Of a stretch of 64,000 nucleotides of DNA, positions 1 through 64,000 are shown piece by piece. The translations under genes and the position numbers were made by a program. Source of the DNA: an uncultured Burkholderiales bacterium (GTDB lineage: Bacteria; Pseudomonadota; Gammaproteobacteria; Burkholderiales; Burkholderiaceae_C); NCBI GenBank assembly GCA_903880855.1, contig CAIRQX010000039.1, forward strand, positions 33,101 to 97,100. The letters run 5' to 3'. The notes under the pieces were generated by a model. The model was not told where the DNA came from, did not search any database, and saw nothing but the letters and a program-made list of their open reading frames with translations. How positions within the stretch are numbered: position 1 is the first letter of the stretch; each line of letters opens with the position of its first letter.

Positions 1-1
1 T

Positions 2-424
2 CGCAGAATGCTCGAGGCCGAAATGACCCGTAACTTTGTGCGCAACGCCACCAAAACGCAAATTCAAGCCTTACAAGAACATGTCGCGCAAGAAAAGGCC
101 GCCGTCCAACGCGGTGATGTTGCTGGCAGAACCGATTTGCTAGGCGACTTCCACGTTCGGATGGCTGAGTTGATGGGCAACCCCGTTTTAGGGCAAATCC
201 TGGGCGAACTCATCTCCCGCTGTTCGCTGATTACCTTGATGTACCAATCGGACAACGCGGCCGAACATTCTGCGGAGGATCACGCAGCCATCCTCAAAGC
301 CATAGTGGCCAAAGACGAAACCCTTGCCGTGCAATTGATGGAAGACCACCTAAGCAATGTAGAAGCGAGCTTGACGCTCGACCGCAAACTCCCAAATAGC
401 GATATCGCGATGGCTTTAGCCTAA
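2..424 (+). CDS. GntR-family transcriptional regulator, C-terminal FCD domain (5' truncated by window start)
   Basis: Reading frame open from position 2; FCD-like helical sequence (LGDFHVRMAELMGNPVLGQIL...AEDHAAILKAIVAKDETLAVQLMEDHL); adjacent to ureide catabolism genes. Confidence 0.75.
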   Translation, partial: RRMLEAEMTRNFVRNATKTQIQALQEHVAQEKAAVQRGDVAGRTDLLGDFHVRMAELMGNPVLGQILGELISRCSLITLMYQSDNAAEHSAEDHAAILKAIVAKDETLAVQLMEDHLSNVEASLTLDRKLPNSDIAMALA

Positions 425-449
425 GACGGTCTGCAAAAAAAGAAATCCT

Positions 450-1421
450 ATGTCTAAACACAACGCCCACTACGACAGCACCGCCCCCTACCCACGCGAC
501 TTGGTGGGCTATGGACGTAACCCACCCCAAGCCCAATGGCCTGGCCAAGCAAGAGTTGCCGTGCAGTTTGTTTTGAACTACGAAGAAGGCGGCGAAAACG
601 CCACCTTGCACGGTGACGCTGGCAGCGAGCAGTTTTTAAGTGAGATGTTCAACCCGCCCAGCTTTCCAGACCGTCACCTGAGCATGGAAGGCATATATGA
701 GTACGGCTCACGTGCAGGCGTATGGCGCATCTTGCGTGAATTTGAGAAACGCAAGCTGCCACTCACGGTGTTTGGCATCAGCATGGCGCTAGAACGCCAT
801 CCAGAAGTCACCCAAGCATTCATAGACCTGGGCCATGAAATCGCTTGCCATGGCTGGCGCTGGATCAATTACCAAACCATCGACGAAGCCACCGAACGTG
901 CGCACATGCAAAAAGGCATAGAGATCATTGCGCGCTTAACCCAGACTACGCACGGCAACTCAATCCACGGCGCTGGTTGGTACACCGGCCGCGACAGCCC
1001 CAACACACACCGCTTGGTAGCAGACCACGGCGGCTTTGAATACGACAGTGACTATTACGGCGACGACCTGCCCTTCTGGATGCAGGTGAAAAAATCTAAC
1101 GGCGAAGTCGTACCGCAACTCATCGTGCCCTACACCATGGACTGCAACGACATGCGCTTCGCACTGCCCCAAGGATTTAGCCAAGGCGAAGACTTCTTTA
1201 CCTATTTGCGTGACAGTTTTGACGCGCTGTATGCCGAGGGAGCAGAAGCCCCCAAGATGATGAGTATCGGAATGCACTGTCGCTTGCTAGGTAAACCAGG
1301 ACGTATCGTGGCTTTGCAAAAGTTTTTGGACCACATTGAAAAACACGACAAAGTGTGGGTGTGCCGCCGTGTTGATATCGCCCGCCATTGGAAGAAGGTA
1401 CATCCTTTTCAAGCTGACTAA
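450..1421 (+). CDS. puuE: Allantoinase PuuE (polysaccharide deacetylase-like)
   Basis: 323 aa; YDSTAPYPRDLVGYGRNPPQAQWPGQARVAVQFVLNYEEGGEN...HGWRWINYQ motifs typical of PuuE. Confidence 0.9.
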   Translation: MSKHNAHYDSTAPYPRDLVGYGRNPPQAQWPGQARVAVQFVLNYEEGGENATLHGDAGSEQFLSEMFNPPSFPDRHLSMEGIYEYGSRAGVWRILREFEKRKLPLTVFGISMALERHPEVTQAFIDLGHEIACHGWRWINYQTIDEATERAHMQKGIEIIARLTQTTHGNSIHGAGWYTGRDSPNTHRLVADHGGFEYDSDYYGDDLPFWMQVKKSNGEVVPQLIVPYTMDCNDMRFALPQGFSQGEDFFTYLRDSFDALYAEGAEAPKMMSIGMHCRLLGKPGRIVALQKFLDHIEKHDKVWVCRRVDIARHWKKVHPFQAD

Positions 1422-1446
1422 ATTTTTGAACGAAGCCACTTTAAAG

Positions 1447-3246
1447 ATGACCTCAACATTGATCACCTTGCAACAAATTAACAGCCTGCCTCACTCTGAG
1501 GCTGCTGCCTTGTTGCAAGGCTTGTACGAGCACTCCGACTGGATCGCAGAACAAGCTTTAGATGCCCGCCCTTTTGTATCACCTGCAGCTCTCAAATATG
1601 CGATGGTGCAAGTGCTTCAGCGCGCAGGCCGAGACGCCCAAATTGCATTGGTACGCGCCCACCCAGAATTGGCCGGCAAGGCCATGGTGAGTAAAAGCCT
1701 GACCGCAGAATCCACCAACGAACAAAGCAAAGCTGGCTTGACGGATTGCACACCAGAAGAGTTCGCGCATATCCAACAACTCAACGCTAACTACAACGCC
1801 AAGTTTGGTTTTCCTTTTATCTTGGCTGTACGAGGCCCCCGCGGCACTGGGTTGACGCGCCAGCAAATCATTCGTACTTTTGAGCGACGTTTAAATCACC
1901 ATCCAGACTACGAGTTGGCGGAGTGCTTGCGTAATATTCACCGTATTGTTGAAATTCGTCTCAACGATAAATTAGGTTATCAACCAACACTCGGAAACGA
2001 AGTTTGGGATTGGCACGAGTGGTTGGCGCAATTTAGCGACGTAGGCTATATCGATAAGAAAGCTCCCCATGCCGCGCGCGAGGAACTAACCGTTACCTAC
2101 CTCACAGACGCGCATCGTAAATGTGCGCGCACGATAGAACTCGGTATGCAAGCTTGCGGCTTTGATGACGTCAAGATCGACGCCGTCGGCAACGTTGTCG
2201 GCATATACAAATCCAACAAGCCGCACGCCAAAACTTTAATGACGGGTTCCCACTACGACACTGTGCGTAATGGCGGCAAGTACGACGGGCGCTTTGGCAT
2301 CTTTGCTCCTATGGCTTGCGTGAGAGAACTTGTGCGTGATGGCAAGCGCTTACCTTTCCATTTAGAGGTTGTTGCCTTTGCAGAAGAAGAAGGCCAACGC
2401 TACAAAGCCACCTTCTTAGGATCTGGCGCATTGGTCGGCGACTTCAAATCTGAATGGCTGGATCAAAAAGATGCGGACGGCATCAGCATGCGCCAAGCCA
2501 TGCAACAAGCTGGCTTGAAGATTGCAGATATTCCTCGACTCAAACGTCGGGCAGAAGAATACTTAGGTTTTGTTGAGATACACATCGAGCAAGGGCCTGT
2601 TCTGAACGAACTCGATATCCCTCTCGGCGTGGTCACTTCGATCAACGGCAGCGTGCGTTTTGTAGGAGAAATTTCGGGCATGGCCAGCCATGCAGGTACC
2701 ACGCCCATGGACCGCAGGCGTGATGCTGCTACAGCAGTAGCAGAGTTGGCTTTGTATGTAGAAAAACGTGCGCTACAAGTTGCCGAGACTTGCGTTGGAA
2801 CCGTAGGTCAGTTACAAGTACCCAATGGATCTATCAATGTTGTACCTGGCCGCTGCCAATTCAGCCTTGACTTACGCGCAACAACCAACGCAGCGCGCGA
2901 CGCACTCATGCATGACGTTCTTGCAGAACTCAAAGCCATTTGCCTACGCCGTGGTCTGCACTACACCCTAGAAGAAACCATGCGCGCCAGTGCAGCGCCT
3001 AGCCATCCCGCTTGGCAAGACCGTTGGGAGAACGCGGTGCAATCACTAGGTGTGCCTGTGTTCCATCTCCCAAGTGGTGCAGGCCACGACGCCATGAAGT
3101 TGCACGACATCATGCCCCAAGCCATGCTTTTTGTGCGCGGACAAAATGCTGGTATCAGCCATAACCCGCTAGAGAGCACCACCAGTGATGACATGCAGTT
3201 GGCCATCGATGCATGCATGCATCTGTTGCACAACATAGCTGACTGA
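1447..3246 (+). CDS. Fusion: OHCU decarboxylase (UraD) + allantoate amidohydrolase / Zn-dependent hydrolase (AllC-like)
   Basis: Start taken at ATG 1447 (MTSTLITLQQINS) because the 1336 start overlaps puuE; N-terminal UraD (HPELAGKA...NANYNAKFGFPFILAVRG) followed by M20-type hydrolase (TGSHYDTVRNGGKYDGRFG...VEIHIEQGPVL...MASHAGTTPMDRRRDA). Confidence 0.85.
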   Translation: MTSTLITLQQINSLPHSEAAALLQGLYEHSDWIAEQALDARPFVSPAALKYAMVQVLQRAGRDAQIALVRAHPELAGKAMVSKSLTAESTNEQSKAGLTDCTPEEFAHIQQLNANYNAKFGFPFILAVRGPRGTGLTRQQIIRTFERRLNHHPDYELAECLRNIHRIVEIRLNDKLGYQPTLGNEVWDWHEWLAQFSDVGYIDKKAPHAAREELTVTYLTDAHRKCARTIELGMQACGFDDVKIDAVGNVVGIYKSNKPHAKTLMTGSHYDTVRNGGKYDGRFGIFAPMACVRELVRDGKRLPFHLEVVAFAEEEGQRYKATFLGSGALVGDFKSEWLDQKDADGISMRQAMQQAGLKIADIPRLKRRAEEYLGFVEIHIEQGPVLNELDIPLGVVTSINGSVRFVGEISGMASHAGTTPMDRRRDAATAVAELALYVEKRALQVAETCVGTVGQLQVPNGSINVVPGRCQFSLDLRATTNAARDALMHDVLAELKAICLRRGLHYTLEETMRASAAPSHPAWQDRWENAVQSLGVPVFHLPSGAGHDAMKLHDIMPQAMLFVRGQNAGISHNPLESTTSDDMQLAIDACMHLLHNIAD

Positions 3247-3321
3247 TTTCGATAGCAACCACGACCGTCTTACTTCATTGCGCCACTCGCCCTTTCTGCG
3301 TCAATACATTTTTATTTTTCT

Positions 3322-4584
3322 ATGACCAACAACACAACTTACACCCAACTAGACGCGTGGATCGACGCGCACTTTGACGAACAGGTCAAATTTCTGCAAG
3401 CCTTGATTCGTGTACCCACCGACACACCACCCGGTAACAACGCGCCACATGCCGTGCGCACAGCCGAGCTACTCAAAGACTTTGGTTTTGAAGCAGAGAA
3501 ATACCCAATCCCTGCCAATGAAGTCCATGACAACGGCCTAGAAAGCATTACCAACCTGATCGTGCGCCGCAAATATGGCCAGGGAAAAACAATCGCTTTG
3601 AACGCCCACGGCGATGTGGTGCCTCCTGGTGAAGGATGGATCAAAGACCCTTACGGCGGAGAGATTGAAAACGGAAAAATATTTGGCCGCGCAAGTGCGG
3701 TCAGTAAATGTGACTTCTCTACCTTTACCTTTGCAGCACGTGCGCTAGAGGCCGTGAACGCCGGGTCACAACAAAAACTCCACGGCACATTGGAATTGCA
3801 TTTCACCTATGACGAAGAGTTTGGCGGATTGCTAGGTCCAGGGTGGTTACTAGAGCATGGACACACCAAACCCGATTTGATGATTGCAGCGGGTTTTAGT
3901 TACCAAGTGGTCACAGCACACAATGGTTGCTTGCAAATGGAAGTCACGGTGCATGGCGAAATGGCTCATGCCGCAATTCCAGACAGTGGTACCGATGCAC
4001 TACAAGGTGCAGTGCATATATTGGAAGCGTTGTACGCACTCAATACCCAATACCTGCAAATTACTTCCAAGGTAGAAGGTATCAGTCACCCCTATTTGAA
4101 TGTCGGCCAAATCCATGGCGGCACCAACACCAACGTAGTGCCTGGCAAAGTGGTTTTCAAACTAGACCGCCGAATGATTCCAGAAGAAGACCCCATCGAA
4201 GTAGAAGCCAGCATCCGTCAGGCGATTGAAAAGGCAGCGCAATCTTTCAAACCTCCTCGCGGTGGTAGCCAACTCAAGGTGGACATCAAACGCATCTTGT
4301 TGGCAAACGCTATGAAACCTTTAGCGGGTAACCAACTTTTGGTCGATGCCATTCAAAAGCACGGTGAAGTTTTATTCGGCGAACCTATCCCTGCGCTTGG
4401 CACACCCTTGTACACCGACGTTCGCCTATATGTAGAACGCGGCATTCCTGGTGTGATTTATGGCGCTGGTCCGCGCACCGTACTGGAGTCTCACGCTAAA
4501 CGCGCAGATGAGCGACTCGACCTTGAAGATTTGCGACGCGCCACTAAAGTTATTGCAAGAACGCTTCAAGACTTATTGACTTAA
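3322..4584 (+). CDS. M20-family metallopeptidase (ArgE/DapE-like)
   Basis: 420 aa; LNAHGDVVPPGEGW, DEEFGG, GEMAHAAIPDSGTDAL motifs. Confidence 0.85.
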   Translation: MTNNTTYTQLDAWIDAHFDEQVKFLQALIRVPTDTPPGNNAPHAVRTAELLKDFGFEAEKYPIPANEVHDNGLESITNLIVRRKYGQGKTIALNAHGDVVPPGEGWIKDPYGGEIENGKIFGRASAVSKCDFSTFTFAARALEAVNAGSQQKLHGTLELHFTYDEEFGGLLGPGWLLEHGHTKPDLMIAAGFSYQVVTAHNGCLQMEVTVHGEMAHAAIPDSGTDALQGAVHILEALYALNTQYLQITSKVEGISHPYLNVGQIHGGTNTNVVPGKVVFKLDRRMIPEEDPIEVEASIRQAIEKAAQSFKPPRGGSQLKVDIKRILLANAMKPLAGNQLLVDAIQKHGEVLFGEPIPALGTPLYTDVRLYVERGIPGVIYGAGPRTVLESHAKRADERLDLEDLRRATKVIARTLQDLLT

Positions 4585-4590
4585 AAGAAA

Positions 4591-4622
4591 AAAGCCTCGA
4601 TTTCTCGAGGCTTTATCTTTTA
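4591..4622. terminator. Bidirectional Rho-independent terminator
   Basis: AAAGCCTCGA-TTTC-TCGAGGCTTT stem with T-rich tracts on both sides, between convergent M20 gene and tRNA-Arg. Confidence 0.8.
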
Positions 4623-4623
4623 T

Positions 4624-4700
4624 TGGTGCGGCTGGCAGGAATTGAACCCACGACCCCTTGGTTCGTAGCCAAGTACTCTATCCAACTGAGCTACAGCCGC
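4624..4700 (-). tRNA. tRNA-Arg(ACG)
   Basis: Reverse complement GCGGCTGTAGCTCAGTTGGATAGAGTACTTGGCTACGAACCAAGGGGTCGTGGGTTCAATTCCTGCCAGCCGCACCA; cloverleaf with encoded CCA. Confidence 0.95.
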
Positions 4701-4765
4701 TTTGAAAAGATAAGAATTCTAGCATAGCCATTTAGATATCATCTTTGGATTAAAGGAAAAACAAC

Positions 4766-5560
4766 ATGGATCTTCAACTCAAACAAAAACACGTATTGAT
4801 CACCGGTGGCAGCAAAGGAATAGGGCTTGCTTGCGCTGAAAACTTTCTTGCTGAAGGTGCAAAAGTCACATTAGTCTCGCGTGACCCTCAGAATTTAGCC
4901 AATGCACTAAAGAAACTGTCTGCACATCATCCGGTTACTTCCATTCACACTATTGCCGCTGATTTGCAAATTACTACTGCTGGTGAAGAAGTTTTAAACA
5001 ATGCAGAAAAACACTTTGGTCCAGTCGATATATTGGTCAATTCTGCAGGTGCTGCTAAACGCACACCACCTGAAGAGTTAACACCGGAGGTCTGGCATGC
5101 CGCCATGCAAGCCAAGTATTTCTCCTACATCCACATGACAGATCCCACGATCAAACGTATGGGTCAGCGCGGTTCAGGTGCTATCGTGAACGTGATCGGT
5201 GCCGGCGGAAAAATTGCCAGTCCTATTCATATGCCTGGGGGCGCAGCGAACGCAGCCTTGATGTTGGCTAACGCGGGTATGGCCTCGGCCTATGCTGCAA
5301 AAGGCGTACGCGTAAATGCTGTCAACCCTGGACTCACATTAACAGACAGATTACAAGAGGGTATGTCTGCAGACGCAAAGGCACAAGGCATAACTGAAAC
5401 CGAGGCAATGCAGCGCGCAAACGCACGCATCCCACTTGGTCGAATGGCCAAACCCAGCGAAGTTGCAGATGCTGTTGTTTTCTTAGCGTCTTCAAGAGCT
5501 AGTTACATCACTGGTGTTTCACTCACTATGGATGGGTGCACGACACCTGTTGTGTTTTAA
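4766..5560 (+). CDS. SDR-family oxidoreductase
   Basis: TGGSKGIGLA Rossmann motif, NSAGAA, C-terminal SDR pattern. Confidence 0.88.
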   Translation: MDLQLKQKHVLITGGSKGIGLACAENFLAEGAKVTLVSRDPQNLANALKKLSAHHPVTSIHTIAADLQITTAGEEVLNNAEKHFGPVDILVNSAGAAKRTPPEELTPEVWHAAMQAKYFSYIHMTDPTIKRMGQRGSGAIVNVIGAGGKIASPIHMPGGAANAALMLANAGMASAYAAKGVRVNAVNPGLTLTDRLQEGMSADAKAQGITETEAMQRANARIPLGRMAKPSEVADAVVFLASSRASYITGVSLTMDGCTTPVVF

Positions 5561-5576
5561 ATTTAAGAGATCGCAT

Positions 5577-6278
5577 ATGAATAAAAAACCTAAAGTCATT
5601 GCCTTCGACATATTTGGAACAGTTGTAGATTGGCATGGATCTATTGCGGCCGAAGTACAAAGACTAAAACTACCAGTTGATGCCAATGCATTTGCAACGG
5701 CCTGGCGAAAAGGCTATCAACCAGCCATGGCCCGGGTTAGATCAGGCGAGCTACCTTGGACAAAGATTGATGATCTGCATCGCATGATCTTGGACGGCAT
5801 TTTGGAAGACTTCGCACTGACGACATTGTCTGAAAGTGAAAAGCAGCATCTGAATCTTGTTTGGCATCGCCTAAACCCTTGGCCAGATTCAGTTCAAGGG
5901 CTCACACAATTGAAAAGTAAATTCACAATAGTGACGCTTTCGAATGGCAATCTCAGTTTGTTGGCCAATATGGCGAAGCACGGCTCGCTACCTTGGGATT
6001 TGATTTTGTCAGCCGAGGTTTTTAAACACTACAAACCAGATCCCGAGACCTATCTTGGCGTTGCCCATATTTTTGACCTACAACCGCATGAAGTGATGTT
6101 GGCAGCTGCACACAAGGATGACCTACTGGCCGCGTACCACTGCGGCTTACAAACGGCATTTATTGAAAGACCCGCTGAATTTGGTATTGGCCATATTAGG
6201 CAAGATTTACATCAAGAACCTTTTACAAACTATCATGCCAAGAACATCGTCGATTTAGCTACCCAATTGGGTCGTTGA
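5577..6278 (+). CDS. Haloacid dehalogenase type II (HAD superfamily)
   Basis: Start at ATG 5577; AFDIFGTVVDWHGS, TLSNGN, KPDPETYLGVA motifs. Confidence 0.85.
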   Translation: MNKKPKVIAFDIFGTVVDWHGSIAAEVQRLKLPVDANAFATAWRKGYQPAMARVRSGELPWTKIDDLHRMILDGILEDFALTTLSESEKQHLNLVWHRLNPWPDSVQGLTQLKSKFTIVTLSNGNLSLLANMAKHGSLPWDLILSAEVFKHYKPDPETYLGVAHIFDLQPHEVMLAAAHKDDLLAAYHCGLQTAFIERPAEFGIGHIRQDLHQEPFTNYHAKNIVDLATQLGR

Positions 6279-6291
6279 TTCAAAAAACAGC

Positions 6292-7185
6292 ATGGCATTA
6301 ACTAACGGTTTTTTAAAACAGTATTTTGTAGCCAGTGCTTGCGCGCTACTGGTAGTTATTTGCGGTTGCACTTCTTATGTCAGTAATTCCTACACACCTC
6401 AAAGAGGGCAATCTGGAAAAGATGTTGTTTGGATTGCTACCCAAGATGCATTGGTAGTCAAGATGCTAAGCGCTGCGCAAGTTACATCACAAGACCTTGT
6501 CTACGATTTGGGTGCTGGTGATGGAATTATTCCTATTACTGCGGCTAAGCAATTTGGTGCACGTGCCGTCGGAGTCGAGTACAACGAAAAGTTAGCGACT
6601 TTGGCGCAAGCCAATGCCTTGCGCTCTGGTGTTGGCGATAAAGTGAAGATCATCCAAGGCGATATTTTTGTTGAAGATTTTTCCAAAGCTAGCGTAGTGA
6701 CTTTATATTTGCTTGAAGAGTTAAATGCCAAATTACGTCCGCAAATACTAAAGATGCAGCCAGGTACTCGCGTGGTCTCCAATACTTTTTCCATGGGAGA
6801 TTGGGAGCCAGATCAAGTGATTGACTCTTATGGCCACACAGCGTATTTGTGGAGGGTACCCGCCCAAGTCGGAGGCGGCTGGACTGTAAGTGGTCTTGCC
6901 AGTGACGGAAAATCGCATACATTACACATCCATTTCGATCAGCGTTACCAACGTTTGTCAGGATCAATGACAGTTGATGGGAAAAAACAAGTCTTGCTGG
7001 GTGCAAGGATAGAAGGTAACGTCTTACATTTTAGTTTTCTCAATGCACAAGATGAGCTTAAACACGTGAAGGCATTTATAGATAACAATCAGTGGATGGG
7101 CGAAGTGGTAGCGCCTTACGGCATGGTTGAGTTGAAATTGCCAGCTCAAAAAGTAACAGCGGTTCGCAGCGTAAATAATCAGTAA
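6292..7185 (+). CDS. Class I SAM-dependent methyltransferase with N-terminal lipoprotein-like signal
   Basis: VYDLGAGDGIIPITAAKQFGARAVGVEYN SAM-binding motif; N-terminal hydrophobic segment ending in ...VVICGCTS. Confidence 0.75.
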   Translation: MALTNGFLKQYFVASACALLVVICGCTSYVSNSYTPQRGQSGKDVVWIATQDALVVKMLSAAQVTSQDLVYDLGAGDGIIPITAAKQFGARAVGVEYNEKLATLAQANALRSGVGDKVKIIQGDIFVEDFSKASVVTLYLLEELNAKLRPQILKMQPGTRVVSNTFSMGDWEPDQVIDSYGHTAYLWRVPAQVGGGWTVSGLASDGKSHTLHIHFDQRYQRLSGSMTVDGKKQVLLGARIEGNVLHFSFLNAQDELKHVKAFIDNNQWMGEVVAPYGMVELKLPAQKVTAVRSVNNQ

Positions 7186-7218
7186 TTGGTTTGTGTAAGT
7201 TCTTTTTAAAGGATTCCC

Positions 7219-7872
7219 ATGATTGAAGATGCTCCCCAACTACAAACCCAACCCATCATCCGACCAGACTCAAAACTGGTTGCGCAATTCCGTGGAACCC
7301 CTACTGGATTTCTAGTCGATGCCATGGGCGGCTCCGGCGCTCTGGATTTTCGAATCCAGCCCGCAGTGTTAGAGCAGTATGCTTTTTGTGGCGTTGCGCT
7401 CACTTGTCATGCAGGCCCTGCCGATAACCTTGCCTTGGTCCATGCTCTTCAATATGTCGAGCCTGGTGATGTATTGATGGTTGCCACAGACTCCTTTACA
7501 GGTTGCGCAGTCACTGGCGACTTGGTGCTAGGTATGGCTAAGAATTCTGGCGCCGTAGGTTTTGTAACGGATGGGTGCGTACGAGATTTAGTCGGCTTGA
7601 AATCTGTTGGGCTACCAGCGTGGTCTTTGGGGGTCACACCTAATTCACCGCACCGCAATGGTCCTGGAACCATTGGTTTTCCCGTCAATATTGCTGGCTA
7701 TCCCGTTAGAAGCGGAGATGTAGTTGTGGCAGATCAAGACGGCGTCGTCATTATTCCCATCGAGAAGATTGCAATGCTTCTTGAAAAACTACCCGCCATA
7801 CGAAAGGCTGAAGCGAGTGCAGATGAATCTGTTCGACAGGGCGCGAGACTGCCGGGTTTCTTGAAAAAGTAA
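7219..7872 (+). CDS. RraA-like protein / HMG-type aldolase family
   Basis: GALDFRIQP, GDVLMVA, GAVGFVTDGCVRDL, SGDVVVADQDGVVIIP. Confidence 0.85.
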   Translation: MIEDAPQLQTQPIIRPDSKLVAQFRGTPTGFLVDAMGGSGALDFRIQPAVLEQYAFCGVALTCHAGPADNLALVHALQYVEPGDVLMVATDSFTGCAVTGDLVLGMAKNSGAVGFVTDGCVRDLVGLKSVGLPAWSLGVTPNSPHRNGPGTIGFPVNIAGYPVRSGDVVVADQDGVVIIPIEKIAMLLEKLPAIRKAEASADESVRQGARLPGFLKK

Positions 7873-7891
7873 TTTCACCCGAATAATTTTT

Positions 7892-9067
7892 ATGCATGCC
7901 GACCTGCAAAAAAATGGCTACAGCGTTGCTGCGCTTAGACGCATAGCGCAAAAACGTCTCCCTCGCCCCATATTCGATTTTATTGATGGCGGCGCCGAGG
8001 ATGAAGACACCTTGCGTCAAAACGAGTCAGCGTTTTCAGATTGGGAGTTGCTACCCAAACCTTTAAACGGAGCGGCAAAAAGAGACTTATCAACTTCATT
8101 ATTCGGCCACACGCTTAGCAGTCCATTGCTGATTGGCCCAACAGGTCTTGCTGGATTTTTTTGGCCACAAGGCGAGGTTGCTGCTGCGAATGCGGCATCT
8201 GACTATGGCACTGTTTATTGCCTGAGCCACGGCTCTGTTTGTACGTTGGAGCAGCTTGCAAAGATGCACCAAGGCTTGAAATGGATGCAAGTTTTTATAT
8301 ACAAAGACAGAGGGTTTACACGCGAATTAACAACGCGAGCCCAAGAGAGTGGCTACGATGCATTGGTTCTCACTATAGATAACCAATTAATTGGCAAACG
8401 CGAACGAGACATAGTCAATGGTTTCACCATTCCGCCACGGTTAGATTTGTCTCAGATGCTCGCCTTTGCAAAAAAACCGTCCTGGTGGTGGGCGATGCGT
8501 CATGAATTAGCCAATGTGACGTTTGGTAACTACGTGCAATCTAATTCACCTGAATCTGTAGCTGCACTAGCGGCCCGAATGGGCTCTTTGCTAGATCCGA
8601 GCATGTCATGGGAAGACGTAGATATGGTGCGCGCGCATTGGAAAGGTCGCTTGATTCTTAAAGGTGTTCTCCACCCCGATGAAGCTTCACAAGCCGTCAA
8701 ACATGGGGTAGACGCCATCATTGTGTCTAACCATGGCGGTCGCCAACTCAACGGCGCTATCGCCAGCGTCAGGGCATTGCCAGCAGTGGTTAAAGCCGTC
8801 AATGGCGCTATTCCAGTTTTGCTTGACGGAGGCATACGTCGGGGAAGTGATATTTTCAAAGCAGTCGCGCTAGGTGCTTCGGCTGTCCTGATTGGACGGC
8901 CCCATTTATGGGGTCTGTCGGTCGCAGGAAAAGACGGAGTGCAGTGGGTGCTTGAAATGCTGCATGGTGAACTTGATCGAACTATGGGATTAGCTGGTGC
9001 AAGCAATATTGAAGAGATTCGTACCGGTCAGTTTATGAAAGCTAGGCGCTTTTACGAATCCTCATAA
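7892..9067 (+). CDS. FMN-dependent alpha-hydroxy-acid oxidizing protein
   Basis: FDFIDGGAEDEDTLRQN, LILKGVLHPDEA, IVSNHGGRQL, VLLDGGIRRGSDIFKAVALGA. Confidence 0.9.
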   Translation: MHADLQKNGYSVAALRRIAQKRLPRPIFDFIDGGAEDEDTLRQNESAFSDWELLPKPLNGAAKRDLSTSLFGHTLSSPLLIGPTGLAGFFWPQGEVAAANAASDYGTVYCLSHGSVCTLEQLAKMHQGLKWMQVFIYKDRGFTRELTTRAQESGYDALVLTIDNQLIGKRERDIVNGFTIPPRLDLSQMLAFAKKPSWWWAMRHELANVTFGNYVQSNSPESVAALAARMGSLLDPSMSWEDVDMVRAHWKGRLILKGVLHPDEASQAVKHGVDAIIVSNHGGRQLNGAIASVRALPAVVKAVNGAIPVLLDGGIRRGSDIFKAVALGASAVLIGRPHLWGLSVAGKDGVQWVLEMLHGELDRTMGLAGASNIEEIRTGQFMKARRFYESS

Positions 9068-9084
9068 AAGCACCTAGCCTCAGT

Positions 9085-10674
9085 TCAAGCAGCGGTCAAT
9101 TCTTTGAGTGATTGCGCAACAGGCGTGCGAATCAAATAATCGAATGCACTCAATGCTGCTTTGGCGCCCTCGCCTGCAGCAATCACAATTTGCTTGTATG
9201 GCACGGTAGTCACATCACCAGCAGCGAACACGCCTGGCACATTGGTGTGGCATTTGGCATCTACTACGATTTCACCGTATTTGCTCAATTCAAGCGTGCC
9301 TTTCAAGAACTCGGTATTGGGCACTAATCCAATTTGAACAAACACGCCTTCAAGCGCCACCGAATGCTCTTGGTTTGTTGCCCGGTCTTTGTAACGCAAT
9401 CCGTTGACCTTTTGTCCGTCGCCGGTGATCTCTATCGTTTGTGCGTTCACATGGATAGAAACATTGGGCAAGCTCTTTAACTTGCTCACCAAAACGGCAT
9501 CTGCTTTCAAAGCGTCAGCAAACTCCACCAAACTCACGTGCTCGACAACACCTGCTAAATCAATCGCCGCTTCTACGCCTGAGTTACCACCGCCAATCAC
9601 GGCTACGCGCTTGCCCTTGAATAGAGGGCCGTCGCAATGTGGGCAATAGGCCACGCCTTTGTTTTTGTATTCTTGTTCGCCGGGCACATTCACATTGCGC
9701 CAACGTGCACCTGTAGACAAAATAACACTGCGTGCACTCAAGATTCCACCATTGGCCATATGGACTTGCACCAAACCACCTGCTTCGCTAGCAGGTACGA
9801 TTTTGTCGGCACGTTGTAAATTCATGATGTCAACTTCGTAGTGACGCACTTGTTGCTCTAATGCTGCTGCGAACTTAGGACCATCAGTCTCTAAAACAGA
9901 GATGTAGTTTTCGATCCCCATGGTGTCGTTGGTTTGTCCGCCAAAGCGCTCTGCCGCCACACCGACACGAATGCCTTTGCGTGCTGCGTAAACAGCAGCA
10001 GCAGCGCCCGCAGGGCCGCCGCCAACTATCAATACATCGAACGGCTCTTTCTCGCTGAGTTTGACAGCGTCACGCTCTACAGAGGATGTGTCCAACTTTG
10101 CCAAGATTTCTTCTAAGCTCATGCGGCCAGAGCCAAACACTTGGTCGTTTTTGAAGACCATAGGTACTGCCATCACTTGTCGCGCATCCACTTCGGCTTG
10201 GTTCAAGGCGCCATCGACGATGGTGGTGTTGATCTTGGGGTTGTAAATCGCCATCAAAGTTGCCGCTTGCACAACGTCAGGGCAGTTATGGCATGACAAA
10301 GACATATAGACCTCTAACTTCATCTCTGTCTCTAAGCCTTTGATTTGCTCCAACACCTCAGCCTCTACTTTTGGAGGATGGCCACCCGTCCACAGCAATG
10401 CCAATATCAAGGAAGTGAACTCATGTCCCATAGGAATCGCGGCGAATCGCACACCACGTGTCTCACCTTCTTTGGCAACCACAAACGAAGGTGTGCGCCC
10501 GTCATTGCCTGATTCATCGAAACTCACTTTGTCAGACAACTCGGCGATTTCTTTTAAGAGCTCACGCAATTCAACACTTTTTTCGCTGCCGTCTAGCGTG
10601 GCGATCAAGCGAATGGGCGTACGCAAGTTTTGCAAATACGCTTGTAATTGGGTTTTCATTTGAATATCGAGCAT
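9085..10674 (-). CDS. ahpF: Alkyl hydroperoxide reductase subunit F
   Basis: [14 protein letters not shown] start at 10674; NTN thioredoxin-like domain, [10 protein letters not shown] redox motif, [13 protein letters not shown] motif; downstream of ahpC. Confidence 0.95.
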
Positions 10675-10706
10675 TTTTTTCCTTTTCAGAGACAAAACTT
10701 CTGACA

Positions 10707-10733
10707 AAAGAGGCGCGCAGCGCACACCTCTTT
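10707..10733 (-). terminator. Intercistronic hairpin between ahpC and ahpF (possible attenuator/partial terminator)
   Basis: AAAGAGG-TGTGCGCTGCGCG-CCTCTTTTGTC on minus strand. Confidence 0.45.
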
Positions 10734-10748
10734 CAGCAGAAATACTGC

Positions 10749-11312
10749 TTAGATCTTGCCAACCAGGTCGAGTGATGGTGTCAATGTCTTGGCACCTTCG
10801 TTCCATTTGGCAGGGCAGACTTGGCCAGGGTTGTTAGCGACGTACTGCGCAGCCTTTAACTTACGCACTGTTTCTTTGACATCACGGGCGATAGCGTTGT
10901 CGTGCACTTCAGCAGTTTTGATGAAGCCTTCTGGGTTGATGATGAAAGTTCCGCGCAATGCCAAACCTTCTTCTTCAATGTGCACGCCAAATGCTCGTGT
11001 CAATTGGTGTGTGGGGTCGCCAATCAGTGGGAACTTGGCTTTGCCAACAGCGGGTGACGTCTCGTGCCACACCTTGTGGGCAAAGTGCGTGTCGGTCGTC
11101 ACGATGTACACCTCAGCACCGGCTTTTTGGAACTCGGCGTAGTTGTCTGCGGCGTCTTCGACTTCGGTGGGGCAGTTGAAGGTGAAAGCGGCTGGCATGA
11201 AAATCAGGACAGACCACTCGCCTTTGAATGATTCGTCAGAGACTTGGACAAACTTGCCATTGTGAAAAGCTTGGGCTTTGAATGGCTGGACTTTGGTATT
11301 GATAAGAGACAT
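10749..11312 (-). CDS. ahpC: Alkyl hydroperoxide reductase C / peroxiredoxin
   Basis: 187 aa; [34 protein letters not shown]. Confidence 0.96.
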
Positions 11313-11488
11313 GACTGATTCCTTTCAGTGGTTGATAAAAACTATTGAATGAGCGAAACTCATTGATTGGAATCATAATGACTTTCAGGGTTAACCCTGA
11401 TTGTTTGTATCAATCACGGCGATTGCCCCTCCCTAACGGCAACAGATGCCCCTGTAATATCTACCACCCACATTCAGAACGCCAATTG

Positions 11489-12070
11489 ATGCCAATATCC
11501 AGCAACAGACGTAAAGTGCTCGCCCTCGGACTCCTCATGGGCCTGTTATGTGCCAACCGATTGGGCGCGCAAAACAAAACTGCTGAAGCCGACTCAGCGC
11601 GCATAAAACGGCTTCAACCCTATTTGCAAACTCCCACCCTGATCGGCCAAGGCAAATACACCTACTGGGGGTTTGACGTTTACAACGCAAGTCTTTGGGC
11701 TGGTGAGTCCACCATCGCCTCAGACCAGTGGGCCAGTCAGCGAATTGCGTTGGATTTGCAGTACCTCAGGGACTTCACTGGCGCGGACATTGCTAAACGC
11801 TCCGTGGATGAAATGCATGCCCAAAACGCCCTGCCGAAAAACAAAGCAGCTGTTTGGCTTAAAACATTGGAGGGGATTTTTCCTAATGTGGGCAAAGGCC
11901 AATATCTCACTGGCATCTTTATTCCCAACGCAGGTGCGCAATTTTTATATGACAACACCGCTATTGGCGAAATCAAAGACCCCGAATTGGCCAAACGCTT
12001 TTTTGATATCTGGCTAGCCCCGCAAACCTCAGCGCCAGATTTACGTAAGCGCTTGTTCGCGGGAAATTAA
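11489..12070 (+). CDS. Chalcone isomerase-like family protein, exported
   Basis: Start at MPISSNRRKVLALGLLMG (signal-peptide-like); YWGFDVYNASLWA, LPKNKAAVWLKTLEGIFPNVGKGQYLTGIF. Confidence 0.65.
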   Translation: MPISSNRRKVLALGLLMGLLCANRLGAQNKTAEADSARIKRLQPYLQTPTLIGQGKYTYWGFDVYNASLWAGESTIASDQWASQRIALDLQYLRDFTGADIAKRSVDEMHAQNALPKNKAAVWLKTLEGIFPNVGKGQYLTGIFIPNAGAQFLYDNTAIGEIKDPELAKRFFDIWLAPQTSAPDLRKRLFAGN

Positions 12071-12093
12071 GCAGCGTTCATTTACCAAGCTAC

Positions 12094-12876
12094 TCACCAC
12101 TGGGGCGAACGTTTTTCTAGAAACGCTTGCACGCCTTCTAAAGCGCTGTCGTCCATCATGTTGCATGCCATGGTATTTGCTGCAATCGTGTAAGCACCAT
12201 CTATTCCTGTTTCGAGCTGTTTGTAAAACAACTCTTTTCCCATGGCTAACGCCACAGAAGGTTTAGACAATATTTTGGAGACCAATTCTTCTACCTTGGC
12301 ATCTAGTGCATCCGGTGGCGCCACGTGATTGACTAAGCCTTTTTCCATCGCCTCTTGGGCACTGATGAAGTCACCGGTGACAAGCATTTCAAAAGCGGCT
12401 TTTCGTGAGAGGTTGCGCGAAAGCGCAACACTAGGTGTGGAACAAAACAAGCCCAGATTCACCCCGCTGACGGCAAATCGCGCATCCGAACTTGCCACGG
12501 CCAAATCGCACTGGGCCACCAATTGGCAGCCTGCAGCGGTCGCAATACCCTGAACTTTGGCGATGACAGGCACGTGGAGGGTTTGAATACCCATCATCAT
12601 GCGACCGCATTGTGCAAACAATTTTTGGTAGTAATGGAGCGATGGATCTGCACGCATTTCGCGCAAATCATGTCCCGCACAAAATGCCTTGCCTATCGCG
12701 GCAATGATCAGCACACGCAATTTTTTATCTTGCGCCAGATCGTCCAAATTGTTTTGCAAGTCAGTTAAGAGTTCCTCGCTTAAAGCGTTGAACGCTGCAG
12801 GACGATTGAGCGTGAGGGTCGTTACGCCTCTTGCATCATCCGTGCGCAAAAGCAACTGTGATGTTGTGTCAACCAT
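12094..12876 (-). CDS. Enoyl-CoA hydratase/isomerase family protein
   Basis: KAFCAGHDLREM, AAGCQLVAQCDLAVAS crotonase motifs. Confidence 0.9.
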   Translation of the reverse strand: MVDTTSQLLLRTDDARGVTTLTLNRPAAFNALSEELLTDLQNNLDDLAQDKKLRVLIIAAIGKAFCAGHDLREMRADPSLHYYQKLFAQCGRMMMGIQTLHVPVIAKVQGIATAAGCQLVAQCDLAVASSDARFAVSGVNLGLFCSTPSVALSRNLSRKAAFEMLVTGDFISAQEAMEKGLVNHVAPPDALDAKVEELVSKILSKPSVALAMGKELFYKQLETGIDGAYTIAANTMACNMMDDSALEGVQAFLEKRSPQW

Positions 12877-12900
12877 ATATGTCTCCTTAATTAGCGCACT

Positions 12901-14538
12901 TTAAATATTTTTTGCGCGTTCACGTAATTGGAATTTTTGAATTTTTCCAGTCGATGTTTTTGGAATTTCTTCAAAACGAATTTCTTTGGGTACCTTATAG
13001 CCCGCCAATAATGATTTGCAATGTGCGATCAGATCAGCCGCAGTAATGTTAGTGCTTGGCTTGAGTTCTACAAAAGCCAATGGCGACTCACCCCATTTGC
13101 TATCTGGCTTAGCCACCACAGCACAAGCCATCACCGCGGGGTGCCGATACAAAGCATCTTCTACTTCTAGCGAACTGATGTTTTCACCACCAGAGATGAT
13201 GATGTCTTTACTTCTATCTTTAATCTTCACGTAGCGGTCTAGCTCCATCACAGCCAAATCGCCTGTGTGAAACCAACCACCTGCAAAAGCTTCTTGTGTG
13301 GCTTTGGGATTTTTCAAATATCCCTTCATCACAATATTGCCTCTGAACATGATTTCGCCCATGGTGTTGCCGTCTGCTGGGCACTCCAACATGGTTTCCG
13401 GGTCCATTACTGTCATACCTTCTTGTAATGGGTAGCGCACGCCTTGGCGTCCATTCAATCGCGTTTGCTCAGACAAACTAGCCTGCGCCCACGCATCACG
13501 CTTGACCGCCACACTGGCAGGCCCATAGACCTCCGTCAATCCATAGACATGCGTGATGTCAAAACCAATATTTGCCATTCCTTCGATCATGGCGGCGGGT
13601 GGAGCAGCCCCCGCCACCATGCCTCGTACTTGCTGGGTGATACCAGCACGCATAGATTCAGGCGCGTTGTAAATCAAGCTGTGGACGATAGGCGCAGCGC
13701 AGTAATGGTTCACGGCATGCTCGCGCATCGCATCCAAAATCGGTTGCGCTTCCACCTTTCGCAAACACACATGCGTACCCGCAAGCATGGCAACCGTCCA
13801 AGGGAAGCACCAGCCGTTGCAATGGAACATCGGCAGTGTCCACAAATAAGTAGGGAAATGCGGCATGGTCCACGTTGCCACATTACTTACCGCATTGAGG
13901 TAGGCACCACGGTGATGGGTCACTACACCTTTAGGGTCACCCGTAGTGCCGCTGGTGTAGCTCACTGCAATAGCGTCCCATTCATCTTGTGGACCTTCCA
14001 AACGTGACAGCGGAGTATGTAACGCTAACCAATCTTCGTATTCATGGTGGCCTAACTGTTCGCCTGCACCCGTGTATTCGCTATCGCAAACATCAATCAC
14101 CACAATGTCTCTGCCATGCTCTGTTTTGAGGATTTCCAAGGCTTTTGCAATGACTGGCGCGTATTCACGGTCGGTAATCAACACCTGGGATTCACAGTGG
14201 TGAAGTTGCCAAGCGATCAAAGCGGCATCTAGTCGGGTGTTCAAAGTATTGAGCACTGCATTCAAGGCAGGTACCGCGTAGTGGACTTCGACCATCTCAG
14301 GAATGTTGGGCAGCATGGCGCTTACCGTACTTCCTCTTCCAATGCCTTTGGACTTGAGAGCCGCAGCAAGTCGCGCTGAGCGCTCGCGTGTCTGCGCCCA
14401 GTTGTAGCGTCTTTTGCCATGGATGACGGCAGGCAAGTCTCCAAAAATTTCAGCACTGCGCTCTACAAAGCTCACTGGAGAAAGCGCCACGAAGTTGGCA
14501 ATGTTTTTATCTAATCCTTGGTCGAAGATGCTCGTCAT
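12901..14538 (-). CDS. Acyl-CoA synthetase (AMP-binding)
   Basis: SYTSGTTGDPKGVVTHHRG, YGLTEVYGP, GWFHTGDLAV, KTSTGKIQKF. Confidence 0.93.
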   Translation of the reverse strand: MTSIFDQGLDKNIANFVALSPVSFVERSAEIFGDLPAVIHGKRRYNWAQTRERSARLAAALKSKGIGRGSTVSAMLPNIPEMVEVHYAVPALNAVLNTLNTRLDAALIAWQLHHCESQVLITDREYAPVIAKALEILKTEHGRDIVVIDVCDSEYTGAGEQLGHHEYEDWLALHTPLSRLEGPQDEWDAIAVSYTSGTTGDPKGVVTHHRGAYLNAVSNVATWTMPHFPTYLWTLPMFHCNGWCFPWTVAMLAGTHVCLRKVEAQPILDAMREHAVNHYCAAPIVHSLIYNAPESMRAGITQQVRGMVAGAAPPAAMIEGMANIGFDITHVYGLTEVYGPASVAVKRDAWAQASLSEQTRLNGRQGVRYPLQEGMTVMDPETMLECPADGNTMGEIMFRGNIVMKGYLKNPKATQEAFAGGWFHTGDLAVMELDRYVKIKDRSKDIIISGGENISSLEVEDALYRHPAVMACAVVAKPDSKWGESPLAFVELKPSTNITAADLIAHCKSLLAGYKVPKEIRFEEIPKTSTGKIQKFQLRERAKNI

Positions 14539-14559
14539 ATCAAACCCGTATACGTTAAT

Positions 14560-15846
14560 TTAAGTCGCAGTGGTAACCGCCAAAGCTTGGTCGATGTCCC
14601 ACAAAATATCGTCAATGTGCTCTAAACCGACAGAAATTCGAACCATATCGGGGCCCACGCCTGCAGCTAACTGTTGCTTTTCATCTAGCTGCCTGTGCGT
14701 GGTGCTTGCGGGATGGCTAATCAGCGTACGTGTATCGCCAATGTTGACCAAATGACTCATGAATTTTGCGGCCTCAATGAACTTCACGCCCTGCGCAAGC
14801 CCGCCTTTCACACCAAAAGCCAAGAGACCGGAAGCACCGCGCATTTGTTTTTGCATCAATGCGTGTTGCGGATGATCGGATAGGCCTGGGTAATTGACCC
14901 AAGCAACACGCGCATCTTCTTTGAGAAATGTTGCAACTGCGAGGGCATTACTGCAGTGCCTCTCCATACGCAATGGCAGTGTTTCGACGCCTTGCAAAAT
15001 TTGCCAGGCACTCATAGGGCTCAAAGATGCACCAAAAACCCGCAAGCTTTCCATACGACACCGCATGGTGAATCCAAAATCACCAAAGGTTTCGTAAAAC
15101 TTGACGCCGTGATAACCAGCGGAAGGCTCGGTCATCCCAGGAAATTTTCCGTTGCCCCATGGAAACTTGCCGCTCTCCACAATCACACCGCCCAAAGTTG
15201 TTCCGTGCCCTGCTAGGTATTTGGTCGCCGAATGGACCACGATGTCTGCGCCGAATGTTATGGGGTTACACAGCATGGGACTTGGGACGGTGTTGTCAAT
15301 GATCAAAGGAAGACCGTGGGCATGGGCTACATCTGCTACCGCAGCAATATCGAGCACCAACATGCTGGGGTTCCCCAAGCTCTCTGCATAAATTGCTCTT
15401 GTATTGGCTTGTATGGCCGCCGCAAACGCCTCCGGTTGACTGGCGTCTACAAAAGTCGTTTGGATACCAAATTTTGCAAGGCTAACAGCCAGTAAAGTGA
15501 CCGAACCGCCATATAAAGCACCAGCCGCCACCACATGGTCCCCTGCTTGCAAGATAGTCATGAGTGCCATCGCTTCTGCGGCCATCCCAGAGGCCGATGC
15601 AACTGCTGCACGGCCACCTTCTAGCGCTGCCACACGCTCTTCTAGTGCGGCAACCGTTGGGTTGCTAAGGCGTGAGTAGACATTGCCAAAAGTTTGCAAG
15701 TTAAAAAGAGAAGCCGCATGTTCAGCGCTGTCAAAAACAAAACTGCTGGTTTGATAAATAGGCAAAGCGCGCGCACCAGTGGCGGAGTCTGGAATTTGTC
15801 CCGCGTGAATGGCCAAGGTCTCTGGCTTGAACAGATGGTCGCTCAT
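14560..15846 (-). CDS. metY: O-acetylhomoserine aminocarboxypropyltransferase (PLP-dependent)
   Basis: LAIHAGQIPDSATGARALPIYQTSSFVF, VHSATKYLAGHGTTLGG, SHPASTTH. Confidence 0.9.
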   Translation of the reverse strand: MSDHLFKPETLAIHAGQIPDSATGARALPIYQTSSFVFDSAEHAASLFNLQTFGNVYSRLSNPTVAALEERVAALEGGRAAVASASGMAAEAMALMTILQAGDHVVAAGALYGGSVTLLAVSLAKFGIQTTFVDASQPEAFAAAIQANTRAIYAESLGNPSMLVLDIAAVADVAHAHGLPLIIDNTVPSPMLCNPITFGADIVVHSATKYLAGHGTTLGGVIVESGKFPWGNGKFPGMTEPSAGYHGVKFYETFGDFGFTMRCRMESLRVFGASLSPMSAWQILQGVETLPLRMERHCSNALAVATFLKEDARVAWVNYPGLSDHPQHALMQKQMRGASGLLAFGVKGGLAQGVKFIEAAKFMSHLVNIGDTRTLISHPASTTHRQLDEKQQLAAGVGPDMVRISVGLEHIDDILWDIDQALAVTTAT

Positions 15847-15857
15847 GAAAGTCTTGC

Positions 15858-16343
15858 TTACTTCTGCCGCTTAGCAGAAATCACACCTGTATTCACACCG
15901 GCCCAATGGAGCCCACCAAAAATACGTGCATGCTCAATCTTCACGCAACGGTTAGTGACCGAATGGCGGCCTGCATTGAGAAAAACTTGACTCGCCTCCA
16001 TGTTGTCGACATTCAATTGCTGCCATAAGCAACTTGCACCGATTTGTAGAGCTTCATGGGCAATCGGCAACACATCCTCGGTGCGTCTGAAAATATCGAC
16101 GATATCCACTGGGTGCGGAATATCTAACAAACTCGCGTAACAAGTTTCACCCATTATTTTTTCAGGTGGTGTTTGCCCATATCCTGCATATCTTGGATTT
16201 ACAGGAATGATTTTATAGCCATGCTCTTGCATGTACTTAGCAGCAAAGAAACTAGGACGATTCCATTGCGCAGACAAACCCACCACAGCAATTGTTTTTG
16301 CTGACTGCAGTATTTGTCTCAACACTTGGATATCGTTTTGCAT
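15858..16343 (-). CDS. CoA-binding domain protein
   Basis: VVGLSAQWNRPSFFAAKYMQEHGYKIIPVNPRYAG, VDIVDIFRRTEDV. Confidence 0.88.
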   Translation of the reverse strand: MQNDIQVLRQILQSAKTIAVVGLSAQWNRPSFFAAKYMQEHGYKIIPVNPRYAGYGQTPPEKIMGETCYASLLDIPHPVDIVDIFRRTEDVLPIAHEALQIGASCLWQQLNVDNMEASQVFLNAGRHSVTNRCVKIEHARIFGGLHWAGVNTGVISAKRQK

Positions 16344-16493
16344 AAGAAATATCCTGTCAGCATACCTTAGCGCAAAGGCCACGTTTTAAATCTGCGAGGC
16401 GACAGCCGCGAGGGATTTCCCTAGCCTATAGGGCCGCGTTTATGGCGGGTATGCTTGGTAAAACGGACGCCCTAGGGAACTTCAAAAAATAAA

Positions 16494-17930
16494 ATGGACA
16501 ACATGTCAAACGCTGACTTACTAGCCATCGATCTTGGTACGCAAAGCATACGGTTGACTGCATTTGATCGAAGTGGACAAAAGCAATGGAATTGGTCTGC
16601 ACTTGTGGACTCGCATATACATGGTGATATTTTTGAACAATCTACCGAGCAATGGGGCGCCCTACTACTGCAAGGACTATGCGAGGCCCGCATAGCTGGA
16701 ATAAGGCCAAAAGCAATTGCTGCAGCAGGCCCATTAGCAGGATACGTTGCTCTTGACAGTGAAGGACATGCGCTTTGTCCCGCAGTGATGTACACAGACA
16801 GGCGCTCCGCCCCAGAAGCCAAATTTGTTGAAGCTATTGCCCTTGTCCAACCAGACGACTCTGGACTGAGAGTTCATATTGCGGACCCCATTCCACAATG
16901 GTTAAGACTCTGCCGTGAGTTCCCAGAAGTGGCTGAAAAAACCGCCTATTTTTTAGACGCAACCGGGTGGATAAACTTTTTTTTAACGGGCCAAGGCACA
17001 GTCAATGCATTCACAGGATTACGCCTCTACACATCTGAGACGCAACGCCTGCTTGGATTGAAAAATCCACCGTTTGGAAAAATTACGCCAGTAGGTCAGG
17101 CTATAGGAACACTGCGCCCTTCCATTGCCCAAGCGCTAGGCGTTGACAGTGCGCAAGTTATTTCCGCAACATTTGATAGCAAGTGTGCTTATCTGGGAAG
17201 CGGTCTGTCTACCCCAGGACAAGCTACTGAAATCTCAGGCACTGTTAGCTCCTTAGGTGTCTTGTCCCATAAACACATTCAAGACAAGACGCGTCGTATT
17301 TACAGCGTACCTTTCCTCAACGCCTACTTGGTAAGAGGCTCAACAGCTGCGGCAGGGAGTTCTCTCGAATGGGCCATGCAAAACTTATTGCAGTGCAACC
17401 TCGCAGAGCTAGATGCTTTTCTAGCTAGATCTCAACCGGGTGCAAATGGAATTTGCTTCTTGCCATATCTCGCAGGTGAGAGAACGCCACTCTGGAACCC
17501 GTGGGCCTCAGGGTCGCTTTTGGGGCTGAGGCTTGAAACAACCAAATCAGATATTGCGCGCGCAGTCATTGAAGGACTGGCCTTTTCTGTTGGGCATATT
17601 GCAACAGTCGTCGCAGAATGCGGCGTGTGCATAGATGAAGTATTTTTAGCTGGTGGATTGGCAAGAAACGACTTGCTTTGTCAAATTAAAGCGGATGTAT
17701 GGAATGTTCCAGTCAAAACATTCAGAGACCATGAATTAACTTCAATTGGGCTGGGCGTCATCATGGCTGTATCTATGGGTTACTTTAAAGACATACCTGA
17801 GGCCACTCAATCATTTACTAAAGTTGAAAAAGAATTTACTCCAAATGCAAATACTCAAAAAGTCCATTTGGAGGCTTTCAAAAGATATCAAGAATACTCA
17901 AAGGCACTGGCACCGCTTTACACTTCTTAA
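16494..17930 (+). CDS. FGGY-family carbohydrate kinase
   Basis: LLAIDLGTQSIRLTAFDRSG, YTDRRSAPEA, FLPYLAGERTPLWNPWASGSLLGL, FLAGGLARNDLLCQIKADV. Confidence 0.9.
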   Translation: MDNMSNADLLAIDLGTQSIRLTAFDRSGQKQWNWSALVDSHIHGDIFEQSTEQWGALLLQGLCEARIAGIRPKAIAAAGPLAGYVALDSEGHALCPAVMYTDRRSAPEAKFVEAIALVQPDDSGLRVHIADPIPQWLRLCREFPEVAEKTAYFLDATGWINFFLTGQGTVNAFTGLRLYTSETQRLLGLKNPPFGKITPVGQAIGTLRPSIAQALGVDSAQVISATFDSKCAYLGSGLSTPGQATEISGTVSSLGVLSHKHIQDKTRRIYSVPFLNAYLVRGSTAAAGSSLEWAMQNLLQCNLAELDAFLARSQPGANGICFLPYLAGERTPLWNPWASGSLLGLRLETTKSDIARAVIEGLAFSVGHIATVVAECGVCIDEVFLAGGLARNDLLCQIKADVWNVPVKTFRDHELTSIGLGVIMAVSMGYFKDIPEATQSFTKVEKEFTPNANTQKVHLEAFKRYQEYSKALAPLYTS

Positions 17931-17986
17931 AAGTGATTTTTTTAAAAGCGTACTTATTTTTAAATCTTTTTACAGGCAAACAAATC

Positions 17987-18613
17987 ATGACAATCCAACT
18001 CTACGCATTCGACACACCTAATGGCCGCAAAATATCTGTGGCGCTTGAAGAGATGGACTTGCCATACCAAGTAAACGTCATCAACATCATGAAAGACGAG
18101 CAGTTCGCTGCAGATTTCTTAAAAATAAGCCCTAACAACAAAATTCCTGCAATTGTTGACAGTGAAGGACCAAACGGCCAACCCATCAGCGTTTTTGAAT
18201 CAGGTGCGATTCTTATTTATTTAGCGGAGAAAACCGGTAAGTTTTTACCTGCAAGCGGCCCCCAACGCATTGCGGTTTTGGAATGGTTGATGTTCCAAAT
18301 GGCGGGGTTTGGCCCCATGCCAGGACAAGTGCACCATTTCCTAGGTCTCAGCGATGAAAGCGACAAACGCTACGGGCTTGAACGTTTCATGAAAGAAACT
18401 AGACGCTTGTATGGCGTGATGGATAGACGCTTAGCCACCCATGAATATTTCGCACAAGAACTTTCAATTGCAGATTTTGCAATTTTGGGCTGGGTATGGC
18501 GCCATCCTCGTCATCAGGTCGATTTGAATGATTTTCCAAATGTCAAGCGCTGGTTTGAGTCTTTGATGTCTAGGCCTTCAGTCAAAAGAGGTTTCGATAT
18601 TGCTTTGAAGTGA
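17987..18613 (+). CDS. Glutathione S-transferase family protein
   Basis: MTIQLYAFDTPNGRKISVALEEMDLPYQ; NNKIPAIVD; ESGAILIYLAEKTGKFLP. Confidence 0.9.
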   Translation: MTIQLYAFDTPNGRKISVALEEMDLPYQVNVINIMKDEQFAADFLKISPNNKIPAIVDSEGPNGQPISVFESGAILIYLAEKTGKFLPASGPQRIAVLEWLMFQMAGFGPMPGQVHHFLGLSDESDKRYGLERFMKETRRLYGVMDRRLATHEYFAQELSIADFAILGWVWRHPRHQVDLNDFPNVKRWFESLMSRPSVKRGFDIALK

Positions 18614-18688
18614 AAACTTTTTTGCATTTTCCTAAATAGAGTGCCATGATCTGCACTTTATAAGTTTCCATTTATTCGGGAAATCATC

Positions 18689-19690
18689 ATGCCAATTTCA
18701 AAATCGTATTTTCTTAAAACATTAACCATGCGGTTCTTCGTTTTTTTATTAGCGACTAATTTAATAGGTGCAGTCTCTGCACAAACCCTTGCGCCTAATT
18801 TCCCAATCAAACCTGTCCGAATCATCGTTCCACAAACTCCAGGTGGTGCTTCAGATGCATTAGCACGCATCGTTGGACAAAAACTTTCAGAAAAATGGGG
18901 GCAACCAGTTGTAATCGAGAATCGCCCTGGTGCCGGAGGCAATATCGGAATGGACGCAGTTGCAAAAGCACCTGGTGATGGCCATACCTTACTCATGTCT
19001 TATGTAGGCTCGCACGCCATTAACCCGAGCATCTATAGCAAATTACCTTTTGACCCCGAAGCTGATTTCGTGGCGGTGGCAACCTTGGCTAACGTACCCT
19101 TTGTAGCAGCCGTTAACGCGTCTGTGCCCGTGACGAATATGAAAGGCTTGGTGGCCTATGCCGCGCAAAGACCTGTGGCATTTGGATCTGCAGGCAACGG
19201 ATCTGTGAACCATTTGTTGGGCGAAATGTTCAACACCGCAAGTGGCGCCAAGATGCAGCATGTGCCTTACAAAGGTGCCGCTCCAGCTTTGACGGATCTA
19301 ATTTCAGGTCAAATCCAAGTGGTCTTTACCAGCTTGCCGTCCGTAGCGCAGCATATTCGCTCGGGTACGGTGAAGGGCTTGGGTGTCACTGGTTCTAAAA
19401 GAGCGGTTGCTTTCAAAGATATTCCTACCATCGCCGAGTCAGGTTTTCCTGGTTTTGTGATCAACCCTTGGTTTGGATTGTTCGCTTCTAAAGGAACCCC
19501 TGCCAATGTGGCGAAGCAGATCAATGCGGATGTGAAAAAAGTCTTAGAAGACAAAGACATCTTGGATAAATTTTCAGCTTTAGGGGCTGAGCCTTTTGAA
19601 ACAACACCACAAGAGTTTCAAGCCATTCTTCACGCTGATATCAAAACTTGGGCTGCAGTTGTCAAAAGCTCGGGTGCTACTGCAGATTAA
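18689..19690 (+). CDS. Tripartite tricarboxylate transporter substrate-binding protein (Bug family)
   Basis: Signal peptide; FPIKPVRIIVPQTPGGASDALARIVG, VIENRPGAGGNIGMDAVAKAPGDGHTLL. Confidence 0.92.
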   Translation: MPISKSYFLKTLTMRFFVFLLATNLIGAVSAQTLAPNFPIKPVRIIVPQTPGGASDALARIVGQKLSEKWGQPVVIENRPGAGGNIGMDAVAKAPGDGHTLLMSYVGSHAINPSIYSKLPFDPEADFVAVATLANVPFVAAVNASVPVTNMKGLVAYAAQRPVAFGSAGNGSVNHLLGEMFNTASGAKMQHVPYKGAAPALTDLISGQIQVVFTSLPSVAQHIRSGTVKGLGVTGSKRAVAFKDIPTIAESGFPGFVINPWFGLFASKGTPANVAKQINADVKKVLEDKDILDKFSALGAEPFETTPQEFQAILHADIKTWAAVVKSSGATAD

Positions 19691-19710
19691 TTAAAAATAA
19701 AGCTTTGGAT

Positions 19711-20535
19711 ATGAAATTCAGAAAAATTGCTGGTGCATTAGGTGCGGAAATTTCAGGTGTCGACTTAACGCAAGACCAGTCAGCTGATTTGATAAAAAAT
19801 ATTCGAGATATTTTTTTAAATCACAATGTAATTTTTTTTAAAAACCAACCACTGACATCGCGGCAATTTATGAATTTTGCTAAGTCAATGGGTACACCTG
19901 TCGAGTATCCATTCGTGAAAGGATTTGAAGATTTTCCTGAAATCATTGAAGTTAAAAAACTAGAACATGAAAAAGTTAACTTCGGTGGCGTTTGGCACTC
20001 CGATACGACTTACCTGGAGTGCCCCCCCATGGGCTCTATGTTGCTATCCAAAGAAACCCCGCCCTTTGGCGGGGACACATTGTTTGCTTGTCAATACGCC
20101 GCCTACGAAGCTTTGTCAGACACCATGCAGCGCATGCTGAACGGCTTGCAGGGCATAAGTTCCTCTGCAAAAGCTGATGTGTCTAAAACACGTGAAGATC
20201 GGATCAAATCTGATGGTAAAGATTCAGCTCCTAAGAGTTTTAGCAGCATCCATCCGGTTATCAGAACCCATCCAGAGACAGGTCGCAAAGCTCTTTATGT
20301 GAACGTGGCACACACATCTGGAATTGAAGGCCTGACAAACGCAGAAAGTGCCTCATTGTTGTCATTCTTGTTTGAACATCAAGTGAAGCCTGAATTCACT
20401 TGCCGATGGGCTTGGGAACTAAATTGCTTGGCGTTTTGGGATAACCGTTGCACTCAGCACAATCCAATCAATGACTATGACGGATACCGAAGAGTACTTC
20501 ACCGAATCACACTTCAGGGAGATAAGCCTGTTTGA
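19711..20535 (+). CDS. TauD/TfdA-family dioxygenase
   Basis: GVWHSDTTYLECPPMGSMLLSKETPPFGGDTLFACQYAAYEAL; FWDNRCTQHNPINDYDGYRRVLHRITLQGD. Confidence 0.9.
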   Translation: MKFRKIAGALGAEISGVDLTQDQSADLIKNIRDIFLNHNVIFFKNQPLTSRQFMNFAKSMGTPVEYPFVKGFEDFPEIIEVKKLEHEKVNFGGVWHSDTTYLECPPMGSMLLSKETPPFGGDTLFACQYAAYEALSDTMQRMLNGLQGISSSAKADVSKTREDRIKSDGKDSAPKSFSSIHPVIRTHPETGRKALYVNVAHTSGIEGLTNAESASLLSFLFEHQVKPEFTCRWAWELNCLAFWDNRCTQHNPINDYDGYRRVLHRITLQGDKPV

Positions 20536-20550
20536 GTTTTAAATAGACTC

Positions 20551-21459
20551 ATGATTCCCACAGATTTCATTTTTCCCATGAAAACAGTTGAAACCTCTCT
20601 CTTAAAAATTGCATACGAAGAGCTAAACCCAACGGCCAAGCGTTGTGTCATTCTTTTACACGGCTGGCCTGATAGCCCTAGAACTTGGAATGGCGTAGCA
20701 CCTGAATTGGCTAAGCAAGGCTGGCGTGTATTGGTTCCAGCGCTTCGCGGATTCTCACCCACCCAGTTTTTGAAAAGTGAAACTCCACGTACTGGACAAC
20801 TTGCTTCACTGGGGCGAGACCTTGTCGAGTTCATTGCCGCATTAGGCATAGAGAAGCCTGCCTTAATAGGCCACGACTGGGGCGCTCGTGCCGCAGGAAA
20901 TGCATGCGGTTTGTCTCCAGATATTGCTAGCCATCTTGTCCTCGTGTCTGTAGGGTATGGGACTAATCTTCCCAGTCAGCACATTGACTTCTTACAAGCC
21001 AAAAATTATTGGTACCACTGGCTAATGGCAACCTCAAAGGGAGCTGAGTTAGTTAAAAACGATCCGAAGGGATTCGCAAAAATCATGTGGGATACGTGGT
21101 CTCCTCCTGGGTGGTACAGCCATGAGGAGTTCGAGATAACAGCGCAAGCTTTTGACAACCCTGATTGGCTAGATGTGACTCTTCATTCCTACAGCCACAG
21201 GTGGGGACATGCACCTAGTGACCCTTACTACGCAAATGACGAGTCTGTTTTAAATCAAATACCCAAAATCGATATTCCCACCTTGATGCTTCACGGAATA
21301 GAAGACTCAGTTAGCCTTCCTAAAACATCTGAAGGAAAAGAGCATTTATTTAGTAACCATTACGAAAGAAAACTACTGCCAAAAATTGGTCACTTCCCGC
21401 AAAGAGAAAATCCAGATTTGATTGCGCGTGAATTGGTTGATTTTTTAGAGCGACATTAA
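20551..21459 (+). CDS. Alpha/beta hydrolase (start could be 20578)
   Basis: LLHGWPDSPRTWNGVAP, LIGHDWGARAAG, MLHGIEDSV. Confidence 0.88.
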   Translation: MIPTDFIFPMKTVETSLLKIAYEELNPTAKRCVILLHGWPDSPRTWNGVAPELAKQGWRVLVPALRGFSPTQFLKSETPRTGQLASLGRDLVEFIAALGIEKPALIGHDWGARAAGNACGLSPDIASHLVLVSVGYGTNLPSQHIDFLQAKNYWYHWLMATSKGAELVKNDPKGFAKIMWDTWSPPGWYSHEEFEITAQAFDNPDWLDVTLHSYSHRWGHAPSDPYYANDESVLNQIPKIDIPTLMLHGIEDSVSLPKTSEGKEHLFSNHYERKLLPKIGHFPQRENPDLIARELVDFLERH

Positions 21460-21612
21460 GTCTTAAAACAGACTGCTGCAGACGAGAGCAGATGTCTTGG
21501 ACATGGACAGTTGCTGATTAGAAGCTGCACCCAATCTAATTGGGGCCCAAGTTGTTAACGATGTGATCGGTACAAACTGTAAATAGTGTCTTCAGTATGT
21601 ACCATTTTTGAA

Positions 21613-21661
21613 TGGTGGACCCACCTGGACTCAAACCAGGGTTCACAGGACCAAAGGATTA
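21613..21661 (-). pseudogene. Degenerate 3'-half of a tRNA (relic of tRNA with CAU anticodon)
   Basis: TGGTGGACCCACCTGGACTCAAACCAGGG-TTCACAGG-ACCAAAGGATTA matches 25668-25708 of the intact tRNA apart from two G-to-A changes and one 8-nt insertion. Confidence 0.75.
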
Positions 21662-21672
21662 AAGGGATCGCA

Positions 21673-22110
21673 ATGAAAATAAGAATGGCACGCGAAGCCG
21701 ACTTCGCACAATGGCTTCCACTTTGGCAGGGCTACCAGACCTTTTATAAAACCGCCATCACAGAAGAAGTAACCGCCAAGACTTGGGCGCGTTTCTTAGA
21801 CCAAAACGAGCCCATGCATTGCGCCTTGTTAGAAATCGATGGCAGTCTAGTCGGAATGGTGCACTACATCTTTCACCGCAGTTGCTGGACTGAAGGCGAC
21901 TATGTCTATTTACAAGACCTATTTGTTGATCTGGAATTACGCGGCAAGGGTTTAGGCAGAGCCCTGATTGAGCATGTTTATAACGCTGCTGAAAAGGCTA
22001 AGGCCTCTCGAGTCTGGTGGCTTACTCATGAATCCAATACACAGGCCATGCATTTGTATGACCGCATTGCGGACAAGAGCGGATTTATTCAGTACCGAAA
22101 GCTGATGTAA
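21673..22110 (+). CDS. GNAT-family N-acetyltransferase
   Basis: MKIRMAREADFAQWLPLWQGYQ; LQDLFVDLELRGKGLGRALIEHVY; the upstream ORF extension translates the tRNA relic and is not real. Confidence 0.9.
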   Translation: MKIRMAREADFAQWLPLWQGYQTFYKTAITEEVTAKTWARFLDQNEPMHCALLEIDGSLVGMVHYIFHRSCWTEGDYVYLQDLFVDLELRGKGLGRALIEHVYNAAEKAKASRVWWLTHESNTQAMHLYDRIADKSGFIQYRKLM

Positions 22111-22246
22111 TCAAACTAGGAACCATAGCGGCAACAAGTAATGCGGCCATAGTCACATTAAAAATCTTTGCGTATACCTTGATCGCAAATAACTTACGCA
22201 TACGTGAAGCTGCACAGCAGAACGGAGGTTGACAGCAGTTATGGTT

Positions 22247-22879
22247 TCAAACCACTTTATCGCTTATGGTTTGCGGATAAGGTTGCGTTTGCTGAAATGA
22301 AGGTCGCCGCTCCAACTTAGTCGAATAGTTGGCTAAGGCGGGGTATAAGTTCTGCCAGTCAAACTCTTTGTAACGCACTTTCAAGTACCCAAGGGCTGAA
22401 CCTACGGCGATATCAGCCAGTCCGAACTTATTACCAACGGCAAACTGACTTTGCTCGACCAGTCGCGCTAACTCGCAAACCCCAGCCTCGATCTTGTGCA
22501 CCTGCCGAGCCGTCCATTCAGCACTTGCGTTGTCGCCGCGCATTCGCTCGAAAAACACTAGTACTACCGCGTCGCATATGCCGTCCGCCAAAACTTCCAA
22601 CTTTTTCGCCATCAGTCTTTCAGGTACGTCGCTAAACAGCAGTGGCGTCTGGGGGTAGATCAATTCCAAATATTCCAGAATGAACCGCGAGTCAAAGATG
22701 CTGCTTCCATCTTCAAGAATCAGTACGGGCAGTTTGGCAAGAGGGTTGTGCTGTTCAGTAATGGCACCTTGGTTCCATGGGACTTCAGTGATTAACTCGA
22801 ATGGAATATTTTTTTCTATCAGCGCAATCCTCACCTTGCGAGCGTAAGGACTGGGTGTGGCGCTAATGAGTCTGAGCAT
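22247..22879 (-). CDS. Glutathione S-transferase family protein
   Basis: MLRLISATPSPYARKVRIALIEKNIPFE; LAKLPVLILEDGSSIFDSRFILEYLE. Confidence 0.9.
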   Translation of the reverse strand: MLRLISATPSPYARKVRIALIEKNIPFELITEVPWNQGAITEQHNPLAKLPVLILEDGSSIFDSRFILEYLELIYPQTPLLFSDVPERLMAKKLEVLADGICDAVVLVFFERMRGDNASAEWTARQVHKIEAGVCELARLVEQSQFAVGNKFGLADIAVGSALGYLKVRYKEFDWQNLYPALANYSTKLERRPSFQQTQPYPQTISDKVV

Positions 22880-22934
22880 GAAAAGATCCTTTAGAGCTAA
22901 CTTGACGATGCCGTTTTGATTTAAATTAATTGAA

Positions 22935-23564
22935 TTAAGTTAAGGGCGCGCTTGCGTATTTAATATATCCAGGTCTTAGCTCAATTTGTTTAAACCAACG
23001 GATCAAATGTTGATAGTCCTCACGCTCAATTCGCAAGTTAAACCATCGAAAAGCAATCAAAGCTAATGGCAAATCAGCAATAGTGAAATGATCCCCTGTT
23101 ACCCATGGTGTGCTTTTAAGTTGGTAGTCGAGAATTTTTAGAATTGAACTCATTTGAACTCTTGTTTTTTCAAGTTCCTGCAAATTACGTTCTTCAAGCT
23201 TAGTACGAATAAAACCCCAGAACAAAGGCCGCATTACAGGCCATGCGGTAGTGTTATACCAATCTAGCCATTGATCAATTTTGGCAGATTGATCTGCAGA
23301 TTTTGGATAAAGAATATCTGTGACGTCGTGCTTTTTTGAAAGATATCGCAAAATTGCATGCGACTCCCACAACACCAATTCATTATCTTTAATGACGGGT
23401 ACCAACCCGTTGGGGTTCAATTGAAGATAGGACTGTGTTTTGTTCACACCATATTGCATACCTGCATCGGTACGTTCAAATGGGATTTTTAAGTCTTCAC
23501 ACAACCAAAGTACTTTTTGAACATTGATTGAATTTAGTCGCCCCCAGATGTGTAAATTGTTCAT
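22935..23564 (-). CDS. Glutathione S-transferase family protein
   Basis: IWGRLNSINVQKVLWLCEDLKIPFER; LNPNGLVPVIKDNELVLWESHAILRYLSKK. Confidence 0.88.
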   Translation of the reverse strand: MNNLHIWGRLNSINVQKVLWLCEDLKIPFERTDAGMQYGVNKTQSYLQLNPNGLVPVIKDNELVLWESHAILRYLSKKHDVTDILYPKSADQSAKIDQWLDWYNTTAWPVMRPLFWGFIRTKLEERNLQELEKTRVQMSSILKILDYQLKSTPWVTGDHFTIADLPLALIAFRWFNLRIEREDYQHLIRWFKQIELRPGYIKYASAPLT

Positions 23565-23717
23565 GCGATTTCATCGTGTTACATTTTTTTCATCATAACT
23601 GACGCCCCTAAATATTATTAAAAATCTTATCGAAACAATTAGATGCCCATTAATAAGAGTGTCTAAATTGAAGGAATAACAAACTAAATGGTCAAGCCTG
23701 CATGTAGCGCCTAACTC

Positions 23718-25406
23718 TCAGGCTTTGCGTGTTTCCGGCAAGAAACGAACTCCTTTGCGAGCCAATCCACCACCTATACCGATAGGTGTGCCGTCTGCCC
23801 GCCAGCATGCAGCGCCTTCGAGGGATCTATCTTCATGGAATTCAATTGCATTCATGCCTCCGCCCACATTGGGCACGCTTACAACGGCGTGACCACGGGT
23901 TTGAAGAGCTGTGTGCAGCGTCGGAGAAAAGGCGGGCTCTAGCTCCAGCTCAAACCCTTGGGTCCAGATGCGGGGCGCCTCAACCGCCTCTTGCAAGCTC
24001 ATGTCATGATCGATCAGGTTGATAAGGGCTTGAAGCGCAGAAGTAAAGATGCGCAAGCCGCCAGGCAAACCGAGCGCGTAGCGTGGCTTACCGTTCTTGA
24101 TCACCATTATCGGGGCCATGGACGAAGTCACTCGTTTTCCGGGGGCCATCGAGTTGGCGCGGTCAGGCCTCGGATCTAGTACGTAAAGGTAATTGTTGGG
24201 AATCATGCCGGTGCCCGGCACCATGTAGCGCGCACCAAACACCGAATTGATGGTCTGCGTGGCACTGACGATGCGCCCTTCACTGTCAGCTACGGTGATG
24301 TGGGTGGTGTTGGCGCCTTCAGCAGACGCCAGGCCTTGAGACCACGTTTGTGCCTGATGCAGGTTTATTTGCTTTCGGCGCTCGGCGGCGTATTCGGCAG
24401 ACAAGAGTTTTTCGACAGGGACATTTACAAAGTCTGGATCTGCCGTGACCGCAGAGCGATCCGCAAAAGCCATTTTCATCACCTCTGCGAGCAAGTGGAC
24501 GCTTTGTTCGGTTCCGAAGCCGATGGCTTTCAGATCAAAACCCTCAAGCACATTCAGCATTTGTCCGATGTGCAAAGGTCCTGCGCACGGTGGTGGCGGA
24601 CCGATGATTTCAAAACCGCGGTAATAGCTACGCAATGCGGCGGGATCACGGGTGTTGTAGCGGCGTAAATCTTCGAGGCTTAAAAAACCCTGGTGACTTG
24701 CAATATCAGCACAAAAGGCGCGGCCGAGTGCCCCGCTGTACAAAGCGCTGGCGCCTTCTTGGGCAACCAGTTTCAGTGTGTCGGCATAGGCACCTTGCAC
24801 CAGCAAATCTCCTTTTTGAAGCGCTTGACCTTGGGGCAAGAAAAATCGAGAAATTTCGGGGTCCAGCGATAAATCAGCCGCGTTTTCGGCTATGCAATCA
24901 CTCAAGTATTGCGTGGCCCTGAATCCAAAAGAGGCGTGTTTTAAGGCCGGCGCAATCACTTCCGCCAAATACATGGAACCATGGCGTGAAAGCATTTGGC
25001 ACCAGGCCATCAAGTTGCCGGGGGTGGCCACCGCACCTCTGCCCAGGCTGTGCTGGCGACCTACGCTTTCGAGAGAACCGGGGGGTGCCAAAGGATCATG
25101 TGTGAAGGTGTGTTGGCCGACGGCCTGAGGGCATGTGCCTTGACCCTCCAATATGGTGTGCGTTCCATCTGGCTGACGAAGGTGTGCAAACCCGCCGCCG
25201 AGAAGGCCCACCATCATCGGCTCGACCACGCTTAGGGTGAAGAGTGCTGCTACAGCTGCATCCACCGCATTGCCACCGGCGCACAACATTTCTGAGCCGG
25301 CAGCAGAGGCCAACGGATGGTTGGTGACTACCATGCCACGTGATGCGCGAGCCGGTTGTTTTTCGGTGACAAAAGAGGTACCGCAATGATCTGTCCAATG
25401 GTGCAT
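23718..25406 (-). CDS. ggt: Gamma-glutamyltransferase
   Basis: GMVVTNHPLASAAGSEMLCAGGNAVDAAVAALF; GANTTHITVADSEGRIVSATQTINSVFGA; RVTSSMAPIMV. Confidence 0.88.
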   Translation of the reverse strand: MHHWTDHCGTSFVTEKQPARASRGMVVTNHPLASAAGSEMLCAGGNAVDAAVAALFTLSVVEPMMVGLLGGGFAHLRQPDGTHTILEGQGTCPQAVGQHTFTHDPLAPPGSLESVGRQHSLGRGAVATPGNLMAWCQMLSRHGSMYLAEVIAPALKHASFGFRATQYLSDCIAENAADLSLDPEISRFFLPQGQALQKGDLLVQGAYADTLKLVAQEGASALYSGALGRAFCADIASHQGFLSLEDLRRYNTRDPAALRSYYRGFEIIGPPPPCAGPLHIGQMLNVLEGFDLKAIGFGTEQSVHLLAEVMKMAFADRSAVTADPDFVNVPVEKLLSAEYAAERRKQINLHQAQTWSQGLASAEGANTTHITVADSEGRIVSATQTINSVFGARYMVPGTGMIPNNYLYVLDPRPDRANSMAPGKRVTSSMAPIMVIKNGKPRYALGLPGGLRIFTSALQALINLIDHDMSLQEAVEAPRIWTQGFELELEPAFSPTLHTALQTRGHAVVSVPNVGGGMNAIEFHEDRSLEGAACWRADGTPIGIGGGLARKGVRFLPETRKA

Positions 25407-25635
25407 ACAAATGATGGTGAGGTTGGGTCAAGGAAAGTAGAGTTACAACTTAGTCTGGAAATGCATTAAAAACAAGGGTGCAATCCATAAGTCGTAACCG
25501 AATTGTCTTCAGCTGCCCAACCATCAGTTAATCAAAGTTGCACTTCGTGCTTGAATTCGCCCTTTGAAATAACAGTCTCAAAAGTTAACTTTAAAAATAG
25601 CTTTTATATAGACTGAAAATTAGTTAAAGCACAAG

Positions 25636-25664
25636 AAAAAAGCCACTCAAAGAGTGGCTTTTAA
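25636..25664. terminator. Hairpin terminator downstream of tRNA(CAU)
   Basis: AAAAGCCACTC-AAA-GAGTGGCTTTT with flanking A/T tracts. Confidence 0.75.
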
Positions 25665-25667
25665 AAG

Positions 25668-25744
25668 TGGTGGGCCCACCTGGACTCGAACCAGGGACCA
25701 AAGGATTATGAGTCCTCTGCTCTAACCAACTGAGCTATAGGCCC
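25668..25744 (-). tRNA. tRNA with CAU anticodon (probably tRNA-Ile2, possibly Met)
   Basis: Reverse complement GGGCCTATAGCTCAGTTGGTTAGAGCAGAGGACTCATAATCCTTTGGTCCCTGGTTCGAGTCCAGGTGGGCCCACCA. Confidence 0.93.
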
Positions 25745-25920
25745 TAATCTTGAATTCTACTTCGTTGCCCCGTCCCTTTGAGGACGGAATTAACGGCAGT
25801 CACTTCTTTTGGTTGACTTAAATAAATGTATTTTTGCGTCAACACGTCTTCTCAGCGTCCCGTTGTAGATGTACTCCAAATCAATTGGAGGATTTCACAA
25901 ACAACTGAAAGGTCCATGAA

Positions 25921-26136
25921 ATGAGCAAATTTATCGCAACCCTAATCGCCGGCCTTATCTCTGTAGGCGCCTTTGCAGCAACTACAACTACAGCTCCTAC
26001 TGCAGTTTCTCCAACGGCTACAAAAGCAGGTGCTGAACCAGCCAAGGAAGTAAAAAAGACAACTGCAAAAGTTGCCCAAAAATCAACTGAGAAAGCAACA
26101 ACTCCAACTGCAAAGACACCTGCATCTATTAAATAA
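25921..26136 (+). CDS. Small Ala/Thr/Lys-rich protein with signal peptide, unknown function
   Basis: 71 aa; MSKFIATLIAGLISVGAFAA signal-like N-terminus, low-complexity basic remainder; followed by strong terminator. Confidence 0.6.
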   Translation: MSKFIATLIAGLISVGAFAATTTTAPTAVSPTATKAGAEPAKEVKKTTAKVAQKSTEKATTPTAKTPASIK

Positions 26137-26174
26137 ATAGCTCCTCACACAGAGGAAATATCCAAAAGAACTAC

Positions 26175-26206
26175 TGACGACCTCATGGGAGGTCGTCATT
26201 TTTTTT
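26175..26206 (+). terminator. Rho-independent terminator
   Basis: TGACGACCTC-ATG-GGAGGTCGTCA followed by TTTTTTTT. Confidence 0.88.
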
Positions 26207-26275
26207 GGTACTCAAAAATGATGTGAAAGAATGCAGCTATGAGCACCTTATGTCTGTTTTTAAAGGCAAGCCCTT

Positions 26276-26752
26276 ATGGATATCAACATCATTTCCGAAG
26301 CAATCAAATTAGCTACGGCTCCCGTCTTTCTTTTAACAGGCGTCGGTGGCATTTTGAACGTGCTTGGCAATAGATTAGGCCGAGTCATTGACAGGGCGAG
26401 GCTGGTTCAAAATTTAATCGAAGAGGCTATGGACAAACGCAGTGCCTCATCGCCCGCCAGACTTGAACGTTATTACCAAGAATTGATCACCCTAGAGCGC
26501 CGTAAAAGCATTATCAATATTGCCACTGCTTTTTTGGTACTGTCTGCCGTATTGATTGCCATGACAGTGATCGAATTATTTTTCTCAGTAGGCATTGAAC
26601 CCGGAAAACTCTATCTTTCAAACTGGGTAGCGATCACTTTTGTCAGCAGTTTTATATCGTTGGTTAGCGCATGTGTTTTGTATTTTGTCGAAATCTTGTA
26701 CGCATCTAACACCATCACATTCCATCCTATTGCGCATAACAAAGTTCACTGA
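26276..26752 (+). CDS. DUF2721-type membrane protein
   Basis: ATAPVFLLTGVGGILNVLGNRLGRVIDRARLVQ; two further hydrophobic segments. Confidence 0.8.
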   Translation: MDINIISEAIKLATAPVFLLTGVGGILNVLGNRLGRVIDRARLVQNLIEEAMDKRSASSPARLERYYQELITLERRKSIINIATAFLVLSAVLIAMTVIELFFSVGIEPGKLYLSNWVAITFVSSFISLVSACVLYFVEILYASNTITFHPIAHNKVH

Positions 26753-26754
26753 GT

Positions 26755-27690
26755 ATGAAATTTTCACCAAGAGCCATTGGCCTGATTGCGGCCTTGGTGA
26801 CTGTCCTGATATGGACATCTTTCATTGTGATCGCACGGGCATCCGCCTCGCACAATTTATTACCCCTTGATATTGCATTTTTGCGCATCCTAGGTGCAGG
26901 AAGTGTCTTGTTGCCATGGGCTTGGTGGCTAATGCGCCCTGAAAGACGCGCCGGTGAAAAAGTAGGCTCTTTGTTAGGACTGTCTCCGTTACCTCTTCGT
27001 ATCACCATCATCGGCGGATTATTTGGTAGTTTTGTTTTTAGCATGCTGTCTTACTCAGGGTTTTTCTTCGCGCCAGCTGCGCACGCTTCTGTTTTGTTGC
27101 CTGGCAGTTTGCCGCTGTGGACGACTTTGATGGCTTGGCTAGTCTTGAGTCAATCGATCTCTAAAGTACGCGTTATTGGCTTGGCGTGCATTGTTTTAGG
27201 TGATTTGTTAGTTGGTGGCTCTAGCCTACTCAAAGCTTTTGATGGTGGCGAGGTATGGAAGGGCGACTTGATGTTTATGTGTGCAGCTAGTTGCTGGTCG
27301 TTTTATACCGTGATCGTGCGTCGTGAAGGCCTAGATGCAGTCCGCGCAACAATGGCAGTCACTGCTTTTTCATGCGTCACGTTTTTACCTTTGTATGCGC
27401 TTTTAGCTTGGCTACAAATCGTTCCTAGCCACTTAGACGCCGCCCCATGGCAAGAACTTTTATTTCAAGCGCTCTACCAAGGTATTGGTTCAGTCGTGAT
27501 TTCCGGAATTTCATTCAACATGATGGTGCGCCACTATGGGCCAGTACGCAGCACCATGATGACTGCTGTTGTTCCAGTCTTGTCAGCTATCTCTGCGGTG
27601 GTACTTTTGAATGAGCCGATACACTGGAACTTGATGGCAGGCCTCGCACTCGTGACCTGCGGCATCTTGTTTGGCGTTCGAAAATCTTAG
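26755..27690 (+). CDS. DMT-family (EamA) transporter
   Basis: Ten hydrophobic segments; LIAALVTVLIWTSFIVIAR; VPVLSAISAVVLLNEPIHWNLMAGLALV. Confidence 0.9.
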   Translation: MKFSPRAIGLIAALVTVLIWTSFIVIARASASHNLLPLDIAFLRILGAGSVLLPWAWWLMRPERRAGEKVGSLLGLSPLPLRITIIGGLFGSFVFSMLSYSGFFFAPAAHASVLLPGSLPLWTTLMAWLVLSQSISKVRVIGLACIVLGDLLVGGSSLLKAFDGGEVWKGDLMFMCAASCWSFYTVIVRREGLDAVRATMAVTAFSCVTFLPLYALLAWLQIVPSHLDAAPWQELLFQALYQGIGSVVISGISFNMMVRHYGPVRSTMMTAVVPVLSAISAVVLLNEPIHWNLMAGLALVTCGILFGVRKS

Positions 27691-28535
27691 AACTCCAGCG
27701 TTTGACCTTCTGTCATGGGAACCACTTTGACAGTACTGCCCTTCATAGCTTCTTGAAATTCGGCCAGAGTACCTTTGGCAATAGGGTTGGAGTTGTAGTG
27801 GATGGGCATCACCATTTTTGGCTTGATCCAATTGCGAATGGCATACGCTGCATCGTCTGGGTCCATAGTGAAGTTACCGCCGATGGGGGCTAACACCAGA
27901 TCAGGCTTGTAGTGTTCGCTGATGAACTTCATATCACCAAACAAACCTGTGTCGCCCATATGCCAAATCTTGAAGCCGTTTTCTAATTCGATGATGTAGC
28001 CAACCGCTTCTCCTGCTGGATGCGCTTCATTCTTGCCAGTGGCTGGGTTGTTCCAAACCAAGAGCGAGGAGTGTTCGGCAGCAACCGCTGTGATCTTGAT
28101 CCCGGGTTGGGGCTTGACTGAACCTGATTTATTGAAGCGGTGTGTCAAGTTAGGTGGCAACACGCCTAAGGTAATGAGAGGTGTCATCATGTCCGCTGGG
28201 CCATACAACACAGAGTTGTTGAGTTTGGCAAGAGCTGGTGCATCACCTAAATGGTCCACGTGACCGTGGGTGACCAACAAGATGTCGATTTTTCCCAAAG
28301 CGGCAAAGTCTGTTTTGTAAGGCGCTGGTGTTTTTGGGCCACCGGTTAACCATGGGTCAATGACGATGATTTTTCCACCGGGGGTTTTGATGCGAAAGCC
28401 TGCTTGGCCGAGCCACAGTAGTTCTGTTTTTCCACTACCAGCAGGTGCTGTTTGCGCTTGGGCATTGGCGCTTAAAAAGCCGACTGCCAACAATCCGATG
28501 GCGATCAAATGTTTAAAAGTATTTTTTATTTGCAC
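27687..28535 (-). CDS. Exported metal-dependent hydrolase, metallo-beta-lactamase fold
   Basis: Signal peptide; LLVTHGHVDHLGDAPAL; KIWHMGDTGLFGDMKFI; MPIHYNSNPIA. Confidence 0.88.
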   Translation of the reverse strand: MQIKNTFKHLIAIGLLAVGFLSANAQAQTAPAGSGKTELLWLGQAGFRIKTPGGKIIVIDPWLTGGPKTPAPYKTDFAALGKIDILLVTHGHVDHLGDAPALAKLNNSVLYGPADMMTPLITLGVLPPNLTHRFNKSGSVKPQPGIKITAVAAEHSSLLVWNNPATGKNEAHPAGEAVGYIIELENGFKIWHMGDTGLFGDMKFISEHYKPDLVLAPIGGNFTMDPDDAAYAIRNWIKPKMVMPIHYNSNPIAKGTLAEFQEAMKGSTVKVVPMTEGQTLEF

Positions 28536-28577
28536 GGTTGTGTCTCCTTTGTTTACGAATAGTAACGGTTATTGAAA

Positions 28578-29585
28578 TTATTTATGGCTCAGAGCGTTGC
28601 TCACCAATTTAGAGGTGATGTCCACAATATGAATCATCCTGTCATAAGCCATGCGTGTCGGACCAATCACACCGAGCGTGCCAACCACTTGGCCGTCAAT
28701 TTCATAAGGAGCGCTCACGACGGAGAGTTCTTCAATAGGCACGATTTGGCTTTCGCCGCCAATGTAGATACGTACGCCCTCGGCTTGGGCAGAAATATCT
28801 AGCAAGCGCACCAACTGGGCTTTTTGCTCAAATAAATCAAAAGCACGACGCAATTGCCCCATGTCGCTAGAGAAGTCACTCACTGACAACAAATTACGCT
28901 CCCCGCTGATGACCACATCATCTTGCGGTTGCGAAAGCGCCTCCGTACTCACCTGCACCGCGGCTTGCATCAAAGTGGCAATCTCGCCGCGCAACGATTC
29001 CACTTCTGCTAACAATTTCTCTCGCACTTGCTCAATCGCCATTCCGGCGAAGTGGTGGTTCAAATAATTAGAAGCTTCGGTCAACTGTGATGCGCTGTAG
29101 TCGACTTCGGTAAACAAGACCCGGTTTTGAACGTCACCCTCAGGCGAAACCATGATGACCAATAGCCTGCGCTCGGACAGTCTGAGGAATTCAATATGCC
29201 TAAATATCGAACTTCGACGTGGCGCAATCACAACACCTACAAAATGTGACAAGTCAGACAACAAATTTGCTGCATTAGCGATTACTTTTTGCGGCTGATC
29301 TGCTGCCAAACTTGGGGTATGCAAATGCTCCCGATCCGCCGTCAACATCGTGTCTACAAACAGCCGGTATCCGCGCGAGGTAGGCACTCGCCCCGCAGAG
29401 GTATGGGGGCTGGCGATGAGGCCCAGCACCTCCAAATCGGACATAACGTTGCGTATGGTGGCAGGAGAGAGTTCTATGCCGGTTTCACGGGCAAGGGTGC
29501 GCGATCCGACGGGTTGCCCGTCGGAGATATAGCGTTCAACCAGTGCTTTCAGGAGCACTTTGGCGCGATCGTCTAGCATGTTCAT
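28578..29585 (-). CDS. hrcA: Heat-inducible transcription repressor HrcA
   Basis: [71 protein letters not shown]. Confidence 0.96.
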
Positions 29586-29618
29586 GGTTAAGACAAATTT
29601 TAGTGATGTAATTTAGCC

Positions 29619-30515
29619 ATGAAATCCACATTTCGTCAGATTGCTTTGATTGGTAAATACCATCTGCCCGTGGGCAGTGGGGCGAAACCGTCCTCTAAGC
29701 AAGCACTGCAGAGCATCGCACAGTTTCTGCTCGCCCAAGGCTTGGATGTCATTCTGGAGCACGATACTGCGTCAAACACGGGTATTACCGGATATTCGGT
29801 GATGGATGTTGACGGCATCGGCAAATCTTGCGATTTGGCCTTGGTGGTCGGAGGAGACGGCACCATGTTGGGATACGGGCGGCTTTTAGCGAAATACGAT
29901 GTACCGCTCATTGGTATCAACCAAGGCCGCTTGGGTTTTATTACTGATATCCCGATCCAAGGTTTTGAAGACACCCTCAAGCCTATTTTGCGCGGTGAAT
30001 TTGAAGAAGACAAGCGCGCGCTCATGCATGCCAAAGTTTGGCGCGATGGACACTGTGTGTTTGATGCACTAGCCATGAACGACGTAGTAGTCAACCGTGG
30101 CGCCACCTCCGGCATGGTGGAGATGCGCGTAGAGGTGGACGGCCGATTTGTTGCCAACCAACGCGCAGACGGTTTAATCATTGCCACTTCCACTGGCAGC
30201 ACTGCGTATTCATTGTCGGCAGGCGGCCCTCTTTTGCATCCATCCCTGAATGCCTGGGTGATGGCACCTATCGCCCCGCACACGCTATCGAATCGTCCTA
30301 TCGTCTTAGCTGATACAGAAGAGATTGCGATTGACTTGATCTCTGGTCGAGACGCCAGCGCTAATTTTGATATGCAGTCATTGGCCGCTCTTTTGTTGGG
30401 CGACCGCATAACTGTGACGCGCTCGAAATTTTCTGTTCGGTTTTTACATCCAAAAGGCTGGAGTTATTTCGATACCTTGCGTGAAAAACTGCACTGGAAC
30501 GAGGGTGTGGCATGA
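29619..30515 (+). CDS. nadK: NAD kinase
   Basis: [47 protein letters not shown]. Confidence 0.95.
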
Positions 30516-32257
30516 GCTTGCGCCATATTGTTTTGCGCGACTTTGTGATTGTTCGCGCGTTCGATTTGGATTTATCGACAGGGTTTACGGCACTCACCGG
30601 CGAGACGGGAGCAGGCAAATCGATTTTGATTGACGCAGTTCAACTCGTGCTGGGTTCACGCGCTGAATCTGGTGTGATCAGAGAAGGCGCAAACCGTACA
30701 GAAATTAGCGCTGAATTTGACGTAACGCCTGATGTCTTGTCTTGGTTACAAGAAGAAGGCTTTGACGACATAGCCGCTCAAGATGGCGTTTTACTCAAAC
30801 GCACCATTGACCTACAAGGTAAGAGCCGCGCTTGGATCAATGGCAGCCCTGCTACTGCGGCACAACTGCGTGCATTAGGCGACTTGCTGCTCGACATCCA
30901 TGGTCAGCATGCTTGGCAAAGCCTCACTCGTCCTGACGCAGTACGCGGATTGCTAGACGCTTATGCAAGCATTGACTTAAAAAATTTGCACAGCGCGTGG
31001 ACATCTTGGCGCTTAGCCACCCAAACCCTGCACGATGCGCAACACGACCAAGCCAGCTTGCAAGATGAACGCGAGCGTTTGATGTGGCAAGTGGGTGAAG
31101 TAGACAAGCTGAGCCCCGCGGCAGACGAATGGGATGAACTCAACAACCAACATACGCGTCTGTCACACGCACAAGCTTTGATGGACGCCGCACAAAGCGC
31201 CATACAAGCATTAGAGGACGACGACAACGGCGCCCTAACCCTGCTGGCAAAAGCTCAAACTGCACTCCAAGAGCAAGCCCATGTAGAGGCTGAGTTTGCA
31301 AATTGGGTAGATGTTCTGGCCTCAAGCGTGGCGCAAGCGAGCGATGTAGCGCATTCATTACAGGCATATCTCAGCCATACCGAATTGGATCCAGACGGCC
31401 TACAAGCTTTAGATGAGCGCATGGGTTTGTGGATGTCTTTAGCAAGACGCTTTAAACGCACACCGCAAGAGTTGCCTGCCGTTTATGCCGAATGGAAGCA
31501 ACGCTTGTTACAACTAGAAGCCTCTAGCGACCTTGAAGCATTGGAGCGCGCGCAAGCACAAGCTTTTACCCACTACACCACAGAAGCACAAAAGGTTTCT
31601 AAAGCGCGTGCAAAGGCTGCGCCGCAGTTGGCGACTTCTATTACCCAGGCTATGCAAGGCCTAGGCATGCAAGGTGGTCGTTTTGAAGTGGCTCTTGAAA
31701 CCAATGACCAACCCAGCGCCAGCGGACTAGAAAGCGTAGTGTTTTTGGTAGCGGGTCATGCAGGCAGTACGCCAAGACCAGTTGGCAAAGTGGCCTCAGG
31801 TGGCGAACTTTCCCGCATTGCGTTGGCGATCGCCGTTACCACGAGCCAATTGGGTAGTGCCCAGACATTGATTTTTGATGAGGTTGACTCAGGCGTCGGC
31901 GGTGCGGTGGCTGAAACCGTCGGACGTTTGATGCAACAACTAGGCATTGACCGCCAAGTGTTGGCAGTGACCCACTTGCCGCAAGTCGCCGCTTGTGCAG
32001 ACCACCATGGCGTTGTGTCTAAGCATAGCGATGCACAAGGGGTCGCGAGCAGCGTGACCTTGGTAGAAGGCGAAGAGCGAGTGAGTGAAATTGCACGCAT
32101 GCTGGGTGGTGAAAAAATTTCTGACACAACTCGCGCACATGCTCGCGAAATGCTGCACTTACACAATAAAAATTTAAGCGCTAATGCAAATACAAATGAA
32201 AATACGGTTGCAATATCAAATGCAAAAGTAACTGCAAAGGTAAAGGCCAAAGCATGA
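30512..32257 (+). CDS. recN: DNA repair protein RecN
   Basis: Walker [55 protein letters not shown]. Confidence 0.95.
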
Positions 32258-33129
32258 CGCTCGAGTTGGTGCTCATCACAGGAATGTCAGGCTCTGGCAA
32301 ATCTGTCGCTCTGCACGCGCTTGAAGATGCTGGCTACTACTGTGTAGACAACCTGCCCCCCGAATTGTTGTTGCCATTTGTAGAGTTAGAGCAACAAAAG
32401 CAAGCTGACAAAGTGGCAATCGCCATGGATGTGCGCAGCGCCCAATCCTTGCCTTTGGTTCCAGCCCAGTTAGCAGAATTGCGTCGCAAGAATGTCAATA
32501 TCCGTTTGCTCTTTTTAGATGCCACCACCGACACCTTGGTTCGTCGATTCTCTGAAACGCGCAGGCGCCACCCGCTTTCTCGCCAGCATGACAGTGGCCA
32601 GTCCACCGACTTAGACCGTGATGTAGTCGAAGCTATTGAAATGGAACGTAGCTTGCTTGGCGACTTGCGCGAAGAGTCACACATCATCGATACGAGTTTG
32701 CTCAGAAGCGCTAAATTGCAAGGCTATATCAAATCTTTGATTTCGGCACCTGCAACGCAACTCACGTTAATGTTCGAGTCCTTTGCCTTCAAACGCGGAA
32801 TCCCTATGCATGCGGACTATGTGTTTGATGTGCGCATGCTGCCAAACCCCCATTACGAAGCCAGTTTGAAACACTTAACCGGTCAAGATGCCAGCGTCGC
32901 AGAATGGTTAGCGGGCTATCCTGCTGTCAATGCGATGGCAGAGCAAATTGCCACGTTTTTAAAGGCTTGGCTGCCTGATTTAAGCAATGACCACCGCAGT
33001 TATGTCACGGTGGCCATTGGCTGCACAGGTGGTCAACATCGCTCTGTGTTTTTGGTAGAACTGCTGACCAAACAATTCGCCTCCGAATGGGTGACCTTAA
33101 AGCGCCATCGCGAGCTGGATACGCATTAA
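32254..33129 (+). CDS. rapZ: RNase adapter protein RapZ
   Basis: [50 protein letters not shown]. Confidence 0.95.
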
Positions 33130-34160
33130 CCCAGAAGTTTGCGAATGGGGGCTGGCAAGCCTATGTTAGGTATCGATGGCCGATCAAACCAACGCCCATG
33201 CCCCAGAGATTTTTGGGCTTTGAGACGCAATGCCACTGGATGCAAATACAAGTCTTTGTGTGTGAGCATATGTTTGACTACAGGCATATCTTGTAAATCC
33301 AACTTGCTCTTGGTTTTAATAAAAGCCTGCAGCGATTCATAACTCTCAAACACCGGCAAGCAATACAAGCCCGCCCAAATACCCGACTGCGGTCTTTGCA
33401 CCAGCCACACATCGTCATTTTTAGTTTGTGCGTAAAGCAACCACAGTTGTTCACTGGTGCGTTTTAGTTTTTTGGTTTTGACAGGATAGTTTTCTGGTTT
33501 GCCTTCTTTGACTGCTTTGCAGTTTTCTTTCACAGGACATTGCAGACATTGTGGATTTTTGGGAGTACACAAAGTAGCACCTAAATCCATCATCCCTTGC
33601 GTGTAGTGCGGCATCGCTTGCGCAACATGCTGGGTCGGCAACAACGTTTGCCCTTTCTCCCATAATAATTTTTCGTTCTTGGCGACAGCCAAATCTTGTC
33701 CAAATCCAAAATACCGGGTGAGCACGCGTTTGACATTGGCGTCCAAAATAGCAATGGGCTCTCCAAAACACAGAGATGCAACGGCGGCTGCAGTCGATCT
33801 GCCAATACCTGGCAATGTTTGCAAGGTCAATGCATCACGCGGGAATACACCGCCATGCAATGCCATGACGTCTTGTGCGGCGCGGTGTAAATTACGTGCG
33901 CGGCTGTAGTAACCCAGCCCACTCCACAAGCCCATGACTTCTTCTTGCGAAGCTTTGGCTAAATCTTTGACAGTGGGAAAGTGCTGCATAAAGCGCGCGA
34001 AGTAATCGCGCACAGTCACCACCTGCGTTTGTTGCAACATAATTTCTGACAACCACACCGCATAAGGATCTTGTGTGTTTTGCCAAGGTAAATCATGGCG
34101 ACCATGTATTTTTTGCCAAGCCACTATTGCATTGCCAAACTGCCAAGTTGTTTTGCGCAT
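33126..34160 (-). CDS. mutY: A/G-specific adenine glycosylase
   Basis: [43 protein letters not shown]; 4Fe-4[18 protein letters not shown]. Confidence 0.94.
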
Positions 34161-34162
34161 AG

Positions 34163-34996
34163 TCACGGCTTTTGACACGCAGAGCAGTAGTAAGTGGCAC
34201 GCTGTCCTTGCACCAAGCGTTTAATCACATTGCCGCACAACCTGCAAGGCTCGCCAGCGCGGTCATACACATTGGCCTCTAACTGGAAGTAACCCGTTTG
34301 CCCATCTGCATTGGAAAAATCACGTAAGGTACTACCGCCTTTGGCCACTGCCCGTGCCAGCACATCAATGATGGCGATCCTGAGTTTTTCTGCGCGTAAT
34401 CTACTGATGCGATGGGCACGCACTGTCGGACGAATTCCCGCTAAAAACAAAGCTTCAGATGCATAAATATTGCCAACGCCCACCACAATATCGCCAGCCA
34501 ATAAGACTTGTTTGATGACTGCGTTACGCTTTTTTAAATTTTTATGGAAAGTATCTAAATCGAAGTTGCCAGCTAATGGTTCAACACCGAGATGCCCCAA
34601 AAGCTTTTGCGCAATAGCGCTGGTCTCAGACTCTGCATAGACCACTGCGCCAAAACGCCGCGGGTCGTTTAATCTCAGTAGTCCTTGGGTAGTGAATAAA
34701 TCAAAATGGTCATGGGGTTGTGGCCGGCTTATGACAGCGCCAGTGTTAGCGGCTGGAGTAAAACTCAAACTACCCGACATTCCCAGGTGCCACAGTACCA
34801 AGCCTTCATTCAAATCCATTAGCAGGTATTTACCCCGTCTTCTTACTCCCAAGACTTTTCGGCCAATCAAAGTTGCCGGATTCACACCCAGTGGCCAGCG
34901 AAGGGGTTTGCCGACTCGCACATTGAAAATATCAGCGTTTGCAATGCGGTCAGCAAAACTTAAACGCGTTACTTCTACCTCGGGTAATTCAGGCAT
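34163..34996 (-). CDS. mutM: Formamidopyrimidine-DNA glycosylase
   Basis: [31 protein letters not shown]-terminal zinc finger [25 protein letters not shown]. Confidence 0.96.
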
Positions 34997-35036
34997 GTCG
35001 GCATCAATATAAAAGTAAAGCCATTATGATGCCTGC

Positions 35037-36659
35037 ATGAAGTTTTTATTGGCTCCGGCCGTTCTTTCGCTGGCCTTCACGGGCGCTACATCTATTGCGC
35101 AAACCTCACCTGGAACACCAGAAGCACCTGTTGCGAACTCTGGCATGAATGGTGAAATGTTGTATGAGATTTTGGTCGGCGAACTCAATATCCAACAAGG
35201 GCAACCCTTGGTTGGGTTTGCTTTACTCTTAGATGCCGCACGTAAATCCAACGACGCGCCACTCTTTGCACGTGCTGTAGAAATTGCACTCAAAGAACGC
35301 TCAGGCGATGGCGCACTGATGGCTGCGCGCAGTTGGTCTCAAGCGCTACCCCAAGACCGTTTGGCCAATCTGAATTTGTTGCAAATTCTGATTGCTCTCA
35401 ATAAGACCAGCGAAACACTGGATCCACTGAAAAAAGAAATTGCATTTAGTCCTGCAAGCGAACGCAATGCGGCCATTCGTGTAGTGCCACGTTATTACGC
35501 CCGTGTTACCGATTCCAAAGTAGCTGCAGAGATCGTACAAAAAGCCTTGGATAGTTACACCACTAATGCCGAAACCGCATCCGCCGCGTGGTCGGCAATT
35601 GGCCGTATGCAGATGTTGAACGCAAATTTGAGTGGTGCTTTGCAATCTGTTCAAAAAAGCATGGCTACAAATGTGAGGGCCGATATCAGCGCCCCCTTTT
35701 TAGCCCTTGAACTTTTAGGCCGCGGCGTAAAGGATGCGGAAACATTGGTGACACAAGCGCTAACCAACCAAGACAAGCCCGACTACCCCATGGCGTATGT
35801 GCGGGTTTTGATTGAGGGCAAACGTTTTGAACTGGCTGCCGAACAAGCCCTAAGCGTTACACAACGTTTTCCTACCCATGCCGAAGCTTGGTTGCTTTTA
35901 GGTTCTTTGCAATTTGAACAAGGCCAAGACAAGCAAGCTGATGCGTCATTGCAAACCTATATCGGAATGGCTAGCAAAGCGCCAAGCGAGAACACCCAAC
36001 GTGGCATCATCCAAGCGCAATCTCGCCGAGCCTCTATCTTGGCCAAGCAAGGCAAGTTAAAAGAAGCGCGATTGCTGATTACGCAATTGCCCGCCAAAAC
36101 CGAAGAAGATATGCGTAGTCGCCTCATGGCGGAGTTGCAACTTTTGCGCGATTACCGCCAATGGCAAGCGGCCTTTGATTTGTTGGCGCAACATGCAGGC
36201 GACGATCTTGACTTGCTGTATGAGCAAGCCATGATGGCCGAAAAACTCAACCGCGTGGAAGAGATGGAAAAGCTTTTACGCACGGTTATCAGCAAAGATT
36301 CCTCACACTTCAATGCCTATAACGCTTTAGGTTTTTCTTTAGCCGATCGCAATGTGCGGCTCAAAGAAGCGAAAGAATTGATCGTCAAGGCGCTAACTTT
36401 GGCACCCGGCGATCCTTTCATCACGGACAGTTTGGGATGGGTGGAATTTAGGCTGGGTAATACAAACCAAGCCTTGGCTCTTCTAGAGAAAGCATTCAAA
36501 GACCGCGCAGATGCTGAAATCGCCGCCCACCTTGGCGAAGTGCTGTGGCAACTCAAGCGGGAAAGCGATGCGATAGCAATATGGCGTCAAGGGCTAGAAA
36601 TCTCCCCCACCAACGAAACGCTGCAACAAACTCTGCAGCGCTTCAAACCGAGCCTCTAA
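35037..36659 (+). CDS. Tetratricopeptide-repeat protein, exported
   Basis: Signal peptide; TPR patterns (NAYNALGFSLADRN...FITDSLGWVEFRLGNTNQALALLEKAF). Confidence 0.88.
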   Translation: MKFLLAPAVLSLAFTGATSIAQTSPGTPEAPVANSGMNGEMLYEILVGELNIQQGQPLVGFALLLDAARKSNDAPLFARAVEIALKERSGDGALMAARSWSQALPQDRLANLNLLQILIALNKTSETLDPLKKEIAFSPASERNAAIRVVPRYYARVTDSKVAAEIVQKALDSYTTNAETASAAWSAIGRMQMLNANLSGALQSVQKSMATNVRADISAPFLALELLGRGVKDAETLVTQALTNQDKPDYPMAYVRVLIEGKRFELAAEQALSVTQRFPTHAEAWLLLGSLQFEQGQDKQADASLQTYIGMASKAPSENTQRGIIQAQSRRASILAKQGKLKEARLLITQLPAKTEEDMRSRLMAELQLLRDYRQWQAAFDLLAQHAGDDLDLLYEQAMMAEKLNRVEEMEKLLRTVISKDSSHFNAYNALGFSLADRNVRLKEAKELIVKALTLAPGDPFITDSLGWVEFRLGNTNQALALLEKAFKDRADAEIAAHLGEVLWQLKRESDAIAIWRQGLEISPTNETLQQTLQRFKPSL

Positions 36660-36661
36660 CC

Positions 36662-37150
36662 ATGCGTGTGTGGGCGAGCATTTGGCTTGTAGTCTTGCTC
36701 GCAGCATGTGCTACTCCCGCGTCCATTCGCCCTCTTGCACAAGCATCTTCCGAAAAACAATGGCAAGGTCGACTCAGTGTGACCGTGCAAAGTGCTCCTC
36801 CGCGCAATATGAGCGCTGGTTTCTCATTGGATGGCGATGCACGCCAAGGCGAATTAAATTTGTTCTCTCCTCTCGGTACCACCCTAGCCACACTGCGATG
36901 GAATCCGACAACCACGCAATGGGTGCAAGGCAGTCAACAGCGTCGTTATGACTCTATGGCCCATTTGACGGAAGAAACAACGGGTGCTGCCCTACCCATG
37001 GACGCCATGTTCGACTGGCTGCAAGGCAAAGCCACTTCGTCTCCAGGATGGCAAACGGATCTTTCAGCACTAAATCAAGGCACTTTGGTAGCCAAGCGCT
37101 TATCTCCAGAGCCATTGGTAGTGCTTCGAATCAAACTCGACACGCCTTAG
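36662..37150 (+). CDS. lolB: Outer membrane lipoprotein LolB
   Basis: MRVWASIWLVVLLAACAT lipobox; position before ispE; QWQGRLSVTVQS...GELNLFSPLGTTLATLRW. Confidence 0.85.
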   Translation: MRVWASIWLVVLLAACATPASIRPLAQASSEKQWQGRLSVTVQSAPPRNMSAGFSLDGDARQGELNLFSPLGTTLATLRWNPTTTQWVQGSQQRRYDSMAHLTEETTGAALPMDAMFDWLQGKATSSPGWQTDLSALNQGTLVAKRLSPEPLVVLRIKLDTP

Positions 37151-37154
37151 ACCT

Positions 37155-38003
37155 ATGTTGCAATCGCTCCACAACGTCCTAGCACCTGCCAAGCTGAATT
37201 TGTTCTTGCACATTACAGGTCGTCGCGCGGATGGATATCACCTTCTGCAATCTGTTTTTATGTTGATAGATTGGTGTGACACCTTGCACTTTGATGTGAA
37301 GTTGGACGGCAGTATCCAGCGCATTGACTTGAACACACCATTACCCACTGACGACCTCATCGTGCGCGCAGCACGCGCTTTGCAAACGGCCAGTGGCACC
37401 TCACTGGGCGCTGAAATTCGTATCGACAAACAAATTCCTGCACAAGCTGGCATGGGTGGTGGATCCTCAGATGCCGCGAGCACTTTGCTTGCATTGAATA
37501 AATTGTGGGGATTGAATTGGCCCCTATCTAAATTGCTTCCACTCGGATTGGCATTGGGTGCTGATGTGCCCTTCTTTTTATATGGCCACAACGCGTGGGT
37601 TGAAGGCATCGGAGAAAAAATAAGCCCTGTTTTAGTGCCCTCCAGCCGATTTGTAGTCGTCAAACCCAATGCTGGCATAGAGACTGCTCGTATTTTTGGC
37701 TCTACTACTCTAGAGCGCGCTACCAAAACTGCTACAATTTCCGACTTTGCTGCACAGCCATACGACTTTGGTCGTAATGACTTGCAACCAGTGGCTCAAG
37801 CGTTGTGTACCGAGGTAGAAATGGCCCTTCATTGGCTCCAATCCTTCGGTTTGAAACCTCGCATGACCGGCTCTGGCAGCGCAGTTTTTGCGCAATTACC
37901 CGAGCACATCGTGGTGGACACTCCACCACACAACTGGCAAGTGCAAATCTGTCGCAATATGGTGTCTCATCCATTGCGCGAATGGATGGACAGCAACGGT
38001 TAA
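37155..38003 (+). CDS. ispE: 4-diphosphocytidyl-2-C-methyl-D-erythritol kinase
   Basis: APAKLNLFLHITGRRADGYHLLQSVF; QAGMGGGSSDAASTLLALN; MTGSGSAVFA. Confidence 0.96.
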   Translation: MLQSLHNVLAPAKLNLFLHITGRRADGYHLLQSVFMLIDWCDTLHFDVKLDGSIQRIDLNTPLPTDDLIVRAARALQTASGTSLGAEIRIDKQIPAQAGMGGGSSDAASTLLALNKLWGLNWPLSKLLPLGLALGADVPFFLYGHNAWVEGIGEKISPVLVPSSRFVVVKPNAGIETARIFGSTTLERATKTATISDFAAQPYDFGRNDLQPVAQALCTEVEMALHWLQSFGLKPRMTGSGSAVFAQLPEHIVVDTPPHNWQVQICRNMVSHPLREWMDSNG

Positions 38004-38035
38004 CGGTTAGTGGCTTTAGGGCGACTGACCTGTGT

Positions 38036-38112
38036 AGGGGAATCGCCAAGTTGGTTAAGGCACCGGATTTTGATTCCGGCATGCGAAGGTTCGAATCCTT
38101 CTTCCCCTGCCA
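38036..38112 (+). tRNA. tRNA-Gln(TTG)
   Basis: AGGGGAATCGCCAAGTTGGTTAAGGCACCGGATTTTGATTCCGGCATGCGAAGGTTCGAATCCTTCTTCCCCTGCCA. Confidence 0.95.
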
Positions 38113-38177
38113 AATCTTTCATCTGCGCGTGACGGCATGCTAGCGTCATTGGTTTCGAAGCGAAGGTCTCCGTCAAT

Positions 38178-39152
38178 ATGTCGACTCCCACACCTGACTT
38201 CATGGTTTTTACCGGCAACGCCAACCCTGCGTTAGCGTCTGAAATTGCTTGGCATTTAGGTATTGAGCTTGGTGCAGCCCAAGTGGGCCGGTTTTCAGAT
38301 GGTGAAGTGACGGTAGAGATCAACCAAAACGTGCGTGCGCGTGACGTCTTTGTGGTGCAGTCCACCTGCGCGCCTACCAATGAAAGTTTGATGGAATTAC
38401 TCATCATGGTCGACGCCTTGAAGCGGGCATCTGCAGAGCGCATCAGCGCGGTCATTCCTTATTTTGGGTATGCCCGCCAAGACCGTCGCCCTCGCTCGAG
38501 TCGTGTGCCGATTTCAGCCAAGATGGTGGCGGACTTGTTGCAAACGGTTGGTGTAGCGCGTGTTTTGACGATGGATTTGCATGCAGACCAGATTCAAGGT
38601 TTTTTTGATATTCCGGTAGACAACATTTATGCATCGCCTGTTTTGTTGGGCGACTTAAATTTGAAAAACTACAACGATTTGATCGTCGTGTCGCCAGACG
38701 TTGGTGGTGTGGTTCGTGCACGTGCATTGGCCAAACAACTCAATTGCGATTTGGCAATCATCGACAAACGTCGCCCTAAGGCCAATGTGTCTGAGGTGAT
38801 GCATGTGATCGGTGACATTGATGGACGCAACTGCGTCATCATGGACGACATGATCGACACCGCTGGCACCTTGGTGAAAGCGGCTGAAGTTTTGAAAGAG
38901 CGGGGCGCTAAAAAGGTTTATGCGTATTGCACGCATCCGATTTTTTCAGGTCCAGCCATCGAGCGTATTGCCAAAGGCGATGCGCTTGACGAAGTCGTGG
39001 TGACCAACACCATTCCTTTAACTGACGTGGCGCAAGCCTGTCAAAAAATTCGCCAACTCACGGTTGCACCGTTGATCGCAGAAACGATCCAACGTATTGC
39101 CAAAGGTGAGTCGGTCATGAGTTTGTTTTCTGACCAAGACCAGTTGTTCTAA
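38178..39152 (+). CDS. prs: Ribose-phosphate pyrophosphokinase
   Basis: [66 protein letters not shown]. Confidence 0.97.
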
Positions 39153-39248
39153 ACACAGTTTTTTCAGACAACATGCAAGCGGGGTTGGCAACAACCTTTT
39201 TTTAATCGGAGCCACACTGGTCGCGGTGGGCTCTAACAGGAGTTAGTT

Positions 39249-39893
39249 ATGAAATTTGTCGCTTTTGAGCGCGCTAAGCAGGGTACGGGTGCGAGCCGCC
39301 GTCTGCGAATCACCGGTCGTACGCCCGGTATCGTCTATGGCGGAAAAGGTGAACCCCACCTCATCGAACTTGACCACAATGCACTTTGGCATGCCTTGAA
39401 GAAAGAATCGTTCCACGCTTCTATCTTGGACATGGAGCTCAACGGAGCCAGTTCACAAGTGCTATTGCGCGATGTGCAATACCACCCCTTCAAGCAACAA
39501 GTACTGCACATTGACTTTCAACGCATCGACGCCAACACCAAGATGAACAAGAAAGTGCCTCTGCACTACAGCGGTGAAGAGAGCTCACCTGCTGCCAAAA
39601 TTGATATGTGCTTGATCAACCATGTGATGACCGAACTCGAAGTCTCATGCTTGCCTAAAGACTTGCCTGAGTTCATCGCAGTCGATTTGAGTAAATTGAC
39701 CAAGGGCCATTCTTTGCACGTCAACGACATCACCTTGCCTGCTGGCGTAGTTGCTGTCACCCACGGCAAATCTAACCCTGTGTTGGTCGCTGTGGTGGCT
39801 ACCAAAGCTGAAGAGCCAACGCCTCAGCAAGCTGCAGCTACTGCTGCTGCAGCCCCAGCAGCGGCTCCTGCAGCACCTGCAGCTAAAAAGTAA
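39249..39893 (+). CDS. rplY: 50S ribosomal protein L25/Ctc
   Basis: [56 protein letters not shown]; Ala-rich tail. Confidence 0.95.
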
Positions 39894-39906
39894 TCGCTTT
39901 TATGCT

Positions 39907-39936
39907 AAAAAAAGGCCCACTTCGGTGGGCCTTTTT
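39907..39936 (+). terminator. Rho-independent terminator after rplY
   Basis: AAAAGGCCCAC-TTCG-GTGGGCCTTTTTT. Confidence 0.9.
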
Positions 39937-39977
39937 TATTAACGTCTTATCTTGCAACCTCACCGATAATTTGCCGC

Positions 39978-40586
39978 ATGATCAAGCTGTTTGTTGGCCT
40001 TGGCAATCCCGGCCCTGAATATGAAGATACGCGCCACAACGCAGGGTTTTGGTGGTTAGATGCGGTTGCTCGCGACTTGAAAGCCCCCTTCCAAGTAGAG
40101 CGTAGCTACCACGGCTTGGTTGCCAAAACCAGTTTTCAAGGACACCAAGTGTGGTTACTCAAACCACAAACCTTCATGAATGTGTCTGGGAAATCGGTTC
40201 GTGCATTGGCACAATTTTTTAAAGTAGCGTCTGAAGAAATATTAGTCGTACACGATGAGTTAGACATTACACCTGGCGAGGCCAAAATCAAACTTGGTGG
40301 CGGCCATGCGGGCCACAACGGTTTACGTGACATCCACGCCCAACTTGGTACAGACCAATATTGGCGTTTGCGCATTGGCATTGGTCACCCCGGCGTGAAA
40401 GAAGAGGTGGCTAATTGGGTTCTCAAAAAACCTGCACCTGATCAACGCAGCGCCATAGAAGACTGCATTTCACGTGCACGCTCTGCAGTGCCATTTTTGT
40501 TATCTGGCGATATGGTGAAGGCGACCCAGTTGGTACATACAGCCAAACCACCAAGGCCCAAGCCCCCACGCCCAGAAGCTGTGTAA
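39978..40586 (+). CDS. pth: Peptidyl-tRNA hydrolase
   Basis: [67 protein letters not shown]. Confidence 0.97.
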
Positions 40587-41529
<943 letters not shown>

Positions 41530-41533
<4 letters not shown>

Positions 41534-42042
41534 TTTTTTGCGGATGCGTTGGCGTCTTTTAAGACCATCAGTTTTTGATAGACAGCAGGCGACACCAAGT
41601 TATTGCCATCACCCTCGCCGCCGAGCAAAGCAATTTCTCGCACAAATGTGCTCGAGATAAATTGATATGGAGCGCTTGGCGTTAGAAAGACAGTCTCTAC
41701 ATCGGGCATCAATTGGCGGTTCATGCCTGCGAGCTGGAATTCGTAATCAAAGTCGGTGCCAATGCGTACGCCACGCACCATCACTTTGACATGCTGTTCT
41801 CTCACAAAGTCACGCATCAAGCCATCAAACGGCATCACTTTGACTTTTTTATTGTTTTTTAATACCTCGCGCGCCATAGATAAACGGTCATCTAAAGAAA
41901 ACAATGTTTTTTTATGGTGGGCCGCAGCAACTGCCACGATGACCGTGTCGAATAATTTGGAAGCGCGCGCGACGATGTCTTCATGCCCCAAGGTGACGGG
42001 GTCAAAAGTGCCTGGGTAAATGGCAATCACGGGTTCAGACAT
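41530..42042 (-). CDS. coaD: Pantetheine-phosphate adenylyltransferase
   Basis: AIYPGTFDPVTLGHEDIVARASKLFD; VRGVRIGTDFDYEFQLAGMNRQL; ISSTFVREIALLGG. Confidence 0.96.
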
Positions 42043-42078
42043 AGTGGCTCCTGAAATTTTTGATGTGCATGCAAGCGA

Positions 42079-42720
42079 TTATGCAATCCGTTGCAACAAG
42101 TGGGCATGTACGTTGCCTGCCTTCAAATATCTATATGTTTGCAAGCCTTGGGCTGATAGCTCGGCGTCATTCCATTTTTTAGGGGCTTCCAAATAGATCC
42201 ATCCATTGAGCTTGATGCTTTGGGCAGCAGCTTTTAGCGCAGGTTCAAACAATTGACTTTCAAAAGGCGGATCGATGAAAACAAGATCCCAACTTTGGGG
42301 CGCTTGTCTTGCAAGCCAAGAAACTCCATCGGTTCGCTGAACATGCACGGCAGATGCTTTTAGGCGATCGATATGCGCTTGAAGTTGCTCTACCAACACA
42401 GTATCTTGCTCGCAGAGTTGCACCACACTGGCTTCGCGTGATGCTGCTTCTAGCCCCAATGCGCCAGTGCCCGCAAAGATATCCACGCATTTCCATCCGA
42501 GCAATGACTGCCCCAGCCAATTGAACAAGGTCTCGCGCACACGGTCTGGCGTAGGACGCAGGCCAGATTTGTTCGCCACGGGCAATTTGGTTCTTCGCCA
42601 TTGTCCGCCAATGATGCGGACTTCTCCAGCGCCCTTGTGCGCGGGTGCAGGCTTATCTTTGGGAGATGTTGGGCGCGTAAACGGTTTCATAGAATGCTTG
42701 ATTCTAGAAACCCCGCACAT
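42079..42720 (-). CDS. rsmD: 16S rRNA (guanine(966)-N(2))-methyltransferase RsmD (start may be 42690)
   Basis: VRIIGGQWRRTKLPV; RPTPDRVRETLFNWLGQ; DIFAGTGALGLEAASREA; LVFIDPPFE. Confidence 0.93.
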   Translation of the reverse strand: MCGVSRIKHSMKPFTRPTSPKDKPAPAHKGAGEVRIIGGQWRRTKLPVANKSGLRPTPDRVRETLFNWLGQSLLGWKCVDIFAGTGALGLEAASREASVVQLCEQDTVLVEQLQAHIDRLKASAVHVQRTDGVSWLARQAPQSWDLVFIDPPFESQLFEPALKAAAQSIKLNGWIYLEAPKKWNDAELSAQGLQTYRYLKAGNVHAHLLQRIA

Positions 42721-43717
42721 GTTTAGTTTTTTTAAGAAAAAATCTCCGCAAGAGCCTTCAAAGGCAGAGCCTCAACAAGCACCCACTCAGACACGCCAGA
42801 GTTGGCTGCAACGCTTGGGCAAAGGCTTGCAACGCACAGGCCAAAGCATTAGCAGCGTGTTCACGGGGACGCGCATTGACGATGCGCTTTATGAAGAACT
42901 GGAAACAGCGCTCTTGATGGCTGACACCGGCGTTGCCGCTACCGAATACCTGTTGAAAGACTTGAAGTTGCGCGTGAAAGAGACATCGACCACAGAGCCA
43001 GCAGCAGTCAAAGCGCTGTTGGCGCAATCCATCACGCAATTACTCACTCCGTTACAACAAACATTGACCGTTGGTGAACACGTCCCAACCGTGATCATGG
43101 TCGCTGGGGTGAACGGTGCTGGCAAAACCACGTCCATTGGCAAACTCACCCGCCATTTGAGCGAAAGCGGTGCCTCGGTCTTACTGGCTGCAGCCGATAC
43201 GTTTCGTGCAGCAGCCAAAGAGCAATTGGGTGTTTGGGCCACGCGCAACTCGGTCGATATCGTCTCGCAAGCGGGAGGCGATCCAGCCGCTGTGAGTTTT
43301 GACGCAGTCTCTGCCGGCAAGGCCCGCGGCAAAGACGTGGTGTTGGTAGACACTGCCGGACGGCTACCAACCCAACTCCATTTGATGGAAGAGTTGAAAA
43401 AGATCAAACGCGTCGTCCAAAAGGCAGATCCGACCGCGCCACATGAAGTACTTCTTGTCATCGACGGGAACACTGGGCAAAACGCACTGGCGCAAGTCAA
43501 GGCCTTTGACGAAGCCTTGGGCCTCACCGGCTTGGTAGTTACCAAATTGGACGGAACAGCAAAAGGCGGGGTTTTGGCCGCCATTGCCCTGTGGGGGCAG
43601 TCTCGCGTCGCAACTGGTGGGAGTGTGGTGCCGGTTTATTTCATTGGCGTGGGCGAAGCCGTGGAAGACTTGGAGACGTTTAATGCCCAAGAATTTGCCC
43701 AAGCTTTGTTGCAGTAA
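42719..43717 (+). CDS. ftsY: Signal recognition particle receptor FtsY
   Basis: MFSFFKKKSPQ start; GVNGAGKTTSIGKLTRHL; AADTFRAAAKEQL; DTAGRLPTQLHLMEEL; TKLDGTAKGG. Confidence 0.96.
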   Translation: MFSFFKKKSPQEPSKAEPQQAPTQTRQSWLQRLGKGLQRTGQSISSVFTGTRIDDALYEELETALLMADTGVAATEYLLKDLKLRVKETSTTEPAAVKALLAQSITQLLTPLQQTLTVGEHVPTVIMVAGVNGAGKTTSIGKLTRHLSESGASVLLAAADTFRAAAKEQLGVWATRNSVDIVSQAGGDPAAVSFDAVSAGKARGKDVVLVDTAGRLPTQLHLMEELKKIKRVVQKADPTAPHEVLLVIDGNTGQNALAQVKAFDEALGLTGLVVTKLDGTAKGGVLAAIALWGQSRVATGGSVVPVYFIGVGEAVEDLETFNAQEFAQALLQ

Positions 43718-43767
43718 GGCCCCATATTGGCCATCCAAGGGCCTTTTTATCCTGCCAAACAACAAAG

Positions 43768-43794
43768 TTAGCACTCCTTGCCATAGAGTGCTAA
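43768..43794. promoter_or_regulatory. CIRCE element (HrcA operator), perfect 9-9-9
   Basis: TTAGCACTC-CTTGCCATA-GAGTGCTAA; overlaps a plausible extended -10 (TGCTAAAAT) upstream of rpoH. Confidence 0.93.
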
Positions 43795-43824
43795 AATCGC
43801 CATAAGTACCCGAAAGGACTACAA

Positions 43825-44757
43825 ATGACGACCTTATCAAGTTCCACATTGGCTGTTGCCAACCCTTGGGCGCTGGTCCCATCGCTAGGCAATTTAGACG
43901 CGTATATCTCCGCGGTGAACCGCATGCCCATGCTCACCTTAGAGCAAGAGCAGGAGTTCGCCCGTAAACTGAAGAACGAGAATGATCTTGAGGCTGCCGG
44001 TAAGTTAGTGCTCTCTCACTTGCGTTTGGTGGTGTCGATTTCTCGCCAATACTTGGGCTACGGTTTACCCCATGGCGACCTGATCCAAGAAGGCAATATC
44101 GGCCTAATGAAAGCCGTCAAGCGCTTTGACCCCGACCAAGGCGTGCGCTTGGTGAGTTACGCCCTCCACTGGATCAAAGCCGAAATCCATGAGTACATCT
44201 TGAAGAACTGGCGCATGGTGAAAGTGGCAACCACCAAAGCCCAGCGCAAACTCTTCTTCAATTTGCGCTCGATGAAACAAGGCTTCAAAGCCGATGCAGA
44301 TGCCTCTGACTCCGACATGCACCGTAGCACGCTCAATCCGCAAGAGGTAGATGCTGTCGCTAAGCAACTCAAGGTCAAGCCCGAAGAAGTGCTGGAGATG
44401 GAAATGCGCATGTCGGGTGGCGACGTGATGCTAGACCCCACACCCAACGACGAAGGTGAAGAGGCTTTTGGCCCGATCGCTTACTTAAGCGACGTCAACC
44501 ACGAACCCACCGTCATGATGGCGGCGCACCAGCGCGATGTCTTGGCGTCTGACGGTATTGCTGCCGCCTTAGAAGTACTCGACGAGCGTAGCCGTCGCGT
44601 GGTCGAAGAGCGTTGGCTCAAGGTACAAGACGATGGCTCAGGCGGTATGACGCTGCATGAACTAGCAGCCGAGTACGGTGTAAGCGCAGAGCGTATCCGT
44701 CAAATTGAAGTTGCCGCCATGAAAAAAATGAGGGCAGCTTTGGCCGAATACGCCTAA
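43825..44757 (+). CDS. rpoH: RNA polymerase sigma-32 factor
   Basis: LVLSHLRLVVSISRQYLGYGLPHGDLIQEGNIGLMKAVKRFDPDQGVRLVSYALHWIKAEIHEYILKNWRMVKVATTKAQRKLFFNLRS. Confidence 0.96.
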   Translation: MTTLSSSTLAVANPWALVPSLGNLDAYISAVNRMPMLTLEQEQEFARKLKNENDLEAAGKLVLSHLRLVVSISRQYLGYGLPHGDLIQEGNIGLMKAVKRFDPDQGVRLVSYALHWIKAEIHEYILKNWRMVKVATTKAQRKLFFNLRSMKQGFKADADASDSDMHRSTLNPQEVDAVAKQLKVKPEEVLEMEMRMSGGDVMLDPTPNDEGEEAFGPIAYLSDVNHEPTVMMAAHQRDVLASDGIAAALEVLDERSRRVVEERWLKVQDDGSGGMTLHELAAEYGVSAERIRQIEVAAMKKMRAALAEYA

Positions 44758-45368
44758 GGCTTCAGCAAGATAGCGATGTCTTGCGCAATCGCCTGCGCCC
44801 CACTGCCGTAGCGACTAAATAAACGCACTTGGCCTTGGGCGTCGAAGATGTAACTGCCCGCCGAATGGTCCATGGTGTAACTCGTAGGCGTTTTGCCATC
44901 GACCTTCTTGTAGTAAATCTTGAATTCTTTGGCTACCTCTACAAGCTGCTCAGATGTGGGGATTAAGGCCACAAAGCTCGGATCGAAGTTGGTGACGTAG
45001 GCACTGAGTAACTCGGCCGTGTCGCGCACAGGGTCTACGGTAATGAATATGGCTTGTAGTTTTTCGCCGTTAGCACCTAATAAACGTTTGACCTCTACCA
45101 GTTCAGTCATGGTGGTGGGGCATACATCGGGGCACTGGGTGTAGCCAAAAAATACCACGACCACTTTGCCTTTGAAGTCCGTTAACTTGCGCTCTTGGCC
45201 TGTGTGGTCTTTGAGGGAAAACCCCTTCGCATAGTTTGCACCCGTGACATCGATGGCGTTGAATTTGGGTGTATCTGGACTGCAGGCACCAAACAGCGTC
45301 AAGCCGCAGACAAGGGCAAGTCCAAACGCCAGGCTCGCCATTGGGCGGCGTTGGGTGTAAATATTCAT
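44754..45368 (-). CDS. SCO-family copper chaperone / cytochrome oxidase assembly protein
   Basis: [24 protein letters not shown]; lipoprotein-like N-terminus; [16 protein letters not shown]. Confidence 0.93.
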
Positions 45369-46252
45369 AAATAGTGGTCTATCAATAAGGCCGCAAACAA
45401 CACACTCAAGTGGATAAGCGAGAAGCGAAATGTTTTGCGCGCTAACGCATCAGAGTAGTTACGCCACAAAGCCCAGCCATAGCCACAAAACCCGATACTC
45501 AAAATAACAGCAGCCACCAAATAAAACCAACCGCTCATGCGGTAGACAAAAGGCATCAAACACGCTGCAAACAAAACAATGGTGTAGAGCCATATCTGCA
45601 GGCGGGTGAATTCGTTACCGTGGGTCACGGGCAACATGGGCAATCCTGATTTGCGGTAATCCTCCACGCGGTAAAGCGCAAGCGCCCAAAAATGCGGTGG
45701 CGTCCACAAGAAAATAATCAAGAACAAAATCAGCGCTTCAGGCCCGACATCACCTGTCATCGCAGCCCAACCCAACACGGGAGGCATAGCGCCAGATGCA
45801 CCACCAATCACAATGTTTTGTGGCGTCAAGGGCTTGAGGATGACGGTGTAGATGACGGCATAGCCCACAAACGTGGCGAAGGTCAGCCACATCGTGAGTG
45901 GATTGACCCACACATACAAGAGCCAAGAACCAAAGGCGCACATCAATCCAGAAAAAACCAAAGTCTCCGTGTCAGACAACTCGCCTTTTGCGGTGGGGCG
46001 CCATGCTGTGCGTTTCATAACTGCATCTATTTTCTTTTCAACAATGCAATTGAAGGCCGCGGCAGCTCCCGCCACAAACCAAATACCTACGCAAGACCAC
46101 AGGCCTAACTGCAATTCGTCCCAGGTTGGCACGCCCGGCACAGCCAGCACCATGCCTATCAATGCGCAGAAAACGATCAATTGAATGACGCGCGGCTTGG
46201 TCAGCGCATTGAATTGGCGCAAGCGAGTCATCAGAGAGAAGTTGTCGGTCAT
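45365..46252 (-). CDS. ctaB: Protoheme IX farnesyltransferase
   Basis: [49 protein letters not shown]. Confidence 0.95.
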
Positions 46253-47340
46253 ACAGTTTTCAGTTTACGCGCTATGCACAGCAACCAAACCATGGTGATG
46301 CATAGTGCGGCAGCACCACCCGTGTGGACGACGGCGGCGATCAAGGGCCAATCCAAGACAACATTAGAAAGCCCAGTTAAAAGCTGCAACAACAACAAAG
46401 CGCCTAAGACTTTTGCAATGTGCTTGGCACCATTCACAGACAGTAGTTGCCATGCCAAAGCACCTAAAGCAATGAAAACGACATAAGCACTTAAACGATG
46501 CACATAGTGAATGGCGGTCAATGCTTGAAAGGTCAGGGGCTCTCCCATCGCATTGAGCCCTAAGGGACGCCAAATAGTGAAGCCATTCCAAAAATCCATC
46601 AAAGGCCACCAACTGTCTTGACATTGCGGGAAGGTGTTGCACGCCAATACCGCGTAATTGGTGCTCACCCATCCCCCAGAAAGAATTTGCAACAACAGCA
46701 ATGCAGCACAAATCCATGCACTCCTATAAAGTCTCGAGGAGATTTCAACTGGTGTAACTTGGCGCTGCTGATAAATTTGTATGGTCAACAAGGCCAACAA
46801 CACCAAGCCGCCCAGTAAATGCAAAGTAACGATTGCCGGGAATAACTTCATCGTGACAGTGAGCGCACCGAATGCGCCTTGCACACACACCCATAGCAAA
46901 GTGAAGGTTGGTAATTTCGTGTTGGAACCTTGCGACCGTTTCGACCAAGCAAACCAGGCCAAGGTCAATATGCAGCCACCTACCCCCATGGCCATATAGC
47001 GGTGGATCATTTCAATCCATGCTTTTTGGTGCGTCACAGGGCCAGTAGGCATAGCAGTTTGCGCTGCGTCTATGGCGCTGATAGCACCTACTGGGCTTGC
47101 AAATCCATAACAACCGGGCCAATCGGGGCAACCCAAACCAGAATCGGTCAGACGCGTAAAAGCACCAAACAACACTAAATCAAAAGTGATGAAAAGGGTC
47201 AGTTGCGTGAACCAGACCACCCGCTGTGAATTAGAGGCAGAAGACTGTCGCAACCAGATCCAGCCCAAAGGAACAGACGCCACCAAAGCACCCAAGATCA
47301 GCAGGTGCAGTGTTGGAGCGAAGTTATAAAGCGAGTTCAT
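46249..47340 (-). CDS. ctaA: Heme A synthase
   Basis: Start at [57 protein letters not shown]. Confidence 0.93.
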
Positions 47341-48029
47341 CGGCCAGGCACATCCCATGACGCAGAGGCACGCAACAAACGCTCCATGTCGCGCTTCGCT
47401 TTTAATGCACCTTCGGCATTGAGTTGCGCAGGGAAGCGCATCATCCATTCACCCATAGGGTCGACCATGTACAAGTGGTCTTCTAACTTCTTATTGGCTT
47501 CTGGTTGCAACCATTGCGCGAGCGCTTTGGGGTCTATGCGCACAACTGTGGCTTCTTCTAGGGCTGGAAGCAAGGTATGGGGTATTGCAGATTTGTCGCT
47601 GACCAACCACACCCACTCGGTGCGTGGACGTTCTTTGCCCAGACCCGCCAAAATTTGGCGCTGTAAATACAAGTTTTGCTGACACGCCGCATCACATTCT
47701 GCACCTGCAACACTGAGCAGTAACCATTGGCCTTTGAGATCAGACAGCGTCATTATGGCTCCATCCAAACGCTCAACCTCTATCTTTGGAATGGAGCGCG
47801 TAGGTTGAATCAATTCACCAAAGTTGCGACGTGCCTCAGGTCTTACCCAGTAGTAAGTGATGTAAGAAGCAACGACTGGCGCTGCACAAGCCAATAAGAC
47901 CAGCAACATGTTAAAGCGTCCCATGCTAGTGCGCTTGGCATCCGCTTGCGCCACCTCTGCTGGCAATGGCAAGTCATAGACGGTCATGCCAAGTGGGTGC
48001 GATGAGTCGGGAATTTTTTTATCTTGCAT
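47337..48029 (-). CDS. Membrane-anchored thioredoxin-fold-like protein in cytochrome oxidase cluster
   Basis: 230 aa with single N-terminal TM; GAECDAACQQNLYLQRQ (CxxxC); located between ctaA and SURF1. Confidence 0.7.
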   Translation of the reverse strand: MQDKKIPDSSHPLGMTVYDLPLPAEVAQADAKRTSMGRFNMLLVLLACAAPVVASYITYYWVRPEARRNFGELIQPTRSIPKIEVERLDGAIMTLSDLKGQWLLLSVAGAECDAACQQNLYLQRQILAGLGKERPRTEWVWLVSDKSAIPHTLLPALEEATVVRIDPKALAQWLQPEANKKLEDHLYMVDPMGEWMMRFPAQLNAEGALKAKRDMERLLRASASWDVPGR

Positions 48030-48783
48030 GGCGATAAGGCTTTATCCATTGGTACCAAAAATACAGCAGTAACTGCACAGCAGCCAATGCAAACCACTGA
48101 AAGGCATAGCCCCAATGTTTTTCAACACCAGCAGTGATTTCTGGCCAACTGCGCTGTAAACCTTCTGCATCCGCATCAGTTTGTAAGACAGTGCCTACTA
48201 GTGAGATGCCGATTTCGTTGCTAAACGCAACAACATTCAGATTTTGCCTAATAGGCAATTGCCTTGTGACCTGTCCTGTTGTTGCATCTACTGCTTCACC
48301 CAAACCCATGACCTCGGATGGAGCGGTAGCAACACGACCATTTACATACACCAAACCCTGAGGCGTATCGATAGGAGCTAACAAAGTGCGGTCTTGTTGG
48401 TGTCGCGGTATCCATCCGCGTTGCACCAAGACGCTTGTAGTCGCATCCAATTGCAAAGGGGTCAACACGATAAATCCTGAGCGTCCTTGCATGGGTCGGT
48501 TTTCCAGGTACACCGTGTGCTGCGGTAACCAACGGCCTTCAAGGCTGACACGTTGGTGCACTTGGGTCAACACGTACTTATCTTTTAAAACAGCCAAAGT
48601 GTTTAGCGCTGGTTGCGCTTGTCGCGAAAGGATGGCCGCATGCAAAGCCTCTTTCTCGTGGCCACGCGACAACTGCCAGACACCTAAACGCACGGTCAAA
48701 GCCACACCCAAGACAGTGGCCATCGTTATCACCAGCAAGGAGCGCTGTCGCGTGGCAGAGATAATGGCGTTTATGAAATTCAT
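48019..48783 (-). CDS. SURF1-family protein
   Basis: Start at MNFINAIISATRQRS; VRLGVWQLSRGHEKEALHA; VLVQRGWIPRHQQDR; HWGYAFQWFALA. Confidence 0.9.
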   Translation of the reverse strand: MNFINAIISATRQRSLLVITMATVLGVALTVRLGVWQLSRGHEKEALHAAILSRQAQPALNTLAVLKDKYVLTQVHQRVSLEGRWLPQHTVYLENRPMQGRSGFIVLTPLQLDATTSVLVQRGWIPRHQQDRTLLAPIDTPQGLVYVNGRVATAPSEVMGLGEAVDATTGQVTRQLPIRQNLNVVAFSNEIGISLVGTVLQTDADAEGLQRSWPEITAGVEKHWGYAFQWFALAAVQLLLYFWYQWIKPYRHAR

Positions 48784-48994
48784 AGTTGCACTTGCATTTT
48801 TAGCCATCTTGGGCAGTTTGGCCTCTGCGCTCATATTCATGATGCGCTCGGGTCCGAGTGATCAACCCAAATCCAAAAACATGGTCAAGGCCTTGGGGCT
48901 CAGGGTCGGTATCTCGATCTTTCTGTTTATTTGTGTGCTGATTGGTTGGCAACTTGGCTACATACAACCAACTGGAATTGCTGCGGGTCAATAA
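48773..48994 (+). CDS. Twin transmembrane protein (DUF2909-like); alternative start 48764
   Basis: MKFIVALAFLAILGSLASALIFMMRSG...MVKALGLRVGISIFLFICVLIGWQLGYIQPTGI; the longer ORF in the track is antisense to SURF1. Confidence 0.85.
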   Translation: MKFIVALAFLAILGSLASALIFMMRSGPSDQPKSKNMVKALGLRVGISIFLFICVLIGWQLGYIQPTGIAAGQ

Positions 48995-49030
48995 ACTTTG
49001 TGAAGGAGCCTAAAAGGTTCCTGCAAAAGC

Positions 49031-49052
49031 AAAGGCCGCACATGCGGCCTTT
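49031..49052. terminator. Hairpin terminator between convergent genes
   Basis: AAAGGCCGC-ACAT-GCGGCCTTT. Confidence 0.7.
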
Positions 49053-49074
49053 GTTCGTTTAACTAGCGCGTGAA

Positions 49075-49956
49075 TTACAACCAGTACACCAAGATGTAGA
49101 GGCCCAACCACACCACGTCCACAAAGTGCCAATACCACGCAGCACCTTCGAAACCGAAGTGCTTGTCGGAAGTGAAATGGCCTTTTTGCAAACGCAAGGT
49201 AATGACTAACAACATCAACATACCCAAGAACACGTGGAAGCCGTGGAAACCTGTGAGCATGAAGAAGGTAGAACCATAAACGCCAGAAGTGAGTTTGAGG
49301 TTCATCTCGCTATACGCATGGCTGTATTCGTAGCCTTGCACCAACAAAAAGACAACCCCTAACGCAACCGTTAACCACATGAACTTGATGGTGGTGTCAC
49401 GCTTGTTTTCAATCAAAGCATGGTGCGCAATAGTCAATGTCACACCAGAGCTCAACAACAAAGCGGTGTTGATCGTGGGCAACCAGAAGGGCGTCATCAC
49501 CTGGAAGGGCTCGATGATGCCGGCTGGTGAAGCAGTAGCGCCAGCGACAACAGATGGCCAAGCCGCCTTAAAACCAGGCCACAGCAATGCATTTTCTAAA
49601 TTGCCAAGTTCGGGCACCGAATGAACGCGCGCCCACCACAATGCAGAGAAGAATGCGCCAAAGAACATCACCTCAGAGAAGATGAACCAACTCATACTCC
49701 AACGGAAAGACAAATCGACTTTATGTCCGTACTGGCCTGATTCGCTCTCAGCAATCGTTTCGCCAAACCATTGGTACAGCACAAACAACCAAAATGCTAA
49801 GCCAAAGAGCAAGGAGTACTTGCCCCAGTCAGCACCATTGACCCATTGGCCAGCGCCCAAGATAACAAAGAACAAACCCAAGGCAGCCATCGCAGGGTGG
49901 CGCGAGGGTGCAGGCACATAGTAGTAAGGCGTGGTGCCGTGTGAGGTGCTACTCAT
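49075..49956 (-). CDS. ctaE: Cytochrome c oxidase subunit III
   Basis: Start MSSTSHGTTPYYYVPAPSRHP; RWSMSWFIFSEVMFFGAFFSALWWAR; GFHGFHVFLGMLMLLV. Confidence 0.95.
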   Translation of the reverse strand: MSSTSHGTTPYYYVPAPSRHPAMAALGLFFVILGAGQWVNGADWGKYSLLFGLAFWLFVLYQWFGETIAESESGQYGHKVDLSFRWSMSWFIFSEVMFFGAFFSALWWARVHSVPELGNLENALLWPGFKAAWPSVVAGATASPAGIIEPFQVMTPFWLPTINTALLLSSGVTLTIAHHALIENKRDTTIKFMWLTVALGVVFLLVQGYEYSHAYSEMNLKLTSGVYGSTFFMLTGFHGFHVFLGMLMLLVITLRLQKGHFTSDKHFGFEGAAWYWHFVDVVWLGLYILVYWL

Positions 49957-49970
49957 TTTTTCTTCCTTCT

Positions 49971-50165
49971 TTACTTTGCAACGACCCAGTTGACGAAAAG
50001 CATCAACCCGGCCACAAACAAAAAACAAGCCACAAGACCAACGCCAAGCACGTGCAAAGGCGAGATTTTTGCGACATCTTCTTGGAACTCACTGCTTTTG
50101 CGAATTCCTAAAAACGACCATGCGACGGCAACCACCGAGCGCTTCAAAGATTGGAGCTTGCTCAC
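49971..50165 (-). CDS. DUF2970-type small membrane protein
   Basis: 64 aa; SVVAVAWSFLGIRKSSEFQEDVAKISPLHVLGVGLVACFLFVAGLMLFV. Confidence 0.85.
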   Translation of the reverse strand: MSKLQSLKRSVVAVAWSFLGIRKSSEFQEDVAKISPLHVLGVGLVACFLFVAGLMLFVNWVVAK

Positions 50166-50767
50166 GCGCCAGCCCCCATTTTTGTATCGGCTGGTAGTAC
50201 CGCAACAGGGGCAGCAGGTGTTTTAGAGCCCACTTCAAAAAATGTGTAAGACAAGGTGATCGTCGATACATCTTTTGATAATTTCGGATCGATCACAAAC
50301 ACCACGGGCCATTGCTTTTTCTCGCCAGGCGCCAAGGTGTATTGGTTAAAACAGAAGCACTCCACTTTGTTGAAATGCGCCGCCGCTTGGCGTGGTGCAT
50401 AGCTTGGAATGGCTTGCGCAGACATGACACGGTTTTGCACATTTTGAAACTCGTACATCACCGTCATCATTTCGCCAGGGTGAACTTGCATCGATGACTG
50501 GGCGGGCTTGAACATCCAAGGGCCACGTGCATTCGCGTCAAATTCGACTGTGATGGTCCGAGTGGTATCAACTTGCGTGTTGGTCGGCTTAGCACGGGCA
50601 TTGCCAGAACCAAACACTTCGCGCTCACCCAAGGCCAAGATATTGATACCAGTGAATTCACAAATCGCACGGTACATCGGTACCAAGGCGTATCCAAAGG
50701 CAAACATGCCAACCGCCACCACGATTAACTTTTTAAGCATCACCAAATTTTGGCGGATGGGGACCAT
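50162..50767 (-). CDS. ctaG: Cytochrome c oxidase assembly protein CtaG/Cox11
   Basis: MFAFGYALVPMYRAICEFTGIN; VECFCFNQYTLAPGEKKQWPVVFVIDP. Confidence 0.95.
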   Translation of the reverse strand: MVPIRQNLVMLKKLIVVAVGMFAFGYALVPMYRAICEFTGINILALGEREVFGSGNARAKPTNTQVDTTRTITVEFDANARGPWMFKPAQSSMQVHPGEMMTVMYEFQNVQNRVMSAQAIPSYAPRQAAAHFNKVECFCFNQYTLAPGEKKQWPVVFVIDPKLSKDVSTITLSYTFFEVGSKTPAAPVAVLPADTKMGAGA

Positions 50768-50772
50768 ACGAA

Positions 50773-50883
50773 TCAGCGATTCAACAACATGATTTTGGCA
50801 AAAAAGCCAATGAAAAAGACGGCTGCGACAGAAGCCAGAATCAGCCCCAGTCGTAGATTTTGCTTGCGTTGCTCTGGCGTCAT
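50773..50883 (-). CDS. Cytochrome oxidase small assembly protein-like, 36 aa (absent from ORF track)
   Basis: Hand translation MTPEQRKQNLRLGLILASVAAVFFIGFFAKIMLLNR*; fits the gap between ctaG and ctaD. Confidence 0.8.
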   Translation of the reverse strand: MTPEQRKQNLRLGLILASVAAVFFIGFFAKIMLLNR

Positions 50884-50889
50884 TGCTTT

Positions 50890-52512
50890 TTAACCGATCA
50901 CGCGGGTCGCCGTAGCATCAAGCTTAGGAGGTGTCTCGAAAGTATGGAAAGGTGCAGGAGATGGAACTTCCCACTCCAAGCCTTCAGCAGCTTCCCATGG
51001 TTTAGCAGATGCTTTTTCACCATGGCCCAACATCGCTGGCAAGATGATGAAGAAGAAGAAATACACCTGAGCAAATCCAAAGAAGAACGCGCCCACTGAA
51101 GCAATCATGTTGAAATCGGTGAACTGCATGGGGTAGTCTGCATAACGACGTGGCATACCTGCCAACCCCAAGAAGTGCATGGGGAAGAAGGTCACGTTGA
51201 ATGCAATCAATGTCCACCAGAAATGGATCTTGCCGCGCGTTTCGTTGTACATCACGCCAGTCCACTTAGGGCACCAGTAGTAGAAGCCTGCAAACATGGC
51301 AAACAAGGAACCCGCCACCAACACATAGTGGAAGTGGGCGACCACGTAATAGGTGTCTTGTACTTGTGTGTCAATGGGGGCCATGGACAAAATCAATCCC
51401 GTGAAACCACCCATGGTGAACACGAAGATAAAACCAACAGCAAACAACATGGGGGTCTCAAATGTCATCGAGCCTTTCCACATGGTTGCGATCCAGTTGA
51501 AAACCTTCACGCCAGTAGGCACGGAGATCAACATGGTGGCGTACATAAAGAACAGTTGGCCCGTCACAGGCATACCTGTCGCATACATATGGTGGGCCCA
51601 AACGATGAACGACAAAATAGCGATGGACGATGTGGCGTACACCATCGATGCGTAGCCGAACAATCTTTTACGGGCAAAAGCAGGAACGATGTGACTGATG
51701 ATGCCGAAAGCAGGCAAGATCATGATGTACACCTCTGGATGTCCGAAGAACCAGAAAATATGCTGGTACATGACGGGGTCACCACCACCAGCTGGGTTAA
51801 AGAAAGTGGTGCCGAAATGGCGGTCGGTCAACGTCATGGTGATCGCGCCAGCCAACACTGGCATCACAGCGATTAACAAATAAGCAGTGATCAACCAAGT
51901 CCAAACAAACATCGGCATTTTCATCAAGGTCATGCCAGGGGCGCGCATATTGAGAATGGTCACGATGATGTTGATAGAACCCATGATCGACGATGCACCC
52001 AACAAGTGCAGCGCAAAAATGCCGGAGTCCATCGATGGACCCATTTGCAATGTCAAAGGCGCATAGAGCGTCCAGCCAGCAGCAGGTGCGCCACCAGGTT
52101 GGAAGAAGGATGTGCTCAACATCACAGCTGCGGGAATCATCAGCCAAAAGCTGAAGTTGTTCATGCGGGCAAAGGCCATGTCTGCTGCGCCGATTTGCAA
52201 AGGAATCATCCAATTCGCAAACCCCACAAAGGCAGGCATGATGGCGCCGAACACCATGATCAAACCGTGCATGGTGGTGAGTTGGTTGAACAACTCAGGG
52301 TTGACCAATTGCAAGCCAGGTTGAAACAACTCAGCGCGGATTAGCAAAGCCAATATGCCGCCGATGATCAGCATAGTGAAAGCGAACAACAAATACAAAG
52401 TACCGATGTCTTTGTGGTTGGTAGCAAATACCCAACGTTGCCATCCGTGTGGGGCACCGTGATGGTCGTCGTGGCCATGGACGTGGCCTTGAGGATCTAG
52501 AACTGCGCTCAT
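50890..52512 (-). CDS. ctaD: Cytochrome c oxidase subunit I
   Basis: WVFATNHKDIGTLYLLFAF; HIFWFFGHPEVYIMILPAFGI; VAHFHYVLV. Confidence 0.98.
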   Translation of the reverse strand: MSAVLDPQGHVHGHDDHHGAPHGWQRWVFATNHKDIGTLYLLFAFTMLIIGGILALLIRAELFQPGLQLVNPELFNQLTTMHGLIMVFGAIMPAFVGFANWMIPLQIGAADMAFARMNNFSFWLMIPAAVMLSTSFFQPGGAPAAGWTLYAPLTLQMGPSMDSGIFALHLLGASSIMGSINIIVTILNMRAPGMTLMKMPMFVWTWLITAYLLIAVMPVLAGAITMTLTDRHFGTTFFNPAGGGDPVMYQHIFWFFGHPEVYIMILPAFGIISHIVPAFARKRLFGYASMVYATSSIAILSFIVWAHHMYATGMPVTGQLFFMYATMLISVPTGVKVFNWIATMWKGSMTFETPMLFAVGFIFVFTMGGFTGLILSMAPIDTQVQDTYYVVAHFHYVLVAGSLFAMFAGFYYWCPKWTGVMYNETRGKIHFWWTLIAFNVTFFPMHFLGLAGMPRRYADYPMQFTDFNMIASVGAFFFGFAQVYFFFFIILPAMLGHGEKASAKPWEAAEGLEWEVPSPAPFHTFETPPKLDATATRVIG

Positions 52513-52538
52513 GATGTGTTCCTATTCAACGTTTGCGG

Positions 52539-53705
52539 TTAACGGGCGGCCTTGACTTCGGCGGGCTGGACCAGCTGCCCGGTCTTGTTGGACCAATTGT
52601 TTTTGGTATAGCTGATCACCGCAGCAATATCGGTGTCGCTAAGCTGCTTCCACGCGGGCATGGAGTTGTTGTTTTGGCCATTGAGCAAGACATGGATTTG
52701 CTTACCAGCGTCAGAGTTCAGAACGACAGCAGAACCATCCAAAGCCTTGATAGCGCCGCCGCCTTTGCCACTTGCTTGGTGACAGGCCACGCAATTTGCT
52801 GCATAGACTTTTTCGCCACGTTGCAAGATCTCAGGCAAGGTCCACACTTTAGAAGGGTCGTCCATCTTGGCGGCCATCTTCTTTTGCTCGACTGCCACCC
52901 ATGCTGCGTAATCTTCTGCGCTCAATACTTTGACATGGATTGGCATATAAGCGTGCTCTTTGCCGCACAGCTCTTGGCACTGGCCGTGGAAATCGCCGAC
53001 GGTTTCCGCGCGGAACCAAGTGTCACGCACGAAACCAGGAATGGCATCTTGCTTAACACCCAGTGATGGGACGGAAAAAGCGTGGATGACATCGTTAGCT
53101 GTTGTGATGATGCGGATTTTTTTGTTAACTGGCACCACCAGTGGATGGTCTACCTTCAGTAAGTAATCATCAATATCAACACCTTTGGCGCCATTGTTTG
53201 ACATATTGCGGTGTTCATTGTCCAAGGTGGAAATGATGGCAATACCCTCGCCCTCACCCTTGATGTAGTCGTAACCCCATTTCCATTGATATCCAGTAGC
53301 CTTAATGGTGAGGTCTGCATTGGATGTGTCTTTTTGAGCAACCACTGCTTTGGTAGCGGGCAAGGCCATCAAGATCACGATGATGAAAGGGATAACAGTC
53401 CAAGCAATCTCAACTTTGACCGACTCATGGAAGCTGGCGGACTTGTGTCCAACTGACTTGCGGTGCTTCCAGATCGAATAGAACATCACACCAAAAACAG
53501 CCACAAAGATAACTGTGCAAATAATCAGCATGAACCAGTGCAACCAGCCTTGTTCTTGAGCGATCTTGGTCGCACCAGGCTGTAAATTGAGTTGCCAATT
53601 GGCTGGGCCGCCAGGAAGGTCGTTCACCGCCCAAGCCGCTGTACTCGCCCAGGTGGAAACGAACAGCAAAGCCGAAGCCAACTTCTGGAAAAGATTGTTC
53701 TTCAT
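52539..53705 (-). CDS. ctaC: Cytochrome c oxidase subunit II with C-terminal cytochrome c domain
   Basis: Start MKNNLFQKLASALLF; CQELCGKEHAYMPIHVKV CuA site; CVACHQASGKGGGAIKAL heme site. Confidence 0.95.
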   Translation of the reverse strand: MKNNLFQKLASALLFVSTWASTAAWAVNDLPGGPANWQLNLQPGATKIAQEQGWLHWFMLIICTVIFVAVFGVMFYSIWKHRKSVGHKSASFHESVKVEIAWTVIPFIIVILMALPATKAVVAQKDTSNADLTIKATGYQWKWGYDYIKGEGEGIAIISTLDNEHRNMSNNGAKGVDIDDYLLKVDHPLVVPVNKKIRIITTANDVIHAFSVPSLGVKQDAIPGFVRDTWFRAETVGDFHGQCQELCGKEHAYMPIHVKVLSAEDYAAWVAVEQKKMAAKMDDPSKVWTLPEILQRGEKVYAANCVACHQASGKGGGAIKALDGSAVVLNSDAGKQIHVLLNGQNNNSMPAWKQLSDTDIAAVISYTKNNWSNKTGQLVQPAEVKAAR

Positions 53706-53780
53706 CACTTTTAAATGCCTTAATTGATTAGCCTGCAGGAGAGCAACCCTAGGGTTCGCCCTAATTAAACTCACAGTCCG

Positions 53781-54710
53781 TCATTCTAGCCTCGTATTCC
53801 CGCTAGATTTGCTCAGCAAGGTCTTCATCTGCGCCAAGGTGACTGAGGATTGGTCAGCCAACCGCACCCTTGGCAGAGGCTTGAGGGCGTGTCCGTAGAT
53901 AACTTCAACCGTGAGCACCAATCTTCCTTGGTGGTCAGGCTTGGCCAAAGCCAATAAAGCATTCTCTAAGTTTTGCCGCCAACCCCGACCGCGTAAATTT
54001 TGATGGCGCTGGTGGTGCAAGTTACGCCCCAGAAGGCGTAAGTCTTTCAGTAAATCTGAGGGCGTTACGTAAGTGAGCGTGATGCGCTCCATATCCATCA
54101 CGGGCTCTGCAAAGCCGGCTTGCACCAACATATCGCCCCAATCGTGCATGTCTGTAAAGGCATGTGAGGGGTCGCCCCACCCCATCTCTTGGTAAATCGG
54201 TTGGAGTTCTCGCAGGGTATCTGGCCCTAGGCTCGAGAACATCAAAAACCCATCGGTAGACAGCAAACTATGCCAAGCACGCAACAAAGACTGTGGCGCC
54301 ACCGCCGTGTGCAAAGCCATATTGGCCCAGACCATATCGGCAACTTCTTGTTGAGGCAAGCCCTTTGCGAGGCTTGCGATAGAAACCGCCCTGCGTTGCC
54401 ACAGTTTCCACCAAGGATTTGTAAGTACAACTTTCGCTTTTTGTAAGCGCAACTCGGAAGTCTCTAGCACCAAACAGTTAGCCTTGGGATATCGCGCTCG
54501 CACTGCCACATGGGTTCGTAACCCGCCATTCACTGGCGCCCAATCGACCCATTGTTTGGGCTGCAAGCGAATCCACTGCAACCGCTCTTCCATGCGCCTT
54601 CCAATTTCTTCATGCAACCACGGTGTTTCCGGGTGGTTTAACTGTGACCAACGCTCGCTGGCGATAGGGTCTATGGTGGGAACAAGGTCTACAGAGGTGG
54701 CTTCTGACAT
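53781..54710 (-). CDS. Methyltransferase domain protein (BioC-like)
   Basis: DMVWANMALHTAVAPQSLLRAWHSLLSTDGFLMFSSLGPDTLRELQPIY. Confidence 0.75.
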   Translation of the reverse strand: MSEATSVDLVPTIDPIASERWSQLNHPETPWLHEEIGRRMEERLQWIRLQPKQWVDWAPVNGGLRTHVAVRARYPKANCLVLETSELRLQKAKVVLTNPWWKLWQRRAVSIASLAKGLPQQEVADMVWANMALHTAVAPQSLLRAWHSLLSTDGFLMFSSLGPDTLRELQPIYQEMGWGDPSHAFTDMHDWGDMLVQAGFAEPVMDMERITLTYVTPSDLLKDLRLLGRNLHHQRHQNLRGRGWRQNLENALLALAKPDHQGRLVLTVEVIYGHALKPLPRVRLADQSSVTLAQMKTLLSKSSGNTRLE

Positions 54711-54730
54711 GGCAAGTCAGTATAGATTCC

Positions 54731-55478
54731 ATGTTTGACAGTCGGTTTGAATGGCCTGCTTGGATGCAGCGCTTACGCTTGCCCAGCATTTGCCATATTT
54801 GCGAGGCTTGGCCCAGTTCTGCTTTGTGCGATGCGTGCGTGCATCAATTTGGCCAACCTATTTCGCGTTGCCCTACCTGTGCCTTGCCTGCGTTTGGAAG
54901 CAGGTGTTTTCCTTGCCATTACGAACCCCCGCCGCTGGACAAATGCTTGACAGCGGTGACCTACGGTCACCCGTGGTCAGACTGCATCGCCAAATTCAAA
55001 TTCCATGGCGATGTGGGTCTAGCCCGCCAGCTTGCGCAGTTGATGCGCAACGCGCCTTGGGTAGAACCTGCTTTAGAAATGGCCGACAGCGTGATCGCCG
55101 TGCCCTTGTCTGCATCACGTCTGCGTGAGCGGGGTTTCAACCAAACTTATGAATTAGCCAAACACTTGGAACCACAAAAAGCAGATGGTAGCCAAACACT
55201 TGGAACCACAAAAAGCAGATGGCAGGTCTCTTTTGCGCTTAGAGCATTCCGTCCACCAAGTAGGGGCAAGCCGCGCAGAGCGTTTGGCGCAAGCAAGTAA
55301 CACCTTCTGGGTCGACCCGATGCGCTTACCAAGTCTCAAAGGAAAACGCGTGGTGTTACTCGACGATGTCATGACTACAGGCGCCACCTTATTTGAAGCC
55401 GCCCGCACCTTGCGCAAAGCAGGAGTTACGCATATCTCAGGCTTGGTGTTTGCGCGGGCTCAACTAACGGAAACGTGA
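54731..55478 (+). pseudogene. comF: ComF-family protein disrupted by a 34-bp tandem duplication frameshift
   Basis: N-terminal half (CHICEAWPSSALCDACVHQF; PLSASRLRERGFNQTYELAKHL) in one frame, PRTase motif KGKRVVLLDDVMTTGATLFEAARTLRKAG in another; 748 bp minus 34 = 714 bp = 238 codons. Confidence 0.9.
55155..55222. repeat. Perfect 34-bp tandem direct duplication
   Basis: (TAGCCAAACACTTGGAACCACAAAAAGCAGATGG) x2, copies 55155-55188 and 55189-55222. Confidence 0.98.
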
Positions 55479-55497
55479 GTCGCGCGAGAATGCGTCT

Positions 55498-55971
55498 ATG
55501 TTTCATATCGTGCTGGTGCATCCAGAAATTCCACCCAACACTGGCAACGTTATCCGCCTAGCGGCCAACACCGGTTGCAGTTTGCATTTGATCGAGCCAC
55601 TGGGTTTTTCGATGGAAGACAAGCACATGCGCCGTGCTGGGCTTGACTACCACGAGTATGCGCATGTGGCGCGTTATCCAAGTTGGCAAGATTTCTTGGC
55701 TACCGCAAAACCAACGGCTGAGCGCATGTTTGCCCTAACGACCAAAGGCTCGCATACCGCACACGACGCGCAATTTCAAGAAGGGGACTGGTTGGTATTT
55801 GGTTCTGAAACCGCTGGCTTACCTCCAGCGATTCGCGAAAGTTTTCCAGCAGAACAACGCCTACGTTTGCCCATGCTCGAGGGGCAACGCAGTTTGAATT
55901 TATCGAATTCGGTCGCGGTAATTGTTTACGAAGCTTGGCGCCAAAACGGCTTTAGGCATAAAGCCTGGTAA
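55498..55971 (+). CDS. trmL: tRNA (cytidine(34)-2'-O)-methyltransferase
   Basis: MFHIVLVHPEIPPNTGNVIRLAANTGCSLHLIEPLGF; GSETAGLPP; SLNLSNSVAVIVYEAWRQ. Confidence 0.95.
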   Translation: MFHIVLVHPEIPPNTGNVIRLAANTGCSLHLIEPLGFSMEDKHMRRAGLDYHEYAHVARYPSWQDFLATAKPTAERMFALTTKGSHTAHDAQFQEGDWLVFGSETAGLPPAIRESFPAEQRLRLPMLEGQRSLNLSNSVAVIVYEAWRQNGFRHKAW

Positions 55972-56407
55972 CAGTTTCGGCCACGCACACGGGCTTGTCG
56001 CTGCCCTCGCGTTCGACGGTGACGCTCCACACCAACTGCATGCCGTTGTTGTCGACGGGATCACAAGATTTCAAAGACATCTTGGCCCGCAAGCGCGAAC
56101 CCACCAGTACGGGGGCGGTAAAGCGCACTTTATTCACACCATAGTTAATTCCCATTTTTTGGTCTTGCACTTTGAAAGCTTTGGCAAAAAACTGCGGCAT
56201 CAAAGACAGCGTCAAAAACCCATGGGCGATCGTCGTTCCAAACGGACCTGCTTTGGCGCGCTCGGGGTCAATATGGATCCACTGGTGGTCACCGGTGGCA
56301 TCGGCAAACTGGCTCACATGTTCTTGGGTGACGGTGATCCATTCACTGGCAACTTCGCCTTGGCCTACGAACTGGGGAACGCTTTGGAGTGTTTCAAAAA
56401 TTTTCAT
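55952..56407 (-). CDS. MaoC-family dehydratase
   Basis: ITVTQEHVSQFADATGDHQWIHIDPERAKAGPFGTTIAHGFLTLSL. Confidence 0.93.
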   Translation of the reverse strand: MKIFETLQSVPQFVGQGEVASEWITVTQEHVSQFADATGDHQWIHIDPERAKAGPFGTTIAHGFLTLSLMPQFFAKAFKVQDQKMGINYGVNKVRFTAPVLVGSRLRAKMSLKSCDPVDNNGMQLVWSVTVEREGSDKPVCVAETVTRLYA

Positions 56408-56475
56408 AGAGAGACTTTAGCGAATAAACCCTCCTCTACACTTGGGGGTTATCTCTAACCCGTTGACCCTCCCCC

Positions 56476-57249
56476 ATGAGCGCTTTCCAAGAAGAAGAAG
56501 TTTTGTCCGTTCACCATTGGACCGACCGCCTGTTTAGTTTCACTACCACCCGCGATCAAGCCCTACGGTTCTCCAACGGCCACTTCACCATGATCGGGCT
56601 GCGGGTGAATGAGAAGCCTCTGTTGCGCGCTTACAGCATCGTCAGCGCCAATTACGAAGAACACTTGGAGTTTCTGAGCATCAAGGTGCAAGACGGCCCA
56701 CTGACCTCGCGCCTGCAACATATCAAAGTGGGCGACAAGATCATTGTTGGCCGCAAGCCCACGGGCACTCTGCTGATTGACTATCTCTTGCCTGGCAAAA
56801 ATCTGTATTTGCTTTCCACCGGCACGGGGATGGCGCCTTTTCTGAGCGTGATCCGCGACCCTGAAACCTATGAGCGTTTTGAGAAAGTCATCTTGGTCCA
56901 CGGTGTGCGCGAAGTCAAAGAACTGGCCTACCACGACTACCTCACCCAAGAGTTGCCCAATCACGAGTTTTTGGGCGAGATGGTGCGTGAGCAGTTCTTG
57001 TATTACCCCACCGTGACCCGCGAGCCTTTTAAAAACCAAGGCCGTTTGACCGACGCAATTGAAAGCGGCAAGTTGTTTACCGACTTGGGCCTACCCGCAT
57101 TCGACGCCGGCCGCGACCGCGTGATGATTTGCGGCAGCCCGCAAATGTTGAAAGATCTCAAGCGCATGCTCGAAGCGCGTCATTTCAAAGAGGGCAACAC
57201 CACAACGCCTGGTGATTTTGTGATTGAACGCGCTTTTGCGGAACAGTAA
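56476..57249 (+). CDS. fpr: Ferredoxin--NADP reductase
   Basis: LRAYSIVSANYEEHLEFLSIKVQDGPLTSRLQ; LLSTGTGMAPFLSVIRDP; MICGSPQMLKDL. Confidence 0.93.
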   Translation: MSAFQEEEVLSVHHWTDRLFSFTTTRDQALRFSNGHFTMIGLRVNEKPLLRAYSIVSANYEEHLEFLSIKVQDGPLTSRLQHIKVGDKIIVGRKPTGTLLIDYLLPGKNLYLLSTGTGMAPFLSVIRDPETYERFEKVILVHGVREVKELAYHDYLTQELPNHEFLGEMVREQFLYYPTVTREPFKNQGRLTDAIESGKLFTDLGLPAFDAGRDRVMICGSPQMLKDLKRMLEARHFKEGNTTTPGDFVIERAFAEQ

Positions 57250-57259
57250 TTGCGTTGCG

Positions 57260-57901
57260 CTAAACGGCTATCGGCAATCCAACCAGCTTCTCAAGTTCTT
57301 CGCGCGCCAAGCCCTCCACCGCATCGATCAAACGCAAACCCTGCGCAGTGATTTCTAAAGTGGCCAAGTCGGTATAGATGCGCTTCACGCAAGCCAAGCC
57401 CGTGATCGGATAAGTGCAAGCAGGAACAATCTTGCTCTGGCCTTGTTTGGTAAGCAAATCCATCATCACCCAAGTTTGTTTGGCACCAATCGCCAAATCC
57501 ATCGCGCCGCCTACTGCGGGAATGGCATCTGGCTCACCCGTATGCCAATTGGCCAAATCGCCTTTGACGCTCACCTGAAACGCACCCAACACACAAATGT
57601 CTAAATGCCCGCCACGCATCATGGCGAAGCTGTCGTTGTGGTGCACAAAAGCGCCACCTTGCAACAAAGTGACCGGCTGTTTACCCGCGTTGATCAAATC
57701 GAAATCTTCGTCTTCAGGTGCAGGCGCGGGGCCCATGCCCAAGATGCCGTTTTCGCTGTGCAAGATGATCTCTAAACCCTTTGGCAAATGGTTCGCCACT
57801 TGGGTCGGCATGCCGATGCCTAAATTGACATAAACACCCTCTGGAATGTCTTGCGCCACACGCGCAGCGACTTGGTCTTTGGTTTTACGTTGATAGGCCA
57901 T
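57260..57901 (-). CDS. 3-oxoacid / 3-oxoadipate CoA-transferase subunit B
   Basis: VNLGIGMPTQVANHLP; SENGILGMGPAP; GGAMDLAIGAKQTWV. Confidence 0.92.
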   Translation of the reverse strand: MAYQRKTKDQVAARVAQDIPEGVYVNLGIGMPTQVANHLPKGLEIILHSENGILGMGPAPAPEDEDFDLINAGKQPVTLLQGGAFVHHNDSFAMMRGGHLDICVLGAFQVSVKGDLANWHTGEPDAIPAVGGAMDLAIGAKQTWVMMDLLTKQGQSKIVPACTYPITGLACVKRIYTDLATLEITAQGLRLIDAVEGLAREELEKLVGLPIAV

Positions 57902-57917
57902 AGGGTCGTTCTTTTTC

Positions 57918-58646
57918 TCAGACCTGTTTTTTAAAGCCACCACCTACCGTGGCGGTGCGGGGAATTTGCACAATGCTGTGCACAAAAATGCTGGGCGTCA
58001 CGATAGTCTCTGGGTCTAAGGTACCCAAGGGGACGACTTCATGCACAGACGCCACAGTACGCTTAGCGGCCATGGCCATCACGGGGCCAAAGTTGCGCGC
58101 TGATTTGCGGTATGTCAGATTGCCCCAGCGGTCGCCGCGTTCTGCTTTGATCAGAGCCACATCGCCATAAATCGGGTGTTCGAGCACATACATGCGCCCA
58201 TTGATTTCTCGCGTTTCTTTAAGAGAACCGTCTTTGTTTTTAGCGAGGTCTGTGCCGAAACCAGTCGGCGTGAAGAACGCGCCAATGCCTGCGCCTGCCG
58301 CGCGAATACGTTCAGACAAATTGCCCTGTGGAACGAGTTCCAGTTCGAGCTTGCCAGAGCGGTACAAACCGTCGAACACATAACTATCTGTCTGGCGGGG
58401 AAAGCTGCAAATTAGTTTGTCAACTCGGCCAGTTTTAAGAATGGCTGCTAAACCCGCATCGCCATTGCCCGCGTTGTTATTGACCAGCGTGAGATGGCGC
58501 GTTTGGCTGCCGTCCAATACCTCAAGCAAGCCGTCGATCAACTCGTCCGGAATGCCCGCAGTGCCAAACCCGCCCACCATGATGGTCGCGCCATCGTCGA
58601 TTTTTCCGATGGCCTGCACCACCGTATCAGCTTGCTTGTTGATCAT
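57918..58646 (-). CDS. 3-oxoacid / 3-oxoadipate CoA-transferase subunit A
   Basis: Start MINKQADTVVQ; GATIMVGGFGTAGIPDELIDGLLE; GIGAFFTPTGFGTDLA. Confidence 0.92.
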   Translation of the reverse strand: MINKQADTVVQAIGKIDDGATIMVGGFGTAGIPDELIDGLLEVLDGSQTRHLTLVNNNAGNGDAGLAAILKTGRVDKLICSFPRQTDSYVFDGLYRSGKLELELVPQGNLSERIRAAGAGIGAFFTPTGFGTDLAKNKDGSLKETREINGRMYVLEHPIYGDVALIKAERGDRWGNLTYRKSARNFGPVMAMAAKRTVASVHEVVPLGTLDPETIVTPSIFVHSIVQIPRTATVGGGFKKQV

Positions 58647-58651
58647 GGGTT

Positions 58652-59854
58652 TTAAACGCGCTCGATGATCAAGGCGATGCCCTGGCCCACACCAATACAC
58701 ATGGTGCACAAGGCGTAACGGCCTTGGGTGCGATGCAGTTGGTACATCGCGGTGGTGATCAAACGCGCGCCACTGGCGCCCAAAGGGTGGCCCAAGGCGA
58801 TCGCACCACCGTAGGGATTGACGCGCGGGTCGTCATCTTGAAGCCCAAGTTGGCGCAAGACTGCCAAGCCTTGTGCGGCAAAGGCTTCGTTGAGTTCAAT
58901 CACATCCATTTGCGCCAAGGTCAAACCGGTCAACGCCAACACTTTTTGTGAAGCGGGCGCAGGGCCAATGCCCATGATGCGGGGTGGCACACCAGCGGTG
59001 GCCATGCCCACAATGCGCGCTTTAGGCGTCAAACCTTGTTTGGCAGCGGTTTGTTCATTAGCAAGAATCAAAGCGCATGCGCCGTCGTTCACGCCACTGG
59101 CATTACCCGCAGTGACCGTACCGTCTGGACGCACCACAGGTTTGAGTTTGGCGAGCGACTCCATGCTGGTAGCGCGTGGATGCTCATCGACATTGACCAC
59201 CAGCGCATCGCCTTTTTTCTGGGGGATGGTGACGGGGCAAATTTCGGAATCGAAGTAGCCGGCCTTTTGCGCAGCCACGGCCTTAGTTTGACTGGCCAAT
59301 GCCATACGGTCTTGGTCTTCGCGGTTGATTTTGAAATCGGCTGCAACGTTCTCAGCCGTTTCGGGCATCGAGTCGACGCCGTATTTTTCTTTCATCAATT
59401 TATTGATAAAGCGCCAGCCGATCGTCGTGTCATAGACCGTATTGGTGCGGCTAAATGCGCTCTCAGCCTTGGGCATGACAAACGGTGCGCGGCTCATGCT
59501 CTCGACGCCACCGGCAATCATCATGCTGGCTTCGCCCGCTTTGATCGCACGTGCAGCAGTCCCCACCGCATCCATGCCGGAACCGCACAAACGGTTGATG
59601 GTGGCGCCAGGCAAATCCATGGGCAAACCGGCCAGCAAACTCGCCATATGCGCTACGTTGCGGTTGTCTTCGCCTGCTTGGTTGACGCAACCGTAAATCA
59701 GGTCGGTCACGGCCATCCAATCTACCTTGGGGTTACGGGCCATCAAGGCTTGCAGCGGAACGGCGGCCAAGTCATCGGTACGGACTGAAGACAAAGCGCC
59801 GCCGTAGCGGCCAAAGGGTGTGCGGATAGCGTCGCAAATGAAGGCTTGGGTCAT
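58652..59854 (-). CDS. pcaF: Thiolase, 3-oxoadipyl-CoA thiolase-like
   Basis: IRTPFGRYGGALSSVRTDDLAAVPL; NRLCGSGMDAV; GGAIALGHPLGASGARL; CTMCIGVGQGIA. Confidence 0.9.
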   Translation of the reverse strand: MTQAFICDAIRTPFGRYGGALSSVRTDDLAAVPLQALMARNPKVDWMAVTDLIYGCVNQAGEDNRNVAHMASLLAGLPMDLPGATINRLCGSGMDAVGTAARAIKAGEASMMIAGGVESMSRAPFVMPKAESAFSRTNTVYDTTIGWRFINKLMKEKYGVDSMPETAENVAADFKINREDQDRMALASQTKAVAAQKAGYFDSEICPVTIPQKKGDALVVNVDEHPRATSMESLAKLKPVVRPDGTVTAGNASGVNDGACALILANEQTAAKQGLTPKARIVGMATAGVPPRIMGIGPAPASQKVLALTGLTLAQMDVIELNEAFAAQGLAVLRQLGLQDDDPRVNPYGGAIALGHPLGASGARLITTAMYQLHRTQGRYALCTMCIGVGQGIALIIERV

Positions 59855-59943
59855 GGTTTTCCTGTGGATCTTGTTTCTTCCCTAAATGTATCAATAGTTG
59901 CGGGCGTCCATGCGCAACCTAGAGTGTCACGCGCGACACCTGA

Positions 59944-60393
59944 GTGACAATGCCTCGCATGTTCCAACCCAGCCAAGCCGATGTGCGTAAATTCTTTTGT
60001 GCAGTCTTTGCCAAATGGCAAACCGCACAAACCATGGATGCGCTAGAAACCTTGGCCAGCCAATGGGTCGCCGAGCACCCCGAATACCACGCAGATTTCG
60101 CCAACGAGGCGGCGGCACTTGACAAAATGTACGACGTGGAAGACGGCAAGACCAACCCGTTTTTACATTTGTCCATGCACTTATCCGTCAGCGAGCAGTG
60201 CTCAATTGACCAACCGCGCGGCATTCGGCAAGCGGTGGAGTTGCTCACTGCGAAGCGCGACTCTTTGCACGACGCGCACCACGAAACCATGGAAGCCCTC
60301 GGGCAAATGATTTGGGAAAGCCAACGTAGCGGGAGGCCACCCGATGGTCAGGCGTATATTGATGCGGTGCAGCGGTGTGCCACACGTGATTAA
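59944..60393 (+). CDS. DUF1841-like protein
   Basis: MFQPSQADVRKFFCAVFAKWQ; NPFLHLSMHLSVSEQCSIDQPRGIRQAVELL. Confidence 0.8.
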   Translation: MTMPRMFQPSQADVRKFFCAVFAKWQTAQTMDALETLASQWVAEHPEYHADFANEAAALDKMYDVEDGKTNPFLHLSMHLSVSEQCSIDQPRGIRQAVELLTAKRDSLHDAHHETMEALGQMIWESQRSGRPPDGQAYIDAVQRCATRD

Positions 60394-60414
60394 CTCTAAA
60401 AAAGGAAACGAGAC

Positions 60415-61386
60415 ATGACCTATCCACGTATTGTTCAAAAAGTATTGGCGCTCGGCCTGGTGGCCTTACTCTCTTCGCCTTGGGCGTTGGCGCAAAACTA
60501 CCCCAGTAAATCCATCAAATTTATTGTTCCGTTTCCAGCTGGAAGCGCTACCGATAACGTCGGTCGCATCTTGGCCCAAGCTATGGGCGAGGCCTTAGGC
60601 CAATCGATCACCATCGAGAACAAAGCAGGTGCTAACGGTATCTTGGGAGCAGAGGCCGTCAAAGCGTCGCCTGCAGACGGCTATACGTTTTTGGTGACCA
60701 CCAGCACAACACAAGCTGCCAATGTGCACCTCTACCGCAAACTGTCGTATGACCCCGTCAAAGATTTCACGCCGATTGGCAAAGTTGGTGAGACCGGATT
60801 TATCTTGATGGTGAACTCTGACTTCCCAGCCAAAGACATGAAGGAGTTCATCTCTTATGCCAAAGCCAACCCTGGTAAATTGGCCTACGGGCACGGGTCT
60901 TCTGGGTCCTTGGTTTCTGCAGCCATGTTGTGTGAGTTGGCAGGCCTGCAAACTGTGAGCGTGCCTTACAAAGGCATTCCGCCTGCGATGACAGATTTAT
61001 TAGGCGGTCAATTGCAGTTCGCTTTTGCTGACGTAGGCAATGCAGTTTCGCAAATGAATGGTGGACGTATGCGTGGCCTTGGCGTCACAACCCGCAAACG
61101 CGCTGGCAAAGCCCCCAATGTCCCCTCCATAGGCGACACGGTGAAAGACTACAACGTCAGCGCTTGGTTTGGATTGATGGCACCAGCCGGACTTCCTGCC
61201 GATGTGCACAAAAAGGCCTCTGCCGCCTTTTTGGCCGTGTTGGCCAAACCAGAGGTGCGCGAAAAAATTCAAGGCGTAGGAATTGACTTGGACGTGGAAG
61301 ACTCTGCCACCCTAGCCAAAACCATCGATGCAGAAATCAAAAAATGGGGCGGATGGGTAAAAGCAGCAGGCATTACGCCTGAGTAA
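60415..61386 (+). CDS. Tripartite tricarboxylate transporter substrate-binding protein (Bug family)
   Basis: Signal peptide; YPSKSIKFIVPFPAGSATDNVGRILAQ; TIENKAGANGILGAEAVKASPADGYTFL. Confidence 0.92.
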   Translation: MTYPRIVQKVLALGLVALLSSPWALAQNYPSKSIKFIVPFPAGSATDNVGRILAQAMGEALGQSITIENKAGANGILGAEAVKASPADGYTFLVTTSTTQAANVHLYRKLSYDPVKDFTPIGKVGETGFILMVNSDFPAKDMKEFISYAKANPGKLAYGHGSSGSLVSAAMLCELAGLQTVSVPYKGIPPAMTDLLGGQLQFAFADVGNAVSQMNGGRMRGLGVTTRKRAGKAPNVPSIGDTVKDYNVSAWFGLMAPAGLPADVHKKASAAFLAVLAKPEVREKIQGVGIDLDVEDSATLAKTIDAEIKKWGGWVKAAGITPE

Positions 61387-61388
61387 GC

Positions 61389-62051
61389 TCAGCGGAAACG
61401 CGATTGAGGAACGACCTTTAAATCACCCTGCTGTGATGCCACATAGTTAGCCAATTCTTTGAGTTCGGCTAGGCTGTATTGCTTGGCAATACCGCCCATC
61501 ACTCCGTTGTTACGGCCCCAAGCGCTGTTGCCTTCTACTTTGTAGGACTTCAAAGCAACATACAAATAGTCTGCGTTTTGGCCAGCGATTTTGGGATAGC
61601 TGGGATCGATTGGCTTAGCGAAGTTCTCACCATGGCATGAGGTGCAAGCACCTTTGGCAACCAATGCAGCCACATTGGGTTTGGCTTGTGTTGCTTTGTC
61701 GGGCAAGGCAGCACCTTCAACTTTTCCATGCGCTGCGTAATACGCAGAGATATCTGCGATATCTTGTTCAGACAAGCTGTAAGCAACGCCTTTCATGGTG
61801 GGATGGCGGCGCTCGCCTTTTTTGTATGAGGTCAAAGCGTTGGCGATGTATTTCTCGCCTTGTCCGGAGATTTTGGGGACTTTGTACACTTCAGGAAAGC
61901 TGGCTTGGTAGCCTTGGATGCCGTGGCAGCCAATACACATGGCTATTTTGGTTTCGCCTGCTTTGGCGTCGCCTTTGATGTCTTGGGAAAAACTAACAGT
62001 CGTCGCAGTGGCGACAACAAAAGCAAATGCGAGTGAGAGAGACTTGTTCAT
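61389..62051 (-). CDS. Di-heme cytochrome c (c4-like)
   Basis: Two CxxCH motifs (CIGCHGIQG, CTSCHGENF); signal peptide. Confidence 0.92.
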   Translation of the reverse strand: MNKSLSLAFAFVVATATTVSFSQDIKGDAKAGETKIAMCIGCHGIQGYQASFPEVYKVPKISGQGEKYIANALTSYKKGERRHPTMKGVAYSLSEQDIADISAYYAAHGKVEGAALPDKATQAKPNVAALVAKGACTSCHGENFAKPIDPSYPKIAGQNADYLYVALKSYKVEGNSAWGRNNGVMGGIAKQYSLAELKELANYVASQQGDLKVVPQSRFR

Positions 62052-62111
62052 AAGTTGGTATAGCCAAGACAGAAATAAAAATCAACCTCAAATTATATAG
62101 AGCCCCTTAAG

Positions 62112-62966
62112 ATGAAATTTACCGGTACAGACAACTACGTTGCCACCCAAGACCTGATGCTGGCTGTCAATGCGGCCATCACCCTCAAACGCCCACTGCT
62201 CGTCAAGGGCGAGCCTGGTACAGGCAAAACCATGTTGGCAGAAGAAGTTGCCCAATCTTTAGGCATGCCTTTGCTGCAATGGCATATCAAATCGACCACC
62301 AAAGCCCAACAAGGCCTCTACGAATACGACGCCGTAAGCCGCCTGCGCGACAGCCAAATGGCTGACTTAGACGGTGGCGAGCGCGTCAAAAATATTGAGA
62401 ACTACATCATCAAGGGCGTGCTTTGGCAAGCTTTTACCGCCGAAGAACCTGTTGCATTGCTAATTGACGAAATCGACAAAGCCGACATTGAATTCCCTAA
62501 CGACTTGCTGCGAGAAATCGACCGTATGGAGTTTTATTGCTACGAAACGCGTCAACTCATCAAAGCGAAAAACCGTCCTTTGGTGTTCATCACGTCCAAC
62601 AACGAAAAAGAGTTGCCAGACGCTTTTCTGCGCCGCTGCTTCTTCCACTACATCAAGTTTCCAGAAGCTGAGACCATGCGCAAAATCGTTGCGGTGCATT
62701 ACCCCAATCTGAAAAAAGAATTGCTCAATGTCGCCATGAAGACTTTCTTCGACATCCGTAACCTTTCCGGATTGAAGAAAAAACCTTCTACCAGCGAACT
62801 ACTCGACTGGCTCAAGCTGTTGGTGGCAGAAGACATTCCGCTAGAAGCTTTACAAACACAAAACGACAAAGTAGCGGTTCCACCATTGGTTGGTGCATTG
62901 CTTAAAAACGAACAAGACGTCACTTTGTTTGAAAAGCTAGTCTTTATGCAAAGTCGCAATCGTTAA
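62112..62966 (+). CDS. MoxR-family AAA ATPase
   Basis: VKGEPGTGKTMLAEEVAQSLGMPLLQWHIKSTTKAQQGLYEYDAVSRL; VALLIDEIDKADIEFPNDLL. Confidence 0.93.
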   Translation: MKFTGTDNYVATQDLMLAVNAAITLKRPLLVKGEPGTGKTMLAEEVAQSLGMPLLQWHIKSTTKAQQGLYEYDAVSRLRDSQMADLDGGERVKNIENYIIKGVLWQAFTAEEPVALLIDEIDKADIEFPNDLLREIDRMEFYCYETRQLIKAKNRPLVFITSNNEKELPDAFLRRCFFHYIKFPEAETMRKIVAVHYPNLKKELLNVAMKTFFDIRNLSGLKKKPSTSELLDWLKLLVAEDIPLEALQTQNDKVAVPPLVGALLKNEQDVTLFEKLVFMQSRNR

Positions 62967-63020
62967 GCTGGCTTGAACAGTCCATCTCTAAACATAGAAA
63001 AACAAACTTAAAACAAAAAA

Positions 63021-63242
63021 ATGGGACCTCTACTCGAAGGCTTAACTGACGCTATAGGTTTTATCGTGGGAGCGCTCTTGGGCTATGGACTTGGCGTAGC
63101 ACTTGGTCTCAATTTGTTCGCCGAAGGCTATGGAACGGGCAGTATCGTGGCCATCTTGCTAGTGGGCTTAGGCGGTGGCATGGGCTTGCAAGCTGCACGG
63201 TACATCAGAGACCGCCAGAATCGAACCCCAGACGCAGATTGA
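63021..63242 (+). CDS. Small Gly-rich membrane protein, unknown
   Basis: 73 aa; GFIVGALLGYGLGVALGLN...ILLVGLGGGMGLQAARYIRDR; between moxR and coxE-like gene. Confidence 0.6.
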   Translation: MGPLLEGLTDAIGFIVGALLGYGLGVALGLNLFAEGYGTGSIVAILLVGLGGGMGLQAARYIRDRQNRTPDAD

Positions 63243-63277
63243 TTTAAAGACACGCCGACTTTAAGACACAACGAAAC

Positions 63278-64000
63278 ATGCTGATCGACTTCTTCTACAC
63301 CTTGCGCGAGGCCAAGTTACCGGTTTCGGTCAAGGAATACCTCACCCTACTTGAGGCACTGCAAGCCCAAGTGGTAGGCCCTGGAAGTGACTCTTGCAGC
63401 ATAGACGACTTTTATTTTTTAAGTCGTATCACGCTCATCAAAGACGAAAAACATTTTGATAAATTTGACCGCGCCTTTGGTTCGTATTTCAAAGGCGTTG
63501 AAATGCTCGGCGACTTCACCAAAGAAGTTCCCAACAGCTGGCTAGAAAAACTTTTACAAAACGAACTCAGTCCTGAACAAAAAGCCGCCATTGAAAAAAT
63601 GGGCTGGGACGAGTTGATGGAAACTTTGAAGAAGCGCCTAGAAGAACAAAAAGAACGCCACCAAGGTGGCAACAAATGGATTGGCACGGGCGGCACATCT
63701 CCATTTGGCAATGGCGGTTACAACCCACAAGGCATTCGTATCGGCGGCAAAGGCGGCAACAAAAGCGCAGTCAAAGTGTGGGACCAACGCGCTTACCAAG
63801 ACTACGACGACACGCAAGAGTTGGGCACCCGCAACATCAAAGTCGCCTTGCGCCGCTTACGCCGTTTTGCGCGCGAAGGCTCGGCCGATGAATTAGATTT
63901 GCCAGACACCATTCGCGCCACGGCAGCCAATGCTGGCTATCTAGATATCAAGATGATTCCTGAGAGGCATAACAACGTCAAAGTCTTGTTGCTCATGGAC
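63278..64000 (+). CDS. VWA-domain CoxE-like protein (3' truncated by window end)
   Basis: Hand translation MLIDFFYTLREAKLPVSVKEYLTLLEALQAQVVG... to ...IPERHNNVKVLLLMD (start of MIDAS strand). Confidence 0.88.
   Translation, partial: MLIDFFYTLREAKLPVSVKEYLTLLEALQAQVVGPGSDSCSIDDFYFLSRITLIKDEKHFDKFDRAFGSYFKGVEMLGDFTKEVPNSWLEKLLQNELSPEQKAAIEKMGWDELMETLKKRLEEQKERHQGGNKWIGTGGTSPFGNGGYNPQGIRIGGKGGNKSAVKVWDQRAYQDYDDTQELGTRNIKVALRRLRRFAREGSADELDLPDTIRATAANAGYLDIKMIPERHNNVKVLLLMD

Follow-up and report, generated by a model that had tools for sequence, protein, structure and literature searches.

A CIRCE operator upstream of rpoH, conserved with hrcA across Burkholderiales, that probably doubles as the rpoH promoter

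A CIRCE element upstream of rpoH in an uncultured Burkholderiales bacterium is – with a probability that we put at roughly 0.85 – at once a working HrcA operator and the core promoter of the gene. Judged by sequence comparison, CIRCE at rpoH is an old and widely shared arrangement that is lost with hrcA; because relatives share the site and it vanishes when hrcA is lost, it is very probable that the two systems of heat-shock control, HrcA and sigma-32, act in series.

The element, TTAGCACTCCTTGCCATAGAGTGCTAA, is a 27-mer at positions 43768-43794 on the plus strand of the window (the whole stretch of DNA analysed, 64 kb in length), and agrees with the CIRCE consensus TTAGCACTC-N9-GAGTGCTAA exactly, both in its arms and in the length of its spacer. 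An earlier note, made from the letters of this DNA, had described a perfect CIRCE some 30 bp before the sigma-32 start codon, with hrcA in the same window, and on each point it was right: the site is the sole match at up to three mismatches in the 64 kb scanned, it ends 30 bp before the rpoH ATG (43825), and hrcA lies at 28578-29585 on the minus strand. The rpoH gene (43825-44757, plus strand; 310 aa) encodes a normal full-length sigma-32 according to the curated family model (NCBIfam rpoH_proteo TIGR02392, 390.8 bits, cut-off 323.1), and a ribosome-binding-like AAAGGA (43813-43818, plus strand), read from the sequence, stands 6 bp 5' of its start codon. The hrcA gene (335 aa; heat-inducible transcriptional repressor, NCBIfam TIGR00331, 303.1 bits, cut-off 197.2) is the only one in the genome and lies 14 kb from the rpoH CIRCE. 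The whole 2.8 Mb genome contains two CIRCE elements, one at rpoH and one before groES (groESL); the whole-genome scan found none in front of either hrcA or dnaK. The earlier statement that CIRCE normally controls groESL and dnaK has to be revised, the usual pair in the order being groESL and rpoH. The dnaK gene is preceded by a sigma-32-like CTTGAAA-N13-CCACAA, and groES has a sigma-32-like site upstream besides its CIRCE. Elsewhere in the window, a ComF-like ORF with an odd C-terminus (54731-55300, plus strand) appears shortened or frameshifted.

The operator can also be read as a promoter. Sigma-70-type promoters were defined by a -35 and a -10 separated by 16-18 bp, with at least nine of 12 consensus matches, and the scan returned TTAGCA-18-TAAAAT at 43768-43797 (9/12), with TG before the -10. 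The -35-like TTAGCA (43768-43773, plus strand), which agrees with the consensus at four of six positions only, is provided by the left CIRCE arm, while the extended -10-like TGC-TAAAAT (43789-43797, plus strand) is composed of the right arm and the AAT that follows; the extended -10-like overlap reported in the earlier note is this same element, TGCTAAAAT at 43789-43797. Across the order (sampled as described below), a T at the third position past the right arm, completing TANNAT, is present in 131 of 133 rpoH sites vs. two of 14 groES sites. In 53 of the 133 rpoH sites the left arm has changed at its third base, nearly always from A to G (giving TTGGCA, which is nearer to TTGACA), whereas no site has changed at the mirror position of the right arm, which supplies the initial T of the -10: this asymmetry is not expected of a symmetric operator alone, and thus argues for a promoter. 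At the groES sites of the order the operator comes after a CCCTAT-like -10. Alternatively, the operator might act as a roadblock that stops transcription entering from ftsY, and not on a promoter of its own. The ftsY gene (42716-43717, plus strand, start approximate; NCBIfam ftsY, 311.3 bits, cut-off 260.7) is directly upstream on the same strand, and a terminator between ftsY and rpoH was considered and rejected: a weak terminator-like hairpin (AAGGCCC...GGGCCTT plus a T-run; 43716-43745, plus strand; fold -13 kcal/mol) is present between the ftsY stop and the operator, but its fold is not significant (z -1.08) and the terminator scan missed it, so that read-through into rpoH is possible. Nevertheless, the rpoH sites, unlike those at groES, have conserved promoter elements in their arms and flank, and in relatives sigma-E promoters overlap the operator: a roadblock is therefore improbable.

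Conservation was assessed in an order set of 150 genomes, rpoH being located in 148 of them; 148 upstream regions were scanned (one gene at a contig edge was left out, and one genome contributes two genes), and a site was scored as CIRCE with up to four mismatches within 400 bp upstream of rpoH. CIRCE is found somewhere in 133 of the 150 genomes, nearly all of which have exactly two. It is present upstream of rpoH in 133 of the 148 regions and in 45 of 49 families (55 of the 133 sites are perfect), so the scan of related Burkholderiales suggested in the earlier note has a positive outcome. At the same threshold 615 shuffled upstream regions gave one match, and none of 100 shuffles of the window gave any match (0 expected by chance); together these rule out a chance occurrence of CIRCE at rpoH. 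In the window's genus all 28 readable members carry the site with at most one mismatch. Beyond the order the class sample comprised genomes with both a site and an rpoH match among those listed, and here 27 of 29 genomes have the site at rpoH, 47-221 bp before the rpoH match, among the matches listed. Presence in order, class and genus rules out a peculiarity of one genome. Carriers include Variovorax, Diaphorobacter, Acidovorax, Hydrogenophaga, Pandoraea, Janthinobacterium, Polynucleobacter and Nitrosomonas, together with the gamma-proteobacteria Alcanivorax, Dyella and Thiodiazotropha; in the named set scanned, CIRCE is absent from rpoH of enteric bacteria, Haemophilus, Pseudomonas, Aeromonas and Halomonas. 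Upstream of rpoH in Luteimonas (L227, TTAGCAGTC...CACTGCTAA) and Xanthomonas (L228, CCGGCAGTC...GACTGCTAA) there are palindromes that resemble CIRCE but differ from it in the core, which suggests a shifted operator variant near rpoH. One assembly (G047) has two rpoH-like genes (contigs C23 and C43), each with CIRCE and GGAACTT upstream; since its listed contamination is 3%, the two genes may come from more than one organism.

The site and its repressor come and go together. Among the 148 regions, the site is accompanied by hrcA in 130, and both are missing in 15. There is no case of hrcA with the site absent; the reverse, a site with no hrcA detected, occurs in three (these three assemblies are 78-84% complete). 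The Fisher value for the association, 6e-18, treats related genomes as independent and is descriptive only. Joint loss of hrcA and site has affected four whole families (f20, f41, f42 and f45) as well as single members of three others (G053, G115 and G034, of families f4, f25 and f35, respectively). In G034 the CIRCE has decayed to five mismatches and GGAACTT-N16-TCATA is retained. The loss of the palindrome along with hrcA bears also on whether it acts as an RNA or terminator hairpin rather than as an HrcA operator. A scan of the minus strand does label the palindrome terminator-like, but beyond the shared loss its arms and spacer length are exactly those of CIRCE and it lies upstream of the rpoH start predicted at about 43804, 7 nt past TAAAAT, which together make a hairpin function very improbable. 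The earlier proposal that HrcA stands above the sigma-32 regulon – at that point inferred wiring – thus gains support from conservation of the rpoH site across order and class and from its joint disappearance with hrcA.

Many relatives appear to carry a second promoter at the same place. GGAACTT (up to one mismatch) is found upstream of the operator in 83 of the 133 regions, vs. 3.5 expected from shuffles. Where the motif begins 16 or 17 bp ahead of the operator, the TC of the left arm follows 16-17 bp later, and an A occupies spacer base 3 in 90% of the sites with GGAACTT vs. 14% of those without. Among the window's closest lineages, the putative sigma-E -35 is about 4 bp closer to the operator and TCnnA has shifted along with it (8/8). 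This predicted GGAACTT plus TCnnA pattern is that of the known sigma-E promoter rpoHP3. In its strict form (GGAACTT-N16/17-TCnnA), applied to 184 CIRCE-bearing regions (the order set plus named loci, with a few duplicates), the pattern overlaps the operator in 95 and lies farther upstream in 15. Trinickia and Pandoraea have it upstream of CIRCE, at about -31; in the Burkholderia-like L196, L197, G098, G138 and G119 a sigma-E-like promoter precedes CIRCE by about 28-33 bp, a distance at which the sigma-E-like -10 abuts, and does not overlap, the operator. Among lineages the sigma-E promoter and CIRCE at rpoH are thus seen in three registers of the two elements. A MAG named Bordetella (L201) has a one-mismatch CIRCE and no sigma-E motif by the strict pattern, despite reported use of SigE there: Bordetella SigE transcribes its rpoH promoter in vitro (PMC3490749). 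In B. pseudomallei a heat-inducible rpoH promoter is under RpoE control (PMC5994319).

The window itself has no GGAACTT-N16/17-TCnnA before rpoH, and none of the 28 readable genus members has GGAACTT there. The best RpoE match in the window genome scores 24 bits (cut-off 236), and RpoE exceeds the curated cut-off in none of 31 genomes (that of the window, G000, plus 30 genus members). In the other family members of the draw (n=3) both RpoE and GGAACTT are present: the window's genus appears, from these profile matches, to have lost RpoE. Six near-complete CIRCE genomes without RpoE are all without GGAACTT, although the association between RpoE and GGAACTT is modest (P=0.03) with two incomplete exceptions counted. 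With both the sigma-E promoter and rpoE lost, HrcA would be the main visible transcriptional input to rpoH in this genus.

Under the preferred reading, HrcA bound to the operator would exclude RNA polymerase by covering the rpoH promoter or promoters, so that rpoH transcription would be low while HrcA is active. In Bacillus, HrcA activity requires GroEL. Heat, or a shortage of free GroEL, would inactivate HrcA and open groESL and rpoH together; sigma-32 would next drive dnaK (which has no CIRCE) and add to groESL via its sigma-32-like promoter. The circuit would be a coherent feed-forward loop in which GroEL closes a negative feedback, and in many relatives the sigma-E promoter overlapping or abutting the operator would provide a second input. 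A Campylobacter HrcA is reported to be a thermosensor (PMC8533110). In one insect symbiont RpoH and GroEL both rise at 36 C (PMC12617022), which lends weak support.

HrcA might, however, bind and yet do little more than fine-tune, the level of rpoH being set mainly post-transcriptionally, by translation and DnaK/FtsH-dependent turnover. E. coli is an established case of sigma-32 being controlled through its translation and turnover, and this precedent, along with a normal full-length RpoH in the window, speaks for such an account. Against it, near-perfect conservation of the operator and its loss together with hrcA argue for a selected effect, and the leader predicted from the sequence, about 20 nt, is short for a 5' thermometer of the E. 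coli kind; we regard predominantly post-transcriptional control as possible, with the odds somewhat against it.

Wiring of HrcA to rpoH is not new in kind, since it was already predicted for Geobacter sulfurreducens: Table 8 of Rodionov et al. 2004 (PMC545781) places a CIRCE before rpoH at -51. The Geobacter site shares the TTAGCACTC-N9-GAGTGCTAA consensus at rpoH with the window and both have a CIRCE at groESL, but Geobacter also has CIRCE at hrcA-grpE-dnaKJ, whereas the window genome has none at dnaK or hrcA; the Geobacter case is a prediction for one delta-proteobacterium, and no embedding in a promoter was found described for it. The Bacillus-type HrcA/CIRCE system (groESL, dnaK) has the same operator and the same repressor family as the window; its operator lies past the start, whereas in the window it is a gene for a sigma factor that is targeted, and the -35 and -10 appear to be formed by the operator itself. 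E. coli rpoHP3 and Bordetella fam (PMC3490749) represent a sigma-E rpoH promoter like the GGAACTT-N16/17-TCnnA of the window's relatives and unlike the window's genus, which has neither that promoter nor RpoE; in the relatives that keep it, the promoter usually overlaps CIRCE, whereas E. coli (as control genome) gave no HrcA match. In the literature searched for CIRCE with rpoH, PMC545781 was the only directly relevant match, and the word HrcA is absent from the larger comparative survey PMC5343134. What is added here is the association with hrcA throughout the order, together with the composite promoter; for these no earlier description was found in the literature searched, Permina and Gelfand 2003 (pmid 15153770) being outside its scope. 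That survey, of beta- and gamma-proteobacteria, is the likeliest place for an earlier record and may list CIRCE at rpoH.

On balance we think it fairly probable that beta- and gamma-proteobacteria retaining hrcA have a composite core promoter at rpoH: a 27-bp HrcA operator would be laid over a housekeeping promoter and, in the majority of lineages, over a sigma-E promoter too, bringing cytoplasmic stress (via HrcA) and envelope stress (via sigma-E) together at one site. Where hrcA is missing, as in the enteric bacteria, the operator would have been lost and the sigma-E promoter retained. The usual account holds HrcA and sigma-32 to be two parallel heat-shock systems, with sigma-32 governed post-transcriptionally as in E. 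coli. The pattern of joint loss and the composite promoter yield a simple prediction that is testable in a related genus. If the operator works, most beta- and many gamma-proteobacteria would run HrcA and sigma-32 in series via one site, and E. coli would be the derived case, without the repressor.
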